The translations under genes and the position numbers were made by a program. DNA of 64,000 bases from Moraxellaceae bacterium (GTDB lineage: Bacteria; Pseudomonadota; Gammaproteobacteria; Pseudomonadales; Moraxellaceae): positions 187,723-251,722 of the forward strand of contig JAUSND010000012.1 of the NCBI GenBank assembly GCA_030646295.1, given 5' to 3'. Under the pieces are notes generated by a model. That model did not search any database and had not been told where the DNA came from. It saw only the letters and a list, made by a program, of their open reading frames with translations. Positions 1-64,000 of this stretch are shown here, one piece after another. Positions within the stretch are counted from its first letter, which is position 1. Each line of letters opens with the position of its first letter.

Positions 1-49
1 GCATGTCTTTAGCTTTGGCGGGCACTTGCTTGGTGGAGGCGGTCTGTAC

Positions 50-871
50 ATGTTTGTAATACAGCACGCTGGAAGGTTTTATATTTTGAAAGCCCTGTGG
101 GCTATATGCGTTGCCACATTTGTATCAGGGTGCACTACTCCCGCCAAATATGTGGCATTTCCGGTCGATCAACGAATACATGTAACAAAGGCATATTCAA
201 TGCCGGCTCATCGGGAGGGTGATGAGTTCGTATTCTCACTGATTCTGCCGCCGCAGGATCAATGGAGATATCCATCCGACTCAAGAATGCAGCGAAAAGG
301 ATATCTGGATGTCTATGCGCCTAATCTGAAGAAAGAGCTCATGATCGAGTGGATATGGATAGATATCAACGCTCATGGCGGTGTGAACGTATTTCCTGCC
401 GATCCTATTTATTTGCCATGGTATACGGGGAAAACTGGAACGGGCGAGCGTGTGCCTTATGCGCCCACTGAGCGACAGCTGTCATCCGGGGACTGGTATC
501 GGGTTGGCTATCCTCAAAAGCAGTTCCATCAGGCGTTATGGGTGGGAAAAGATAAAATCTACTGCGTGCGCTCACTCTTTCGAACTGGTGGCCGCACAAC
601 ATGGGATCAGCAGCATGGTGTGCCAGAAGGGGCGGGTTACAGTTTTCATGTCACATGCCCCTTCCGCTTTATGGACGGGCGCAACGCCTATTTCAAGATT
701 TCCACGGGCTACGGCATCACTGCGGATGAGTTCAAGATGAATCCTGACATCAACGAGGAAAAGCTGGCGTTTATCGATGCCATGCTCCAGCCGATATGGG
801 ATACGCTTGAGATCATGCCGGGTGCAATCCAGTTTCAGGGGCAGGCTTCTGGAGTCACGCCTGCACGGTAA
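50..871 (+). CDS. Putative lipoprotein, unknown function
   Basis: The product is about 273 residues and I do not recognise the family. The N-terminus has a hydrophobic stretch ending in a lipobox (V-S-G-C, Cys about residue 28), so it is probably exported and lipid-anchored. The mature part is rich in Trp and Tyr and has no visible catalytic motif. I chose the ATG at 50 because a GGAGG lies upstream (34-38) and the signal peptide starts there. The frame is open to the left edge, so a longer start cannot be excluded. The DNA is A+T-richer than the atp genes downstream, which hints at acquired DNA. A second unrelated-looking lipoprotein follows. An envelope or immunity-type role is possible but is only a guess. 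Confidence 0.6.
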   Translation: MFVIQHAGRFYILKALWAICVATFVSGCTTPAKYVAFPVDQRIHVTKAYSMPAHREGDEFVFSLILPPQDQWRYPSDSRMQRKGYLDVYAPNLKKELMIEWIWIDINAHGGVNVFPADPIYLPWYTGKTGTGERVPYAPTERQLSSGDWYRVGYPQKQFHQALWVGKDKIYCVRSLFRTGGRTTWDQQHGVPEGAGYSFHVTCPFRFMDGRNAYFKISTGYGITADEFKMNPDINEEKLAFIDAMLQPIWDTLEIMPGAIQFQGQASGVTPAR

Positions 872-1048
872 CAGGAGAGCACAGTCGTATGCTCTGGGGA
901 ATGACACGTGCTGCTTGAGAAATGAGAGAACTGCCATAACGACGGCAGTTAATGATATGCCGCTTGTTGATGGCCGACATCATGATTGCAAGGCTGCAGA
1001 ACCTTTTATCTGCCACGAATCCGCTTAATTAAAACGCCAGGCATTACA
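872..1048. other. Intergenic stretch with two small inverted repeats
   Basis: Two perfect dyads are visible. One is AGAGCA/TGCTCT (876-881 and 90-95 of the 800s, i.e. 890-895). The other is AACTGCC/GGCAGTT (929-935 and 944-950). Neither is followed by a T-run, so they are not convincing intrinsic terminators. The 10-mer CGCCAGGCAT at 1035-1044, just before the next start, recurs at 1651-1660 after that gene. No gene is convincing here. Confidence 0.35.
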
Positions 1049-1642
1049 ATGAAACTACCTTTTTATTTTATAACTATTCTAATGTGTGGTTGCTCAAGTC
1101 TTAAGGCCACATACCTTGAAAAGGTATCCGCGGGGACATTAATTAACCGTTCATTGTATCTGGTATCCGTTCCGCAACAGTCGCCTGAGGATAAGCGGAA
1201 ATGGGAGCGGTATAGCAAAGATGGGAAATCAGACGATTTAATCCTTAAATCTTCAGAAGGAATGGTTCTCCCTTCATATGCAGCAACCATTCAGGTAACA
1301 AAAAAATTGATCGGCGTTGCCACTGTGAACGACCTGAAAGAACACGCTGCTAAAGACCAAAACTACATGAAGTTTGCGACATCAAAAGAAATGCAAGAGA
1401 TAGAAAAACCACAAGAATTTCTGCTTTGCATTAAGCCGGCCTTCCATCTCGATGCTGCGCCTGAGCGCCCTGTCGGTTTTTTTTGGCATAGAATGGCTTG
1501 CATTGACTCGAAAACGCACAACTATTACGAGATAAATTTATCGTATATGACTAAGCGAAATGGAAATACGCCGCCAGAAAACCTTGAAATACTGGCCGAA
1601 AGCTTCTTTGCCAGCTTTTCAGTCAAGGACTATTCGAAATAA
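1049..1642 (+). CDS. Putative lipoprotein, unknown function
   Basis: The product is 197 residues from the ATG at 1049. The N-terminus (MKLPFYFITILMCGC) is a short classic lipoprotein signal with Cys15 as the lipidation site. I do not recognise the mature domain, which has two further Cys residues (in LLCIKP and MACID) that could pair. The coding sequence is A+T-rich, with many AAA and ATT codons, unlike the atp and pel genes in the same window. The frame is open upstream of 1049, but the signal peptide fixes the likely start. It sits between another lipoprotein and a small membrane protein and could be accessory or horizontally acquired DNA. Confidence 0.6.
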   Translation: MKLPFYFITILMCGCSSLKATYLEKVSAGTLINRSLYLVSVPQQSPEDKRKWERYSKDGKSDDLILKSSEGMVLPSYAATIQVTKKLIGVATVNDLKEHAAKDQNYMKFATSKEMQEIEKPQEFLLCIKPAFHLDAAPERPVGFFWHRMACIDSKTHNYYEINLSYMTKRNGNTPPENLEILAESFFASFSVKDYSK

Positions 1643-1741
1643 TACATAGCCGCCAGGCATGAAAACGTGCTAAAGCGCTATTTATTACGCAGGCTGTGCT
1701 TGGTCTTCCGCCCGTGAGCTCAACCGTTGGAGTGAAAATAC

Positions 1742-1993
1742 ATGACAGAAGAAAAAGTGGATAAAACTATCGCTCTGCTGCAGGAGATTCGTGATCTTCA
1801 GGCTGTGGCGCTTGAGAGCCAGGCCAGGCTTCTGGAAATATCCGAGAAGATGTTTGCACGTGCAGATGAGCAGTACGAAAGGGCAATTAAGCTTACTTCC
1901 AAGGCCGAAGCGCTCCAGGACAGAGGGCTCAAGGCAATAAAGTGGGTTTTTATCCTGGGTGTTGTGGCCATTGCTCTGGTTGTCATTCTCTAG
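1742..1993 (+). CDS. Small coiled-coil protein with C-terminal membrane helix
   Basis: The product is 83 residues. Residues 1-60 are highly charged and Leu/Glu/Ala-rich, as in an amphipathic helix or coiled coil. Residues about 66-83 (VFILGVVAIALVVIL) are a single hydrophobic helix ending at the C-terminus. This suggests a tail-anchored inner-membrane protein with a cytoplasmic coil. The start at 1742 has a TTGGAG about 10 bases upstream. I do not recognise the family. The gene is followed by a hairpin with a T-rich tail near 2096-2121. Confidence 0.6.
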   Translation: MTEEKVDKTIALLQEIRDLQAVALESQARLLEISEKMFARADEQYERAIKLTSKAEALQDRGLKAIKWVFILGVVAIALVVIL

Positions 1994-2086
1994 AAAATGT
2001 TCATGCCAGAAGTGCTGAGTATCGGGGGAGTCCGGACCTGATAATGAAAAATGTGACTTAGTCGACGTTTGCTTGGTTCATATGGA

Positions 2087-2121
2087 AATAAACAGCCCGA
2101 CCTTGAGTCGGGTTATTTATT
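2087..2121 (+). terminator. Probable intrinsic terminator
   Basis: CCCGAC (2096-2101) and GTCGGG (2107-2112) form a perfect stem with a five-base loop, followed by TTATTTATT. It lies about 100 bases after the small coiled-coil gene and before the next small gene. Confidence 0.6.
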
Positions 2122-2216
2122 GGCGGCATTTCTTCGATAGGCACATGCTGCTGGTGCGGATATGACGCACCTCCCTCAAGGACCGGAGAAAACAAGAATG
2201 GTGCGGGGAGTTCCCA

Positions 2217-2573
2217 ATGTACCGTTTATATTGCCTTCTGATGTGTCTGGTGTGCTCTGCGCCGGTGTGTGCAGATACCGAAACACCATTACTTGATCTT
2301 TCATTCAACCCGGAAACGGATGCCACAAGCACGGCATCAGTGTCAGGCGACGACACTGCTTTTGGTGCAACTGCGCTTGCCGGTGATCCTGCCGTGCAAG
2401 CACAGCGGAACAAGGAAGAGCGCAGGGCGGCGCGTGACCGGATATTGAGTGCGCTAGGGGTCAGCCGCTTCATGCCCTCCGGCCATTTCAACGCATTCAA
2501 GCATGATGGTCGCTGGAGCCTGAGTCTGGATGATGAGGAGAACGTGACCCTTCGCATGCGGATGAGGTGGTAA
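2217..2573 (+). CDS. Small secreted protein, unknown function
   Basis: The product is 118 residues. The N-terminus is a signal peptide (hydrophobic core LYCLLMCLVCSAPVC, likely cleaved after C-A at residues 19-20). The mature protein has an acidic, Ser/Thr-rich first half and a basic C-terminal half ending in MRMRW. A GGGGAG lies six bases before the ATG. I do not recognise a family. A strong hairpin terminator follows directly, so the gene is the last of its rightward unit. Confidence 0.55.
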   Translation: MYRLYCLLMCLVCSAPVCADTETPLLDLSFNPETDATSTASVSGDDTAFGATALAGDPAVQAQRNKEERRAARDRILSALGVSRFMPSGHFNAFKHDGRWSLSLDDEENVTLRMRMRW

Positions 2574-2596
2574 TTCGTTATACATGTCGTCCCAAT

Positions 2597-2630
2597 AAAA
2601 AGAAGCCCGGCACATGCCGGGCTTCTTTTT
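2597..2630. terminator. Bidirectional intrinsic terminator
   Basis: GCCCGGC (2605-2611), ACAT loop, GCCGGGC (2616-2622). The stem extends by AGAA/TTCT and is flanked by A-runs on the left and T-runs on the right. It lies between two converging genes and can serve both. Confidence 0.9.
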
Positions 2631-2660
2631 GGTTAATCTGGCAGGTAAGGCACTACCAGC

Positions 2661-3206
2661 TTAACGGAAGTGGTATCGCACCCCGAGTGAGGCGCCATCC
2701 AGTTCGGTATCACTGTGCAGGCCAAGGGCTGCCGAGAACTGCTTGCTGAAGTAGTAGCGGCCATACACATCAATGCCCACGCCGTCATTCACCAGCATGT
2801 CATTCGAGCTCATGGCCAGTGAGCCTTCCAGCTCCAGGTTGGCGACGGGGCTGTAGCGCGAGCCAACCCGCAGCACGGCGCCAAGGTCATCGTTGTCGCC
2901 ATGCGAGTCGATATCGGCATACAGCAACTCTGCCGTCATGAACAGGTCGGCCTGCTTGCTGAGGGGGACGTGATAGCCAACGCCGCCTTCAAGGTAGTAG
3001 CCGTTAACACCCTGGGGAAAGTCGAGGGCATACACGCTGCCCAGCACAAACAGGTTCTTGTCCAGCGCACGGCTGCCTTTGGCAAAGAGGGCGTCGCCCG
3101 AGTCCACTTCACCAATGCCGCCTTCTACATAGTCATAGGAGAACGGTTCTGCCTGGGCGGTGGCGGTGGCCAGGGCCAGTGTGGTGGCCAGCAGGATCTT
3201 GCGCAT
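2661..3206 (-). CDS. Small outer-membrane beta-barrel protein
   Basis: The product is 181 residues from the ATG at 3206, which has AAGGAG at the right distance upstream. The N-terminus (MRKILLATTLALATATAQA) is a cleavable signal peptide. The mature protein shows alternating hydrophobic/polar strands separated by acidic turns and ends in a strand with terminal Phe-Arg (GVRYHFR). That pattern fits an eight-stranded outer-membrane barrel of the OmpA/OmpW-like or porin-fold class. A longer in-frame start 75 bases upstream lacks signal-peptide features. I cannot assign a substrate. Possible 11-bp direct repeats lie upstream at 3330-3348. Confidence 0.75.
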   Translation of the reverse strand: MRKILLATTLALATATAQAEPFSYDYVEGGIGEVDSGDALFAKGSRALDKNLFVLGSVYALDFPQGVNGYYLEGGVGYHVPLSKQADLFMTAELLYADIDSHGDNDDLGAVLRVGSRYSPVANLELEGSLAMSSNDMLVNDGVGIDVYGRYYFSKQFSAALGLHSDTELDGASLGVRYHFR

Positions 3207-3620
3207 GAGTAGTACTCCTTCGCCGGTGAGCGGCATTGCTTTCAATGGCCCAACCCTAGTCCCGGCCCTTAAAAAGACCAAGTAGCGACAGGTTAGGTTT
3301 TCGTTACGACGTGTAGGTCGTCTTTTGACGTCAGACAGGTGTCAGACAAGAGGGTGTCAGGGCGACGGGAGGCAAATAATCTTTTCATCGCCCGGGCGTG
3401 CCGGCATGAGGCTGGCAGGGAGGCCCCACCATATATGGTATGGCTGGCCAAATACACACCTATATATATGGTTGTGAAAGAGTTGATCCATGACAATGAC
3501 AAATTGGCCAACCGCTGACTGTAAGGTTGCGGAAGGTGGGGCCGCTCTCTATAATCGCCGGCGCCCTATGGGACGGTCATTTTCTGGCCGCCCACCTGTT
3601 GTACCCAGCCTGGATCTGAT
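3207..3620. promoter_or_regulatory. Divergent regulatory region between the barrel gene and the atp operon
   Basis: This 414-base region holds no convincing gene. GTCAGACA occurs at 3330-3337 and 3341-3348, an 11-base period, with a further GTGTCAG at 3354-3360. The palindrome CCATATATGG lies at 3429-3438, and a similar CCTATATATATGG at 3459-3471. The atp promoter lies at its right end. The repeats could be operators for the leftward barrel gene. Confidence 0.4.
3527..3555 (+). promoter_or_regulatory. Sigma70-type promoter of the atp operon
   Basis: A perfect -10 TATAAT (3550-3555) is preceded after exactly 17 bases by TTGCGG (3527-3532), a partial -35. The predicted transcript would start near 3562, about 60 bases before atpI. 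Confidence 0.7.
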
Positions 3621-4938
<1,318 letters not shown>

Positions 4939-4982
4939 TTTTGTTTTGCTGCAGTACTGATTTCACCCTTTAACCAAAGTAA

Positions 4983-5240
<258 letters not shown>

Positions 5241-5307
5241 TTCGGCTTTTTTGCGAATTGTTTCCGGCCGCAATCCGGCGGCTGGAAAAATGAATTGAGG
5301 TGATAGC

Positions 5308-5778
5308 GTGAACATCAATGCAACCCTGATCGGGCAAGCCATTGCGTTTGCGGTCTTCGTCTGGTTCTGCATGAAGTTCGTATGGCCGCCGGTAACGGCA
5401 GCCCTCGCAGAACGTCAGAAGAAGATTGCTGAAGGCCTGAACGCTGCCGACAAGGCACAGCGTGATCTGGAAAGCGCTCATGCGCAGGTTGGCGAAGAAA
5501 TGAAGGTTGCCAAGGCTCAGGCCGCAGCTCTCATTGACCAGGCCAACAAGCGCGCCAATCAGATGGTGGAAGAGGCCAAGGCCCAGGCCGCCGCTGAAGG
5601 TGAGCGTCAGATTGCCCAGGCGCGTGCCCAGATCGAACAGGAAATGGCGGGTGCCCGTGACGCTCTGCGTTCACAGGTCGCTGCTCTGGCTGTTGCCGGT
5701 GCCGAGAAGATTCTCGAAGCACAGGTGGACGCCAAGGCCCATGCCGGCATGCTCGACAAGCTGGCCGCCGAGCTCTAA
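5308..5778 (+). CDS. atpF: F1Fo ATP synthase subunit b
   Basis: This is the 156-residue stator stalk subunit b. It has one N-terminal transmembrane helix (about residues 5-25) followed by a long charged, Ala/Gln/Glu-rich coiled coil that dimerises and holds F1 against Fo. The length equals the E. coli protein (156). It starts with GTG at 5308 and has TTGAGGTGA upstream. It lies 67 bases after atpE and 17 before atpH. Confidence 0.96.
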
Positions 5779-5795
5779 TCCAAAGGCGCACTGAC

Positions 5796-6335
5796 ATGGC
5801 AGAACTGACCACTGTAGCGCGGCCTTATGCTAAGGCAGCGTTTGAATTCGCCCGCGATGCCGGCAAGCTGGCCGACTGGTCCGCAATGCTGGCGCTGGCC
5901 GCTGGCATAGCGAGCGATGAAGATTTCGCTCGTTATGTTTCGCGTCCGACGCTGACCGCTGAACAGCAGACCGAGGCCTTCCTGAAGGCTGCCGGTGACA
6001 AGCTGACAGCGGACGCTCGCAATTTTGTGAGCGAGCTTGTGCACAACAAGCGTATCGAGGCACTGCCGGCGATTGCCGACCTGTTCGAAGCGTTCCGCGC
6101 CGAACTGGAGCAGTCTGCTGCGGTTGTCGTAACTTCCGCGTTCGAGTTGAACGATGCACAGCGTCAGACGCTGGCAGCGAAACTCGGCCAGAAGCTCGGC
6201 CGCAAGATCGCCATTGATGAAGTGATATTGGACCGCACGCTGATTGGCGGCGTGGTCATCCGCTCCGGCGATCTGGTCATCGACGCCTCCGTGCGCGGCA
6301 AGCTGAACAAGCTTGCGGCCACCCTGAATTCTTGA
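5796..6335 (+). CDS. atpH: F1Fo ATP synthase subunit delta
   Basis: This is the 179-residue delta (OSCP) subunit, which links the b-dimer to the top of the alpha3-beta3 head. It has the typical N-terminal helical domain starting A-R-P-Y-A-K-A-A-F and the C-terminal signature [19 protein letters not shown]. The length matches the family (about 177). It lies between atpF and atpA with short gaps, in the standard operon order. Confidence 0.96.
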
Positions 6336-6354
6336 GTTTGAGGAAACGAGCATC

Positions 6355-7902
6355 ATGTCTCAGCATCTGAATCCCTCCGAGATCAGTGAACTGATCAAGA
6401 GCCGCATCACGGATCTGAAAGCATCCGCTGAAGCGCGTAACGAAGGCACTATCGTCAGCGTCTCCGACGGTATCGTGCGCATCCACGGCCTCGCCGATGT
6501 GATGTACGGCGAAATGATCGAGTTCGACGGCGGCCTTTACGGCATGGCGCTGAACCTCGAGCAGGATTCCGTTGGTGCCGTGGTGCTCGGTAGCTACCAG
6601 AGCCTGCAGGAAGGCCAGAAGGCCCGTTGCACCGGCCGTATTCTGGAAGTCCCGGTTGGCCCGGAACTGCTCGGCCGCGTGGTCGATGCCCTGGGTACAC
6701 CAATTGACGGCAAGGGCCCGGTTAACGCCAAGCTCACCGATGCCGTGGAAAAAGTGGCACCTGGCGTGATCTGGCGTAAGTCGGTGGACCAGCCGGTGCA
6801 GACCGGTTACAAGTCCGTTGATGCCATGATCCCCGTTGGCCGTGGCCAGCGCGAACTGATCATTGGCGACCGTCAGACCGGCAAGACCGCGATGGCTGTT
6901 GACGCGATCATCGCCCAGAAGAACTCCGGCATTAAGTGCGTGTACGTGGCTATCGGTCAGAAGCAGTCGACCATTGCCAACGTGGTGCGCAAGCTCGAAG
7001 AATTCGGCGCGATGGAATACACCATTGTCGTGGCCGCTTCGGCTTCCGAATCGCCGGCGCTGCAGTTCCTGGCTCCGTACGCCGGTTGCACAATGGGCGA
7101 ATATTTCCGTGATCGTGGCGAAGACGCCCTGATCATTTATGACGATCTGTCCAAGCAGGCTGTTGCCTACCGCCAGATCTCCCTGCTGCTGCGCCGTCCG
7201 CCAGGGCGTGAAGCGTATCCTGGCGACGTGTTCTATCTCCACAGCCGTCTGCTGGAACGTGCTTCGCGCGTGTCGGAAGAATACGTTGAGAAGTTCACCA
7301 ACGGTGCCGTGAAGGGCCAGACCGGTTCGCTGACAGCTCTGCCGATCATCGAAACCCAGGCTGGTGACGTGTCTGCATTCGTGCCGACCAACGTGATTTC
7401 CATCACCGATGGCCAGATCTTCCTGGAAAGCAGCCTGTTCAACGCCGGCATCCGTCCTGCCGTGAACGCCGGTATCTCGGTGTCGCGTGTGGGTGGTGCA
7501 GCGCAGACCAAGATCATCAAGAAGCTGGCCGGTGGTATCCGTACCTCGCTGGCCCAGTATCGTGAACTGGCCGCATTCGCCCAGTTCGCTTCTGATCTGG
7601 ACGAAGCAACCCGCAAGCAGCTTGAGCACGGTCAGCGCGTTACCGAGCTGATGAAGCAGAAGCAGTACGAGCCGATGGGCATCGCAGAAATGGGCCTGTC
7701 CATTTATGCCGCCAACGAAGGCTATCTGGTTGATGTTGCCGTGAACAAGGTGCTGCCGTTTGAAGCAGCCCTGCATGCCTACTTCAATGCCGAGCACAAG
7801 GCACTGATGGACAAGATCAATGCCACTGCCGACTGGAATGGCGAGATCGAAGGCCAGTTCAAGGCCGGCATCGAGAAGTTCAAGGCGACCCAGAGCTGGT
7901 AA
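6355..7902 (+). CDS. atpA: F1Fo ATP synthase subunit alpha
   Basis: This is the 515-residue alpha subunit of the F1 head. It carries the non-catalytic nucleotide site with Walker A GDRQTGKT (residues 171-178) and the family signature [17 protein letters not shown], which includes the arginine finger. AGGAAACGAG precedes the ATG. The sequence is full length with no disruption. A long open frame on the opposite strand across atpA is a codon-bias artefact. Confidence 0.98.
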
Positions 7903-7983
7903 TCCCTGCGCGCGCCCTGCTGCAAGGCGGGGCGCTGCAAGGCTGAATCGGTTCGGCACAAAGTTCGGCAAGAGATTTGAAAC

Positions 7984-8853
7984 ATGGCCAGCTTGAAAGA
8001 AATTCGCAGCAAGGTCGCCAGCATCAAGAGCACGCAGAAGATTACTAAAGCGATGCAATTGGTGGCAGCGTCCAAGATGCGCCGCGCACAGGAGCGTATG
8101 CTCAAGGGCAAGCCTTACGCACAGAAAATGCGTCAGGTGATTGCGCATCTGTCGCAGGCGACACCGGAATACAAGCACCCCTACATGGCGGAGCGTCCGG
8201 TCAAGCGTGTGGGCTTTATTGTGGTGTCGAGTGACCGCGGTCTTTGCGGCGGCCTCAACATCAACCTGTTCAAGAAGACGGCACAGTCTGTGCGCGATTT
8301 TCATGAGCAGGGTGTGGAAGTCGAGTTTTGCCTGATTGGTACCAAGGCCATCACGTTCTTCAAGAGCGTTGGCGGCAAGGTGGTGGCGGTCAAGACTCAA
8401 CTGGGTGATGCACCTTCGCTGGACCAGCTCATCGGTACGGTCAAGGTGATGCTCGATGCCTACGACAACGGCAGCATCGATCGTCTTTACCTGGTGTACA
8501 ACGAGTTCGTGAACACGATGACGCAGAAGCCGAACGTGCAGCAGTTGCTGCCGCTGGCTGCCGAAGAAAAACTGGCCCTGCAGAAGCGTGATCACAACTG
8601 GGATTATCTCTATGAGCCGGATGCCAAGCATCTGCTCGACGCACTCTTCCTGCGTTTCATTGAGTCCCAGGTGTATCAGGGTGTGGTCGAAAACATTGCC
8701 TGTGAACAGGCGGCGCGTATGGTGGCAATGAAGTCTGCTACCGACAACGCCGGTGATCTGATCCGTTCGCTGCAGCTTGTGTACAACAAGGTGCGCCAGG
8801 CAGCGATCACCCAGGAAATTTCGGAAATCGTCGGTGGTGCCTCTGCCGTTTAA
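7984..8853 (+). CDS. atpG: F1Fo ATP synthase subunit gamma
   Basis: This is the 289-residue gamma subunit, the rotating central shaft of F1. The N-terminal coiled helix ([18 protein letters not shown]) and the C-terminal signature containing the [13 protein letters not shown] run are both present. The length matches E. coli (287). The gap after atpA is 81 bases, and atpD follows after 47. Confidence 0.97.
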
Positions 8854-8888
8854 GGCGGGGCATCATCTAAAAAGTTTTGCGAGTTTGA

Positions 8889-10298
<1,410 letters not shown>

Positions 10299-10361
10299 TC
10301 GATTGCGGAAGGCGGGCTCCGCGTTGCGGCGCCCGTCATGCTTCCTGATGAGGAAATGAAC

Positions 10362-10790
10362 ATGGCACATACCATCAATTGCGATATCGTCAGCGCGACC
10401 GAGTCCATCTTTGGTGGCAAGGTCACGATGCTGGTGGCGCATGGTGTTCAGGGCGATCTCGGCATTCTGCCTGGACATGCCCCGCTGCTGACCCAGCTTA
10501 ATCCGGGTCCTGTGCGCGTGACCAAGGAAGACGGGTCGGAAGAGGTTTACTACGTGTCTGGCGGTGTACTCGAAGTGCAGCCAAGCATCGTGACCATCCT
10601 TGCTGACCACGCTGTCCGTGCACATGACGTGGACGAAGCAGCGGCTGAAGAGGCGCGCAAGATGGCTCTGGCTGCCCTGCAGAACCAGAAGGGCGAGATG
10701 GAAACATCGACGGCTCTTGCTGCACTGGCAGAAGCTGCCGCCCAGTTGCGTACCCTGCAGCAGATGAAGAATCGCGCTGGCCGCGGCTGA
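10362..10790 (+). CDS. atpC: F1Fo ATP synthase subunit epsilon
   Basis: This is the 142-residue epsilon subunit, which sits on gamma, couples it to the c-ring and can inhibit ATP hydrolysis. An N-terminal beta-sandwich (about 1-85, with LGILPGHAPLLTQL) is followed by a helical hairpin rich in Ala and Glu. I chose the ATG at 10362 because AGGAAA lies 6-11 bases upstream and the protein then begins with the usual M-A-H-T-I. An ATG 24 bases upstream would add a non-conserved leader. It ends the atp operon at a strong terminator. Confidence 0.95.
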   Translation: MAHTINCDIVSATESIFGGKVTMLVAHGVQGDLGILPGHAPLLTQLNPGPVRVTKEDGSEEVYYVSGGVLEVQPSIVTILADHAVRAHDVDEAAAEEARKMALAALQNQKGEMETSTALAALAEAAAQLRTLQQMKNRAGRG

Positions 10791-10818
10791 TTGCTGCAGG
10801 CGCATGAAAGCGCAGTCG

Positions 10819-10855
10819 AAAAAGGGTAGCCTAGGCTACCCTTTTTGTTTTTTGG
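10819..10855 (+). terminator. Intrinsic terminator of the atp operon
   Basis: AAAGGGTAGCC and GGCTACCCTTT form a perfect stem around a two-base TA centre, followed by TTGTTTTTT. It separates atpC from glmU. Confidence 0.92.
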
Positions 10856-10898
10856 TTAGGCCGTTTGTTCAGGCATTCAACGGCCAGGGAATACGCTG

Positions 10899-12263
10899 AT
10901 GGAACTGAATGTAGTCATTCTCGCAGCAGGCAAGGGCACCCGCATGAAGTCGGTGCTGCCCAAGGTCATGCAGCCGCTGGCCGGGCGTCCGCTGCTGCGG
11001 CATGTGGTCGACACGGCGAAGGCGCTGTCGGCGGTTCGCACGCTGGTGGTATACGGGCACGGCGGTGATCTGGTGCAGCGTGCCTTTGCAGCAGAGCCGC
11101 TGCTGTGGGCCGAGCAGGCGGAGCAGAAGGGTACCGGTCATGCCGTGCAGATGGCACTGCCGCAGTTGCCGGCTACGGGCCGCACACTGATCCTGTATGG
11201 CGATGTGCCACTGACTACCACCGCAACGCTGGGCCGTCTGATCGAACGCGTGGCCAGCGAAGCGGTCATGGGCCTCATCACACTGGTCATGGACAATCCT
11301 TCCGGCTATGGCCGCATCGTGCGCGATGCTGGTGGTGCCGTGGTGCGCATCGTCGAGCAGAAAGATGCGAGTGACGATGAAAAGAAAATCCGCGAAGTGA
11401 ACACCGGTATTTTCTGTGTGCCGAATGTGCTGCTGCACAAGTGGCTGCCGGCACTGCAAAGCAACAATGCGCAGGGCGAGTATTACCTGACCGACATCAT
11501 TGCCATGGCAGCGGCTGAGAACGTCCGTATTGAAGCGGTGCAGCCGGAGCAGTCGTGGGAAGTGGATGGCATCAACGACAAGCTGCAGCTGTCGGCGCTT
11601 GAGCGTGTGCACCAGCGGGTACTGGCGGACAACCTGATGCGTGGCGGGGTCACCCTGATTGATCCGGCGCGGCTGGATGTTCGTGGCAGTGTCACACACG
11701 GCATGGATGTGCACATTGAACCGAATGTGATTCTTGAAGGCCGTGTCGTACTGGGCAATAACGTGCGCATCGGTGCCAATTGCCAGCTCAAGGATTGTGA
11801 GATTGGCGATAATGTCGTGATCAAGCCGAACTCACTGATTGACGATGCAAGAGTCGGCGCGGGTGCCGAGATTGGTCCGTTCGCGCGCCTGCGTCCGGGT
11901 ACCGTACTGGCCGAGAACGTGCACATCGGCAATTTTGTCGAGACGAAAAAAGCGGTGATCGGCAAGGGGTCGAAAGCCAATCATCTGGCCTATCTGGGCG
12001 ATGCAGAAATTGGCAGCGGCGTGAATATCGGTGCGGGCACCATCACCTGCAACTACGATGGTGTGAACAAGCATCTGACGACGATTGGCGATAATGCGTT
12101 TATCGGTACCAATACGTCGCTGATTGCGCCGGTGGTGGTTGGTGCGGGTGCAACGACCGGTGCCGGATCGGCGATCAGCAAGAATGTGCCGGACAATACC
12201 CTTGCCGTTGCACGCGGCAAGCAGGTAGTGATCGACAGCTGGCAGCGACCGGTAAAAAAATGA
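10899..12263 (+). CDS. glmU: Bifunctional UDP-GlcNAc pyrophosphorylase / GlcN-1-P acetyltransferase
   Basis: GlmU makes UDP-N-acetylglucosamine in two steps: acetylation of glucosamine-1-phosphate, then uridylyl transfer. It has 454 residues. The N-terminal nucleotidyltransferase domain opens with LAAGKGTRMKSVLPKV. The C-terminal half is a left-handed beta-helix of hexapeptide repeats with the conserved GTITCNYDGVNKH segment. The product feeds peptidoglycan, lipopolysaccharide and possibly the Pel polymer encoded later in the window. Placement between atpC and glmS is conserved in many gammaproteobacteria. Confidence 0.97.
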   Translation: MELNVVILAAGKGTRMKSVLPKVMQPLAGRPLLRHVVDTAKALSAVRTLVVYGHGGDLVQRAFAAEPLLWAEQAEQKGTGHAVQMALPQLPATGRTLILYGDVPLTTTATLGRLIERVASEAVMGLITLVMDNPSGYGRIVRDAGGAVVRIVEQKDASDDEKKIREVNTGIFCVPNVLLHKWLPALQSNNAQGEYYLTDIIAMAAAENVRIEAVQPEQSWEVDGINDKLQLSALERVHQRVLADNLMRGGVTLIDPARLDVRGSVTHGMDVHIEPNVILEGRVVLGNNVRIGANCQLKDCEIGDNVVIKPNSLIDDARVGAGAEIGPFARLRPGTVLAENVHIGNFVETKKAVIGKGSKANHLAYLGDAEIGSGVNIGAGTITCNYDGVNKHLTTIGDNAFIGTNTSLIAPVVVGAGATTGAGSAISKNVPDNTLAVARGKQVVIDSWQRPVKK

Positions 12264-12343
12264 TTCAGCCTGCTGGCTGACAGCAGGCAAAAAACCATTC
12301 AGGCGTGCAGGGCAAGTAACTCCCTGCAACAGGAGCAAGAAAG
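12264..12343 (+). promoter_or_regulatory. glmU-glmS leader with two hairpins
   Basis: CCTGCTG/CAGCAGG (12269-12275 and 12281-12287) and TGCAGGG/CCCTGCA (12306-12312 and 12322-12328) are perfect seven-base stems. The second ends about 16 bases before the glmS ATG, just upstream of the ribosome-binding site (CAGGAGCAAG). Neither has a T-tract. They may affect glmS translation or serve as processing sites. The classical glmS ribozyme is not present. Confidence 0.4.
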
Positions 12344-14173
12344 ATGTGCGGGATTGTGGGCGCTATCGGCAAGAATAATGTCGTTCCGGTTCTGGTTGAC
12401 GGCCTGAAACGTCTTGAGTACCGAGGCTATGACTCGTCCGGTATTGCCGTGCTGGTTGATGGCAGCATTCATCGGGTGCGTCGCGTTGGCCGTGTGGCAG
12501 AAATGGAGCATGCGGCACAGGCAGAAAATGTGAGCGGGTTGCTGGGCATTGGCCACACCCGCTGGGCGACGCATGGCGGTGTGACCGAGCCGAATGCGCA
12601 TCCGCATGTGTCCGGCGAGCTGATTGCTGTGGTGCATAACGGCATCATCGAGAATCACGATGCCAAGCGTGCCGAGCTCAAGGCGCAGGGCTATGTCTTT
12701 ACGTCGCAAACGGACACGGAAGTGATTGCCCATCTGGTGCACCGCCACTATCAGCAGGATCATGACCTGTTTGCCTCCGTGCAGCGTGCGGTGAAAGAGC
12801 TTGAAGGCGCCTATGCCATTGCCGTGATTGCCAAAGACAATCCCGATCTGCTGGTGGTGGCGCGCATGGGTTGCCCGTTGCTGGTGGGTGTTGGCGAGGG
12901 CGAGAATTTTGTGGCGTCCGATGTGTCTGCGGTGATTTCGTCCACCCGACGCGTGATGTATCTGGAAGAAGGTGATGTCGCCAGGCTGACGCGTGATGGT
13001 GTCAGCGTGTTTGATACCAGTGGTGCGCCGGTTGAGCGTGCCATGCACCTGTCGGATGTATCGCTGGCGTCGCTGGAACTTGGTCCGTACAAGCACTTCA
13101 TGCAGAAGGAAATCCACGAGCAGCCCCGTGCGCTGTCGGATACCATCGAGCAGATTCTGGATCATGGCTTCAAGCCGGCCCTGTTTGACGGTGATGCCGC
13201 ATCGGTGTTTGCGGGCGTGAAGAGCGTTCAGATCATTGCCTGTGGCACAAGTTTTTATGCCGGCTCGGTGGCACGTTACTGGATTGAAAGCCTGACAGGT
13301 TTGCCCTGTGCTGTGGAAATTGCCAGTGAGTATCGCTATCGCGATGCGGTTGCCAGTCCTGACAACCTGATCGTCACCATCTCCCAGTCCGGCGAAACGC
13401 TGGACACGATGGAGGCACTGAAATACGCCCGGTCGCTGGGACAAAGCCGCACGTTGTCGATCTGCAATGTGCGTGAATCGGCGTTGCCACGCAGCTCGGC
13501 CGTGGTGTTTTACACCAAGGCCGGTGCAGAAATCGGCGTGGCGTCGACCAAGGCCTTTACCACCCAGCTGGTGGCGTTGTTTACACTGGCCGTTACGCTA
13601 GGCCGGCTTAATGGCCGTATCAGTGATGCCACAGAAATTGAATATCTGGATGCGCTGCGGCATCTGCCGGGCAGTGTGCAGCATGCACTGAACCTGGAGC
13701 CGCAGATCAAGGTATGGGCCGATCGCTTTGCCGAAAAGCATCATGCGCTGTTTCTGGGCCGTGGCGTGCATTATCCGATTGCGCTTGAAGGCGCACTGAA
13801 GCTGAAGGAAATCACCTACATTCACGCCGAGGCGTATCCGGCGGGTGAGCTCAAGCACGGCCCGCTGGCGCTGGTGGATGAAGACATGCCGGTGGTGGTG
13901 ATTGCCCCGCACGATGCGCTGCTGGAAAAAGTGAAATCCAACATGCAGGAAGTGAGTGCGCGTGGTGGTGAACTGTTTGTGTTTGCCGACCTGGATTCCA
14001 ATTTCACGGAATCCGAAGGCGTGCATGTCATCCGCACACCGCGCAATGTCGGCATCCTGTCGCCGATTGTGCACACGATTCCGGTGCAGCTGCTGGCCTA
14101 TCACACGGCGCTGGCACGCGGGACTGATGTGGACAAGCCTCGTAACCTCGCAAAATCGGTAACGGTTGAATAA
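12344..14173 (+). CDS. glmS: Glutamine-fructose-6-phosphate aminotransferase
   Basis: GlmS converts fructose-6-phosphate and glutamine into glucosamine-6-phosphate, the entry step of amino-sugar synthesis. The protein has 609 residues. The N-terminus MCGIVGAIG supplies the catalytic Cys (residue 2) of the glutaminase domain. Two SIS sugar-isomerase domains follow, with the CGTSFYAG and SQSGETLDT motifs and the [17 protein letters not shown] stretch. The ending, K-S-V-T-V-E, is canonical. A terminator follows 20 bases after the stop. Confidence 0.98.
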
Positions 14174-14191
14174 GCACGGTTGAATGAAAAC

Positions 14192-14216
14192 AGGCCCGCA
14201 GATGCGGGCTTTGTCT
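14192..14216 (+). terminator. Intrinsic terminator after glmS
   Basis: GCCCGC (14194-14199), AGAT loop, GCGGGC (14204-14209), then TTTGTCTT. It is short but G+C-rich and well placed after glmS. Confidence 0.8.
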
Positions 14217-14250
14217 TGTACGGAAAAAGAAAAAATACAAGGGAGCTGTC

Positions 14251-16308
14251 ATGCCTGCAATAAAACAGACCTTGCTATGGTCGCTCATCACGCTGATCGG
14301 CGTTGCTGCACTGGGGGTGCTGGCGCTGCATAACGGCGAGAGCATCAGCGCTGTATGGCTGATGACGGCGGCCATTTGTGTCTATCTGATTGCCTACCGC
14401 TTTTACAGCCGCTTCATTGCGGACAAGGTATTGCAGCTGGACGACAGCCGCATCACGCCGGCGGTACGCAACAATGACGGTATGGATTTTGTGCCGACTG
14501 ATCGTCTGGTGCTGTTCGGGCATCATTTTGCGGCGATTGCAGGGGCAGGGCCGCTGATCGGCCCGGTACTGGCCGCACAGATGGGCTACTTGCCCGGTAC
14601 GCTGTGGATTCTGGCCGGCGTGGTGGTGGCGGGTGCAGTGCAGGATTTCATCATCCTGTTTGCCTCGACCCGGCGTAATGGCCGTTCGCTGGGCGACATG
14701 ATCAAGACGGAAATGGGCAGTGTGCCGGGCGTGATTGCCAGCGTGGGTATTCTGGCCATCATGATCATCCTGCTGGCCGTGTTGGCATTGGTGGTGGTGA
14801 AGGCGCTGGCCCATTCGCCCTGGGGCATGTTCACGATTGTGGCGACGATGCCGATTGCGGTCTTCATGGGCGTGTACATGCGCTACATTCGTCCCGGTCG
14901 GATTGGCGAGATTTCCGTGGCGGGGTTTGTGCTGCTGATCCTGTCGATCTGGTTTGGCGGGCATGTGGCGGCAGATCCGTACTGGGGGCCATTCTTTACG
15001 CTCAAGGGCGAAACCATTGCCATGCTCATGATCGGCTATGGTTTTGTGGCATCGGTGTTGCCGGTGTGGCTGCTGCTGGCGCCACGTGACTACCTTTCGA
15101 CCTTTCTCAAGATCGGCACAATTGCGGGACTGGCGCTGGGCATCTTCATTGTGATGCCGCAAATGCAGATGCCGGCGGTGACACGCTTTATCGACGGCAG
15201 TGGCCCGGTGTTTGCGGGCAGCCTGTTTCCTTTCCTGTTCATCACGATTGCCTGTGGCGCGGTCAGCGGTTTCCATTCGCTGGTGGCTTCCGGCACGACA
15301 CCGAAAATGCTGGAGAAGGAATCGCATGCGCGCTTCATCGGTTATGGTGCCATGCTGATGGAATCATTTGTGGCGATTACGGCCATGATTGCGGCCAGCG
15401 TGCTTGATCCGGGCGTTTATTTTGCGCTGAACTCGCCGGCAGCACTGATTGGCACCACGGTTGAAAGTGCAGCTACCGCGATTTCTTCCTGGGGCTTTGT
15501 CATTACGCCGGACGTGCTGACCCAGATGGCGAAGGACATTGGCGAGGAGTCGATTCTTTCGCGTGCGGGCGGTGCACCGACGCTGGCGATAGGCATGGCC
15601 CATATCCTGTCCAATGTCATCGGTGGCCAGGCGATGATGGCGTTCTGGTATCACTTTGCCATCCTGTTCGAAGCATTGTTCATCCTGACCACGATTGATG
15701 CCGGTACCCGTGTCGGCCGCTTCATGATCCAGGACCTGCTGGGCCATGCGTGGGCGCCGCTGGGCAGCACCGAATCGTGGGGTGCCAACCTGCTGGCCAC
15801 GTCATTGTGCGTGGCGGGCTGGGGTTATTTCCTCTATCAGGGCGTGATTGATCCGCTGGGAGGCATCAACACGCTGTGGCCGCTGTTCGGTATTGCCAAC
15901 CAGATGCTGGCGGCGATTGCCCTGTTGCTGGCATCGACCATCCTGATCAAGATGAAGCGCGAGAAGTACGTCTGGGTCACTCTGGTGCCGGCCTGCATCG
16001 TGCTGGTTGTAACCTTTACGGCAAGCTGGCAGAAACTGTTTCACGACAATCCGAAAATCGGTTTTCTCGCGCATGCCGACAAGTTTGGTGCTGCGGTTGC
16101 CCGTGGTGAAGTATTGGCACCCGCCAAGAGCATGGCGCAGATGCACCAGGTCATCCTGAATGACCGTATTGATGCCGCACTGTGCGTTATTTTTCTGGGT
16201 GTAGTACTGGCCATGCTCGGTTTTGCCATTCGTGCGATGCTGCAGGCATGGCGTCATCCGGATGTCACTGTGCGTGAAACCGTTCATGCCGCCGAGGTGG
16301 ATGCATGA
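14251..16308 (+). CDS. cstA: Carbon starvation protein A (CstA-type peptide/pyruvate transporter)
   Basis: The product is 685 residues with more than a dozen hydrophobic segments, the size of CstA/BtsT inner-membrane carriers (about 690-715). These import peptides or pyruvate, coupled to protons. Family features include the N-terminal FYSRFIADKVLQLDD segment, the D-G-M-D-F-V-P-T run and the FGHHFAAIAGAGPLIGPVLA stretch. AAGGGAGC precedes the ATG. It overlaps the next gene by ATGA, so the two are translationally coupled. Confidence 0.93.
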   Translation: MPAIKQTLLWSLITLIGVAALGVLALHNGESISAVWLMTAAICVYLIAYRFYSRFIADKVLQLDDSRITPAVRNNDGMDFVPTDRLVLFGHHFAAIAGAGPLIGPVLAAQMGYLPGTLWILAGVVVAGAVQDFIILFASTRRNGRSLGDMIKTEMGSVPGVIASVGILAIMIILLAVLALVVVKALAHSPWGMFTIVATMPIAVFMGVYMRYIRPGRIGEISVAGFVLLILSIWFGGHVAADPYWGPFFTLKGETIAMLMIGYGFVASVLPVWLLLAPRDYLSTFLKIGTIAGLALGIFIVMPQMQMPAVTRFIDGSGPVFAGSLFPFLFITIACGAVSGFHSLVASGTTPKMLEKESHARFIGYGAMLMESFVAITAMIAASVLDPGVYFALNSPAALIGTTVESAATAISSWGFVITPDVLTQMAKDIGEESILSRAGGAPTLAIGMAHILSNVIGGQAMMAFWYHFAILFEALFILTTIDAGTRVGRFMIQDLLGHAWAPLGSTESWGANLLATSLCVAGWGYFLYQGVIDPLGGINTLWPLFGIANQMLAAIALLLASTILIKMKREKYVWVTLVPACIVLVVTFTASWQKLFHDNPKIGFLAHADKFGAAVARGEVLAPAKSMAQMHQVILNDRIDAALCVIFLGVVLAMLGFAIRAMLQAWRHPDVTVRETVHAAEVDA

Positions 16309-16499
16309 ACCTGCCAATGTTGTGGCAGCGATTACGCGAGGCGGGGAGCCTGATGGTGGGGGTGCCCGACTATGAGCGTTATTGCGAGCATATGCAGCAG
16401 ACGCATCCGGAGTTGCCGGTGCTCAGCCGTGAAGCCTTTGTGCGTAACCGCATGCTGGCCCGTTATGGTGGCAAGGCCAGCGGGAAATGCCCCTGCTAG
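16305..16499 (+). CDS. YbdD/YjiX-family small protein, CstA partner
   Basis: The product is 64 residues. It shows the family signature GVPDYERYCEHMQQTHP and ends in a Cys-containing tail (GKCPC). Members are nearly always encoded directly after cstA or btsT and are thought to be needed for, or to stabilise, that transporter. The exact role is not settled. The gene starts within the cstA stop (ATGA overlap). Confidence 0.9.
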   Translation: MNLPMLWQRLREAGSLMVGVPDYERYCEHMQQTHPELPVLSREAFVRNRMLARYGGKASGKCPC

Positions 16500-16541
16500 G
16501 ACGTACTGACATTTAATTTCATTTGCACGCAAGGACACGCC

Positions 16542-17702
16542 ATGCTGAATCAGGAAGCATCACCCGCACATCAACAGTTGCAGGAACAGGAATACCGTTT
16601 TCGTTTCACCGGCAGTGGTGGCGAGTATTTTTCGATATGGATCGTGAACCTGCTGCTCAGCATCATCACGCTGGGCATTTACTCTGCCTGGGCCAAGGTA
16701 CGGCGTGAACAGTATTTTCATCGCAATACCTTGCTGGATGACCAGCCGTTTGATTATACCGGTGATCCGGTTCGCATCCTGATCGGCCGTATTGTGGCGT
16801 TGCTGGTGATTGGTGTGGGTTCGGCGGTACAGGAAGTCAATCTGGTGATGGCGCTGGCTGTTACGGCGGTTTTCTTCCTGCTGTTTCCCTGGGTCATTGT
16901 GCGCAGTATGCGTTTTCGGGCGCGTAACACACGCTACCGCAATCTGTCGTTTGCGTTCACCGGCACCACGTTTGAGGCGCTGAAGGCCTATTTCTGGATT
17001 TATGTAGCGTTGTTGCCGTTCATTGCAGCATCAATACTGATGACACCGGAACTCAAGCTCATCCAGGAAAATCCGGAGCTGGCGAAGGCTCCGGAAACAA
17101 CCAACCTGATGCTCAAGCTGGGCGTCGCCCTCGGGGTCAGCGTGTTGCTTGGGGCTTTGCTGTTTCCGGCCTACCAGTGCCATGTCCGTTCATTCCTGCA
17201 CCGTCACCTGCGTTATGGCAATGCCCAGGGAACATTTGATGGCACAACATCGGCTTTTTATGGCGCGCTGTTCCGCACCTTCGGTGTCTCGTTGCTCACG
17301 CTTGTGCTGATTGGGGTCGTTGGCTTTGCTGCAAAACTGGCGGAGCAGCCATGGCTGCTGGTGCTCGCCTATCCGGTGCTGTTTCTGCCACAGGCGGCCT
17401 ACACGGTGAACATGACCAATGTCACGTACCGTCATGCCGGGATCGGTAACAACGGGTTTGTTTCCGACATGAAGGTTGGCGCGATGGCGTGGCTGCTCTT
17501 TACCAATCTCCTGCTGCTGATGGTGACGCTGGGTCTGGCCTGGCCATGGATCAAGGTGCGCCTGACCCGATATCGTCTGGCCCACATGAGCCTGCTGATG
17601 GTGCCTGGCACGGTGGATGCGATCATTGGCGAGGCACAGAACAATCCGTCGGCCTTCGGGGAAGAAGCAGCCGAATTTCTCGACTTTGATATTTCGCTGT
17701 GA
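16542..17702 (+). CDS. YjgN-like (DUF898) membrane protein
   Basis: The product is 386 residues and matches the DUF898/YjgN family. It starts with a soluble Y-R-F-R-F-T-G-S-G-G-E-Y-F segment and then has about eight transmembrane helices. The internal repeats I-T-L-G-I-Y-S-A-W-A-K-V and V-T-L-G-L-A-W-P-W-I-K-V-R are typical of this family. Its function is unknown. It overlaps the next gene, an M48 protease, by four bases, a pairing that suggests joint action in envelope quality control. The ATG at 16542 has AAGGACACGCC upstream. Confidence 0.85.
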   Translation: MLNQEASPAHQQLQEQEYRFRFTGSGGEYFSIWIVNLLLSIITLGIYSAWAKVRREQYFHRNTLLDDQPFDYTGDPVRILIGRIVALLVIGVGSAVQEVNLVMALAVTAVFFLLFPWVIVRSMRFRARNTRYRNLSFAFTGTTFEALKAYFWIYVALLPFIAASILMTPELKLIQENPELAKAPETTNLMLKLGVALGVSVLLGALLFPAYQCHVRSFLHRHLRYGNAQGTFDGTTSAFYGALFRTFGVSLLTLVLIGVVGFAAKLAEQPWLLVLAYPVLFLPQAAYTVNMTNVTYRHAGIGNNGFVSDMKVGAMAWLLFTNLLLLMVTLGLAWPWIKVRLTRYRLAHMSLLMVPGTVDAIIGEAQNNPSAFGEEAAEFLDFDISL

Positions 17703-18733
17703 GCACGCTGGCCGCGCAGTATTTTGATGGCCGCAGTGCACGCGGCCATGCCGTGCAGTTGTCCTGCGAGAACGGACTGCTGCTGGTGCGTGGCGACACG
17801 GTTGCCCGTACGGAGCAAACGACGGCGCTGGAGCTGTCGCCGCGTCTTGGGCGTACCCGTCGCCGCATCGGGTTTCCTGACGGGGCGGTGTGCGAGCTGG
17901 AGGATGACGCGCTGCTCGACAGCTGGTTTGACTCCGTCACGCACCAGGGCTGGAATCTGGTGGCCCGTCTGGAGGGCCACTGGGCCATGATTGCGGCCAG
18001 CTTTGTGCTGGTCATGGCAATGACGGCGGCGCTGGCGGTCTGGGGCCTGCCCTGGGCGGCACAGAAGGTGGCGCTGCGCCTGCCGCAGGAGTGGGTGGTA
18101 CAACTGGGCAAGGGCACGCTGGCGGGTCTGGACAGCGGCATGCGCAGCACGACGACGTTGCCGGTGGCCCGGCAGCAAACGCTGCAGGCCGCTTTTGCCC
18201 GTTTGCAGGCGGGGGCTGGGGTGCCATCGGTCCTGCTCTTCCGCGACTGGCCAGAGCTGGGGCCCAATGCAATGGCCTTGCCGGACGGCACGATCATCAT
18301 GACGGATGAGCTGGATATATTGGCAACAGATGATCGCGAGGTGATGGCGGTGCTGGCCCACGAGCTGGGGCATGTGCATGAGCGGCATGCCTTGCAGAAG
18401 GTGATTGCCAGCTCGGGAGTGGCCGCCCTGGTGTTTGTGCTGACCGGCGATGTATCGGGGCTGTCCAGCATTGTGGTGGTGGCGCCGACCGTCATGACGC
18501 ACCTGCATCATTCGCGGGCACTGGAGGCTGATGCCGACCGCTATGGTTTTGCCCTGATGAGCAAGACCGGTCTGGACCCGGTATGGTTTGCCCGCATCAT
18601 CCGCAAGCTTGAGGCCGCGCATGGTGGTAAGGCCGCAAAGGGCGAAAAAGCCGAGACGAGCGACTGGTTGCGCACGCATCCGGCCAGCGAAGAACGGGCC
18701 CGTCAGGCCGAGCAGTACCGGGCCTGGCACTGA
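17699..18733 (+). CDS. M48-family zinc metalloprotease
   Basis: The product is 344 residues. The zinc site HELGH (residues 221-225) and the downstream third ligand Glu276 (LEADADRYG) identify an M48 peptidase, related to HtpX and the BepA/LoiP group. A hydrophobic helix near residues 95-118 anchors it in the membrane, with the catalytic domain behind it. There is no N-terminal signal peptide. The first 90 residues form a separate small beta-rich domain. It starts with GTG inside the stop of the YjgN-like gene (GTGA), so translation is coupled. Confidence 0.87.
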   Translation: MSTLAAQYFDGRSARGHAVQLSCENGLLLVRGDTVARTEQTTALELSPRLGRTRRRIGFPDGAVCELEDDALLDSWFDSVTHQGWNLVARLEGHWAMIAASFVLVMAMTAALAVWGLPWAAQKVALRLPQEWVVQLGKGTLAGLDSGMRSTTTLPVARQQTLQAAFARLQAGAGVPSVLLFRDWPELGPNAMALPDGTIIMTDELDILATDDREVMAVLAHELGHVHERHALQKVIASSGVAALVFVLTGDVSGLSSIVVVAPTVMTHLHHSRALEADADRYGFALMSKTGLDPVWFARIIRKLEAAHGGKAAKGEKAETSDWLRTHPASEERARQAEQYRAWH

Positions 18734-18739
18734 TCTGCC

Positions 18740-18778
18740 TTGATCAAAGTCATTTACTATTGATAATCATTATCATTT
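18740..18778 (+). promoter_or_regulatory. Fur box and promoter of the siderophore-receptor operon
   Basis: The 19-mer at 18756-18774 matches the Fur consensus GATAATGATAATCATTATC at 16 of 19 positions. It overlaps a plausible promoter with -35 TTGATC (18740-18745), a 16-base spacer and -10 GATAAT (18762-18767). Iron-bound Fur would block transcription of the receptor gene and the genes after it. Confidence 0.85.
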
Positions 18779-18905
18779 GAAATAGGATGCCAGCCCTGAA
18801 CAGTGCCGGACCTGCCGGCAGCTGTCTTCGCGCTAGCCAGCCATGACGGGCACTGCCCCGATAGCCAAGTGACGCACCACCGACTTGGCCATTGAGGAAT
18901 CCGTC

Positions 18906-21113
18906 ATGACTGCCCGCTTCTCCCGTCGTCCCCTTGTTCTCAGCCTTCTTGCCCTGCACGGGCTGCCAGCACTGGCCGAAGAGGCCATGCCGGCCACACC
19001 GGAGACCGTGGCACCGCCCCAGGTCATGCAGGAAGTGACGGTGACGGCAGGTGCCGTCACGGAACAGAAATCCTATACCCCGGGTGTGTCGACAGTGGGT
19101 GGCAAGGCGCCGGCAGCCCTGCGTGACATACCGCAGTCCGTCATGGTGGTGGATCGGGCGGTGATGGATGACCAGGCGGTGGCCAGCCTCACCGAGGCCC
19201 TGCGCAATGTGCCAGGCATCACCATCTCTGCCGGTGAAGGCGGCAATATCGGCGACAACATCAATTTGCGCGGCTATTCCGCACGTACCGATGTCTATGT
19301 CGACGGTTTCCGCGATCGTGGCCAGTACAGTCGTGACACCTTTGCCCTGGATGCGGTGGAGGTGCTGAAAGGACCGGCTTCCATGCTGTTCGGGCGCGGC
19401 TCGACCGGTGGCGTGATCAATCAGGTCAGCAAGAAGCCGGACCTCCAGACACGCGGCCAGATTGGCGTGAGCGTGGGGACGGACGATTACTACCGCACCA
19501 CCTTCGACTACAACACCCGCCTTTCTGAGACCTCGGCCTTCCGCATTGCCGCATTCGGGCAAGACACGCAGTCGACGCGTGATGTGGTGGAGAAAAAGGA
19601 TTTCGGTCTGGCACCGTCGATCAGCTTTGGTATTGGTACGCCGACCGAAGTGCTGGTGTCGGCACTGGTCCAGCGTAACCACGACATTCCCGATTACGGA
19701 TTTCCGCTTTATCGCGGCGCCCTCACCACACCGGAAAATCCGGGCAAGCCGATTGCGGCAGACCATGACAATTTTTATGGCTTTACCGATGACAGCTATG
19801 ACCAGGACATCAATGTCCTGAATGCATCGGTGTCGCACCGTTTCAATGATGCCGTGCGCGTACAGAACCGTCTGCAATATGGCGAGTACGAAACCTATGC
19901 CTCGCCAACCACGGTAACAATTCCGACCAGCGTCACGGCATCGACTCCGCTCGACACGGTCACGGGTACCCGAGCACGACGCGAGCGTGAGCTGCGTGAC
20001 AGCACGCTGTACAACCAGACGGATCTGTTCGTGAAGTTTGACACCGGTGCAATCGCGCATCACCTGATGGCGGGTGTGGAAGTCGGACGTGACACGTACG
20101 AGAACCAGGCCTACACATGGACCGGTGTGCCGACCACCAATATGGCCGATCCGGTTTATGGTCCGATGCCGGGCAGTGCAACACGCACCACAAGTGCCAC
20201 CAGGACGGATAACACGGCAGAAACCGTTGCCGTGTATGTCAACGACCAGGCCGACCTGACCGAGCAGCTCAAGCTGGTCGCAGGGGTGCGCATGGATCGC
20301 TACGATCTGGAAGCCGACACGATCACCAATGCGACCGGTGCCACGCAGCGCTACAGCCGCGTGGATGAAATGACCAGCGTGCGTGGCGGCCTCGTGTGGC
20401 AGCCTGATGCGGTGCAGTCGTATTACGCCTCGTATGGCACATCATTCAATCCGTCGGGTGAAACCCTCACCATGTCGCAGTCAACATCGACAGTGGCGCC
20501 GGAAGAAAGCGAGTCATTCGAGCTCGGTGCAAAGTATGCCTTGTTCAACGATGCCCTGCAGCTTGCCACCGCCTTGTTCCGCGTTGACAAGAAAAATGCC
20601 CGCACGACAGATCCGCTGACCGGTTTCACCACCCTGGACGGTAATACGCGCGTCGATGGTTTTGAGGCCAGTGTGGCCGGCAAGCTGGCCGAGAAATGGC
20701 AGATGCTGGCCGGCTATACCTATCTCGACAGCGAGATTGTGGAATCGAAAGACCGTCGTAATGTCGGCAGCAGTTCGTCGCCGGTGTATGACCTGTATGC
20801 CGAAGGCAATCACATGGCCAACGTGCCGACACATTCGGCCACGCTCTGGACGACCTACGGAATTTCCGCCAACTGGGAAGTCGGTGGCGGTGCCGTGTAC
20901 ATGGCAGACCGCTTTGTCGACAACTACGAAGCGACCGTTATTGATGGCTATACCCGCTATGACGCAACGCTGGCCTATCTGCAGAAAAAATATGACGTGC
21001 GCCTGAATTTGCAGAACCTCGGAAATGAAGAGTATTTCGAGACGGCATCGACGGGCCGTGCCACGCCAGCAAAAGGGCGTGGTGCGATCATGACGGTGAC
21101 ATACCGGTTCTGA
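18906..21113 (+). CDS. TonB-dependent siderophore receptor (Fiu/PiuA type)
   Basis: The product is 735 residues from the ATG at 18906, which has GAGGAA upstream. A signal peptide (ends A-L-P-A-L-A) is followed by a TonB-box-like Q-E-V-T-V-T-A. A plug domain (about 60-170) and a 22-strand barrel ending in aromatic Phe (V-T-Y-R-F) come next. The plug motif RGSTGGVINQVSKKP is typical of ferric-siderophore receptors. The PiuC-type hydroxylase next door and the Fur box point to a catecholate receptor like Fiu/PiuA. The exact ligand cannot be read from the sequence. Confidence 0.9.
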   Translation: MTARFSRRPLVLSLLALHGLPALAEEAMPATPETVAPPQVMQEVTVTAGAVTEQKSYTPGVSTVGGKAPAALRDIPQSVMVVDRAVMDDQAVASLTEALRNVPGITISAGEGGNIGDNINLRGYSARTDVYVDGFRDRGQYSRDTFALDAVEVLKGPASMLFGRGSTGGVINQVSKKPDLQTRGQIGVSVGTDDYYRTTFDYNTRLSETSAFRIAAFGQDTQSTRDVVEKKDFGLAPSISFGIGTPTEVLVSALVQRNHDIPDYGFPLYRGALTTPENPGKPIAADHDNFYGFTDDSYDQDINVLNASVSHRFNDAVRVQNRLQYGEYETYASPTTVTIPTSVTASTPLDTVTGTRARRERELRDSTLYNQTDLFVKFDTGAIAHHLMAGVEVGRDTYENQAYTWTGVPTTNMADPVYGPMPGSATRTTSATRTDNTAETVAVYVNDQADLTEQLKLVAGVRMDRYDLEADTITNATGATQRYSRVDEMTSVRGGLVWQPDAVQSYYASYGTSFNPSGETLTMSQSTSTVAPEESESFELGAKYALFNDALQLATALFRVDKKNARTTDPLTGFTTLDGNTRVDGFEASVAGKLAEKWQMLAGYTYLDSEIVESKDRRNVGSSSSPVYDLYAEGNHMANVPTHSATLWTTYGISANWEVGGGAVYMADRFVDNYEATVIDGYTRYDATLAYLQKKYDVRLNLQNLGNEEYFETASTGRATPAKGRGAIMTVTYRF

Positions 21114-21166
21114 GCGTGGCGCGGGCTCCTGAAAATTCGGCCTGAATTACCGGAGGACATACAGAC

Positions 21167-21847
21167 ATGTTGTTGCATATTCCGCAGGTTCTGACGGCAG
21201 CAGAAGTGCTGCACTGCCGCGAGCGACTGCTGGCGGCAGAATGGACCAGTGGCCTGGTAACCGCCGGTAATCAGGGCGCCCGCGTAAAGAATAATCGCCA
21301 GTTGCCGGAGGATTCGCCGGTAGCGCGTGAACTGGGCGATGCCATACTGGCGCGCCTGGAGCGGCATGCAATGTTTATCAGTGCAGCGTTGCCGGCATGT
21401 GTCTATCCGCCCATGTTCAATCGTTATGAAGGTGGCGAGCAGTTTGGCCATCACGTCGACAATGCGGTGCGGCTGTTGCCGGGCACCGGCAAGCAGCTGC
21501 GCACGGATGTGTCGTGCACGTTGTTCCTGACGGACCCGGATGATTATGACGGTGGCGAGTTGCTGATCGAGGACACCTATGGCGCGCAGCGGGTGAAACT
21601 GCCGGCGGGGGATCTGGTGCTTTATCCCTCGATCAGCCTGCACCGTGTAACGCCGGTGACACGTGGTGCGCGGCTGGCCTCGTTTTTCTGGATACAGAGC
21701 ATGGTGCGTGACGATGCGCAGCGGGCACTGCTGTTTGAAATGGACACGGCCATCCAGCGTCTCAACCAGAGTGGTGCGGATGGTGAGGCACTGGTGCATC
21801 TCACCGGCAGTTATCACAACCTGCTGCGCATGTGGGCACAGACATGA
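21167..21847 (+). CDS. piuC: PKHD-type Fe(II)/2-oxoglutarate hydroxylase
   Basis: The product is 226 residues, equal in size to E. coli YbiX and P. aeruginosa PiuC. The iron ligands His96, Asp98 (HHVD) and His159 (SLHRV) and the 2-oxoglutarate-binding Arg169 are all present. These proteins are encoded beside Fiu/PiuA receptors and are regulated by iron. The substrate is unknown. CGGAGGA precedes the ATG. The stop overlaps the start of the next gene (ATGA). Confidence 0.93.
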
Positions 21848-22503
21848 AATGCCTGACCCCGGACGAGTGCGTTGCGATGACTGACGCAGTTAACCGTCGG
21901 GCACGGCAGCGTCGTGCCTTCTGGACACGGCAGCTGCATCAGTGGCACTGGATCAGTTCCGCATTGTCGCTGGTCGGCATGCTGCTGTTTGCCATCACCG
22001 GCATCACGCTGAACAACGCCGCGCGTATCGAGGCGACACCGGTAGTGACACGCGCAGAGGCACAGTTGCCCGCGCCCCTGCTGACAACGCTGCAGGAAAA
22101 CCGGCCGTTGCCCGCCGGTGTCACGGCATGGCTGGCGGATGCGCTGGACGTGGATGTGCAGACGGCTACCCGCACGGTGGAGTGGTCGGCAGACGATGCC
22201 TATCTCTCCCTGCCGCAACCGGGGGGCGATGCCTGGCTCAGCATTGATCGCATGACCGGTGTGGTTGAATACGAGCACACGTCGCGGGGCGCCGTTGCGT
22301 ATCTGAATGATCTCCACAAGGGCCGGCATACCGGTGCTGCCTGGAGCTGGTTTCTGGACCTGTTTTCGGTGGCCTGTGTGCTGTTCTGCCTGACAGGTCT
22401 TTTTTTATTGCACCTGCACGGCCGGCACCGGCCCGCCACCTGGCCGGTGGTGGGCGCAGGGTTTGTCATTCCCTTGCTGCTGGCCCTGTTCCTGATTCAC
22501 TGA
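21844..22503 (+). CDS. PepSY-associated transmembrane protein
   Basis: The product is 219 residues from the ATG at 21844, chosen because it overlaps the piuC stop. A basic N-terminus ([19 protein letters not shown]) leads into a first transmembrane helix. A periplasmic PepSY-like domain of about 110 residues follows, then a second and third helix (about 165-187 and 196-217). The histidine-bearing helix ends recall PiuB/FegB-type membrane reductases that act on ferric siderophores. A role in releasing iron after uptake is inferred from context. Confidence 0.8.
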
Positions 22504-22514
22504 CGAGGCAAATC

Positions 22515-23033
22515 ATGAAGCAATCCGTATGGTCATTTTTTCTGGCCGCAGGGCTGGCGCTGCCAGTGGCGGCGCTGGCGGCAGACATGACGGTGAAGGT
22601 GTCGTTGCCACGGCTGGAAGTGGCGGAATATCACCGGCCCTATGTCGCACTCTGGCTGGAAGGCGGGGCGGGCCCGGCACGCACGCTGGCGGTCTGGTAT
22701 GACGTGGACAAGAAAAACGGCGAAGGTAGCAAGTGGCTCAAGGACCTGCGCCAGTGGTGGCGCAAGTCCGGACGCGAGCTGGTGATGCCGGTGGATGGTG
22801 TGAGTGGCGCGACCCGGCCGGTGGGCGAGCACACACTGCAGTTCAGCGACCGGCAATTGCCGCTCAAGGGTCTGGCCCCCGGCCAGTATCGCCTGCGCGT
22901 GGAAGCGGCCCGTGAAGTGGGTGGGCGCGAGTTGCTGGAAATTCCCTTTGTCTGGCCGCCGGTACGCGCGCAGCAGCTCAAGGCCCAGGGCCAGAGCGAG
23001 CTGGGTACGGCGGTGCTGATCCTCACTCCCTGA
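22515..23033 (+). CDS. DUF2271 periplasmic protein
   Basis: The product is 172 residues with a clear signal peptide (cleavage likely after A-L-A-A, about residue 23). The mature protein matches DUF2271, with the stretches YHRPYVALWLEG and WYDVDKKNGEGSKWL, and is beta-rich with two conserved Trp-rich segments. Its function is unknown. Members are often found beside PepSY and DUF4198 genes in iron-uptake loci. It lies 11 bases after the PepSY gene in what is clearly one operon. Confidence 0.85.
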   Translation: MKQSVWSFFLAAGLALPVAALAADMTVKVSLPRLEVAEYHRPYVALWLEGGAGPARTLAVWYDVDKKNGEGSKWLKDLRQWWRKSGRELVMPVDGVSGATRPVGEHTLQFSDRQLPLKGLAPGQYRLRVEAAREVGGRELLEIPFVWPPVRAQQLKAQGQSELGTAVLILTP

Positions 23034-23068
23034 CCTCCCATTCTTACACCCCGGCCTGGAGCCTGATC

Positions 23069-23878
23069 ATGACCCCACGTTTCACTGTGCGCCTGCTGGC
23101 GCTGGCCCTTCCCCTGCTGGCTTCGACGGCACAGGCCCACCGCAGCTGGCTGCTGCCATCCGCCACGGTGCTGTCCGGCAAAGCACCCTGGGTGACTGTC
23201 GATGCAGCTGTGTCCAACGAGCTGTTTTCTTTCGAGCATGTGCCGGTGCGTCTGGACGGCCTGCAGGTGACCATGCCCTCAGGCCAGCCGGGCAAGGCCG
23301 AGAATGTGGCCACCGGCAAGCTCCGCAGCGTGTTTGATGTGGCCCTGACAGAGACCGGCACGTGGCGGCTGATGACGGCCTCGACTGGCCTGATGGCCAG
23401 CTGGGAAGAGAATGGCGAGCGCAAGCGCTGGCGCGGCAGCCGCGATGCGTTCGCAACGGAAGTCCCGGCGGCTGCCACCGGCCTGCAGGTCACCGAAACG
23501 TCGAGCCGGGTGGAAACCTTTGTCACGGCCAGCCAGCCCACGACCACCGTGTTGCAGCCCTCGGGCAAGGGGCTGGAACTGGTGCAGCTTACCCATCCGA
23601 ATGATCTGGTCGTCGGCGAGGCCGCGCGCTTTCGCCTGCTGATGGACGGGCAGCCCGCCAGGGGTCTGGAGGTTGAGGTGGTGCCGGGCGGCAAGCGTTA
23701 CCGTGACCAGTCCAACGAGCAGGTTGTAAAGAGTGACGCGCATGGCGAGTTCAGCCTGACCTGGCCGGCCGCCGGCATGTACTGGCTGAGTGCCTCGCTG
23801 CAGGATGACAAGGCCCTGCCGCCCGCCACGCAGCGCCGTGCCAGCTACGCCGTCACGCTTGAGGTGATGTCACCCTGA
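23069..23878 (+). CDS. DUF4198 periplasmic protein
   Basis: The product is 269 residues with a signal peptide ending S-T-A-Q-A, followed by H-R-S-W-L-L-P, a typical DUF4198 mature start. The His just after the cleavage site could bind metal, as in other proteins of this fold. The family is beta-sandwich, periplasmic and of unknown function, commonly linked to metal or TonB-dependent uptake genes. It is the last gene of the Fur-box operon and ends at a strong terminator. Confidence 0.85.
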   Translation: MTPRFTVRLLALALPLLASTAQAHRSWLLPSATVLSGKAPWVTVDAAVSNELFSFEHVPVRLDGLQVTMPSGQPGKAENVATGKLRSVFDVALTETGTWRLMTASTGLMASWEENGERKRWRGSRDAFATEVPAAATGLQVTETSSRVETFVTASQPTTTVLQPSGKGLELVQLTHPNDLVVGEAARFRLLMDGQPARGLEVEVVPGGKRYRDQSNEQVVKSDAHGEFSLTWPAAGMYWLSASLQDDKALPPATQRRASYAVTLEVMSP

Positions 23879-23899
23879 GCATGCCGCTTTGCGGAACTA

Positions 23900-23926
23900 A
23901 AAAACCCGGCACATGGCCGGGTTTTT
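23900..23926. terminator. Bidirectional intrinsic terminator
   Basis: AAAAACCCGGC (23900-23910), ACATG loop, GCCGGGTTTTT (23916-23926) form a perfect stem. It lies between the converging DUF4198 and GGDEF-EAL genes and can serve both. Confidence 0.92.
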
Positions 23927-23948
23927 CATGGACGGGTGATACGGGCCA

Positions 23949-26849
23949 TCAGGCCTGACGGCGCAACAGTCCCGAGAGCTCTTCGTCCGGCACCGGCCGG
24001 CTGAGCAGGTAGCCCTGGATGTAGTCGCAGCCCTCACGCACCATGAAGTCCTTGTGCACCTGGGTTTCCACGCCTTCCGCCACGACTTCCATGCCCATGG
24101 TGTGGGCCATGGCGATGATGGCGCGGGCAATGGCCTCGTCGCCGGCACTGGTGCCGATGTCACGCACAAAGGCCTGGTCGATCTTCAGGGTGTCGATCGG
24201 GAAGCGTTTCAGGTAGCTGAGGGACGAGTAGCCGGTACCAAAGTCATCCAGCGAGATCCGCACCCCCATGCTGCGCAGTTCCTGCAGCATGCTGAGCACA
24301 TCGTCACCATCATCCATCAGGCAGGACTCGGTCAGCTCAAGATCCAGCAGGTGCGGATCCAGCCCGGTATTGTCGAGGACACGCTTCACCAACTGGACCA
24401 GGTTGCCCTTGCGGATCTGCTGTGCCGGAATATTGACGGCGGTGTGAATCCTGCCAAGTCCGGCGTCCTGCCACATCTGGGCCTGCCGGCAGGCCTTGTC
24501 CAGCACCAGCTCGCCAATGGCCGAGACCAGCCCGGTTTCTTCGGAGAGCGGGATGAATTCGCTAGGGTAGAGCAGGCCGAGGGTCGGGTGGTTCCAGCGC
24601 ACCAGCGCCTCGACCCCGACAATGCGGTTGGTGGCCAGGTGCAGCTTGGGCTGGTAGTGCACCACGAACTCGTCGCGGAAGATGGCCTTGCGCAGGCTGT
24701 TTTCCAGGTTGAGCTGTTCGATGGAGGCGACGCGCAGGTCCGACGTGTAGAACTTGGTGGTGTTGCCACCCAGACGCTTGGCCTGGTGCATGGCGATGTC
24801 GGCGTGATTGAGCAGCACCTGCAGTTCGCGCCCGTTCTCCGGGAATACCGAGATACCGATCGAGGCGCCGAGCAGCAGTTCGTGTTCGTTGATGCGGAAG
24901 GGACGGCGCAGCTCGGCAATGATGCGCTCGCAGTAGTGCTCCAGCGCCGCACGGTCCTGGTAGTTGTCGATGATGATGGTGAATTCGTCACCACCGATGC
25001 GCGAGATGGTGTCGACATTGGCATTCACCGAGCTGATGCGCTTGGCGGCCTTCTTCAGCAGCTCGTCACCCACTTCATGGCCCAGGGTGTCATTGATCTG
25101 GCGGAAGCGGTCAAGGTCGATGTAGAGCAGGGCAACCTGCAGGTTGCGGTCGCGGGCCGTGGAGATGGCCGCATGCAGGCGGTCACGGAACAGGTTGCGG
25201 TTGGCAAAGCCGGTGAGCTTGTCGTAGTTGGACAGGTAGCGCAGCCGCTCCTCGGCTTCACGGCGCGAGGTCAGGTCATTGAAGATGCCGATGTAATGCG
25301 TGATCTCGCTGTCGTCATTGCGCACATTGGTGATGTGCAGCCACTGCGGGAAAGCCTCGCCATTCTTGCGGTATTCCGTGAACTCCCCCTGCCATTCCCC
25401 CTTCTGCTCCAGTGTGCCGACAATCTGCAGGTACATGGCATGAACTTCGGGGTAATTGGGGCGAACTTCGGTAAGCCGGGTGCCGGTGGTTTCGGACTCG
25501 GTGTAGCCGGTAATCTGGGTAAAGCCCGGGTTGACCGAAATGATGCGGAAATCGCGATCCATGATGAAGATGGCTTCGGCGGCCTGGTGGAACACCGAGG
25601 CAGACAGGCGCAGGCGCTCTTCCAGCTCGCGTTCCTTGCTGATGTCGCGGCGGGTACCGATCATGCGGGTGGCACGACCGTCCTCGTTCCAGGCCACGAC
25701 CCGACCGTTGTCCTCCACCCAGATCCAGTGCCCGCGCCGGTGCCGCATGCGGTACTGCACGTTGTAGATGGGGGTGCGCTTGCGCAGGTGCAGGACGATG
25801 GCTTTCTTGACCAGCAGGTAGTCATCCGGATGCACCAGCGGCTTCAGGTGGCCCATGAAGCCGGTCAGCTCCTTGCTCGAGTAGCCCAGCAGCTGCTCGA
25901 AGTTGGAGTGGTAGATGTCATCGTTGAGCAGGTTCCAGTCCCACAGGCCGATGCCGGAGGCATCAATGGCGAGCGACAGGCGCTCCTGGCTCTGGCGCAG
26001 GGCATCATTCAGGGTGGACAGGGCCTGGGTACGCTCGTTGACCTTGCGCTCCAGACTGTCGTTCATTTCCTGCATGCGCACTTCCGCATTCTTGCGGTCG
26101 TAGATTTCCAGGGCCAGCTTCTGGTTGATCGACTCCATTTCGGACTTGGAGCCTTCCAGATAGCGGATCAGGTCTTCGTTGTTGACGCGCAGGCGCAGGG
26201 AGGAATGGGTGGTGAGGTTGATGCGCCGGCTGCTGACCATCAGGAAGATCGACAGCAGGCCGCCAATCCCGACCGTGGCATAGGCGGTGGGTGACGGGTT
26301 CAGCAGCACATGGGCCAGCCCCGGCAGCAGGGCGGAGGCAAGGAACATCAGGAACGAAGGGAAATGGGCCGAGTAGCAGGCCATGGCCGCAATGCACTGG
26401 CTGGCCAGCAGGGCGCCGAACAGGGCCTGCCGGTAATACACCTCGCCTTCCACCGGAAACAGCTCCGGATTGAACAGCATGGTGGCCACGCCCCAGAAGG
26501 CACCCGTAATCGCGGCCGACAGGGCGACCAGATTGCGCATCTTGCCAGGGTTATCAATGACGTTGTTTCTGACCTGCCAGATCACCACGGCACGAATCAG
26601 CATGAAAACGAGAAACAGCCCCAGCCAGCTTTGCAGGTAGAAATGGGGGACGGCCGGGTCTTCCCAGTACAGGGCGACGGTGGCAAAGGCCGAAATGATG
26701 GACACGACAATGAACGCCGGCAGCTGATCATAGATAAGCCGGGTTTGCATCACGTCAAGGCTGTCTGACGGGTGTTGGGCTGACGCAGCAGCATCCAGAC
26801 GTCGAGCGGACTGGTTGCCTGGACTGTCGTTGTCACGATACACGGACAT
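23949..26849 (-). CDS. Membrane PAS-PAS-GGDEF-EAL c-di-GMP signalling protein
   Basis: The product is 966 residues. Residues about 40-210 contain six hydrophobic segments (a MASE-like sensor), then a coiled coil (225-285), two PAS domains (about 290-410 and 420-540), a GGDEF domain (motif 619-623, RIGGDEF) and an EAL domain (motif 747-749). The EAL catalytic residues look intact: EAL, LELTES, the DDFG loop, LKID, EGVET and YIQGY. Both synthesis and breakdown of c-di-GMP are therefore possible. The inhibitory I-site, normally RxxD five residues before GGDEF, reads A-N-V-D, so product inhibition is probably lost. It may tune the Pel system through PelD, which is inference. Confidence 0.92.
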   Translation of the reverse strand: MSVYRDNDSPGNQSARRLDAAASAQHPSDSLDVMQTRLIYDQLPAFIVVSIISAFATVALYWEDPAVPHFYLQSWLGLFLVFMLIRAVVIWQVRNNVIDNPGKMRNLVALSAAITGAFWGVATMLFNPELFPVEGEVYYRQALFGALLASQCIAAMACYSAHFPSFLMFLASALLPGLAHVLLNPSPTAYATVGIGGLLSIFLMVSSRRINLTTHSSLRLRVNNEDLIRYLEGSKSEMESINQKLALEIYDRKNAEVRMQEMNDSLERKVNERTQALSTLNDALRQSQERLSLAIDASGIGLWDWNLLNDDIYHSNFEQLLGYSSKELTGFMGHLKPLVHPDDYLLVKKAIVLHLRKRTPIYNVQYRMRHRRGHWIWVEDNGRVVAWNEDGRATRMIGTRRDISKERELEERLRLSASVFHQAAEAIFIMDRDFRIISVNPGFTQITGYTESETTGTRLTEVRPNYPEVHAMYLQIVGTLEQKGEWQGEFTEYRKNGEAFPQWLHITNVRNDDSEITHYIGIFNDLTSRREAEERLRYLSNYDKLTGFANRNLFRDRLHAAISTARDRNLQVALLYIDLDRFRQINDTLGHEVGDELLKKAAKRISSVNANVDTISRIGGDEFTIIIDNYQDRAALEHYCERIIAELRRPFRINEHELLLGASIGISVFPENGRELQVLLNHADIAMHQAKRLGGNTTKFYTSDLRVASIEQLNLENSLRKAIFRDEFVVHYQPKLHLATNRIVGVEALVRWNHPTLGLLYPSEFIPLSEETGLVSAIGELVLDKACRQAQMWQDAGLGRIHTAVNIPAQQIRKGNLVQLVKRVLDNTGLDPHLLDLELTESCLMDDGDDVLSMLQELRSMGVRISLDDFGTGYSSLSYLKRFPIDTLKIDQAFVRDIGTSAGDEAIARAIIAMAHTMGMEVVAEGVETQVHKDFMVREGCDYIQGYLLSRPVPDEELSGLLRRQA

Positions 26850-26931
26850 ACGAGAGTTACTCCCGTTTACTTCTTATTATTGGCGGGCGTCCGTGGCCAG
26901 GGTGATTTTGTGAATAGCTCCACAAATCAGG

Positions 26932-26961
26932 AACCGTCAAGATACCAACCCTTTGACGGTT
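26932..26961 (-). promoter_or_regulatory. Dyad overlapping the likely promoter of the GGDEF-EAL gene
   Basis: AACCGTCAA (26932-26940) and TTGACGGTT (26953-26961) are a perfect nine-base inverted repeat with a 12-base centre. On the minus strand the left arm reads TTGACG, a good -35, with TATTCA about 18 bases on. The dyad could be an operator for this gene. The factor is unknown. Confidence 0.4.
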
Positions 26962-27085
26962 TGTTAACCCGCGAACGACAAAGCGTTGCAGGTTTTGTCT
27001 TCCATAACAACATCTTGTGCTAACGCCCGGGTCACGACACAAGAAATCAAGGTTGTTTTCACAATCAAACTACGCCCGCCTCCTT

Positions 27086-27091
27086 TAGAAT
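27086..27091 (+). promoter_or_regulatory. Candidate -10 of uvrD placed for leaderless transcription
   Basis: TAGAAT ends seven bases before the uvrD ATG, so a transcript would begin at or next to the start codon. No Shine-Dalgarno sequence or good -35 is visible, and no LexA-type operator was seen. Confidence 0.35.
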
Positions 27092-27097
27092 AGTGCG

Positions 27098-29275
27098 ATG
27101 AAGCTCACAAACCTAACCAGCGGTCTGAATGCCGCACAAATGGATGCCGTTACCTCCGATGCCCAGCACCTGCTGGTGCTGGCCGGAGCCGGCTCCGGCA
27201 AGACCCGTGTCCTGACCACGCGCATCGCCTGGTTTTGCCAGGAACACGGCCTGTCGCCCTGGAGTGTCCTGGCCGTCACCTTCACCAACAAGGCGGCGGC
27301 CGAGATGCGCCACCGTCTGGAAAGCCTGCTCGGCATTCCCACCCAGGCGCTGTGGGTGGGGACCTTTCACGGCCTGGCCCACCGCTTCCTGCGCGCGCAC
27401 TGGGCCGAGGCCGGCCTGCCGCAGAACTTCCAGATCCTGGACGGCGATGACCAGACCCGCCTGCTCAAGCGCGTGATCCGCGAGCTCAATCTGGACGAGG
27501 ACAAGTGGCCGGCCCGCCAGGCGGCCTGGTTCATCAACGGGCAGAAGGACGAGGGGCACCGGCCCCAACACATCCAGCACAACGGCGACCTGTTCCTGGC
27601 CACCATGACACGCATCTACCAGGCCTATGAAGACGCCTGTGCCCGTGGCGGCATGCTCGATTTTGCCGAGCTGCTGCTGCGAAGTCACGAGCTCTGGCTG
27701 AAGGAACCCCGTCTGTTGCAGCACTACCAGAGCCGCTTCCGGCACATTCTGGTGGACGAGTTCCAGGACACCAACTCGGTGCAGTATGCGTGGCTGCGCA
27801 TGCTGGCGGGCAAGGAAGGCATGCTCACCGTGGTAGGCGACGATGACCAGTCCATCTACGGCTGGCGCGGGGCGAAGATCGAGAACATCCGCGAGTTCCA
27901 GCGCGACTATCCCGATGCCGACGTGATCCGTCTGGAACAGAACTACCGCTCCACCGGCAACATTCTGGCGGCGGCCAATGCCGTGATCGCGCAAAACAGT
28001 GATCGACTTGGCAAGGAGTTGTGGACCGAGGGTGTCGAGGGCGTACCGATCCGGCTGTACACCGCCTTCAACGATCTCGACGAAGCCCAGTACATCGTGC
28101 GCGAGATAGGGCAGGCGGTGAATCGCGGCATGATGCGCAAGGAGATGGCGGTGCTATACCGTTCCAATGCGCAATCACGCGTGCTGGAAGAAGCGCTGAT
28201 CCGGGCGCAGATGCCCTACCGCATTCATGGCGGCCTGCGCTTTTTCGAGCGTGCGGAAATCCGCAATGCCGTTGGCTACCTGCGCCTGATGGCCAACCCG
28301 AATGACGACACGGCCTTTGAGCGCGTGGTCAACCTGCCGGTGCGCGGCATTGGCGACAAGAGCATGGATGCCCTGCGGGCGCTGGCGCGCGAACTGGGCG
28401 TGTCATTGTGGCAGGCAGTCGAGCGTGCCCATGCCGACAATCTTCTGCCGTCCAGCGTGATCAGCAAGCTGTGCGTGTTTACCGATCTGGTGCGCGAGCT
28501 GGAGCGCAAGACCGAAGGCGTGCCCCTGCACGAACGTGTCGATGCCGTGATACATGGCACCGGCCTGTGGGCGCACCATGAAAAGGAAAAAGGTGAAAAG
28601 GGCCAGACCCGGCTGGAAAACCTGAAGGAACTCGTGGCGGCCTCGCGCGAGTTCGAGTGGGATGAAGAAGAAGCGCCGAGTGCACTGGCGGCTTTTCTGG
28701 ATCATGCCGCACTCGAAGCGGGCGAAGCCCAGGCCAGCGAGTTCGAGGATGCGGTGCAGCTGATGACGCTGCACTCCGCCAAGGGACTGGAGTTTCCGCT
28801 GGTGTTTCTGGCGGGGCTGGAAGAAGGCCTGTTCCCGCACGAGATGGCCCTGCAGGACAACAATCTGGAGGAGGAGCGGCGGCTCTGCTATGTCGGCATC
28901 ACGCGCGCCATGAAAGAGCTGGTGATCACGCACGCGGAAATCCGCCGCCTGTATGGCGATGAAAAGCACAATGCGCCGTCACGCTTTCTGCGCGAGATTC
29001 CCGAGGCGTTGTTGCAGCGTGTGCGCGCCGGCAACAACAACCGGGGGTTCACCCTGCCATCGGCGGCCATCAATACCGCACCGTCGCGGCTGGGTGGCAA
29101 CGACGAGGGCAGTGGCGCCTTCCGCCTGGGCCAGCCGGTCCGGCATCCCCGCTTTGGTGACGGCGTGATCCTCAAGTTTGAGGGCAACGGACCGAATGCG
29201 CGTATCCAGGTGAACTTCCATGACGCCGGCAGCAAGTGGCTGGTGGCGCAATATGCACGACTGGAAGCGGTCTGA
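27098..29275 (+). CDS. uvrD: DNA helicase II
   Basis: The product is 725 residues, a superfamily 1 helicase that unwinds DNA 3' to 5' in nucleotide-excision and mismatch repair. Motif I is AGAGSGKT, motif Ia TFTNKAAAEM, motif II LVDEFQDTN and motif III DDDQSIYGWRGA. Motif IV-VI residues, including QLMTLHSAKGLEF, are also present. The C-terminus holds the beta-rich UvrD tail (FGDGVILKFEG), which distinguishes UvrD from Rep. The distance from the ATG at 27098 to motif I matches E. coli UvrD, so this start is likely right even though no ribosome-binding site is seen. Confidence 0.96.
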   Translation: MKLTNLTSGLNAAQMDAVTSDAQHLLVLAGAGSGKTRVLTTRIAWFCQEHGLSPWSVLAVTFTNKAAAEMRHRLESLLGIPTQALWVGTFHGLAHRFLRAHWAEAGLPQNFQILDGDDQTRLLKRVIRELNLDEDKWPARQAAWFINGQKDEGHRPQHIQHNGDLFLATMTRIYQAYEDACARGGMLDFAELLLRSHELWLKEPRLLQHYQSRFRHILVDEFQDTNSVQYAWLRMLAGKEGMLTVVGDDDQSIYGWRGAKIENIREFQRDYPDADVIRLEQNYRSTGNILAAANAVIAQNSDRLGKELWTEGVEGVPIRLYTAFNDLDEAQYIVREIGQAVNRGMMRKEMAVLYRSNAQSRVLEEALIRAQMPYRIHGGLRFFERAEIRNAVGYLRLMANPNDDTAFERVVNLPVRGIGDKSMDALRALARELGVSLWQAVERAHADNLLPSSVISKLCVFTDLVRELERKTEGVPLHERVDAVIHGTGLWAHHEKEKGEKGQTRLENLKELVAASREFEWDEEEAPSALAAFLDHAALEAGEAQASEFEDAVQLMTLHSAKGLEFPLVFLAGLEEGLFPHEMALQDNNLEEERRLCYVGITRAMKELVITHAEIRRLYGDEKHNAPSRFLREIPEALLQRVRAGNNNRGFTLPSAAINTAPSRLGGNDEGSGAFRLGQPVRHPRFGDGVILKFEGNGPNARIQVNFHDAGSKWLVAQYARLEAV

Positions 29276-29348
29276 TGCGGGACTTCTTGATTGGCCAGTG
29301 CTGTGGGATGATCCGGGCAGTGTTTTTTTCCAGGGCAGGAGACCCGTC

Positions 29349-29942
29349 ATGAAATTATCCCGTTCAATAGTGAGTGTGCTGGCCCTGTGTCTGGCCGCGG
29401 CGGCCCATGCCGCACCGCCCCAGATCAAGCCCGGCCTGTGGGAAATGCAGGTTCAGGGTGGCAAGGGTGTCGGCATGCCGGACCCGGCCGAAATGCAGCA
29501 GGCCATGCAGAAAATGCAGGCCCAGCTGGCCCAGATGCCGCCCGAGCAGCGCAAGATGATCGAGGCCCAGATGGGCAACATGGGGGTGTCCATGAGCGGC
29601 ACCGGCATCCGGATCTGCCTGACGGAAGAGGACATCAAGCGTGAGCAGATTCCGGTGAGTGACGGCAAGTGCACCACCAAGGTGGTGACCCGTACGGCCA
29701 GTCGCTGGGTGGCAGACATTGCCTGCACCGAGCCGCCTACCAAGGGCACGGCCGAGGTGGTGTTTGAAAGTGCAAAGGCCTATCGCATGAACATGAACGG
29801 CACCATGCTGCGTGACGGCAAGCAGCAGCCCTACAGCATGAGCACGCGCATGCAGCATGTTGCCTCGGATTGCGGCAAGGTGAAGCCGGCGTCCCAGGTG
29901 CAGAAAGAATATGAGCAGCAGATGAAAAAACAGGCGCGCTGA
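29349..29942 (+). CDS. DUF3617 periplasmic protein
   Basis: The product is 197 residues from the ATG at 29349. The signal peptide ends A-A-A-H-A, and the mature N-terminus (P-Q-I-K-P-G-L-W-E-M) is the DUF3617 hallmark. A Met/Gln-rich helix (about residues 48-95) follows, then a beta-rich half with four Cys that could form disulfides (ICLTEED, GKCTTK, IACTEPP, ASDCGK). Its function is unknown. A longer frame reaches back into uvrD, but the signal peptide and family start support 29349. Confidence 0.87.
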   Translation: MKLSRSIVSVLALCLAAAAHAAPPQIKPGLWEMQVQGGKGVGMPDPAEMQQAMQKMQAQLAQMPPEQRKMIEAQMGNMGVSMSGTGIRICLTEEDIKREQIPVSDGKCTTKVVTRTASRWVADIACTEPPTKGTAEVVFESAKAYRMNMNGTMLRDGKQQPYSMSTRMQHVASDCGKVKPASQVQKEYEQQMKKQAR

Positions 29943-29944
29943 TT

Positions 29945-29976
29945 TTCGCAAACAAGTTTGCAAATAGTTCGCAAAC
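29945..29976 (+). repeat. Short repeats before a terminator
   Basis: TTCGCAAAC occurs at 29945-29953 and 29968-29976. Between them GCAAAC-AA-GTTTGC (29948-29961) is a perfect palindrome. The cluster sits directly upstream of the DUF3617 terminator hairpin. Confidence 0.5.
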
Positions 29977-30010
29977 AAAAAGGGAGCGACCGCAAGGTGC
30001 TCCCTTTTTT
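29977..30010. terminator. Bidirectional intrinsic terminator
   Basis: AAAAAGGGAGC (29977-29987) and GCTCCCTTTTTT (29999-30010) pair across an 11-base loop. It lies between the converging DUF3617 gene and the lipoprotein hydrolase gene. Confidence 0.88.
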
Positions 30011-30048
30011 ATTCAGGTGACTTTCATGCAGATGGCCTGCATCTGCCA

Positions 30049-31704
30049 TCAGGGCTGTGCGGGTGCCGGCGCGGCGCTGACCAGAGGCAGGGCAATGCGG
30101 CCCGCCACACTGGCATCGGTCGCGCTGCCCGAGCCGGCAAAACGGAATTGCGAATTCCAGCCGGTGACCAGCAGGCCCAGCACTTCACCCGGTTCGATGC
30201 GGGCATTGACGCCGCCCAGCTCGAACTCCAGCGGCCCTTTTGCATGCACCGGCGTGACCTGCTGATTGAGCACGGTGTAGCTGCCGGAGCCTGGTCGCCA
30301 CTTGGCAAGGCGCAGGTAGAGCACGGGGTCGTCACGGTCGGTCTGGCTGAAGGTCAGTGCAATGCGCGGGACACCCGCCACCCAGGTGGATTCTTTGGGG
30401 GCCAGCAGGGGCACGCGGGCCGGGCGTATCCAGCCATTGTGCGGCTTCTCCCAGTTGGCCGGTACACCTGCCGGGCGTAACCAGTTGCCGACATGATCCA
30501 GCGGTTTCAGCAGCAACTCGAACTGGCCACTCATGCCGCTACCGACATGCACCGGCCTGAACTCCTGCCACTCGCCGATCTGCTGGCGGGCATCGGCCAG
30601 TTCGTCACCGGTCAGGCAGAAATGCGGTACCCGTGCCAGCGCCTTGTCATCGCCCTTGAGCTTGCCATCCAGCCAGTCGCGGATGATGGCGGCCGTTTGC
30701 AGGGTCTTGCCGCCACAACTCACTTCATCCTGCATTTCCCAGACCGGGGTCCCCGTTGACCATTGTGACCCGGGCAGCAGATGGCCGTCCGCAATCGCCA
30801 CCAGACGGACGTCCTTGCCGGCCATCTTGAAGCAGCGCTGCATGTCGACGGACTGGTTGTAGGGGAACAGTACGTCGCGCATGCCTGGCATCAGCAAGGC
30901 ATCGGCCTTGGGCCAGACGCCGTTGCCGCAGTGCGCGGAGAGGCTGTTGTTCTGCAGCGTCTTGCGCAGGTGCGGATTGTTGTTGCCGAACATCTCGCCA
31001 ATCAGCTCGCCGCTCATGCCGTTATCCATGTGAAACGGATTGAAGACATAGCCAATGGCACCCAGAAAGCTGATCCAGCTGGTCTTGGGGACGCCGTTCG
31101 GGAACAGCGCCTGGTCCAGGTTGAACCAGGTCGTGATGGGCACGATGGCATCAATGCGGACATCGCGGGTGCTGGCCAGCAGCTGCACGGCACCACCATA
31201 AGACTCGCCAAGCATGCCGACCACCGGATCGTTGTTGTCGGTGGCCAGCGGCAGGTTGCGCACCGCCCAGTCGATGATGCGCGAGACGTCATCCGCTTCC
31301 TTGTCGGGCCGGATCAGGCCGACGCTGTCGCCGGTCGAGCCGTGACCGCGCTGGTCGTAACTGATGACAAAGTAGCCGTCATGCCATGCCTGCAGGGCAA
31401 TCTCGCCGGGCGGCAGCAGCGTTCCATAAAATGACAGTGGCCGTGCCATGCGGCTGAGGCCATAACCATGGGCATGGATCAGCAGCGGCGTGGTGTGATC
31501 CGTGCGCATGCGCGGCTGGTAAACGGTGAAGCGGATTCTGGTACCGTCTTCCGCCGTGGTTTCGGCGTGGTAGTACGTCTGTTTCAGCAGGGTGCCGTTA
31601 CGCAGGGTCTTGCGCGGCGCACTTTCGTGGTAGCTGAGGACACAACCGGACAGGAGCAGGGTGCCCAGGACCAGGGTCAGGGCGCGCAGAAAGAGCGACA
31701 TCAT
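30049..31704 (-). CDS. Lipoprotein alpha/beta hydrolase, S15/CocE-like
   Basis: The product is 551 residues. The signal ends in a lipobox (L-L-L-S-G-C, Cys about 21), so it is a lipoprotein. Residues 60-340 are an alpha/beta-hydrolase: HAHGYGLS oxyanion-side segment, YDQRGHGST, and the nucleophile elbow GESYGG. A C-terminal beta-jelly-roll of about 170 residues follows, as in X-Pro dipeptidyl peptidases and CocE esterases. The likely reaction is hydrolysis of an ester or peptide in the envelope; the substrate is unknown. It faces uvrD and shares a terminator with DUF3617. Confidence 0.8.
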   Translation of the reverse strand: MMSLFLRALTLVLGTLLLSGCVLSYHESAPRKTLRNGTLLKQTYYHAETTAEDGTRIRFTVYQPRMRTDHTTPLLIHAHGYGLSRMARPLSFYGTLLPPGEIALQAWHDGYFVISYDQRGHGSTGDSVGLIRPDKEADDVSRIIDWAVRNLPLATDNNDPVVGMLGESYGGAVQLLASTRDVRIDAIVPITTWFNLDQALFPNGVPKTSWISFLGAIGYVFNPFHMDNGMSGELIGEMFGNNNPHLRKTLQNNSLSAHCGNGVWPKADALLMPGMRDVLFPYNQSVDMQRCFKMAGKDVRLVAIADGHLLPGSQWSTGTPVWEMQDEVSCGGKTLQTAAIIRDWLDGKLKGDDKALARVPHFCLTGDELADARQQIGEWQEFRPVHVGSGMSGQFELLLKPLDHVGNWLRPAGVPANWEKPHNGWIRPARVPLLAPKESTWVAGVPRIALTFSQTDRDDPVLYLRLAKWRPGSGSYTVLNQQVTPVHAKGPLEFELGGVNARIEPGEVLGLLVTGWNSQFRFAGSGSATDASVAGRIALPLVSAAPAPAQP

Positions 31705-31856
31705 TCACCAGCGTTATTTTTATTGTTGTTGTTCCGGGTGCCGGTGCTGCAGGGCACTGCCGGCAGTGGGTGATTCTGCCGGGGGAATGATGGGGCGTCG
31801 AGAAAAAATGACCGTGCAAAAAGTCCGTTCCACGTCTGAATGCACGCGCAGGATGA

Positions 31857-32264
31857 TCACACCGGGCAGGCTTCCGGCGGCACCGCGCGCGGGCGTCCGT
31901 TCTCGTCAATTGCCACGTAGGTGAATACACCTTCGGTGAGCTTCACCGGCGGCTGGCAGGGGTCAGCGGTTTCCCAGACCTCGATGCGGATTTTCATCGA
32001 CGTGTTGCCAATGCGCTCAATGGTCGCATAGCAGGAAATGACATCGCCGATCTGCACCGGATGATGGAAGACCATGCTGTCGACCGCGATGGTGGTGATA
32101 CGGCCATGGGCACGCTTGCGCGCAGCAACGGCACCGGCAAGGTCCATCTGTGCCATCAGCCAGCCACCAAAGATGTCACCGTTCCAGTTGGTGTCGGATG
32201 GCATGGCAATGGTTTGCAGGGAAATGACGCCGTTCGGGGTGGTGCTGCCAGTGCTGTCGGTCAT
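31857..32264 (-). CDS. Acyl-CoA thioesterase, YciA-like hotdog (copy 1)
   Basis: The product is 135 residues with a single hotdog domain. The motif N-G-D-I-F-G-G-W-L-M-A-Q-M-D carries the catalytic Asp and is diagnostic of the YciA/BACH-type acyl-CoA thioesterases. These release free CoA from short- to long-chain acyl-CoA in the cytoplasm. A very similar gene lies 80 bases upstream in the same direction, with about half of the residues shared, so the pair arose by tandem duplication. Confidence 0.9.
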   Translation of the reverse strand: MTDSTGSTTPNGVISLQTIAMPSDTNWNGDIFGGWLMAQMDLAGAVAARKRAHGRITTIAVDSMVFHHPVQIGDVISCYATIERIGNTSMKIRIEVWETADPCQPPVKLTEGVFTYVAIDENGRPRAVPPEACPV

Positions 32265-32344
32265 GAGGCACTCCGGTGGAAAAGGAATGCCCCGTTTATA
32301 GCAGATCGGCTTGCCGTCAGGTGCGCGACGGGGCCGAACATTGA

Positions 32345-32743
32345 TCAGGCCGGCGGGATGGGGCGCGTGTTGCCGTCGTCATCAATCGCGACAAAGGTGA
32401 ACAGGCCTTCGGTGAGCTTTGTGTGCAGGCCGGTCAGGTCATCGGTTTTCCAGACCTCGATGAGGATCTTGATCGAGGAGCGGCCGACCGAGAGTACCTC
32501 GGTGTAAAAGCCGACAATGTCGCCGACCTTCAGCGGCCGCAAGAACACCATGCTGTCGATGGCCACGGTGGCGATGCGCCCGCGGGCACGCTTGCGCCCG
32601 GCAACTCCGCCGGCGAGGTCCATCTGCGAGACCAGCCAGCCACCAAAGATGTCGCCGTTGGGATTGGCATCCGCTGGCATCGCCAGCGTTTGCAGGCAGA
32701 GCGTGCCGCGGGGTTCCGGCGCGTTGTCGTGGTGCGAATTCAT
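32345..32743 (-). CDS. Acyl-CoA thioesterase, YciA-like hotdog (copy 2)
   Basis: The product is 132 residues with the same motif, N-G-D-I-F-G-G-W-L-V-S-Q-M-D, and a very similar RKRARGRIATVAIDSMVF core. It is the first gene of the leftward pair and ends in D-D-D-G-N-T-R-P-I-P. The two copies differ most in the region after GDI (VISCYATIERIG against VGFYTEVLSVG), which could change chain-length preference. That is inferred only from position. Confidence 0.9.
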   Translation of the reverse strand: MNSHHDNAPEPRGTLCLQTLAMPADANPNGDIFGGWLVSQMDLAGGVAGRKRARGRIATVAIDSMVFLRPLKVGDIVGFYTEVLSVGRSSIKILIEVWKTDDLTGLHTKLTEGLFTFVAIDDDGNTRPIPPA

Positions 32744-32821
32744 GGTGTCATCTCTGTGTAGGCACCAGATGAGTATAAACAGCCGGCACCGGTGATGGCA
32801 GGCCGATTGTCATACCACGCA

Positions 32822-32839
32822 CTGTCACATTTTCGTCAC
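32822..32839 (+). promoter_or_regulatory. PhoB box upstream of the small secreted protein
   Basis: CTGTCAC (32822-32828), ATTT, TCGTCAC (32833-32839) form 7-base direct repeats on an 11-base period, like the PhoB consensus CTGTCAT. A TTGTCAT lies at 32807-32813. A weak -10 (TAAGGT) starts 10 bases after the box, the usual PhoB spacing. Confidence 0.65.
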
Positions 32840-32887
32840 CTGGTGCGGCTAAGGTAGGCCGCGAATCAGTCAACCGGGGATCTCCTC

Positions 32888-33157
32888 ATGTTCAAGCGTA
32901 TCTCTCTGGCTGCCGTCCTGGCCGCCGCCGTGGTGCTGCCGGCACTGGCCGCCACACCGTACGACAAGCCTGGCTTTGTCACCAAGGTCGAGGATGGCCG
33001 TCTGTGGGTTTTCAAGGAAGGCAGCAAGGAGCTGGAGCAGTTCGAACAGCATGGCGAACCGGCCATCAACGTGTCGCGCATTGGCGAAGGCCCGGAAGGC
33101 ATGACGCTGAAGGCACCGAGCAATGAGGTCATCGACGCCTACATGGCGACAAAGTAA
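32888..33157 (+). CDS. Small secreted protein, probable Pho-regulon member
   Basis: The product is 89 residues with a signal peptide ending L-P-A-L-A-A. The mature part is about 68 residues, with the stretches [19 protein letters not shown] and [14 protein letters not shown] do not recognise a named family. It contains no Cys and no obvious catalytic motif. A PhoB-type box lies 49 bases upstream, and the gene sits right before pstS. A role in phosphate starvation is inferred from that. No clear terminator follows, so read-through into pstS is possible. Confidence 0.75.
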
Positions 33158-33223
33158 GTACTTGCAAACCCCCATGGGTTGGCAGATCAGGACTGCCCTC
33201 GTGCAGTTCGCCACGGCCTGACA

Positions 33224-33257
33224 CTGAAATATTACTGTCATATTTGACTACTATCAT
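33224..33257 (+). promoter_or_regulatory. PhoB box and -10 of pstS
   Basis: CTGAAAT (33224-33230), ATTA, CTGTCAT (33235-33241) show the 11-base PhoB repeat. TATCAT (33252-33257) follows after exactly 10 bases as the -10, as in known PhoB-activated promoters that lack a -35. Confidence 0.75.
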
Positions 33258-33294
33258 TCAGCCAGCGCCAAAGAACCCTCTTTTGGAGAGTGTC

Positions 33295-34257
33295 ATGAAA
33301 ATGAAACACCTTGTTGCAGCACTTGGCCTCAGCCTTGGCCTGGTGGCCTCGGCCCAGGCCACGGTAGACCCGAAGCTGCCTGTGTATGAAAAGACCTCCG
33401 GTATTTCCGGCAGCCTGTCGAGCGTTGGCTCCGATACCCTGAACAACCTGATGACGTTCTGGGCAGAAGGGTTCAAGAAGCAGTACCCGAACGTGAACAT
33501 CCAGATCCAGGGTGCCGGTTCGTCGACAGCGCCACCTGCGCTGGAGCAGGGCACGGCCAACCTTGGCCCCATGTCCCGTACCATGAAGGACGCGGAAATC
33601 CAGGCCTTTGAAAAGAAGCACGGCTACAAGCCGACTGCCGTCCCGGTTGCGGTCGATGCGCTGGCCGTGTTCGTGCACAAGGACAACCCCATCAAGGGCA
33701 TGTCGATGCCGCTGGTGGATGCGGTGTTCTCGTCCACCCGCAAGTGCGGTATGGAAAAGAACGTGACCAAGTGGGGTCAGGCTGGCCTGACCGGTGCCTG
33801 GGCCGGTCGCGACCTGCAGCTTTACGGTCGTAACTCGGTGTCGGGCACCTACGGTTATTTCAAGGAGCACTCCCTGTGCAAGGGTGACTTCAAGAACAAC
33901 GTGAACGAACAGCCGGGCTCCGCTTCGGTGGTACAGTCGGTTGCCACCTCGATCAATGGTATCGGCTACTCTGGTATTGGCTACAAGACTTCCGGAGTGC
34001 GTGCCGTGCCCCTGAAGGGTTCGGATGGCGAGTTCTACGAAGCCAACGAGAAGAATGCCCTGAGCGGCAAGTACCCGCTGGCACGCTTCCTCTATGTCTA
34101 CGTGAACAAGGCACCGAACAAGCCGTTGCGCCCGGTGGATGCCGAGTTCCTGAAGCTGGTGCTGTCGAAGCAGGGTCAGGAAATTGTGGAGAAGGACGGT
34201 TATATTCCGCTGCCGTCTTCGGAAGTGAAGAAGATCCGTACCAAGCTGGGCCTGTAA
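33295..34257 (+). CDS. pstS: Phosphate-binding periplasmic protein
   Basis: The product is 320 residues. The signal peptide ends A-S-A-Q-A. The phosphate-site loop [11 protein letters not shown] and the later [12 protein letters not shown] stretch match PstS of the pseudomonad type. It captures phosphate in the periplasm and hands it to PstCA. The ATG at 33295 has GGAGAG upstream and gives a proper signal peptide. A strong terminator follows, which usually lets pstS be made in excess over pstCAB. Confidence 0.96.
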
Positions 34258-34275
34258 GGCTGGCGAGGTCGGGAG

Positions 34276-34299
34276 AAAAGGGGCTCATGCCCCTTTTTT
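34276..34299 (+). terminator. Intrinsic terminator after pstS
   Basis: AAAAGGGGC (34276-34284), TCAT, GCCCCTTTTTT (34289-34299). It separates pstS from pstCAB and likely allows partial read-through. Confidence 0.85.
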
Positions 34300-34323
34300 C
34301 TCGGCCCTTTTTTTCGGTCTAGC

Positions 34324-34354
34324 GCTGTCACATTTCGGTAATAAATGCGACAGC
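34324..34354 (+). promoter_or_regulatory. PhoB half-sites inside a 12-bp inverted repeat before pstC
   Basis: CTGTCAC-ATTT-CGGTAAT (34325-34342) has the 11-base PhoB period. It overlaps a nearly perfect 12-base inverted repeat (34324-34335 with 34343-34354, one mismatch). No good -10 follows at the expected place. Confidence 0.45.
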
Positions 34355-34421
34355 ACTGGGTCGGGCATGAACTGCTGAACATTGCGCGATTTCTGAGCTG
34401 AATTTTTACAGGACACTGTCC

Positions 34422-36734
34422 ATGTCACACAACATTGAATCGGTCATGCCCACTGCCAAGGAAATGGCAAAGATGGCACGTCGCCGCCAGATCAAGGATC
34501 GCCTGGCCAATATCACCATCGGCTTTGGTGGTGTGTTTGTGATTGTCGCCATCGCGCTCATCTTCTTTTATCTGCTGTTTGAAGTCTGGCCCCTGTTTGA
34601 CCAGGGCAAGTTCGAGCAGGCCCGTCGCTACGAGGCGACCGAGCCGAAGGCGGCGTGGGTGGACATGGATGAATACAACTCCACCGGCATGCGCCTGTTG
34701 CCAACGGGAGAGTTGCAGTTTTTCAAGGTGGGTGACGGCAGTGAAATCCGCCGTCAGGCCCTGCCCGTGCCAGCGGGCGTGACCGTGGTGAGTGTGCAGC
34801 GTGCGGCCGTCACCACCGGTCTTGTCGGCCTGGGTCTGTCCAATGGCCAGGTGCTGGTGCTGGCGCCGGATTATGGCGTGGAATACGGCGCCAATGATGC
34901 GCGCACCATTGTACCCGGTGTGCGTTTTCCGTACGGCGAAACCCCGGTAGTGATGGACGACAGCGGTCAGCCCGTCCTGCATTTTGCCTTGCGCGGTGGC
35001 GATGACACGTTGAAGGTGCTTGGCGTCAACACCGGGCGTCTGGTGTGGTCCGGTTACGAGAAGAAGATTGAAGAGGGCGCGGAGGGCGAAGTTGCGCTTG
35101 GCCTGACCAGTGAGGCCGAGGAAGACAGCGGCCCCAAGGTGTTTGTCCGTACCTCGGAAACAGTGATTGATGTGCCGGCAGCATCGGTACGCGATGTGAT
35201 CATTGGCCAGGATGCACGCTGGGCGTATGTGCTGTCGGGCAACAGCCAGATGACGGTCCTCACCATGAAAGACGAGGGGCCGGTGGTGTACCAGCAGTTG
35301 CCGCTGACACGCAGCAGCGAGCAGGTGACGGCACTGGCCGCACTGCAGGGCAATATTTCCCTGCTGGTAGGCGATAACCATGGCCGGATTGCACAGTGGT
35401 TTCTGGTGCGCGACAAGCATGCCGAAGTCGATGCCTTCAGCCTGCAGAAAATTCGCGAGTTCACCCTGGGCGATGCGCCTGTCACGGCCATCGTGGCGGA
35501 GGCCAAGCGCAAGGGCTTTGTTGCTGGTGATGAAAAGGGCCGTGTCGGTTATTTCTTCACCACCTCCGAGCGCAGCCTTGGTGTGCATCAGGCGGCGGAT
35601 GCACCCATTCGCTCGCTGGCGGTGTCGGCACGTTCCGAAGGCGTTTATGTGCAAAGCGACAAGGGCGCCAGCTTCTGGAGCATGCATGCCGAGCACCCCG
35701 ACATTTCCATGAAGTCGGCGTGGGGCAAGGTGTGGTACGAGTCCTACGAGGAGCCCGGCTACACCTGGCAGTCCACCTCCGGCAATTCCGATTTCGAAGG
35801 CAAGATGTCGCTGGTGCCGTTGACGTTCGGTACGCTCAAGGCAGCGTTTTATGCCATGTTGCTGGCAGCACCACTGGCCATTTGTGGCGCCATGTATACC
35901 GCCGTGTTCATGGCACCGGGCCTGCGCCGCAAGGTGAAGCCGGCCGTGGAATTGATGCAGGCGCTGCCCACCGTGATTCTCGGCTTTCTCGCCGGCCTGT
36001 GGCTGGCACCAACCATTGAAGGCAGTCTGCCCGGTATTTTCAGCCTGCTCATTGTCACGCCGATCATTATTCTTGGCTGTGGTTTTGCCTGGTCGCAGCT
36101 GTCCATTGAAAAGCGCAGCATCCTGCCGGATGGCTGGGCGCCGATTGTGCTGGTGGTGCCGGTGCTGCTCGGCGGCTGGATTTCATTCGAGCTTTCACGA
36201 CCGATGGAAATTGCCTTCTTTGGTGGCGACATCCGGCACTGGCTGCAGGCAGAAACCGGACTTGGTTTTGACCAGCGCAATGCCCTTATCGTCGGTCTCA
36301 CCATGGGCTTTGCCGTGATCGCACCGATTTTCTCGATTGCAGAAGACGCGCTGTTCGCGGTGCCGCGTCATCTCACCAATGGCTCGCTGGCGCTGGGTGC
36401 CACGCAGTGGCAGACGCTCACTCGCGTGGTATTACCGACGGCATCGCCCGGCATCTTTTCGGCACTGATGATCGGCTTTGGTCGTGCCGTGGGTGAAACC
36501 ATGATTGTGCTGATGGCCACCGGCAACACGGCCGTCATGGAATGGAACATTTTCGAGGGCATGCGCACGCTGTCGGCCAACGTGGCCGTGGAGATGGGCG
36601 AGGCTGAAGTGGGCTCCACGCATTTCCGTGTGCTGTTCCTGTCGGCGCTGGTGTTGTTCGTGCTGACTTTTGTCCTCAATACCGCTGCTGAAGTCGTGCG
36701 CAATCGCCTGCGCAAGAAATACGGCTCGCTCTGA
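34422..36734 (+). CDS. pstC: Phosphate ABC transporter permease with large periplasmic insert
   Basis: PstC is one of the two channel subunits of the high-affinity phosphate importer. At 770 residues it is far longer than E. coli PstC (319). After a first helix (about 33-53) comes a region of about 400 residues with WD-like repeats (S-N-G-Q-V-L-V-L, D-N-H-G-R-I-A-Q-W, D-E-K-G-R-V-G-Y-F), which looks like a beta-propeller. The permease core with its ABC-coupling loop follows from about 465. Enlarged PstC is known in pseudomonads. The insert probably faces the periplasm, perhaps to meet PstS. Confidence 0.94.
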   Translation: MSHNIESVMPTAKEMAKMARRRQIKDRLANITIGFGGVFVIVAIALIFFYLLFEVWPLFDQGKFEQARRYEATEPKAAWVDMDEYNSTGMRLLPTGELQFFKVGDGSEIRRQALPVPAGVTVVSVQRAAVTTGLVGLGLSNGQVLVLAPDYGVEYGANDARTIVPGVRFPYGETPVVMDDSGQPVLHFALRGGDDTLKVLGVNTGRLVWSGYEKKIEEGAEGEVALGLTSEAEEDSGPKVFVRTSETVIDVPAASVRDVIIGQDARWAYVLSGNSQMTVLTMKDEGPVVYQQLPLTRSSEQVTALAALQGNISLLVGDNHGRIAQWFLVRDKHAEVDAFSLQKIREFTLGDAPVTAIVAEAKRKGFVAGDEKGRVGYFFTTSERSLGVHQAADAPIRSLAVSARSEGVYVQSDKGASFWSMHAEHPDISMKSAWGKVWYESYEEPGYTWQSTSGNSDFEGKMSLVPLTFGTLKAAFYAMLLAAPLAICGAMYTAVFMAPGLRRKVKPAVELMQALPTVILGFLAGLWLAPTIEGSLPGIFSLLIVTPIIILGCGFAWSQLSIEKRSILPDGWAPIVLVVPVLLGGWISFELSRPMEIAFFGGDIRHWLQAETGLGFDQRNALIVGLTMGFAVIAPIFSIAEDALFAVPRHLTNGSLALGATQWQTLTRVVLPTASPGIFSALMIGFGRAVGETMIVLMATGNTAVMEWNIFEGMRTLSANVAVEMGEAEVGSTHFRVLFLSALVLFVLTFVLNTAAEVVRNRLRKKYGSL

Positions 36735-36756
36735 GCAGATCACGGAGAACTGACTG

Positions 36757-38415
36757 ATGAAATTGCGTGAATACTTCAAGTCCGGTGATGCGTGGGTCTG
36801 GTTGAATGCCGGCACGGTCACGATATCCCTGATCATGGTGGTCGGCATCCTGGGCCTCATTGCCGTGCGCGGTCTGGGTCATTTCTGGCCGGCAGACGTA
36901 ATGCAGGCCAGCTATACGGAAATGGATGGCAGCAGGAAGACCCTGATTGCCGAAGTCTATGATGAAAAGATCGATACGGCGGCGCGCCTGCGCGAGGCTG
37001 GTGTCGAGATTCCTGCTGCGGTGCAGACCGTGACACGCTATTCGCTCAAGGTGGGTAACCGTGACCTGGGCGGTGCAGACTTCAAGTGGGTGTTTGCCGA
37101 TCGTCTTGCTGACATCAAGTACCCGACTGACATCGTGGCACTGGAGCGCTATGAGTGGGGCAGTTTTTTTGGCCGTCTCAAGGAAGTCCGCCAGTCCGGT
37201 GAAGTGGTTGCTGCCGGTGACAAGGCATGGGATGCGTTGCAGGACCGCATCGGGCGCGCCGGCGAGTTGCGCGAGCAGGCCGCAGCACTGGAAAAAGGCG
37301 ATGTCGGCCGTATCAATTACGCGCTGGACGAGCTGCGTCTGGAAGAGCGTCGCCTGGTGCTGCGCAATGCACTGACCGAGGCCGATACGGCACGTATTGC
37401 ATCGGCCAAGGCTGTGCATGAAAAGGAATATGAGGGCGTTCGTCTCCGGCTGGAAGCGCTGGTCACCGATGCTGCACGCGACTCGGCTGTGTTTGTGGCG
37501 GCTGATGGCACCGAGAAGGAAATCACCCTCGACAAGATTGTGGCGGCCAACAAGCCCAACGACATGGGCGTCATCAGCAAGCTGGGCACCTACTTCCATA
37601 ATGTCTGGATGTTCCTCTCCGGCGACCCGCGGGAAGCAAATACGGAAGGTGGCGTGTTCCCGGCGATTTTCGGCACCGTGCTCATGGTGCTGATGATGAC
37701 TGTGCTGGTGACACCGCTGGGTGTGATTGCGGCCATCTACCTGCGCGAGTATGCCAATCAGGGGCTGGTCACGCAGACCGTGCGCATTGCCGTGAACAAT
37801 CTGGCCGGCGTGCCCTCTATTGTGTATGGCGTCTTCGGTCTGGGCTTCTTTGTCTACTTTGTCGGCGGCGCCATGGACCGGGCACTTTATCCGGAAGCGG
37901 CGCCCTCGCCGGTGTTCGGTACGCCCGGTCTGCTGTGGGCCTCCATTACGCTGGCGCTGCTGACACTGCCGGTGGTGATTGTGGCGACAGAGGAAGGCCT
38001 GGCCCGTATTCCGCGTGCACTCAAGGAAGGCTCGCTGGCGCTGGGCGCCACCAAGGCCGAAACCCTGTGGCGCGTGGTGTTGCCGATGGCAACACCGTCC
38101 ATCATGACCGGCGTGATTCTGGCGATTGCCCGTGCCGCGGGTGAAGTGGCGCCGCTGATGCTGGTGGGCGTGGTGAAGCTGGCACCCAACCTGCCGCTGG
38201 ACCTGAATGCACCGTTCCTGCACCTGGAACGCAAGTTCATGCACCTGGGCTTTCATATCTATGACGTCGGCTTTCAGAGCCCCAACGTCGAGGCGGCACG
38301 TCCGCTGGTCTATGCCACGGCCTTCCTGCTGGTGCTGGTGGTGGCGACCCTGAACCTTTCAGCGGTAGGCCTGCGTAATCGCCTGCGCGAAAAGTACAAG
38401 TCACTGGAGTCCTGA
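36757..38415 (+). CDS. pstA: Phosphate ABC transporter permease, long form
   Basis: PstA is the second channel subunit, at 552 residues against about 296 in E. coli. One helix (about 17-45) is followed by about 200 extra residues with a charged coiled-coil stretch (about 145-245). The standard permease core starts near 298 and contains the cytoplasmic coupling motif [18 protein letters not shown]. The added part should lie outside the inner membrane and may pair with the PstC insert. The gap to pstC is 22 bases. Confidence 0.94.
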
Positions 38416-38467
38416 TGCCTGTCGATTGGACAGACGCCAGGAAGCCGAACAGAATCGAGACATCACT

Positions 38468-39355
38468 ATGAGCTTCGACATGGAAACTACAGCCGTGAAC
38501 GAATCAGGAAAGGCCACTGCGGTGGCAGAAGAGCACCACTCCCATGGCGTGAACATGAGCACGCTGGGCCGGGCAGATCGTCATCACAGGCTGGATGAAG
38601 AGCCGGTCTGTCTGGAGGCAAAAAACCTGCAGCTGTTCTACAGCGAAAAGCAGGCGCTGTTCGACATCAACATGAAGATTCCGCGCAACCGCGCCACGGC
38701 ATTCATCGGTCCGTCAGGTTGCGGCAAGTCGACCCTGCTGCGTACCTTCAACCGCATGAATGACCTGATCGACGGTTGCCGTGTGGAAGGCGAAATCGAA
38801 CTCGACGGCAAGAACATCTTCGACCGGAGCGTGGACATTACCAACCTGCGTCGTCGTGTCGGCATGGTGTTCCAGAAGCCGAACCCGTTCCCGAAATCGA
38901 TTTATGAAAACGTGGCCTATGGCCTGCGTCTGCAGGGCGTGAACAACAAGCGCGTGCTGGATGACGTGGTTGAGGCCTCGCTGAAAGGCGCTGCACTGTG
39001 GAACGAAGCCAAGGATCGCCTGCATGATTCTGCGCTGGGTCTGTCCGGTGGCCAGCAGCAGCGTCTCTGTATTGCCCGCGCCATTGCCGTGCAGCCGGAA
39101 GTGCTGTTGCTCGACGAACCCTGCTCGGCGCTGGACCCGATTTCCACGCTCAAGATTGAAGAACTGATTCATGAGCTGAAGGAACGTTTCACCATCGTGA
39201 TTGTGACGCACAACATGCAGCAGGCGGCACGCGTGTCCGACTACACGGCGTTCATGTACCTGGGCAAGCTGATCGAGTATGGCGACACCGATACCCTGTT
39301 CACGAATCCTGGCAACAAGCAGACGGAAGATTACATCACCGGCCGTTACGGTTGA
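38468..39355 (+). CDS. pstB: Phosphate ABC transporter ATP-binding protein
   Basis: PstB is the ATPase of the importer. From the ATG at 38468 it has 295 residues: an about 45-residue N-terminal extension with several His, then the ABC domain. Motifs are Walker [10 protein letters not shown], signature LSGGQQQR, Walker [14 protein letters not shown] and the switch His in VTHNMQQ. It ends in the family's usual I-T-G-R-Y-G. An upstream in-frame start at 38426 is possible but lacks support. It lies 52 bases after pstA. Confidence 0.96.
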
Positions 39356-39452
39356 GTTATTAACCCGGATGCCACCGTGCGGAGTTTTCTTCCGCTACGG
39401 GTTTGTTTGATTGGTTTTGAAAAAGATTCTGGCAGGCGAAGGAGCCGGCAAC

Positions 39453-40175
39453 ATGGTCAAGAAAGACGATTATACCCAGCACATTTCGGCGCAGTTCAAT
39501 GCCGAGCTGGAAGACATACGCAGCAACTTCCTGGCCATGGGCGGCATGGTGGAAAAGCAGGTGGTGGATGCCATTACGTCACTGCTGGATGCCGATTCCC
39601 GCCTGGCAGAAAAAGTGCAGGCGGCGGACAAGCAGATCAACCAGATGGAACGCCAGATTGACGAAGAGCTGGTGCGAATTCTGGCGCGCCGGCAGCCTGC
39701 TGCTTCGGACCTTCGTTTCATCATCGCCATTGGCAAGTCGATTACCGATCTTGAGCGCATTGGCGACGAGGCGGCCAAGGTGGCGCGTTACGCACTGGCA
39801 CTGGCCGAGGAAGGTGAGTCACCACGCGGTTATGTCGAGTCGCGCCATATCGGCAACCAGGTCCGTGCCATGGTGCATGATGCACTGGATGCGTTTGCGC
39901 GGTTTGATGCCGATCTGGCGTTTCGCGTCATGCAGGATGACAGTGCCATTGATACGGAATACAAGACGGCCCTGCGTGCACTGATGACCTATATGATGGA
40001 AGACCCGCGTTCCATTTCGCGCGTGCTGAACGTGATGTGGGTGTTGCGTTCACTGGAGCGTATCGGCGATCACGCCCGCAACATTTCCGAGCAGCTGATC
40101 TTTCTGGTCAAGGGCTCGGATGTGCGGCATACCAGCTATGAGGAAATCGAGCGCAAGCTGCAGCAGGACAATTGA
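39453..40175 (+). CDS. phoU: Phosphate-signalling regulator
   Basis: PhoU has 240 residues and links the Pst transporter to PhoR. When phosphate is plentiful it keeps PhoR inactive. It is all helical, with two PhoU repeats each carrying a metal-binding E/D-x-x-x-D signature (T-D-L-E-R-I-G-D-E and S-L-E-R-I-G-D-H). The ATG at 39453 has GAAGGAG at the right distance. It is the last gene of the operon and ends at a strong terminator. Confidence 0.96.
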   Translation: MVKKDDYTQHISAQFNAELEDIRSNFLAMGGMVEKQVVDAITSLLDADSRLAEKVQAADKQINQMERQIDEELVRILARRQPAASDLRFIIAIGKSITDLERIGDEAAKVARYALALAEEGESPRGYVESRHIGNQVRAMVHDALDAFARFDADLAFRVMQDDSAIDTEYKTALRALMTYMMEDPRSISRVLNVMWVLRSLERIGDHARNISEQLIFLVKGSDVRHTSYEEIERKLQQDN

Positions 40176-40196
40176 TGTTCCCGGCCGCGAGCGCCC

Positions 40197-40231
40197 AATA
40201 AAAAAACCGCGCATTGCGCGGTTTTTTTATT
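40197..40231. terminator. Bidirectional intrinsic terminator
   Basis: A perfect 16-base dyad: A-rich arm with CCGCGC (40197-40212), ATT loop, GCGCGG with a T-rich arm (40216-40231). It serves phoU and the converging acyl-CoA synthetase gene. Confidence 0.93.
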
Positions 40232-40245
40232 GCCATCTGACAGGC

Positions 40246-41862
40246 TTAGCCCATCAGGTGATTCGCATACTGCTCGCGCAGTGGCACCTTGTGCAGCTTG
40301 CCGGTGGCGGTGTGCGGCAGGTCGGCCACAAAGATCACGTCATCCGGCGTCCAGAACTTGGCGATGTGCTGGCCGACATAGGCCAGCACATCTTCCTTGG
40401 TGGCGGATGCGCCTTCCTTCAGCACAATCAGCAGCAACGGACGCTCATCCCATTTCGGATGCGGTACCCCGATCACGCAGGCTTCCTTCACGGCCGGATG
40501 TCCCACGGCGATGTTTTCCAGGTCGATCGAGCTGATCCACTCGCCACCGGACTTGATTACATCCTTGCGGCGGTCAACGATCTGCATGGTGTTGATCTCG
40601 TCCAGTGTGGCGACATCACCGGTATCAAACCAGCCGTCGACAAACGCAGAGCGGTCGTCGTTCTTGTAATAGCCGCTGGTGATCCAGGGGCCGCGCACCA
40701 GCAGGCGGCCATAGGCCTTGCCGTCCCGTGGCAGTTCCTTGCCGTCGTCATCAATGATTTTCAGCTCCACGCCGTATACCGGGCGGCCCTGCTTGAGCTG
40801 GCGTTTGTAGCGTTCTTCCTTCGGCAGTGCCAGCAGCTCGCGCGTCGGACCATTGACGGTGCCGAGCGGGCTCATTTCGGTCATGCCCCAGGCATGGATC
40901 AGGAAGGCATCGTGTTTTTCGTCAAACGCCCGGATCATGGCCAGCGGTGCGGCAGAACCGCCGACCACCACATGCTGCACGCTGTCCATTTTGGCGCTGA
41001 TGCTGTCGAGGTAGTTGAGCAGGCCCAGCCAGACGGTGGGCACGCCGAGCAGCAGGGTAGCCTGCTCGCCATCAATCAGCTCGTGCAGGTTCTTGCCATC
41101 CATGCCGGCACCGGGCAGGACCAGCTTGGCGCCGGACATGGCGGCGCTGTAGGGCGTGCCCCAGGCATTCACATGGAACATCGGGACGACCGGCAGGATG
41201 ACGCTGTCACGGCCAATGTCGAGGGCGCCACTGTGCAGGGTGCCCAGTGCATGCAGCACGGTGGAGCGGTGCGTATACAGCACGCCCTTGGGGTGGCCGG
41301 TGGTGCCGGAGGTGTAGCACATGGAGGCGGCAGTGCGCTCGTCCAGCGCAGGCCAGGCAAAGCTGCCGGCTTCCGGTGCCACCAGGTCTTCATAGCAGAC
41401 GAGATCGTCGCGGCCGGCCGGCATGGCGGCCTTGTCGGCCAGCACGATGACTTTTTCCACGCTGGTGAGCTGGCTGCGCACGGCATCCACCAGCGGCAGG
41501 AAGGTGAGGTCGACAAACAGGAAGCGGTCTTCGGCGTGATTGGCAATCCAGATCACCTGTTCCGGGAACAGGCGCGGGTTGATGGTATGCAGCACGGCAC
41601 CCATGCCGGATACCCCGAAATACAATTCAAGATGACGGTAGGTATTCCACGCCAGCGAGCCGACGCGGTCACCGGTCTTCACGCCGAGGCGGGTCAGGGC
41701 ATTGGCAATGCGGGCACTGCGATCGGCAGCCTCTTTCCATGTATAGCGATGAATGTCGCCCTCGACCCGGCGGGTCACAATCTCGGACTGGGGGTGATTG
41801 ACCAGGGCAAAGTCGAGAAGGCTGGAAATGAGCAGGGGTCTGTCCATCATTTGGCCGATCAT
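40246..41862 (-). CDS. Medium/long-chain fatty acid CoA ligase, AlkK-like
   Basis: The product is 538 residues from the ATG at 41862 (GGAG upstream). It activates fatty acids to acyl-AMP and then acyl-CoA. Motifs are [19 protein letters not shown] (AMP-binding P-loop), GWFDTGD, and [15 protein letters not shown] with the C-terminal G-K-L-H-K-V-P-L. The N-terminus (M-I-G-Q-M-M-D) resembles AlkK of the alkane pathway. Rubredoxin and rubredoxin reductase, also used in alkane oxidation, are encoded 7 kb away, but no alkane hydroxylase is in the window. An 80-residue upstream open extension is not conserved-looking and was left out. Confidence 0.9.
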
Positions 41863-42035
41863 GGCGGTATCTCCATCTGACGCCGGCTGGGCCGGTCTGA
41901 TCTGTGGCGGGGCTGGCCCGGCGGAGGCCGGGGCAAAAGGCCCCCGATCATACGACTGCCGGGTCAATGTGAGAAGGCGGACAATGGTGCAGAACTGGCC
42001 ACCTGGTATGCATGGCCTTGCCCGGTGGCGGGCCA

Positions 42036-42800
42036 CTAGCGAAAACGGGCCACTTCGGCCTGCCATTCTGCCGTGCGCTGCTCCTGCATGAGGCTCTGCC
42101 ACAGTCGTTCGGCAAGCTCGGGGTGTCTGCCGTGGAGCTGGCGCGACAGCACCAGATAAAAGTCTTTTTCCGCCAGTGGCAGCGGCATGGCCTCGATGCG
42201 GCGGGCCAGTCCTGCATTGTCGGCCAGCAGGCGCATGCCTTCGCCGGCGGTCAGTGCCACGGCGGCCAGGGTGCCGGCCTGCAGGTCATCCAGCAGGGGG
42301 CCGGCCAGGCGCTGGCTCTGCTGCACCGGCGCACCAAGCTCGCGCAGGGTAGTGGCAATGGAGTAGCCGGTCTGCACGCCCACCATGCCGTCAAGGTGCA
42401 GCGTGCGGCCATCCCATTGCACCTGACGGTCGCTCTTGCGCCGGTAGAGCAGGTACTGGTTGCGCATCAGGCGGCGCCCGGCGTCCGGCTGGCCATCGCG
42501 CATCGGGTAGATGCCGATGCGCAGACGCTGCGTGCTGAAGCTGGCGGCCACCACGCCGTCCATCTCGCCGGTAGAGGCTTTGAACAGGCACCGTGCCCAT
42601 GGCATGGGGTGAAAACGGACGGCGACATTGCTGCGTCGTGCCGCCCGCTCGATGAGGAGGTTGTTGAGGCCGGGCCGGTCGGCCAGCGTCCAGGGATAGT
42701 CGCCCTCGTTGCTCTGGCACAGTTGCAGCGTCAGTGGGGCGGCATGCCCGGCACAGGACAGCAGCAACAGCACGACAGCCAGCCCTGCACGACGCGACAT
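42036..42800 (-). CDS. Periplasmic binding protein (SBP family 3-like)
   Basis: The product is 254 residues from the ATG at 42800, preceded by AGGTTG. A signal peptide (L-L-L-S-C-A-G-H-A) and two half-domains typical of amino-acid-type solute-binding proteins are visible (opening L-T-L-Q-L-C-Q-S-N). No permease or ATPase gene is beside it. It lies 36 bases after phoR on the same strand, so it may be the last gene of the phoBR unit. The ligand is unknown. A stand-alone sensor role is possible. Confidence 0.7.
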   Translation of the reverse strand: MSRRAGLAVVLLLLSCAGHAAPLTLQLCQSNEGDYPWTLADRPGLNNLLIERAARRSNVAVRFHPMPWARCLFKASTGEMDGVVAASFSTQRLRIGIYPMRDGQPDAGRRLMRNQYLLYRRKSDRQVQWDGRTLHLDGMVGVQTGYSIATTLRELGAPVQQSQRLAGPLLDDLQAGTLAAVALTAGEGMRLLADNAGLARRIEAMPLPLAEKDFYLVLSRQLHGRHPELAERLWQSLMQEQRTAEWQAEVARFR

Positions 42801-42836
42801 GATCAACCTTTCCTGAAACTGCATTAGCGACAGGTG

Positions 42837-44129
42837 TCAGCGTACCACTATCGCGGCCGGAAACACGCAGGTGAACGTCGAGCCCTTGCCGGGCGTCGAG
42901 CTGATGTCGAGATGGGCATGATGCTGCAGCAGGACGTGCTTGACGATGGCCAGGCCAAGACCGGTGCCCCCGGTGGCGGTGGAGCGGGCGGCATCGGCCC
43001 GGTAGAAGCGTTCGGTCAGGCGCGGAATGTGATGGGCATCAATCCCGATGCCGTTGTCGCTCACGCTGAAGTAGGCGTGCTTGTCATCGGCCCACCAGCG
43101 GATGCGGATGCGGCCGTGTGCCGGGGTGTACTTCACCGCATTGGTGACCAGGTTGGAGAAGGCGCTGCGCAGGTTGCTTTCCAGCCCCATCAGGCTGACC
43201 GTGGCATCGCACTCCAGCGTGATGTCATGGTGTTTTTCCAGTCCGACAGCGATGGCCTCGTTGCGGATCTGGCCCAGCAGCGCATTCACGTTGATGCGCT
43301 GCGGTTCCTGCTGGACATTTTCGTTTTCCAGACGTGACAGCAGCAGCAGGTCATTGACCAGATTGTTCATGCGGCCGGTCTGCGCTTCCATCTGCTGCAG
43401 GGCGCGCAGCCAGCGCGGTGACAGCGATTCGGCATTGGCCAGAAAGGTTTCCAGATAGCCGGCCAGCACGGTCAGTGGTGTGCGCAGTTCATGCGAAACA
43501 TTGGCGACAAAATCCTTGCGCATCTGTTCCAGGTTTTGCAGGCGTGTGACGTCGTCGACGATCATCAGGCGGTCATTGCCGCCAAAGCGTGTGATCTCGA
43601 ACTGCAGGTGATGGCCCGGACTGGTTTCGGACGGCATCAGCAGCGGCTCGTCATAGGGGCCGTGCTCAAAGTAATGACAGAACACCGGATCGCGCACGAG
43701 GTTGGTCACCGGCTGGCCCAGATCGGTCGGCGCGGTGAGGCCGAGCAGTTTTTCGGCCGCAGGGTTCCACCACTCCAGGTTGCCCTTGCCATCAATCAGT
43801 ACCACGGCTTCCTTGAGCGCAGAGACCGAGGTGCGCGCACGCTCGATAATGCTGAGCAGGCTGTCACGGGCACGCTGTTCGTCACGGCGCAACTTGTAAA
43901 TGCGGTTGAAGATGTCTTCCCAGATGCCGGTTGCTTCCGGAACCTCTGCATCGGGATTGTCACGCAGCCAGCGATAAAGTTTTTCGATATTGCGCAGGTG
44001 CAGGGTGGTATAGCTGAGCAGGCCGATGGCCAGTGCCCATGCCGGATAATCGATGAGCCAGCCAATCAGGCCGGCCAGCAGGAGAAAATAAAGGAGGCGC
44101 CGGGCCTCCTGTTTCATCAGGTCACTCAC
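42837..44129 (-). CDS. phoR: Phosphate-regulon sensor histidine kinase
   Basis: PhoR has 430 residues. Two N-terminal membrane helices (about 13-30 and 31-43) have no real periplasmic sensor loop. A charged linker and a PAS domain (about 95-200) follow, then the dimerisation domain with His213 (VSHELRTPL) and the ATPase domain (N330, DNGIG, GGTGLGLAIV). It phosphorylates PhoB when phosphate is low, under control of PhoU and Pst. It follows phoB by 63 bases. Confidence 0.95.
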   Translation of the reverse strand: MSDLMKQEARRLLYFLLLAGLIGWLIDYPAWALAIGLLSYTTLHLRNIEKLYRWLRDNPDAEVPEATGIWEDIFNRIYKLRRDEQRARDSLLSIIERARTSVSALKEAVVLIDGKGNLEWWNPAAEKLLGLTAPTDLGQPVTNLVRDPVFCHYFEHGPYDEPLLMPSETSPGHHLQFEITRFGGNDRLMIVDDVTRLQNLEQMRKDFVANVSHELRTPLTVLAGYLETFLANAESLSPRWLRALQQMEAQTGRMNNLVNDLLLLSRLENENVQQEPQRINVNALLGQIRNEAIAVGLEKHHDITLECDATVSLMGLESNLRSAFSNLVTNAVKYTPAHGRIRIRWWADDKHAYFSVSDNGIGIDAHHIPRLTERFYRADAARSTATGGTGLGLAIVKHVLLQHHAHLDISSTPGKGSTFTCVFPAAIVVR

Positions 44130-44192
44130 GATGCGTCAGCACTCCGGGACCAACCTGTTGGCCATGCCGGAAATGCGGGCCGGCAGGTGTTG

Positions 44193-44921
44193 TTACGGAG
44201 AGTTGGCACTGACGGGTTCACGCGAGGGGTCTACCTGGATGGAGAAGCGGTAACCGGTGCCGCGCACGGTCTGGATGAAACGGTCGAAGCCGAACGGTTC
44301 CAGTGCCTTGCGCAGGCGGCGGATATGCACATCAATGGTACGGTCTTCCACGTACACATTGCCACCCCACACCTGGTCCAGCATTTGCGAACGGGAATAC
44401 GCGCGCTCCTGATGGCTCATGAAAAACGCCAGCAGGCGGTATTCGGTCGGGCCCATTTCCACCGGGGTGTCGTTGGCGGTGATGCGGTGGCTGACCGGGT
44501 CCAGCTTGAGGCCTTCTACCTGGATGACTTTCTCGGCATTGAGGCTGGTCGTGCGGCGCAGGACGGCACGGATGCGTGACACCAGCTCGCGCGTGGAAAA
44601 CGGTTTGGTGATGTAGTCGTCGGCACCGGCATCCAGGCCCTGGATCTTGTTGTCTTCCTCGCCGCGGGCGGTGAGCATGATGACGGGAATTTCGCGGGTG
44701 GATTCATCGCGCTTGAGGCGACGCGCCAGTTCGATGCCGCTCATGCCGGGCAGCATCCAGTCGAGCAGGATGAGGGCGGGGCGTTCATCCACAATCAGGT
44801 GATGGGCGGCGAGGGCATCCTCGGCCTCCAGGCACTCGAAGCCGGCCAGATCCAGCGCAATCGCAATCATCTCGCGAATCGCTGCTTCATCATCCACGAT
44901 CAGGACACGTTCGTTTTTCAT
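44193..44921 (-). CDS. phoB: Phosphate-regulon response regulator
   Basis: PhoB has 242 residues. The receiver domain has Asp10-Asp11, the phosphoacceptor Asp54 ([10 protein letters not shown]), Thr84 and Lys106. The C-terminal winged-helix DNA-binding domain carries [18 protein letters not shown]. When phosphorylated by PhoR it activates promoters with PhoB boxes. Several such boxes are found in this window. The C-terminal tail (about 15 residues after S-I-Q-V-D-P) is longer than in E. coli. Confidence 0.96.
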
Positions 44922-44949
44922 GGCACCGGGCCTTCGCTTCGCTCGTTAA

Positions 44950-44994
44950 GTGACGAGCGTATTACAGCTTGGCTGTGTGACGGAAATATTACAA
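44950..44994 (-). promoter_or_regulatory. Two PhoB boxes upstream of phoB
   Basis: On the minus strand TTGTAAT-ATTT-CCGTCAC (44994-44977) and CTGTAAT-ACGC-TCGTCAC (44967-44950) both show the 11-base PhoB period. TGTAAT within the second box lies 10 bases after the first and can act as its -10. The second box then covers the start-site region and could allow feedback. Confidence 0.75.
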
Positions 44995-45044
44995 ACGCAG
45001 GTTTTGTGTACCCCGGCCGTCATGGCCGGGGTACTGCATGCCCC

Positions 45045-46337
45045 TTATTTGTCGGCAGGCGGTGCTTCGCGCAGGCGGTTAAGGCCGATCAGGCGCAGGA
45101 CGGTCTTTTCATAAAACGGTTCGCTGGAGCCATTCTTCATCTTGTAGATGAAATATTTCTCGAAGGCGACCTTGGCCCAGTGCACCCACTTGCCCTTGCG
45201 GAACCAGGTGACGTTGCGTGGCGGGATCTGTGGAATGGCAATGAAGGCGGCACCGGTATCGCCCATGTCGGCCAGACAGAAGGCGGCCAGAGTGCCCTTG
45301 TGGGTGGCAGGCTTGCCGGCGAGGGCATCACTGACGTTGTGCACGATGGCCGTGATCATGGATTCGATCATGTAGCCGGTCTTGGGCGTGCCACAGGGTA
45401 CGGGTGTCGCTTCCACCGGTGGAATGGCGACACAGACACCGGCCGACCAGATATTGGGGTATGTCGGGTTGCGCTGGTTGTCGTCGATGAGGACAAAGCC
45501 CTTGGGGTTGCACAGGCCCTCCACGCCGGCGACGGCATCGACACCACTGAAGGCCGGGATCATCATGCTGTGCACAAACGGCAGTTCGTGCTGTTTTTTC
45601 ACCTTGCCGTCGTCGTCGAGCTCATCGACAAACATCTTGCCGGCCTCGATGCGCGTCGTATTGGCATTGGTGATCCACTTGATGTGGCGGTTACGCAGTT
45701 CGCTCTCCAGCATGCCCTTGGAGTCGCCGACACCGCCCAGGCCGAGGTGGCCGATATAGGGCTCGGCGGTGACAAACAGCATGGGCACCTTGTCGCGGAT
45801 TTTGCGTTTTTTCAGTTCGGTATCAATGATCAGGGCGTACTCGTAGGCCGGACCGAAACAGCTGGCGCCGGGCAGCGAGCCGACGATCACCGGGCCGGGA
45901 TTTTTCGCCAGCTTCTCAAAATCGGCCTGTGCCAGCTCGGCATGATCGAGGGTGCACACCGACTGCGTGAAGCCGCCGTGCGGGCCGGCGCCCGGAGTGT
46001 TGCCGAAGGCCAGCCTGGGCCCGGTGGTGATCACCAGATGGTCATAGTCCAGGGTGCTGCCATCGGCCAGATGCACGCGGTTGTTTGCCGCATCAATTTT
46101 CTCGGCGCGCTGGCAGACAAAGTCGATGCCCTTGCGTGCCAGTGCCGGTGCAATCGGAAAGCTGGTTTGCGAGCGGTTACGCCAGCTCACGGCAATCCAC
46201 GGATTGGACGGAATGAAGACGTAGTCGGCCCGCTCGTTGACCACGGTGACCTTGTGTTCCTTGCCCAGTGCCGCGCGCATTTCGTAGGCCCCGGCCATCC
46301 CCCCCAGACCCGCGCCAAGAATGACGACATGTGCCAT
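45045..46337 (-). CDS. sqr: Sulfide:quinone oxidoreductase
   Basis: The product is 430 residues. It oxidises sulfide to polysulfide at the membrane surface and passes electrons to quinone. The FAD-binding start is V-V-I-L-G-A-G-L-G-G-M. The three cysteines of the type I enzymes are present: Cys128, Cys160 (GASCFGPAYEY) and Cys354 (FCLADMGDTG). GGAGAA precedes the ATG. An inverted repeat like CsoR/CstR operators lies 130 bases upstream. Flavocytochrome c sulfide dehydrogenase flavoproteins are related, but the signal peptide and cytochrome partner are missing. Confidence 0.87.
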   Translation of the reverse strand: MAHVVILGAGLGGMAGAYEMRAALGKEHKVTVVNERADYVFIPSNPWIAVSWRNRSQTSFPIAPALARKGIDFVCQRAEKIDAANNRVHLADGSTLDYDHLVITTGPRLAFGNTPGAGPHGGFTQSVCTLDHAELAQADFEKLAKNPGPVIVGSLPGASCFGPAYEYALIIDTELKKRKIRDKVPMLFVTAEPYIGHLGLGGVGDSKGMLESELRNRHIKWITNANTTRIEAGKMFVDELDDDGKVKKQHELPFVHSMMIPAFSGVDAVAGVEGLCNPKGFVLIDDNQRNPTYPNIWSAGVCVAIPPVEATPVPCGTPKTGYMIESMITAIVHNVSDALAGKPATHKGTLAAFCLADMGDTGAAFIAIPQIPPRNVTWFRKGKWVHWAKVAFEKYFIYKMKNGSSEPFYEKTVLRLIGLNRLREAPPADK

Positions 46338-46465
46338 TGCAGTTCTCCTTTCCTGTTCGGTAGGCCGTCAGACAGGGGCTGGCGGCGGTAAATTCCGGTG
46401 ATGACGACTGGCGGTCAGTGGCAGGGTCCTGCGCCATCCGTCCGGAGCCATGCCGCATGGTTACC

Positions 46466-46481
46466 ATACCCCGTAGGGTAT
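46466..46481 (-). promoter_or_regulatory. CsoR/CstR-like operator upstream of sqr
   Basis: ATACCC-CGTA-GGGTAT is a perfect inverted repeat that resembles operators of the CsoR/CstR/RcnR family (A/T-flanked C-runs facing G-runs). It overlaps a possible -10 (TATACC on the minus strand). No CsoR-family gene lies in the window. Confidence 0.5.
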
Positions 46482-46577
46482 ACCTGTGCATGGGCGGAAT
46501 GAAACTGATGCAGGTCAACTGCAGTCTAGACAATGGTCGCAGAAGTGCAGTCCGGGACGGTGGGCGGTGGGGACGGC

Positions 46578-47498
46578 TCAGAGGGCGGGGGCGGCCTTGA
46601 ACAGGTAACCGAGAAACACCCCGGCGAAGAGGACGGCACCGACCCAGTGATTGTGCAGGAAGGCGGCGAAGCAGCCGGCGGCTTCGCGGGATTCGCAGCG
46701 CCGGTACTGCATGGCAAACAGCACTGCGGCAGCGACCACCGAGACAAAAAACGGCCAGGCCAGCTCCAGGCGGTTGCCGATCATCCACAGGGCCAGCAGG
46801 AACAGGCCCTGCAGGCAGCCGATGATGAGCAGGTCCATGTCGCCAAAGAGGATGGCGGTGGACTTGATGCCGGCCTCGATGTCGTCGTCACGATCAACCA
46901 TGGCGTACTGGGTGTCGTAGGCCACGGTCCAGCACAGGTTGGCGACATACAGCAGCCAGCAGATGGGCCCCGGGGTTTCACCCTGCGCCACAAAGGCCAT
47001 GGGAATGGCCCAGGAAAACGCGGCACCCAGCACCACTTGCGGCAGATGGGTATGGCGCTTCATGAACGGATAGAGCGTGGCCAGGCCGAGGGCGCCAAAC
47101 GACCAGTAGAAGGTGGCCTTGTTGAGGAAGGGCAGCAGCAGGGCGGATGCCAGCAGCAGTCCTGCAAACAGAAACAGTGCTTCGTTCGGTTTGACCTTGC
47201 CGCTGGCGATGGGGCGATCCTTGGTGCGCGTTACCTGCCCGTCAAGATTGCGGTCGGCCCAGTCGTTGATGACACAGCCGGCCGAGCGCATCAGCACCAC
47301 GCCCAGCGTGAAAACCAGCAGGATGCGCCATGACGGCATGCCGTTGCCGGCGATGTAGACCGCCCACAGGGTGGGCCAGAGCAGCAGCCAGATGCCGATC
47401 GGGCGGTCCAGCCGGGCCAGGGCGACAAAGTCGGGCAGGCGCGGCAAGCGGGAAAGCAGGGGGGTCAGCAGTGAGGCGGCCATGGCATCAGCGGTCAT
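46578..47498 (-). CDS. ubiA: 4-Hydroxybenzoate octaprenyltransferase
   Basis: UbiA attaches the polyprenyl tail to 4-hydroxybenzoate in ubiquinone synthesis. It has 306 residues with about eight to nine membrane helices. The two Asp-rich, magnesium-binding motifs are NDWADRNLD and the later D-R-D-D-D-I-E-A-G-I-K-S-T. The N-terminus carries about 15 more residues than E. coli UbiA, and starting at the internal Met six residues on is possible. It follows ubiC on the same strand, as in many gammaproteobacteria. Confidence 0.95.
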   Translation of the reverse strand: MTADAMAASLLTPLLSRLPRLPDFVALARLDRPIGIWLLLWPTLWAVYIAGNGMPSWRILLVFTLGVVLMRSAGCVINDWADRNLDGQVTRTKDRPIASGKVKPNEALFLFAGLLLASALLLPFLNKATFYWSFGALGLATLYPFMKRHTHLPQVVLGAAFSWAIPMAFVAQGETPGPICWLLYVANLCWTVAYDTQYAMVDRDDDIEAGIKSTAILFGDMDLLIIGCLQGLFLLALWMIGNRLELAWPFFVSVVAAAVLFAMQYRRCESREAAGCFAAFLHNHWVGAVLFAGVFLGYLFKAAPAL

Positions 47499-47524
47499 CA
47501 GCGGTTAACAGGGACTAACAGGAG

Positions 47525-48079
47525 TCAGGCGGAGTCTACCTGTCCGGCTGTTGCCTCGAACAGCGCTGGCAGAAAACATTCCGCTACCAGCAGGGGCTGG
47601 CCGTGATAGACCAGATGGGAGCGGCGGGCGAACACGCTGCCTTCGGGCTGTTGCAGCCGGCAGATCTCGATGGCGCCCCGGTGCAGGGTGGGGTCACGGA
47701 ACAGCAGGTGGCCCAGCGAGCGGTTGCCCAGCCGGCGCAGCCGGCGCCCCGGACCATTGAGCGAGGTCACCGGCAGTACGCTGCGGGCGCGTACCCAGGG
47801 CTGGCCGCAGCCGATCAGCTCGACTTCACGGATCAGCGCATAGCGGCCCGGGTGCAGGCGCAGGCGCCGCACTTCTTCCCGCGCCGGACGGCCCCAGTAC
47901 TGGGCCAGCACGCGCACCCGGAAATCGCCGTGGGCCGCACCGACCAGCCGCGCCGTCAGTGATCCGTTCTCCAGCAGCCAGCTGGCCACGCGCGCAGGCG
48001 GGCGCAGGCACCAGTGCCGGGCGGGGGGTAACCAGCGGGCGGGGGGATTCCAGACAGGCATGGGCAGACTCGCAAACAT
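47525..48079 (-). CDS. ubiC: Chorismate lyase
   Basis: UbiC converts chorismate to 4-hydroxybenzoate and pyruvate, the first step of ubiquinone synthesis. It has 184 residues. Family features include the YALIREVELIGCG stretch with the substrate Arg, R-A-R-S-V-L-P, and the Arg-rich SLGHLLFRDPTLHRG segment before the C-terminal RRSHLVYHGQPLLVAECFLPA. It lies 26 bases upstream of ubiA, so the two form an operon. Confidence 0.93.
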   Translation of the reverse strand: MFASLPMPVWNPPARWLPPARHWCLRPPARVASWLLENGSLTARLVGAAHGDFRVRVLAQYWGRPAREEVRRLRLHPGRYALIREVELIGCGQPWVRARSVLPVTSLNGPGRRLRRLGNRSLGHLLFRDPTLHRGAIEICRLQQPEGSVFARRSHLVYHGQPLLVAECFLPALFEATAGQVDSA

Positions 48080-48181
48080 CGCGGCAGGATGCCCAGCGGC
48101 GGCGTCAAAGGCAAGTTATCCGGCGTCTGACAATGACTGACTGGTAGCAAAGCAGCCGCCGCAGTGGCACACTTCGCGACC

Positions 48182-48201
48182 ATGACAGTGACCGCTGTCA
48201 T
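48182..48201. promoter_or_regulatory. Inverted repeat between ubiC and rubredoxin
   Basis: ATGACAG (48182-48188) and CTGTCAT (48195-48201) face each other with a six-base centre. It lies 73 bases before rubA in the divergent intergenic region. The arms resemble PhoB half-sites, but the arrangement is inverted and lacks the 11-base period. Confidence 0.35.
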
Positions 48202-48273
48202 CGCTGGCCGAAACGTCACGCGATCAGAGAGCGGTGTCTACCCCCGAATCCGACAGCAGTCTTGAGGTCAACC

Positions 48274-48438
48274 ATGAAGAAGTGGCAGTGCGTAGTATGC
48301 GGTTTTATCTATGACGAAGCCGTAGGCATGCCCTGGGATGGCGTCCCCGCCGGCACCAAGTGGGACGATGTACCCGCTGACTGGGTGTGCCCGGATTGTG
48401 GCGTTGGCAAGGAAGATTTTGAAATGGTGGAAATGTAA
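48274..48438 (+). CDS. rubA: Rubredoxin
   Basis: The product is 54 residues, a small iron protein that carries one electron at a time. The four iron ligands are in C-V-V-C-G (residues 6-9) and C-P-D-C-G (39-42). The aromatic residues Trp4, Tyr13, Trp21 and Trp30 are conserved. TTGAGG lies before the ATG. It passes electrons from the reductase downstream to a hydroxylase or other acceptor that is not in this window. The gene is short and could be missed by length filters. Confidence 0.96.
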
Positions 48439-48472
48439 TCCGGACGCATTGCGAACCGGTCTGCTTTGCTGG

Positions 48473-48531
48473 AAAGGGCGCGGGAAATCCCCTGTTTACG
48501 TCAGGTAAACGGCGGTTCCCGCGCCTTTTTT
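48473..48531 (+). terminator. Intrinsic terminator after rubredoxin
   Basis: GGCGCGGGAA (48477-48486) pairs with TTCCCGCGCC (48516-48525), extended by A/T pairs and followed by TTTTTT. A second small stem, GTTTAC/GTAAAC, lies inside the loop. Confidence 0.85.
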
Positions 48532-48616
48532 GTCTCGCCTTCCCACGCGTAGCAGTCGCATGCACAGACCGCTCCCCCGTGCCTTTTGTTGAACCCTTTA
48601 TTCCAGAGAATCCTGC

Positions 48617-49771
48617 ATGAATCCCATCGTCATCATTGGTACCGGTCTGGCCGGTTACAACCTCGCCAAGGAAATCCGCAAGCTGGACGCCGAGCGGCCG
48701 CTGTTGCTGCTGACCAGTGATGACGGGCGCAGCTACTCCAAGCCCATGCTGTCCACCGGTTATACCAAGAACAAGGATGCCGATGGCCTGGCCATGGCTG
48801 GCGTCGAGCAGATGCGCGAGTCGCTGAAGGCGGACGTGCGTACCGGTCTGCGCGTGAATGCGATTGACCGGGTGGCCAGAACCATTCAGGTGGAGGGCGA
48901 GACGATTGCTTACGGGGCGCTGGTGCTGGCGCTGGGGGCCGACGTGTTCCGGCCCGAGCTGGGTGGCGATGGTGGCGAGCGCGTGCTGGCCGTCAATGAC
49001 CTTGATGACTACGCCCGTTTCCGTACCGCCGCTGCCGGCAAGAAAAAGATCGTCATTATTGGCGGCGGTCTGATCGGTTGCGAGTTTGCCAATGACCTGT
49101 CCAATGGCGGTTATCAGGTTGAGGTGGTCGAGCCGGTGGGACGCGTGCTGCCGACGCTGTTGCCCGAGCGGGCATCGGCCGCCGTGGCCAGTGGTCTGGA
49201 GTCGCTGGGCGTGAAATTCCATTTTGGCCACAGCGTCAAAGGCGTGTGGAAGAAAGACGATGGCGTGGAAGTGGAGCTCAGCAACGGCGAGCGTCTGGCC
49301 GGCGATCTGGTGCTCTCCGCCATCGGCCTGCGTCCGCGCGTCAGCCTGGCCCAGACAGCCGGACTTGAGGTGGGACGTGGCGTGAAGGTGGACCGTTGCC
49401 TGCGCAGCAGTGATGCCTCGATTTATGCACTGGGGGATTGTGCCGAGGTGGAGGGCAAGGTGCTGCTGTATGTGCTGCCGCTGATGGCCGCCGCCCGTGC
49501 GCTGGCCAAGACGCTGACCGGTACTGATACCGCCGTGCAGTACCCGGCCATGCCGGTGCAGATCAAGACGCCGGTGTGCCCGGTGATTGTGTCGCCGGTG
49601 GCCCCGGGGACCGAAGGCAGCTGGGAAGTCGAGGCTGAGGGCAATGATGTGCGTGCCGTGTTCAGGTCGCCGGTCGGTGACGTGCTGGGGTTTGCGCTCA
49701 CGGGTGCCCGTGCCGCCAGTCCTGCCGAGAAAACCGAACTGACAAAGCTGTTGCCGCCGATTCTGGCCTGA
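48617..49771 (+). CDS. rubB: Rubredoxin-NAD(+) reductase
   Basis: The product is 384 residues, an FAD enzyme that takes electrons from NADH and gives them to rubredoxin. It has the N-terminal FAD site (V-I-I-G-T-G-L-A-G), the second nucleotide site (V-I-I-G-G-G-L-I-G-C-E-F) and the FAD ATG-type segment YALGDCAEV. It matches AlkT/RubB-type reductases in length. Ahead of it lie rubA and a terminator; they may be separately regulated. It shares no coding overlap with its neighbours. Confidence 0.93.
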   Translation: MNPIVIIGTGLAGYNLAKEIRKLDAERPLLLLTSDDGRSYSKPMLSTGYTKNKDADGLAMAGVEQMRESLKADVRTGLRVNAIDRVARTIQVEGETIAYGALVLALGADVFRPELGGDGGERVLAVNDLDDYARFRTAAAGKKKIVIIGGGLIGCEFANDLSNGGYQVEVVEPVGRVLPTLLPERASAAVASGLESLGVKFHFGHSVKGVWKKDDGVEVELSNGERLAGDLVLSAIGLRPRVSLAQTAGLEVGRGVKVDRCLRSSDASIYALGDCAEVEGKVLLYVLPLMAAARALAKTLTGTDTAVQYPAMPVQIKTPVCPVIVSPVAPGTEGSWEVEAEGNDVRAVFRSPVGDVLGFALTGARAASPAEKTELTKLLPPILA

Positions 49772-49823
49772 TCCTGCCAGATGACCGGTCGGCCGGTTTG
49801 GCTCGTCCATTCCGGCCGGTGGC

Positions 49824-49882
49824 TTGCCTGGGTGGGACCTCAGCCGCTATAAGTAAGTGGAGAGCGCCTTGATCACGGTCAA
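49824..49882 (+). promoter_or_regulatory. Promoter and FNR/Anr-type box before the SCP2 gene
   Basis: TTGCCT (49824-49829), an 18-base spacer and TATAAG (49848-49853) form a plausible promoter. TTGATCACGGTCAA (49869-49882) matches the FNR consensus TTGAT-N4-ATCAA at nine of ten positions. At about +9 to +22 from the predicted start it would more likely repress than activate. Confidence 0.55.
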
Positions 49883-49911
49883 GGCAATAACAGGCTGACT
49901 GAGGGGTGTCC

Positions 49912-50304
49912 ATGAAACTCAAGATGCTGCTGTGGTACATGGCTCGCCGCATGGAGTTGCTGGCGCGTACCCATCCGGAATTCATCGCCAGGTTGCATGG
50001 ACGCGACTTCACGCTGCAGATTTCCTCGGACGAGGGAACGCAGCGCTTTTTCCGCGTGCGCCACAATCGTGTGGTGTCACGCAATGCGGCACACTCGACA
50101 CCATCCATGACGCTGCATTTTGCCAGCGACGAGATCGGTTTCAATGTGCTGAGCAGTACTGACAAGGCGGCCTTCATGACCGCCATGCAGACGGGTGACG
50201 TCAAGGTGATCGGCGACTTCTCCCTGCTCATGTGGTTCATGTCGATTGCGCCTTACATGCGGCCGCACCGGCGCAAGCCGCAAACCCGGGAGGCCGCCGC
50301 CTGA
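49912..50304 (+). CDS. SCP2 sterol-carrier-domain protein
   Basis: The product is 130 residues from the ATG at 49912, with GAGGGG upstream. The fold-defining segment M-T-L-H-F-A-S-D-E and the later V-K-V-I-G-D-F-S-L-L-M-W-F fit a single SCP2 lipid-binding domain. Bacterial stand-alone versions are of unknown role; UbiJ and UbiT are relatives that aid ubiquinone synthesis. An FNR-type box precedes it, which makes a UbiT-like anaerobic function thinkable, but the sequence does not prove that. It ends 58 bases before the first pelA start. Confidence 0.7.
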   Translation: MKLKMLLWYMARRMELLARTHPEFIARLHGRDFTLQISSDEGTQRFFRVRHNRVVSRNAAHSTPSMTLHFASDEIGFNVLSSTDKAAFMTAMQTGDVKVIGDFSLLMWFMSIAPYMRPHRRKPQTREAAA

Positions 50305-50310
50305 GTGGTA

Positions 50311-50324
50311 TTGATGGCGGTCAA
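50311..50324 (+). promoter_or_regulatory. FNR/Anr-type box upstream of pelA
   Basis: TTGATGGCGGTCAA matches TTGAT-N4-ATCAA at nine of ten positions. Its centre is 50317.5, so activation from -41.5 would start transcription near 50359. A weak -10 (TTGCAT, 50347-50352) lies at the right distance. Confidence 0.55.
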
Positions 50325-50362
50325 TAAACCTGCGTTTTAAACCCCTTTGCATCTGCTGCCGG

Positions 50363-53209
50363 ATGACACCTGCCCGGCGGTATCCCACTATCGGAAGAAT
50401 GGCGCCAAGGACTTCAATCTTGATCCTCTTTGATACACGCAAATCCCTGCGCTGTCTTTCCGCACGCCTGCTGGCGGCGCTGTGTGTGCTTGTCTGCATG
50501 ACAGGTCATGCGGCTGATCCTGCCGTGGCGCTTTTTTATGGCGCCAATCCGCCATGGGACGAGCTACGTGCCTTTGATGTGGTGGTGGTTGATCCCGATC
50601 ATGCGGGTCTGGATCCGCGCCCGCACCAGCATGTCGACAGCCAGGTGTTTGCCTATGTCAGCGTGGGCGAGGTACACCCGAGCCGGCCTTGGTTTGACGA
50701 GGTGCCGGCGGCATGGCGCAAGCAGGAAAACCCGGCATGGGGTTCACGCATCATTGACCAGTCCGCTGCCCAATGGCCTGCCTTTCTGGCGGAGCGCGTG
50801 ATTGCGCCACTGTGGGAGCAGGGTTATCGCGGCTTTTTTCTGGACACGCTTGATTCCTGGCAGCGGCTGGCCCGGACACCGGAACAGCGTGCACGCCAGC
50901 AGGCGGGCCTGATTGCGGCGGTGCGCGCGATCAAGCAGCGGTTTCCCGAGGCCCGTCTCATTTTCAATCGCGGTTTTGAAATCCTGCCGGAGGTACATGA
51001 CCTGGCCTGGATGGTGGCCGGTGAATCGCTGTTCCAGGGGCATGATCCTGCACGCGGTACGGTTACCGAGGTCAGCGAGACGGACCGGCAATGGCTGCTG
51101 GCCCGGCTGGGCGAAGTGCGTGAGCGCTACGGGCTGCCGGTGATGGCGATTGATTACGTGGCCCCGCACCAGCGCCAGCTGGCCCGTCAGACAGCCGAGA
51201 AAATCCGTGCCCTCGGCATGATCCCCTGGGTTACAACGCCGGCGCTGGATACCCTCGGTGTGGGCGCCATCGAGGTGCTGCCGCGCAAGGTGCTGGTGCT
51301 GTACAACCCGGCCGAAAGCCCGGATGTGTTTGTGTCGGAAGTGCAGCGCCTGCTGGCCATGCCACTGGCGTATCTGGGTCTGGTGATCGAGTACCTGCCG
51401 CTGACATCGGAGGTGCCGGCCATCGACTTGACCGGGCGCTATGCCGGCATTGTCAGCTGGCTGCGTGATCCGTCCGTGCTGGAAGGAACGGCATGGCCGC
51501 AATGGCTCAAGGCACAAACCGCCAAGGGCTTGCCGCTGGCGGTGTTCGGCAGCTTTGGCATGCAGCAGGATGTTGACGCCCTGCGCCAGTTCGGGGTGAC
51601 GCCACCTGCCACGCTGCCGGATGCCGACCTGCGCATAGTCACGCAGTCGCCGATGATGGGCTTCGAGCTGCCGCTGCGGCCCCGTGTGGTTGGCTTGCCG
51701 GCCGTGAAGCTGGCGGGCGAGGGCAAGCCCTTGCTCGGGCTGCAGTCGGCCGCAGGTGAACAGTGGCATCCGGCGGCACTGATGCCCTGGGGTGGCTATG
51801 TGCTGGCGCCCTACATGGTCGGCCAGATGCCCGGTAACCAGGGCGAGCGCTGGTACGTCAATCCTGTGGCATTCCTGCGTGCCGCACTGCGCATTGATGC
51901 GGCGGTGCCGGTGCCGGATGTGACCACGGAAAACGGGCGCCGCCTGTTTTTCTCGCACATTGATGGCGACGGGTTTCCCAGCCAGTTTGAGGGCGGGGGC
52001 TTCCGCTTTGCCGGGGAGGTCCTGCGTGATGAGGTGCTCAAGCGTTACCAGTTGCCGGTCACCCTGTCCGTGATTGAGGGTGAAGTGGGACCCAAGGGTC
52101 TCTATGCGCAATTGTCACCGCGTCTGGAAAAAACCGCCCGCGACATGTATGCCCTGCCATGGGTGGAGGCCGCCACCCATACTTATTCGCATCCGTTTTT
52201 CTGGAGTCAGGCCGAAGCGGCGGAAGAAGAGGGCTATCACCTTGCCATCCCCGGTTACCGTTTTGACATGGCGCGCGAAATCAGCGGCTCGGCCGATTAC
52301 ATCAACCGTAACCTGCTGCCGGCGGGCAAGCGTACCCAGGCGGTTTTCTGGACCGGCAATTGCGTGGCCACGGCCTCGGCCCTGGCCGAGGCAGAGCAGG
52401 CCGGTTTGCTCAACATGAATGGTGGCGAAACCACCATCACGCGCAGCCGCAATACCTGGGCGCGTATTGCCGGGCTTGGCTTGCAGCGTAATGGCCATTT
52501 TCAGGTGTTTGCGCCCAACCAGAACGAGAATGTCTACACCGGTAACTGGACGGGCCCGTTTTATGGTTTTGATCGCGTGATCGAAACATTCGAGCTGACG
52601 GATCGCCCTTACCGCTTCAAGCCGGTGAACCTGTATTACCACACCTACTCGGCCAGCAAGCCGGCATCGCTGAATGCCCTGCACCGCATTTATGCCTGGG
52701 TGGCCAGGCAGAACCTGCACCCGGTGTTTGCCTCCGACTACATTCGTAAGGTGCAGGACTTCAACCGCATGGTGATTGCCCGCACGCCTGACGGCTTCCG
52801 GGTGCGCGGTGACGGCCGCTTGCGTACCGTGCGCATTCCGGGGGGGCAGCCTGCAGCACCGGACTGGGCCGCCAGTCCAGGCCTTGCAGGTATGAGCCCG
52901 GCACCAGAGGGGCAGTACCTGCACCTGAGCGGCCCGGCGGCTGACCTGAAACTGACGGCACCGTCAGCAAAAGACGTGTATCTGGCCGAGGCCAACGCCC
53001 GCCTGTCCAGCTTTGAGCGCCGTGGCCGCGACCTGTATTTCGGGCTGGCCGGCAATGTGCCGCTGGCCTTTGCCCTGGGCAATGCGCAGGGCTGCCGTTT
53101 AACCGCAGGTGAAAAACTCCTGCATCCCCACCACAAGGCCGCAGGCCTTGACCACTATCGTCTGGAGCATCATGCAGAGTCGGCGTTTAAGCTCGATTGC
53201 GGCGCCTGA
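50363..53209 (+). CDS. pelA: Pel hydrolase/deacetylase
   Basis: PelA trims and deacetylates the cationic Pel polysaccharide in the periplasm. The longest frame has 948 residues. A signal peptide ends near residue 50. The glycoside hydrolase domain (about 52-300) has Asp161 (GFFLDTLDSW) and Glu221 (VAGESL), matching the P. aeruginosa active site. The deacetylase domain has Asp533/Asp535 (HIDGDGF) and His605/His609 (THTYSH). The start is unsettled: the ATGs at 50363 and 50399 lack a good ribosome-binding site, while a TTG at 50420 has AAGGA eight bases upstream and gives a normal signal peptide. Confidence 0.94.
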   Translation: MTPARRYPTIGRMAPRTSILILFDTRKSLRCLSARLLAALCVLVCMTGHAADPAVALFYGANPPWDELRAFDVVVVDPDHAGLDPRPHQHVDSQVFAYVSVGEVHPSRPWFDEVPAAWRKQENPAWGSRIIDQSAAQWPAFLAERVIAPLWEQGYRGFFLDTLDSWQRLARTPEQRARQQAGLIAAVRAIKQRFPEARLIFNRGFEILPEVHDLAWMVAGESLFQGHDPARGTVTEVSETDRQWLLARLGEVRERYGLPVMAIDYVAPHQRQLARQTAEKIRALGMIPWVTTPALDTLGVGAIEVLPRKVLVLYNPAESPDVFVSEVQRLLAMPLAYLGLVIEYLPLTSEVPAIDLTGRYAGIVSWLRDPSVLEGTAWPQWLKAQTAKGLPLAVFGSFGMQQDVDALRQFGVTPPATLPDADLRIVTQSPMMGFELPLRPRVVGLPAVKLAGEGKPLLGLQSAAGEQWHPAALMPWGGYVLAPYMVGQMPGNQGERWYVNPVAFLRAALRIDAAVPVPDVTTENGRRLFFSHIDGDGFPSQFEGGGFRFAGEVLRDEVLKRYQLPVTLSVIEGEVGPKGLYAQLSPRLEKTARDMYALPWVEAATHTYSHPFFWSQAEAAEEEGYHLAIPGYRFDMAREISGSADYINRNLLPAGKRTQAVFWTGNCVATASALAEAEQAGLLNMNGGETTITRSRNTWARIAGLGLQRNGHFQVFAPNQNENVYTGNWTGPFYGFDRVIETFELTDRPYRFKPVNLYYHTYSASKPASLNALHRIYAWVARQNLHPVFASDYIRKVQDFNRMVIARTPDGFRVRGDGRLRTVRIPGGQPAAPDWAASPGLAGMSPAPEGQYLHLSGPAADLKLTAPSAKDVYLAEANARLSSFERRGRDLYFGLAGNVPLAFALGNAQGCRLTAGEKLLHPHHKAAGLDHYRLEHHAESAFKLDCGA

Positions 53210-54086
53210 GCGCCGGCGCTTCATGTCACCGGCCCACATCCTCGGATTCGGGCTGGTGGTGGCGTTCGCCCTGTTGGCGGTCTATCCGGGGCAAAGTCTG
53301 GAGCGACGTATCCAGGCCACCGTGCAGGCCGACTCCTTGTCGCTGGTCTACCTGCAGGCGTGGCTGCGCGCCATGCCGGAAGACCATGCCTTGCGTCTGC
53401 TCGTGGCAAGACGCCTGCTGGCGCGCGGTGACCTGCCCGAGGTTGCCATCATGCTGCAGCCTTTGCTGAGCCGGGATGAGGCAGCGCTGGGGCAGTTTTT
53501 CCGCGAGGCGCAAATCCTCAAGCTGGATTTGCTGGTGCAGGAAATGTGGCAGATTCCGGTTGGCCAGCCCGGCTTCAGGGCGGCGCAGCAGCGGGTGGAG
53601 CAGCACCTGAACATGCTGGCCACCCATGACTGGGATGAAGACAACCTCAACCTGTTCATCCGCGAGGCACAGAGTGCCGGTGCCGCCGCTGCCGCACAGC
53701 CCTTCATGCATCGCCTGCTGGAAAAATACCCGCAGATGGCGCCGCAAATGCGCGAGCAGTTAACTGCCATGGAACTGGCCGGCGGTAATCCCCGTGCGGT
53801 GGCGGCCCTGTATTTCCAGGGCATGGACCAGTCCCGTTCAACGGCGGAGAAGCGTGAAAAATTCATTGCAGGCCTGCGTGTCCTGCAGGCGGGCGACCTC
53901 ATGGCCGAGGTGCCGGAAGCCGCACGCGTGCACGGGGCGGCACTGGAGAATGACCCGGCCACCCTTGAGTTCCTGACACGCCTGATGACGCAGGCCAATC
54001 GCATGGATCGTGCCGAATACTATGTGACACGGCTGCTGCGGCAGCAGACGGCCGAGGCGCGTGCCCTCCAGGAGTCACGACCATGA
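53172..54086 (+). CDS. pelB: PelB N-terminal part: inner-membrane-anchored TPR protein
   Basis: The product is 304 residues from the ATG at 53172 (GGAG upstream), overlapping pelA by 38 bases. A basic N-terminus (R-R-L..E-R-R-R-F) and one helix (about 20-37) make a type II membrane anchor. The rest is helical, TPR-like, and should lie in the periplasm. It corresponds to the N-terminal part of the single PelB of P. aeruginosa (about 1190 residues). The stop overlaps the next start (ATGA). A start at 53223 is possible but lacks a good ribosome-binding site. Confidence 0.78.
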   Translation: MQSRRLSSIAAPERRRFMSPAHILGFGLVVAFALLAVYPGQSLERRIQATVQADSLSLVYLQAWLRAMPEDHALRLLVARRLLARGDLPEVAIMLQPLLSRDEAALGQFFREAQILKLDLLVQEMWQIPVGQPGFRAAQQRVEQHLNMLATHDWDEDNLNLFIREAQSAGAAAAAQPFMHRLLEKYPQMAPQMREQLTAMELAGGNPRAVAALYFQGMDQSRSTAEKREKFIAGLRVLQAGDLMAEVPEAARVHGAALENDPATLEFLTRLMTQANRMDRAEYYVTRLLRQQTAEARALQESRP

Positions 54087-56878
54087 AGCGCAGTCTTGTC
54101 CTGATGGCGCTGTGCAGCAGCGTCGCACTGGCAGAGCCGGCTGCTTCGCCGCTTGATCTGACCAGCGCGCCCTCGGCGCCGTTTAATCAGGTACGCTTCC
54201 AGCTTGGCTACGATGTGTACCTGGCCAGCGGCAATCTGGCGGCGGCCTACCGGGTGGCGGAGCGCGGTGTGCAGGAGCGCCCGCGCGATGTCGAGTGGCG
54301 CCGTCGGCTGGCCACGGTCGCGCAGTGGCTGAACAAGCCGGAAGTGGCGCTGGCCAACTGGCTGGCCATTGCCCGCCAGACCGGCGACGCCGCTGCCTGG
54401 CGTGAGGTCGGGCGCATCGCCCCGGCCGTGGCGGACAGCGAGGCCATGCTGGCCTACTGGCAGCACGAACTGCAGCGCCAGCCGGGCAACGAAAAAGCAC
54501 TGAAGGCATTGCTGGCCTCCTATGAGCAGGCCGGGCGGCCGGATGAGGCACTGCTGGTGCTGAAGCGCCAGCCCCGCAGCCGCGCCGTGCTGGAGGCCGA
54601 AGCCGATCTGGCCGAGCGTACCGGTCATGACGAAGTTGCCGTGGCGGCGCTGCTGGAACTCAATCGCCGTTTTGGTCCTGAGGAAGCCTGGGTAGTGCGG
54701 GCGGCCGGCCTGCACCTGCAGCGTGGTCAGGTGGCCCAGGCCGAGGCCCTGCTGGCATCGGCCGAGCCTGCCATGCCGGCAACGGCCCTGCAGTTCTGGC
54801 AGTTGCGTGCCGATGTGGCCGAGCTCTCGGGTGATCAGGCGGCGGCGGTTCGCGCCTATGGGCGCATTGAGGCCAGTGGCAAGGCCAGTAGCGACAGCCT
54901 GACACGACAGGCGGATCTGCTGCAGGAAAAAGATCCCCTCGCGGCCGCACGGCTGCAAGTGCTGGCGTGGCAGACCGATCACAAGCCCGAAGCGGTGGAG
55001 TCCGCCCTGTACCACTGGTCAAGGGTCGAGGCATGGGCGCCGGCAGAGGCATTTCTGGCAACGCTGACGGCAGACGAGCTGGCCATGCTGGAGCAGCACC
55101 CCGGGTTTCTGCAGCAACGTGCCAACCTGCATCTGGCACGAGGCCGTGGCGATGCGGCCGGCCGCGACCTGCGCGCGGCCATGGCACTTGCGCCCCGGGA
55201 TAATTATTTGCGGCAGGCGTGGATGGCCTGGCTGGTCAGCCAGGGCGAACCGTCAGTGCTGCGCCGCATGCTGCAGGAAGGACGCAGTCAGGCAGCACGC
55301 CAGCCGGACCTCTGGCCGGTCTGGGCTGCGGGCTGGAACCGTCTGGATGCACCTGACCAGGCACTGCCGTGGCTGCAGGCACATTACCGGCTCAGGCGCG
55401 ATGACCTGAGTGCACTGGCGCTGGCCGATACCTTGCGTGCCGATGGCCGCGAGGCACAGGCGCTGGTGCTGGAACAGTCCGTATGGTCGCGCCGGCTGGG
55501 TGCGGCCCCGAGCTCGGCTGACCTGCAACGGGAATATGCCGATGCCCTGTTCCGTCTGCAGCTGGCTAGGCTACCGGTTGATCCGCGCCGGCAGGCGCTG
55601 CACACCCTGATCCAGCGTGAGCAGGGCAAGGATGGCCGTGTCAGGGAGTACGTGCGCGATCTCGTGCTGGGCGAGGCATGGGCCGGCGAGGCCATTGATA
55701 CCGAACCGCCACGGGTAGGCCGCGAGCTGCCGTCCGACCAGCCCCTGCCGCTGTGGTCGCAGCTGGGCACCGCCCTGCTGATGGACGATACCGCCACCCT
55801 GGAGACGCTGCTGGAGACCCCCGACCGCTTGCCCGCCAATGACCGTACGGTGGCCGCCATCCGGCTGGGCCGCACCGGACAGGCGAGCGAGCTGGCTGCT
55901 GACAGCGCCGAATCACGCCCGTATGACGATGTGGCCGACCAGTATCTGCAGGAGCGTATCTGGCGCGATGGCGACCGGGTGGATATCGCCATCCAGTACG
56001 AAGACTGGGATTCCCTGTACCGTGACATTCTCGCGGTCGATCTGGTGCATGGTCTGACCGAGCACCTGCATCTGCATCTGGCGCATGAGGCAGCAAGGCT
56101 GTCGAGTGACCCGCAGCAGATCCGCCTGCCCGAGGACCAGCAGGCTTTTTCGCTGGCCGGCCTCATCTGGCAGGGCGAGCGTCTCCGCATGGAGGGAGCG
56201 CTTACTTACCTCGATGGCATTGATGCTAATGCAGGATTGTACGGCGACCTGCAGTGGAACGCGTACCCGTGGCTGTTCGAGGCGCGCGGTGGTCTGGCGC
56301 AGCCGGCCACAGACACCGCCGGCCTGCGCGTCGGCGGCTACAAGGATTACCTGCAGCTGGGCACCAGCTGGCAGGTCACGCCCCGCAACAGCCTCCAGCT
56401 GCAGCTTGAGCACGCACTTTATTCTGCCCAGGCTGGCGACGGCGAGCTGGGCGATGCCGATACCCTGACCGCAAGCTGGCGCTACCAGCTCATGGGCGAT
56501 GTGGCCCTCATTACCCGCCTGGTCGAGCTGCAGTCGCAAGCCGAGTCGACCTTGCCGGCCAGCCTGCTGCCGGTACTGCCGGTGGGTGCACCGGCCAACC
56601 CTGCCTTTTTTGTGCCTGCCCCGTACACGCAGGCCGGATTCGGCATGGCCTTTAACGAGAGCGCCGAGGCCGGCTACCAGCGCCGCTGGCGTCCGTTCGG
56701 CCATGCCGGCCTGACCTATGACAGCGTCGTTGATCTGGGCTACGAGGGCCGCATCGGCGTGCTCGGTCCGGTGGTCGGGCGCGACCGCCTGCGCTTCTAC
56801 GCGTCAGGCAGCTATGGCGCCCAGGTCAATGCCGCTCCCAGCCTTACCCTGAATCTGGACTATCTGTTCTTCTACTGA
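54083..56878 (+). CDS. pelB: PelB C-terminal part: TPR and outer-membrane porin
   Basis: The product is 931 residues. It begins with its own signal peptide (M-K-R-S-L-V-L-M-A-L-C-S-S-V-A-L-A), unlike the single-chain PelB. Residues about 30-600 are TPR-type helical repeats, with many Ala/Leu/Trp helix pairs. About 640-931 is a beta-barrel that ends in an aromatic strand (N-L-D-Y-L-F-F-Y), the usual outer-membrane signature. It should form the export pore for Pel, with the TPR part holding PelA. Coupled to the previous gene by a four-base overlap. Confidence 0.88.
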   Translation: MKRSLVLMALCSSVALAEPAASPLDLTSAPSAPFNQVRFQLGYDVYLASGNLAAAYRVAERGVQERPRDVEWRRRLATVAQWLNKPEVALANWLAIARQTGDAAAWREVGRIAPAVADSEAMLAYWQHELQRQPGNEKALKALLASYEQAGRPDEALLVLKRQPRSRAVLEAEADLAERTGHDEVAVAALLELNRRFGPEEAWVVRAAGLHLQRGQVAQAEALLASAEPAMPATALQFWQLRADVAELSGDQAAAVRAYGRIEASGKASSDSLTRQADLLQEKDPLAAARLQVLAWQTDHKPEAVESALYHWSRVEAWAPAEAFLATLTADELAMLEQHPGFLQQRANLHLARGRGDAAGRDLRAAMALAPRDNYLRQAWMAWLVSQGEPSVLRRMLQEGRSQAARQPDLWPVWAAGWNRLDAPDQALPWLQAHYRLRRDDLSALALADTLRADGREAQALVLEQSVWSRRLGAAPSSADLQREYADALFRLQLARLPVDPRRQALHTLIQREQGKDGRVREYVRDLVLGEAWAGEAIDTEPPRVGRELPSDQPLPLWSQLGTALLMDDTATLETLLETPDRLPANDRTVAAIRLGRTGQASELAADSAESRPYDDVADQYLQERIWRDGDRVDIAIQYEDWDSLYRDILAVDLVHGLTEHLHLHLAHEAARLSSDPQQIRLPEDQQAFSLAGLIWQGERLRMEGALTYLDGIDANAGLYGDLQWNAYPWLFEARGGLAQPATDTAGLRVGGYKDYLQLGTSWQVTPRNSLQLQLEHALYSAQAGDGELGDADTLTASWRYQLMGDVALITRLVELQSQAESTLPASLLPVLPVGAPANPAFFVPAPYTQAGFGMAFNESAEAGYQRRWRPFGHAGLTYDSVVDLGYEGRIGVLGPVVGRDRLRFYASGSYGAQVNAAPSLTLNLDYLFFY

Positions 56879-56910
56879 CCGTGGGCCCGAGGCCTGCAAG
56901 AGAGGATGTA

Positions 56911-57450
56911 ATGCACTACGCACATTTCCTGAAACGACTGCTGATGCTGTTGCCGGTACTGGCGCTTGCCGCCTGTTCCACCCTGGAGACATCGCCGGCC
57001 CCGTCACTCGACACAGCCGCACGCTGGGCATTGCTGCCGGCCGTGAACAACACCGAAACCGCCCAGGCCGGCGGCCGTCTGGACGCCCTGACCGCCAGCC
57101 TGTTGCAGGCCCGTGGCATCAAGGACCTGCAGCGCCACCCCGGGTCCGGCAATGAAAGCCTGCTGGCGCCGGCGGATCGTGCTGCCCAGGATGCCGCGCT
57201 GGCATGGGCACGCAGCCAGAATGCCAAATATGCCGTGTATGGCTCGGTGCAGGAGTGGCGCTACAAGACCGGCCTCGATGGCGAGCCGGCAGCCGGCCTG
57301 ACCCTGACCGTGGTTGATGTGGCCAGCGGCAAGGTGCTCTGGACGGGCAGCGGTGCCCGTACCGGCTGGAGCCGCGAGGCGGTTGCCGCGGTTGCCCAGA
57401 AGCTGCTCGGCAGCCTGATTGATAAAGCCCTGTCCTCCACCAAGCCCTGA
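56911..57450 (+). CDS. pelC: Pel outer-membrane lipoprotein
   Basis: PelC has 179 residues from the ATG at 56911 (GAGAGGA upstream). The lipobox (L-A-L-A-A-C) puts lipid on Cys22. The mature part starts a compact alpha/beta domain and ends with a conserved Trp region (V-L-W-T-G-S-G). PelC forms a ring below PelB at the outer membrane and funnels the polymer. The length is near that of P. aeruginosa PelC (172). Confidence 0.92.
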   Translation: MHYAHFLKRLLMLLPVLALAACSTLETSPAPSLDTAARWALLPAVNNTETAQAGGRLDALTASLLQARGIKDLQRHPGSGNESLLAPADRAAQDAALAWARSQNAKYAVYGSVQEWRYKTGLDGEPAAGLTLTVVDVASGKVLWTGSGARTGWSREAVAAVAQKLLGSLIDKALSSTKP

Positions 57451-57461
57451 GCAGGAATAAC

Positions 57462-58799
57462 ATGCGCGCCTACCAGTCCTCACGACTCGCCGCCTGGTTT
57501 GCCCCCAAGCGAATCACCAAGGCCGGCATCATCGAGATCATCGGCCTGACACTGGCCGGCCTGCTGGTGGCCGCGCTGTTCCAGCCGGGAGATCCCTTCC
57601 TGCTGACACAGCCCTTCCCGTGGCTGTGGCTGGTGCCGCTGGTGCTGGCCCTGCGCTACGGCACCCCGGCCGCCTTCGGTTCCAGTGCCCTGCTGCTGAT
57701 TGGCTGGTATGCCCTGCCGCTGCTCGGGCTGGGTGGCGGGCGCCTGCCGCTGACGCATTTTGTCGGGGGTCTGGTGATGACCCTGATTGCCGGCGAGTTC
57801 TCCGATGTGTGGAGCTCGCGCCTGCGCCGGGTGGCCGACGTGAACGGCTATCTGGGCGAGCGTCTGGATGCCCTGACCCGTCGTCATTACCTGCTGCGCC
57901 TGTCGCATGACCGCCTGGAGCACGAGCTGCTGGTCAAGCCGCTGACCCTGCGTGATGCCCTGCAGGGGCTGCGCCGCCTCACGGTGCGCCGGCCCGAAGC
58001 CCTGCTGCCCGAGTCGGCGGAGCTGTTGCGTCTGGTTTGCCAGTCCAGCCAGATCGAGAAAGCCGGCCTCTACACGTTCAATGACGGCAAGCTGGACACC
58101 ACGCCGGTCGCATCGGCAGGCGACGCCGGCACACTGGAGACGGCAGATCCGCTCGTCCGCTCTGCCCTTGAGCACAAGCTGCTGTGCCATGTGCAGACAG
58201 AGGGTCTGCAACAGGAGAGCAGCCGCTACCTGGTGGTTGCCCCGGTCATGACCAGCGACAAGAAGCTGCTGGGATTGCTGGCGGTCGAGCGCATGCCCTT
58301 CCTGTCACTCAACGAAGAAAGCCTGCAGTTCCTCACCGTCCTGCTTGGCTATTACGCCGATGGCGTTGGCAATGCCCATGCGGTGCAGGCCATTCATGCC
58401 GCTGTGCCCGAGTGCCCCATCGTGTTTGCGGTCGAGCTCGCGCGGCTGCACCGCATTCACCATGATGTCGGCATCCACTCCATGCTCGCCGCGCTCGTGA
58501 TTGCCCCGGGCACCCACCAGAGCGAGATCGCCATCGAGGTCATGCGGCAGTCACGCCAGCTTGACCAGATATGGGATTACAACCACAACGGCCTGCGCAT
58601 CCTGATGACACTCATGCCGCTGCACGGTGAGCCGGCCATGGCAGGGTATCTGCAGCGCACAGAGGGCTGGTTGCATGCCAGTTTCGGCTTCAAGGATTTC
58701 CAGAGTGCGGGCGTCACGCCGGCCAGCATGCTGATTGGCAGCGTCGAGCCGGTGCACCTGTTGCGCAGCATGATCGAGAGGTGTGTCCATGGGCACTGA
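57462..58799 (+). CDS. pelD: Pel c-di-GMP receptor
   Basis: PelD has 445 residues. Four membrane helices (about 22-112) are followed by a coiled segment, a GAF domain (about 175-305) and a degenerate GGDEF domain (about 316-440). The catalytic GGDEF motif is lost (D-Y-N-H-N-G in its place), but the c-di-GMP-binding I-site is kept as RQLD at residues 365-368, with a further Arg near 399. Binding of c-di-GMP switches on the Pel synthase complex. AGGAAT precedes the ATG. Confidence 0.94.
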   Translation: MRAYQSSRLAAWFAPKRITKAGIIEIIGLTLAGLLVAALFQPGDPFLLTQPFPWLWLVPLVLALRYGTPAAFGSSALLLIGWYALPLLGLGGGRLPLTHFVGGLVMTLIAGEFSDVWSSRLRRVADVNGYLGERLDALTRRHYLLRLSHDRLEHELLVKPLTLRDALQGLRRLTVRRPEALLPESAELLRLVCQSSQIEKAGLYTFNDGKLDTTPVASAGDAGTLETADPLVRSALEHKLLCHVQTEGLQQESSRYLVVAPVMTSDKKLLGLLAVERMPFLSLNEESLQFLTVLLGYYADGVGNAHAVQAIHAAVPECPIVFAVELARLHRIHHDVGIHSMLAALVIAPGTHQSEIAIEVMRQSRQLDQIWDYNHNGLRILMTLMPLHGEPAMAGYLQRTEGWLHASFGFKDFQSAGVTPASMLIGSVEPVHLLRSMIERCVHGH

Positions 58800-59790
58800 G
58801 CTCAAGCTGGCACTGGCCGCCCTGGTAGCGGAAACAGCGGCAATTGCACTGCTGTTCCTGAACAGCTCGGACACGGCATTGCTGTATGAGTTTTTTCTGC
58901 TGCATGCCACGGCCAGCGCCCTTGCGGCGCCCTTTGTCTGGGCTTTCCTGCCGCCCCGTTACCGCCAGCCCCGGCTGGCAGTGCTGGCCTTGCTGTTCTG
59001 TGTCTGCTTTTTCATTCCGGTATTTGGTCTGGCCGGCTTCTTTGCCGGCGTCCTCATGGCCGTCTGGTGGCCACGCCTGCGCCGGGTGCGCTCGTTCAAT
59101 GAAGTCAGGACGCCGCGCTTCGAAGTGCAGCACGGGCCACAGAAAATGGGCACCCTCCGGCTGGGGCAGGTGCGCAACCAGCTGGCCAGTGCCACCGTCC
59201 CGCTGGATTTGCGCATGAAAGCTTTGCTTGCCCTGCAGGAGGTGCCGGGCCGTCATGCCTCCGAAATCCTGCGCGAGGTGATGGCTGATCCTGCCGACGA
59301 TCTGCGCCTGCTGGCCTTCGGCATGCTGGACAGCAAGGAAAAACTGATCAATGAACGTATCCATGTGGCCGGCGAAGCACTGAAGGCCGCGCGCGATCCC
59401 CAGGCCGAATATGCGGCCAGCAAGCAGCTGGCCGAGCTTTACTGGGAGCTGGTGTACCAGGGCCTGGTGCAGGGTGACATGCGTCTGTATGCACTGGAGC
59501 AGGCCAGAAAACATGTGACCAAGGCGCTGGCGCATCATCAGGCCGACGGCGGCCTGTGGGTTATCGCCGGACGCATGCGCCTGCTGGAAAAAGACTATGA
59601 AGGCTCCCTTGCCGCATTCGAGAGTGCAGTGAAAAACAAGTTTCCGCTGGTACGTATTGAGCCCTATCTGGCCGAGCTGGCATTCAGGCGTCACGACTTT
59701 GCTGCAGTGCGCAGGCACATGCAGAAAATCCAGCGTGAAGGACGCAGTCAGCAAATGGCACTGGTAGCCGATTTCTGGGGGCAGGCATGA
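58789..59790 (+). CDS. pelE: Pel inner-membrane TPR protein
   Basis: PelE has 333 residues from the ATG at 58789 (GAGAGG upstream), overlapping pelD by 11 bases. Two to three hydrophobic helices (about 5-90) are followed by a cytosolic helical part with TPR-like repeats (about 110-330). It holds the PelD-PelF-PelG complex together at the inner membrane. The length matches the P. aeruginosa protein (about 329). It overlaps pelF by ATGA. Confidence 0.92.
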   Translation: MGTELKLALAALVAETAAIALLFLNSSDTALLYEFFLLHATASALAAPFVWAFLPPRYRQPRLAVLALLFCVCFFIPVFGLAGFFAGVLMAVWWPRLRRVRSFNEVRTPRFEVQHGPQKMGTLRLGQVRNQLASATVPLDLRMKALLALQEVPGRHASEILREVMADPADDLRLLAFGMLDSKEKLINERIHVAGEALKAARDPQAEYAASKQLAELYWELVYQGLVQGDMRLYALEQARKHVTKALAHHQADGGLWVIAGRMRLLEKDYEGSLAAFESAVKNKFPLVRIEPYLAELAFRRHDFAAVRRHMQKIQREGRSQQMALVADFWGQA

Positions 59791-61313
59791 TCATTCGGAA
59801 GGCAAAAAAAGCCGACATCGGCTTGCTGCTGGAAGGCACCTTCCCGTTTGTCAGCGGCGGCGTATCCAGCTGGGTCAACCAGATCATTCGCGGATTTCCG
59901 CAGTACACGTTTGCCATCTGTTTTATCGGCAGCCGCCGCCAGGACTATGGCGACATGCGCTATGAGCTGCCGGACAATGTCGTGCATCTGGAGGCGCATT
60001 TCATCCATGATGCCGACAGCAACGCGCCGGTGGCGCCACGCACAGGCGACCCGCGCATGGCAGAAACAATGCGCGAACTGCACAGTTATTTCCGCGCGCC
60101 GAAAGCAGAAAAAGCAAGGAATCCCACGCAGGACATCGTCAAGGCCTTTCGCGAGGGCCGCTATTCCGAGCAGGATTTCCTGTACAGCAAGACCTCCTGG
60201 AACTACATCACGGAACAATACCGTGAGCGCTGCACCGATCCGTCCTTCGTCGATTATTTCTGGACCGTCCGCATCATGCATGCGCCGCTCTGGCAGCTCA
60301 TCCGGATTTCCGGGAATTTTCCGGAAGTGGGTGTCTACCATACAGTGTCAACCGGTTATGCCGGCTATCTGGGTGCATTGCTGCAACAGCATACGAACAA
60401 GCCCTTGCTGCTGACCGAGCACGGTATTTACACCAAGGAACGCAAGATCGATCTTTTCCAGGCGCAGTGGATCAGCGACAACCGCGGCGTGATGGAGCGC
60501 GATTCCTCCGAGATCGCCTATTTCCGCCAGATGTGGGTGCGCTTCTTTGATGTGCTGGGGCGTGAGTGCTATCAGCATGCCTCAAGAATCCTGTCCCTGT
60601 ACGAAACCAACCGGCAGCGCCAGATCACCGACGGTGCAGCGGCAGAGCGGACAGCATGCATTCCCAACGGCATTGATTATCCGCGGTTTGAGGCCGTGCG
60701 CACGCAGCGTGAGCCCGGCGTGCCGCACGTCATCTGCTTCATCGGGCGCGTGGTGCCCATCAAGGATGTAAAGACCTTCATCCGTGCCATGCGCACGGTC
60801 GTCAACCAGTTGCCAGATGTCGAAGTCTGGATTGCCGGGCCGGAAGAGGAAGATGCCGACTACGCGCGTGACTGCCACAACCTGGCTGAGGGCCTGGGGC
60901 TGGGCGCACACATAAAATTTCTCGGCCTGCAGGTGGTGGACGGCTTGTTGCCCAAGGTCGGCGTGGTGGTGTTGTCCTCCATTTCCGAAGCCTTGCCGCT
61001 GGTGGTGCTCGAAGCCAATGCCGCGGGCGTGCCCTGCGTGACGACGGATGTCGGTGCCTGTCGCCAGCTGATTGAAGGCATGGGCGACGAAGACCGTGCC
61101 CTTGGCGCCTCCGGTGCAGTGGTGGGCATTGCCAATCCCGAGGCGCTGGGTCGTGCCATTCTCGATCTGCTTACGGACAGCGAAAAATGGCATGCCGCCC
61201 AGCAAGCGGGTGTCGAACGTGTGCGCCGCTATTACACGGAGACCGGCATGCTGGAACAATACCGCGAGGAATATGCGTCAGCACTTGCCTTGCGTACGGG
61301 AGGAACTGCCTGA
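59787..61313 (+). CDS. pelF: Pel glycosyltransferase
   Basis: PelF has 508 residues, as in P. aeruginosa (507). It is a GT4-family enzyme that polymerises Pel from UDP-GalNAc/UDP-GlcNAc-type donors in the cytosol. Conserved parts are LLEGTFPFVSGGVSSWVNQ at the N-terminus, HGIYTKERKI, the phosphate-binding FIGRVVPIKDVKTFI and the E-x7-E motif SEALPLVVLEANA. It is translated from an ATGA overlap with pelE. Confidence 0.96.
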   Translation: MIIRKAKKADIGLLLEGTFPFVSGGVSSWVNQIIRGFPQYTFAICFIGSRRQDYGDMRYELPDNVVHLEAHFIHDADSNAPVAPRTGDPRMAETMRELHSYFRAPKAEKARNPTQDIVKAFREGRYSEQDFLYSKTSWNYITEQYRERCTDPSFVDYFWTVRIMHAPLWQLIRISGNFPEVGVYHTVSTGYAGYLGALLQQHTNKPLLLTEHGIYTKERKIDLFQAQWISDNRGVMERDSSEIAYFRQMWVRFFDVLGRECYQHASRILSLYETNRQRQITDGAAAERTACIPNGIDYPRFEAVRTQREPGVPHVICFIGRVVPIKDVKTFIRAMRTVVNQLPDVEVWIAGPEEEDADYARDCHNLAEGLGLGAHIKFLGLQVVDGLLPKVGVVVLSSISEALPLVVLEANAAGVPCVTTDVGACRQLIEGMGDEDRALGASGAVVGIANPEALGRAILDLLTDSEKWHAAQQAGVERVRRYYTETGMLEQYREEYASALALRTGGTA

Positions 61314-62692
61314 TGGCCGGCATCGGATTCGAACTGCGCAAACTCATGCGGCGTGACACCTTGCTCGGGCTCATGCAGACCTATGCCTACGCCGGCATCA
61401 TCAGCTCCGGCCCCTGGGTGCTTTCCATCCTTGGCATTCTTGTCATCGGTGTGATGTCGTTCTCGGTGGTCATCCCAGACATCCTGATCACGCAGTTCCA
61501 GGTCAGCGTGACATGGCTGATTGCACTCAGTCTCATCCTGACGGGTTTTGTGCAGCTGGCATTCACGCGTTATACAGCCGACCAGCATTTTGGCAAGCAT
61601 GACGGCACCATCCTGCCGGCCTTCAATGGCCTGCTGCTGTACCAGACGGCATTGTCTGGCCTGCTGGGTGCGCTGGCCGTGATTTTCCTGTTCCCGGAAC
61701 AGAGTGTCATGTACCGCCTGCTCATGCTGAGCGGCTTTGTGGTGATTTGTGATATCTGGCTGGCCGCCATTTTTCTGTCCAGCATGAAGCATTACAAGGC
61801 CATTCTCATCGTGTTTGCCATTGGCTATGGCATTGCCGTGTCTGCAGCATTGCTGCTGCGCCCGTTTGGTCTTGAGGGACTGCTGGGCGGTTTTGTGCTC
61901 GGCCAGTTTGTGCTTCTGATCGGCATGATAACGCTCATCCTGCGCAACTATCCCTCTTCAAAATTCATCAGCGCCAGTTTTTTCACCAGGAAAGACATTT
62001 ACTTCACCATGGTCGGTACCGGGCTTTTCTATAACCTCGGCTACTGGATAGACAAGTTCATGTTCTGGCTGCACCCCGCTACCGGTACCCAGGTGATCGG
62101 GCCGTTGCACTCCTCGCTGATTTACGACATTCCGGTGTTCATGGCCTACCTGTCCATTATTCCTGCGATGGCCGTGTTTCTGGTGAAAATGGAGACCGAT
62201 TTTGTCGAGTACTACAATCGTTTCTACGATGCAGTACGCGAGGGCAGCTCGCTGGAATACATCGAGACCATGCGCAACGAGATGGTGTATATCGTGCAGC
62301 AGGGTATTTACCAGATCATCAAGGTGCAGACGATTGCCGCGCTGGTGCTGTACATCGCCGCACCAGCCATTCTGGATTATCTGAACATTTCCGAGCTGTA
62401 CCTGCCGTTGCTGTTTGTGAACCTGGTGTCGGCCGGTTTGCAGGTGGTGTTCCTCGCCGTGCTGAACGTGTTCTTCTATCTCGACAAGCGCTGGGAAACC
62501 TTCTTTCTTACCGGCGCATTCGTGCTGCTGAATGGCGTGTTCACGGCCGTAACGCTGGCGCTCGGCCCCAAGTTCTACGGCTATGGTTTTGCCGTGGCCT
62601 TGCTGCTGGTGAACATGGCGGCGTTCTGGGTGCTCAATCGCAAACTGGACCAGCTGGAGTTTGATACCTTCATGATGCAGCGCGGGCACTGA
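61313..62692 (+). CDS. pelG: Pel inner-membrane flippase
   Basis: PelG has 459 residues (P. aeruginosa 456) and about 12 membrane helices. It is a member of the polysaccharide transporter family and is thought to move the growing Pel chain across the inner membrane. The start at 61313 is part of a TGATG overlap with pelF and has GGGAGGA upstream. The N-terminus M-A-G-I-G-F-E-L-R-K-L is typical. It closes the pel operon; no terminator was seen before the converging recG. Confidence 0.95.
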   Translation: MAGIGFELRKLMRRDTLLGLMQTYAYAGIISSGPWVLSILGILVIGVMSFSVVIPDILITQFQVSVTWLIALSLILTGFVQLAFTRYTADQHFGKHDGTILPAFNGLLLYQTALSGLLGALAVIFLFPEQSVMYRLLMLSGFVVICDIWLAAIFLSSMKHYKAILIVFAIGYGIAVSAALLLRPFGLEGLLGGFVLGQFVLLIGMITLILRNYPSSKFISASFFTRKDIYFTMVGTGLFYNLGYWIDKFMFWLHPATGTQVIGPLHSSLIYDIPVFMAYLSIIPAMAVFLVKMETDFVEYYNRFYDAVREGSSLEYIETMRNEMVYIVQQGIYQIIKVQTIAALVLYIAAPAILDYLNISELYLPLLFVNLVSAGLQVVFLAVLNVFFYLDKRWETFFLTGAFVLLNGVFTAVTLALGPKFYGYGFAVALLLVNMAAFWVLNRKLDQLEFDTFMMQRGH

Positions 62693-62730
62693 CGCTTCAT
62701 GTCATGGCTGTGTCGGCCAGTAGTGCACGT

Positions 62731-64000
62731 CTAGACCCGTGCGTAATGCTCACGCCCTGCCACCCAGCGCGTGAGCAGTGCCTCCGCCGCCTGCGGGTGC
62801 GCCTGCAGCAGTTGTCTGGCGCAGTCCTGCACCGCCGGCAATAACGCCGCATCGCGCAGCAGGTCGGCCAGCCGGAAACTCATGTCGCCGGTCTGGCGCG
62901 TGCCCAGCACTTCGCCCGGTCCGCGCAATTCCAGATCCTTTTCGGCAATGCGAAAGCCATCCGTGGTTTCACGCATGATGCCAAGCCGCTCCCGTCCCAG
63001 CTGCCCCAGCGGCGTCTGGTAAAGCAGTACGCAGAAACTCTGCTCCGCACCACGCCCGACACGACCGCGCAACTGGTGCAGCTGCGCCAGCCCCAGCCGT
63101 TCCGGATTCTCGATCACCATCAGGGTGGCACGCGGCACATCCACGCCTACTTCAATCACGGTGGTGGCCACCAGCAATTGCAGGTCGCCATTCTTGAAGG
63201 CCTGCATCACCGCCGCTTTTTCAGCGGGTTTCTGCCGGCCATGCACCAGGCCAATACGCAGCTCGGACAGCGCCAGCTGCAATTCTGCATAGGTGGCTTC
63301 GGCCGCCTGCGCCTGCAGCTGTTCCGACTCTTCAATCAGGGTGCACACCCAGTAAGCCTGCCGGCCCTGCAGGCATTGCGCACGAATCCGCTCGACAATC
63401 TCCGGACGACGGTCATTGGCCACCAGCACGGTCTGAATCGGTGTGCGCCCCGGAGGCAATTCATCAATCACGGACGTGTCCAGGTCACCATACGCACTCA
63501 TTGCCAGCGTGCGCGGAATGGGTGTCGCCGTCATGATGAGCTGGTGCGGCACCAGCAAGCCGTTTTCACCTTTCTGCTTCAGCGCCAGACGCTGGTGCAC
63601 GCCAAAACGGTGCTGTTCATCAATGATCACCAGCGCCAGTTTGCGAAACACGACTTCTTCCTGAAACAGGGCATGGGTGCCGATCACGATTTGTGCCGTA
63701 CCACTGGCAATTTCCGCATTCGCTTCGCGCCGTGCTTTCACGCCAAGACGCCCCAGCAGCGTCACCACCCGGATGCCCAGTGGCTCAAACCAGCGGGCAA
63801 AATTCAGCGCGTGCTGTTCGGCCAGGATTTCGGTGGGGGCCATCAGTGCCACCTGCTTGTCTGCCGCCAGTGCATGGCAGGCCGCGAGCGCCGCCACCAC
63901 GGTCTTGCCCGCGCCAACATCGCCCTGCACCAGTCGCAGCATGGGTTTGTCCGTCGTGACGTCGGCAGCAATTTCGCCGAGCACGCGCTGCTGGGCGCCG
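62731..64000 (-). CDS. recG: ATP-dependent DNA helicase RecG, C-terminal part
   Basis: This is the last 423 residues of RecG, cut by the right edge of the window. The frame stays open to base 64000 (reading G-A-Q-Q-R before V-L-G-E-I). RecG remodels stalled replication forks and Holliday junctions. Visible parts are Walker A QGDVGAGKT, DEQHRFGVHQR (motif II), TATPIPRTLA, and the helicase C-terminal domain with ATTVIEVGVDVP and QLRGRVGRG. The stop is at 62731-62733. It converges with pelG. Confidence 0.95.
   Translation of the reverse strand, partial: GAQQRVLGEIAADVTTDKPMLRLVQGDVGAGKTVVAALAACHALAADKQVALMAPTEILAEQHALNFARWFEPLGIRVVTLLGRLGVKARREANAEIASGTAQIVIGTHALFQEEVVFRKLALVIIDEQHRFGVHQRLALKQKGENGLLVPHQLIMTATPIPRTLAMSAYGDLDTSVIDELPPGRTPIQTVLVANDRRPEIVERIRAQCLQGRQAYWVCTLIEESEQLQAQAAEATYAELQLALSELRIGLVHGRQKPAEKAAVMQAFKNGDLQLLVATTVIEVGVDVPRATLMVIENPERLGLAQLHQLRGRVGRGAEQSFCVLLYQTPLGQLGRERLGIMRETTDGFRIAEKDLELRGPGEVLGTRQTGDMSFRLADLLRDAALLPAVQDCARQLLQAHPQAAEALLTRWVAGREHYARV

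Follow-up and report, generated by a model that had tools for sequence, protein, structure and literature searches.

We know of no account of how one PelB chain would reach both membranes, and the locus analysed here raises the question of whether PelB has to be one chain at all. In P. aeruginosa, PelB (PA3063; PDB 9h80, 5wft), which serves the export of the biofilm sugar Pel, is a single polypeptide of 1193 residues. In the window, a stretch of 64,000 nucleotides from a Moraxellaceae bacterium, we found PelB divided instead into two chains, both of which carry an export signal. The original prediction of ORFs of 304 and 931 residues that overlap by ATGA was confirmed in coordinates, strand, lengths and the 4-nt overlap. 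The two genes, here called pelB1 and pelB2, lie between pelA and pelC and are flanked by pelA, C, D, E, F and G in order, that is, by a complete pelA-G operon (Pfam/NCBIfam matches and locus comparison; Table 1). As there are two ORFs with an ATGA overlap and not a single polypeptide, we speak of PelB in two parts rather than of "a PelB" in the strict sense.

Table 1. Position of the pel genes and of features within the divided pelB (window coordinates)
Feature	Coordinates	Strand	Basis
pelA, 948 aa, overlaps pelB1 start	50363..53209	+	ORF, profile match, locus comparison
pelB1, 304-aa N-terminal PelB module with hydrophobic anchor	53172..54086	+	ORF; profiles
Hydrophobic helix of pelB1, residues 20-37, probable uncleaved inner-membrane anchor	53229..53282	+	AF2 helix; fused PelBs; papers on PAO1
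TPR-type helices of pelB1, residues 55-302	53334..54077	+	AF2 mean pLDDT 90.3; Foldseek
AGGAG Shine-Dalgarno-like motif in end of pelB1, 8 nt before pelB2 start	54070..54074	+	Sequence
ATGA stop/start overlap	54083..54086	+	Sequence; 4-nt overlap common at other junctions
pelB2, 931-aa outer-membrane part of PelB	54083..56878	+	ORF; PF24604; profile
Sec-type signal peptide of pelB2, predicted cut after residue 17, ALA|EPAAS	54083..54133	+	Rule-based; low AF2 confidence residues 1-30
TPR region of pelB2, residues 36-470	54188..55492	+	AF2, profile mapping
Alpha-rich region before barrel, residues 479-629	55517..55969	+	AF2
16-strand beta barrel, residues 632-930	55976..56872	+	AF2, Foldseek, PF24604
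pelC lipoprotein	56911..57450	+	ORF, locus comparison; weak LpoB-type match
pelD	57462..58799	+	PF16963
pelE	58783..59790	+	Position and homology across pel loci; without Pfam match
pelF	59787..61313	+	NF038011
pelG	61313..62692	+	PF16933; start set by eye

The two products tile PelB of strain PAO1 without a gap, colinear with its TPR array and with the break inside that array. A profile of first products and fused N-termini matched PAO1 PelB residues 4-287 (E 2.9e-60), and the pelB2 profile covered residues 284-1191 (E 5.9e-210). When the profile was built from the split first products alone, it matched the N-terminus of 24/24 fused PelBs in colinear fashion, which bears out the expected alignment of the first product to P. 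aeruginosa PelB. Likewise, the pelB1 protein as a single query matched the N-terminal end of a 1404-aa fused PelB ORF from Cupriavidus metallidurans (E 4e-23), for which the ORF and the profile matches were verified. At E 0.01, neither Pfam nor NCBIfam gave a match to the pelB1 product, and its sequence alone gave no meaningful PDB sequence match, while the profile did match PAO1 PelB. The split-only profile also weakly matched two other ORFs, L098|47 and L137|2 (E 1e-4).

In the AF2 model of PelB1, the hydrophobic segment forms a helix at the same place as in fused PelBs. The equivalent helix of PAO1 PelB is predicted to be uncleaved and to sit in the inner membrane (PMC12022489, PMC12141448; papers given by PMC number are cited throughout from partial texts), and by this homology the PelB1 helix probably remains uncleaved as an inner-membrane anchor. 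Foldseek with the PelB1 model returned weak matches, mostly to TPR solenoids and none at E 0.001 or better. Inspection by eye for an AlgK-type lipobox found no Cys within the PelB1 helix or behind it, and PelB2 showed no canonical lipobox either.

PelB2 matched PF24604, the family named "PelB, C-terminal beta barrel domain" (E 1.1e-42; 147 bits, the cut-off being 31), as well as TPR families. Its best Foldseek match was the PelB structure 9h80_M (TM-score 0.82 on the target, 2.9 Å); the BcsC structures 9b8a and 6tzk were also among the matches, as was 4y25, which we take to be PgaA. The barrel had 16 strands when strands of 3 or more residues in the AF2 model were counted. The long TPR region and C-terminal barrel foreseen for the second product are thus supported by the model, by PF24604 and by the match to PAO1 284-1191. 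By mapping, this TPR region corresponds to the part of the PAO1 array that follows about residue 284 and holds the repeats to which PelA binds (PMC12022489), and the alpha-rich region resembles the one reported for PelB in the same paper. N-terminal helix, TPRs, alpha-rich region, 16-strand barrel and operon context are all shared with P. aeruginosa PelB. A search of viral contigs with pelB2 gave no match.

Does each part carry its own targeting signal? Export signals were scored with a hand-made rule of fixed n-, h- and c-regions and not with SignalP. This rule detected the pelB2 start and 44 of 47 second-gene starts, as against 27 of 2295 start codons that lie inside these genes; the 47 comprise 36 from the window and other loci plus 11 from named organisms, some being copies of the same assembly. 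It missed the other 3 of the 47, and 4 of 14 barrel-gene starts in the three-gene form described below. With free position, the rule also accepted 36/49 split first-gene anchors and 74/86 fused anchors, so that it detects export signals but cannot alone separate a cleaved signal from an uncleaved anchor. Of the cleavable signal peptide first proposed for the second protein, the export signal holds and the cleavage is what we infer. Junctions between pelB1 and the second gene had a 4-nt overlap in 44/47 cases and one of 1 nt in the remaining 3. Such 4-nt overlaps are typical of coupled re-initiation. The Shine-Dalgarno-like motif is not universal, since among the 20 junctions listed 5-6 bases matched in 5, 4 bases in 6 and none in 9.

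The survey of pel loci showed that the split recurs. PelB was encoded by one gene in 28 of 80 regions, by two in 24 and by three in 14, with 1 odd and 13 unclassifiable cases (classes were hand-corrected, and many loci come from draft genomes or MAGs). Among 80 loci of named organisms 11 had a split pelB, the named carriers being Moraxellaceae MAGs and Alcanivorax/Alloalcanivorax. Three other genomes of the genus (L079, L083, and L076 with an N run) share the layout, as do members of other families, and hence it is not a single-genome error. An N run or extra break was seen in L076, L112 and L254, the barrel of L254 being broken into several pieces. In one order, whose pel operon agrees with descriptions of that of Acidithiobacillus, PelB is encoded by three genes: the first for the anchor with TPRs, the second for TPRs and the third for the barrel. 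The second and third mostly have their own signal peptides. The middle piece maps to PAO1 300-719. A profile of five barrel-piece rows had no PDB match, and the second break point therefore rests on the middle piece together with a local barrel profile. The third gene is comparable to a truncated PelB, residues 762-1193 with an added signal peptide, that was engineered for cryo-EM (PMC12141448). Both halves are under purifying selection: dN/dS was 0.07 and 0.11 against L079, and 0.21 and 0.17 against L083 (dS above 1). Sequence comparison establishes that the two parts are homologous to PelB and colinear with it, that both products bear an export signal, that the split recurs and that purifying selection acts on it.

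We consider it likely that PelB is split between two TPR modules, at about PAO1 residue 285, into two chains, and that the trans-envelope path is rebuilt by docking. The two polypeptides would be co-translated from the overlapping genes. PelB1 would enter the inner membrane via the PelB N-terminal hydrophobic anchor and keep the first TPRs close to the PelDEFG synthase. PelB2 would be exported with its own signal peptide, which is presumably cleaved, and its barrel would be placed in the outer membrane; it would carry the remaining TPRs, among them the counterparts of the P. aeruginosa repeats that bind PelA, as well as the alpha-rich region surrounded by the PelC ring. Non-covalent, end-to-end docking of the PelB1 and PelB2 TPRs, possibly only during secretion, would restore the path. 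Such a split PelB bridge probably has no need for a single continuous chain. The TPRs that flank the break were well conserved in 12 split rows: ranked against all windows of the same length, 1/373 windows scored as high or higher for PelB2 34-100 and 17/211 for PelB1 262-292. The same stretches gave 22/373 and 2/211 in fused rows; because conservation is high there too, it is no specific proof of docking.

Alternatively, PelB1 could be an inner-membrane accessory of the synthase that never docks with PelB2, the polymer crossing an open periplasmic gap without a PelB bridge in these bacteria. We regard this as unlikely, though it deserves weight. Fused PelBs, mainly those of Burkholderiales, carry long, poorly conserved stretches exactly at the junction (0-418 residues between profile ends in 86 ORFs, the largest values being partly profile gaps), so that even fusion need not hold the two modules rigidly together. 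The barrel end also assembles alone: given a foreign signal peptide, residues 762-1193 of PAO1 PelB form an assembly with PelC (PMC12141448). On the other hand, the junction TPRs are conserved, and only one of the 67 classifiable loci showed no anchored part beside the remainder of PelB (64 have it by profile, L103 and L132 by an N-terminal hydrophobic helix, with none found in L129), a retention partly built into the definition of the two-gene class, which requires an anchor match. A relic signal peptide at the junction of fused PelBs was also considered and rejected as unconvincing, the junction being more hydrophobic than the control in 29/86.

It is rather improbable that the PelB1 helix is a cleaved signal peptide, whose removal would make PelB1 a TPR protein soluble in the periplasm. 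A site that loosely resembles those of signal peptidase can be placed behind or within this helix, both in the window and in the 36 split anchors counted above, but the same holds for the 74 fused ones, and two papers predict the PAO1 helix to stay uncleaved (PMC12022489, PMC12141448). We rejected as very improbable a programmed frameshift that also yields some full-length PelB: the pelB2 frame is open for 38 codons upstream of its ATG, but no slippery motif was seen by eye at the junction, the read-through product would carry an internal signal peptide, and the overlap has the length typical of re-initiation. A decaying pseudogene pair, to which the fragmented barrel of L254 might point, is hardly credible given the low dN/dS of both halves (0.07-0.21) and the intact barrel model, and was discarded. 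An ordinary fused pelB with a frameshift introduced in sequencing or assembly, conceivable in a draft assembly and given the N runs or extra breaks of three loci, has a negligible chance and is refuted by recurrence of the same junction and ATGA overlap in many assemblies and by the export signal of the second start, which correcting the frame would leave unexplained, as the original prediction had held.

We know of no separate anchored TPR piece for BcsC and PgaA, the partly similar systems. These have TPRs and barrel on one chain (PMC9384988). In the synthase-dependent alginate system, AlgK and AlgE are likewise a TPR-type scaffold and an export barrel on separate polypeptides, but AlgK is an outer-membrane lipoprotein and the break lies between scaffold and barrel (PMC9734138, PMC9384988), whereas PelB of the window is broken inside the TPR array and its first piece has an inner-membrane helix. 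A split as such is in print: the legend of Fig 5(iii) of a 2020 paper lists "pelB fission" in "aquatic thermophilic species" as an event of operon evolution (PMC7112194). It shares with the window a PelB from more than one gene; the part of its text available is silent on break point, signal peptides, topology and mechanism. In the open-licence literature we recognised nothing that describes separate PelB targeting signals or a three-gene PelB. The split is widespread and already named, so that a split already widely described, which the original prediction took as a refutation, holds in part; its separate targeting signals are what we found no description of.

The split lineages bear on a suggestion from the 2025 PelBC structure paper that PelB may physically bridge both membranes (PMC12141448). 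With separate anchor-end and barrel-end proteins, each with an export signal, the covalent continuity of PelB can be lost and, to judge from the genes, is dispensable in these lineages. This much of the predicted change in how the inner and outer membrane parts are joined stands; the manner of joining may have changed with it. The break points mark module boundaries of PelB, and the split lineages offer ready-made pieces for structural work. More tentatively, with a chance we put just short of even, PelB may be a modular, non-covalent periplasmic conduit with break points at about PAO1 285, between the inner-membrane TPR module and the rest, and after 719, between the TPR array and the alpha-rich region with the barrel. 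It would have been cut repeatedly and probably re-fused at least once, one order having its TPRs in two proteins, an anchored module and a scaffold free in the periplasm, and the barrel in a third. If so, Pel secretion would not depend on a PelB tether that runs unbroken from one membrane to the other.

Both open reading frames of the original prediction were re-found in the window exactly where it had placed them, in the same operon as the other pel genes, and pelB1 and pelB2 are both under purifying selection, as is the remainder of the operon. In Pfam and NCBIfam searches, pelB2 matched the PelB barrel family PF24604 (1.1e-42) and TPR families, while pelB1 matched no family at E 0.01. AlphaFold2 modelled pelB1 (49 rows, mean pLDDT 90.3) as a helix at residues 20-37, a short helix and TPR-type helix pairs up to residue 302. 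The pelB2 model (43 rows, mean pLDDT 85.7) was unordered at 1-30, with TPR helices at 36-470, an alpha-rich part up to 629 and then 16 strands, so that family matches and model together bear out the long TPR region and C-terminal barrel proposed for the second product. The top Foldseek match of the pelB2 model was P. aeruginosa PAO1 PelB (9h80_M; TM-score 0.82 on target); the pelB1 model matched nothing in the PDB at E 0.001, the matches listed being mostly TPR solenoids.

Features of the window and of compared pel loci
Feature	Coordinates	Description
Window pel operon	50363-62692	Gene order pelA, pelB1, pelB2, pelC, pelD, pelE, pelF, pelG
pelB1	53172-54086	304 aa; TGA stop overlaps pelB2 ATG
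AGGAG		8 nt 5' of pelB2 ATG
pelB2	54083-56878	931 aa; ATG within pelB1 stop overlap
Three-gene pelB loci		L115, L236, L237, L239, L241-L248, L251, L253
Barrel protein of odd pel locus L129	5972-7876 (reverse-strand numbering)	634 aa; signal-like N-terminus

Profile comparisons identify pelB1 as a genuine part of PelB. A first-product profile (45 rows, split first products and fused N-termini) matched PAO1 PelB residues 4-287 (E 2.9e-60), and a second-product profile (40 rows, pelB2 and fused C-termini) matched residues 284-1191 (E 5.9e-210), giving the alignment to P. aeruginosa PelB that the prediction had called for. Because these profiles contained fused rows, split-only profiles were made: that of the first product matched every one of 24 fused PelBs at the N-terminus (E no higher than 4.1e-16), and that of pelB2 matched the rest of the chain in all 24. 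As a single query, pelB1 had no meaningful phmmer match among PDB sequences; it matched 10 plasmid records, with Cupriavidus metallidurans best (E 4e-23). There the matched stretch forms the N-terminus of an ORF of 1404 aa in which the anchor, TPR and barrel profiles all match.

Export signals were scored by one preset rule that requires a basic n-region, an uncharged core of 9 residues close to the start, and small residues at positions -3 and -1; 44 of 47 second-gene starts satisfied it, versus 27 of 2295 internal start codons. The 47 starts (36 from the window and survey loci, 11 from named loci, some of the same assembly) omit L076 and L254, owing to an N run or breaks; a 4-nt overlap was found at 44 of these 47 junctions. 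Once position was freed, 36 of the 49 anchors from split loci, that of the window among them, passed as well, and so did 74 of the 86 from fused PelBs; the rule thus shows an export signal, not its cleavage state. By this rule each product carries an export signal, and to that extent the predicted separate targeting signals stood; that the pelB1 anchor is uncleaved and the pelB2 signal cleaved we infer. The pelB1 helix corresponds to PelB's own N-terminus; for the P. aeruginosa protein, a transmembrane helix that lacks a cleavage site has been suggested there (PMC12141448; PMC12022489).

PF24604 was above cut-off in 14/199 survey genomes of the window's family, 23/390 of its order, 17/369 of its class and 16/398 of its phylum, and in 19/31 and 3/5 genomes of the orders of G847 and G925, all six being overlapping draws. 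Three local profiles sorted 79 regions (one, from G1070, under the cut-off) plus the window: 25 fell into the fused, 23 into the two-gene and 15 into the three-gene class, while 11 were incomplete, 3 lacked a barrel ORF and 3 lacked an anchor match. By hand, L076 was moved from three-gene to two-gene owing to an N run; L095 (anchor and TPR profile matches, barrel by PF24604, hydrophobic N-terminus), filed as lacking a barrel ORF, became fused, as did L103 (1192 aa) and L132 (1094 aa), single ORFs with an N-terminal hydrophobic helix unmatched by the anchor profile. The split for which a survey had been proposed thus recurs: the corrected 80 regions comprise 28 fused, 24 two-gene, 14 three-gene, 1 odd (L129) and 13 unclassifiable. 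The best 80 named loci, selected on PelF similarity and biased towards the window, gave 59 fused (58 as scripted, and L147, which the script had put in the wrong class through an over-long start), 11 two-gene (2 Moraxellaceae MAGs, 8 Alcanivorax/Alloalcanivorax records, 1 unassigned Proteobacteria MAG) and 10 incomplete.

Two-gene loci L112 and L254, of one family, have additional frame breaks in pelB2, from decay or sequencing error. At L129, a 317-aa PelA-like ORF is present and the anchored part was not found. Three further PF24604-type barrels (L081, L086, L107), with no pel genes found within the fetched surroundings, may be related to the PelB barrel but belong to other systems.

All 14 three-gene loci belong to the order of G847, where L249 has a two-gene PelB. 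They encode an anchor-plus-TPR protein of about 280-320 aa and a TPR protein of about 540-620 aa, both counted from the first start, and a barrel protein of about 470-590 aa when over-extended starts are set aside (at L253 the gene extends past the contig end), with consecutive genes overlapping by 1-8 bases. Products 2 and 3 have their own signal in most loci, and 10 of 14 barrel-gene starts satisfied the rule. The middle piece matches PAO1 300-719 by profile; PAO1 PelB TPRs end at residue 726 (PMC12022489). We infer that this order is the Acidithiobacillus group: it resembles Acidithiobacillales in an epimerase-like gene 3' of pelG, seen by eye as an NAD-dependent epimerase-like ORF in 11 of 14 pelG-bearing three-gene loci, the other 3 regions stopping at or shortly past pelG. 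Published descriptions of the pel operon in Acidithiobacillus caldus and in A. thiooxidans likewise place an epimerase-type gene after pelG (PMC5852609; PMC4331095). That of A. caldus is described as complete, pelA to pelG, in passages that mention no extra pelB genes (PMC4331095). If its tags (pelA RS00180, pelB RS00195, pelC RS00200; PMC7237784) step by five, two unnamed genes would lie between pelA and 'pelB', matching the three-gene prediction. Pel reportedly shapes the A. thiooxidans biofilm, as judged from a pelD mutant (PMC5852609; PMC7825692).

Across 86 fused PelB ORFs, 0-418 residues separate the anchor-module profile from the next, the largest stretches being partly profile gaps; long stretches are mainly from Burkholderiales, with pooled composition near that of whole PelB. 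Residues flanking the break rank among the better conserved TPR segments: conservation of PelB2 34-100 was equalled or exceeded by 1/373 same-length windows in split rows and 22/373 in fused rows, and that of PelB1 262-292 by 17/211 and 2/211 respectively. This fits, but does not prove, contact between two modules at the junction in both architectures. Variable linkers of up to about 330 aa occupy the split site in L164 (Asn-Ala-rich), L162, L170, L199 and other Burkholderiales-type loci. In fused L173, L175 and L183 (Gallionellaceae/Sideroxydans-type), a hydrophobic junction stretch ends in a signal-peptidase-like motif, which may be coincidental or may mark a place where the protein is processed internally.

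Trees of concatenated PelA, PelF and PelG (49 and 63 rows; quick method, SH-aLRT support only) group the window's family with the Alcanivorax-type rows (98 in the 63-row tree), in the midst of fused Burkholderiales rows and away from the other fused rows of the window's order. This placement suggests that the window's pel operon has been transferred horizontally. In the 49-row tree, whose labels entered L122 as fused (a reading since corrected), fused L084/L085 (G005, G021) group with split L078 within the family's split rows (100), suggesting a likely re-fusion; no signal-peptide relic was seen at their PelB join. The 63-row tree requires at least 3 changes for fused versus split and 6 for fused, two-gene and three-gene, counts taken without a fixed root or a direction for the deep changes; two of its deep branches are weak (19).

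A figure legend in PMC7112194 mentions 'pelB fission' for aquatic thermophiles. In the open-licence literature searched, we found no account of separate signals, break points or a three-gene PelB. The P. aeruginosa PelB interacts with PelA through TPRs 9-14 and is encircled by PelC at its barrel end (PMC12022489; PMC12141448); all of these regions map to pelB2. In this scheme, pelB1 would take the polymer at the inner membrane and hand it onward. The alternative would be that there is no PelB bridge at all; the likely reading is that two chains, or three, come together to form the bridge.
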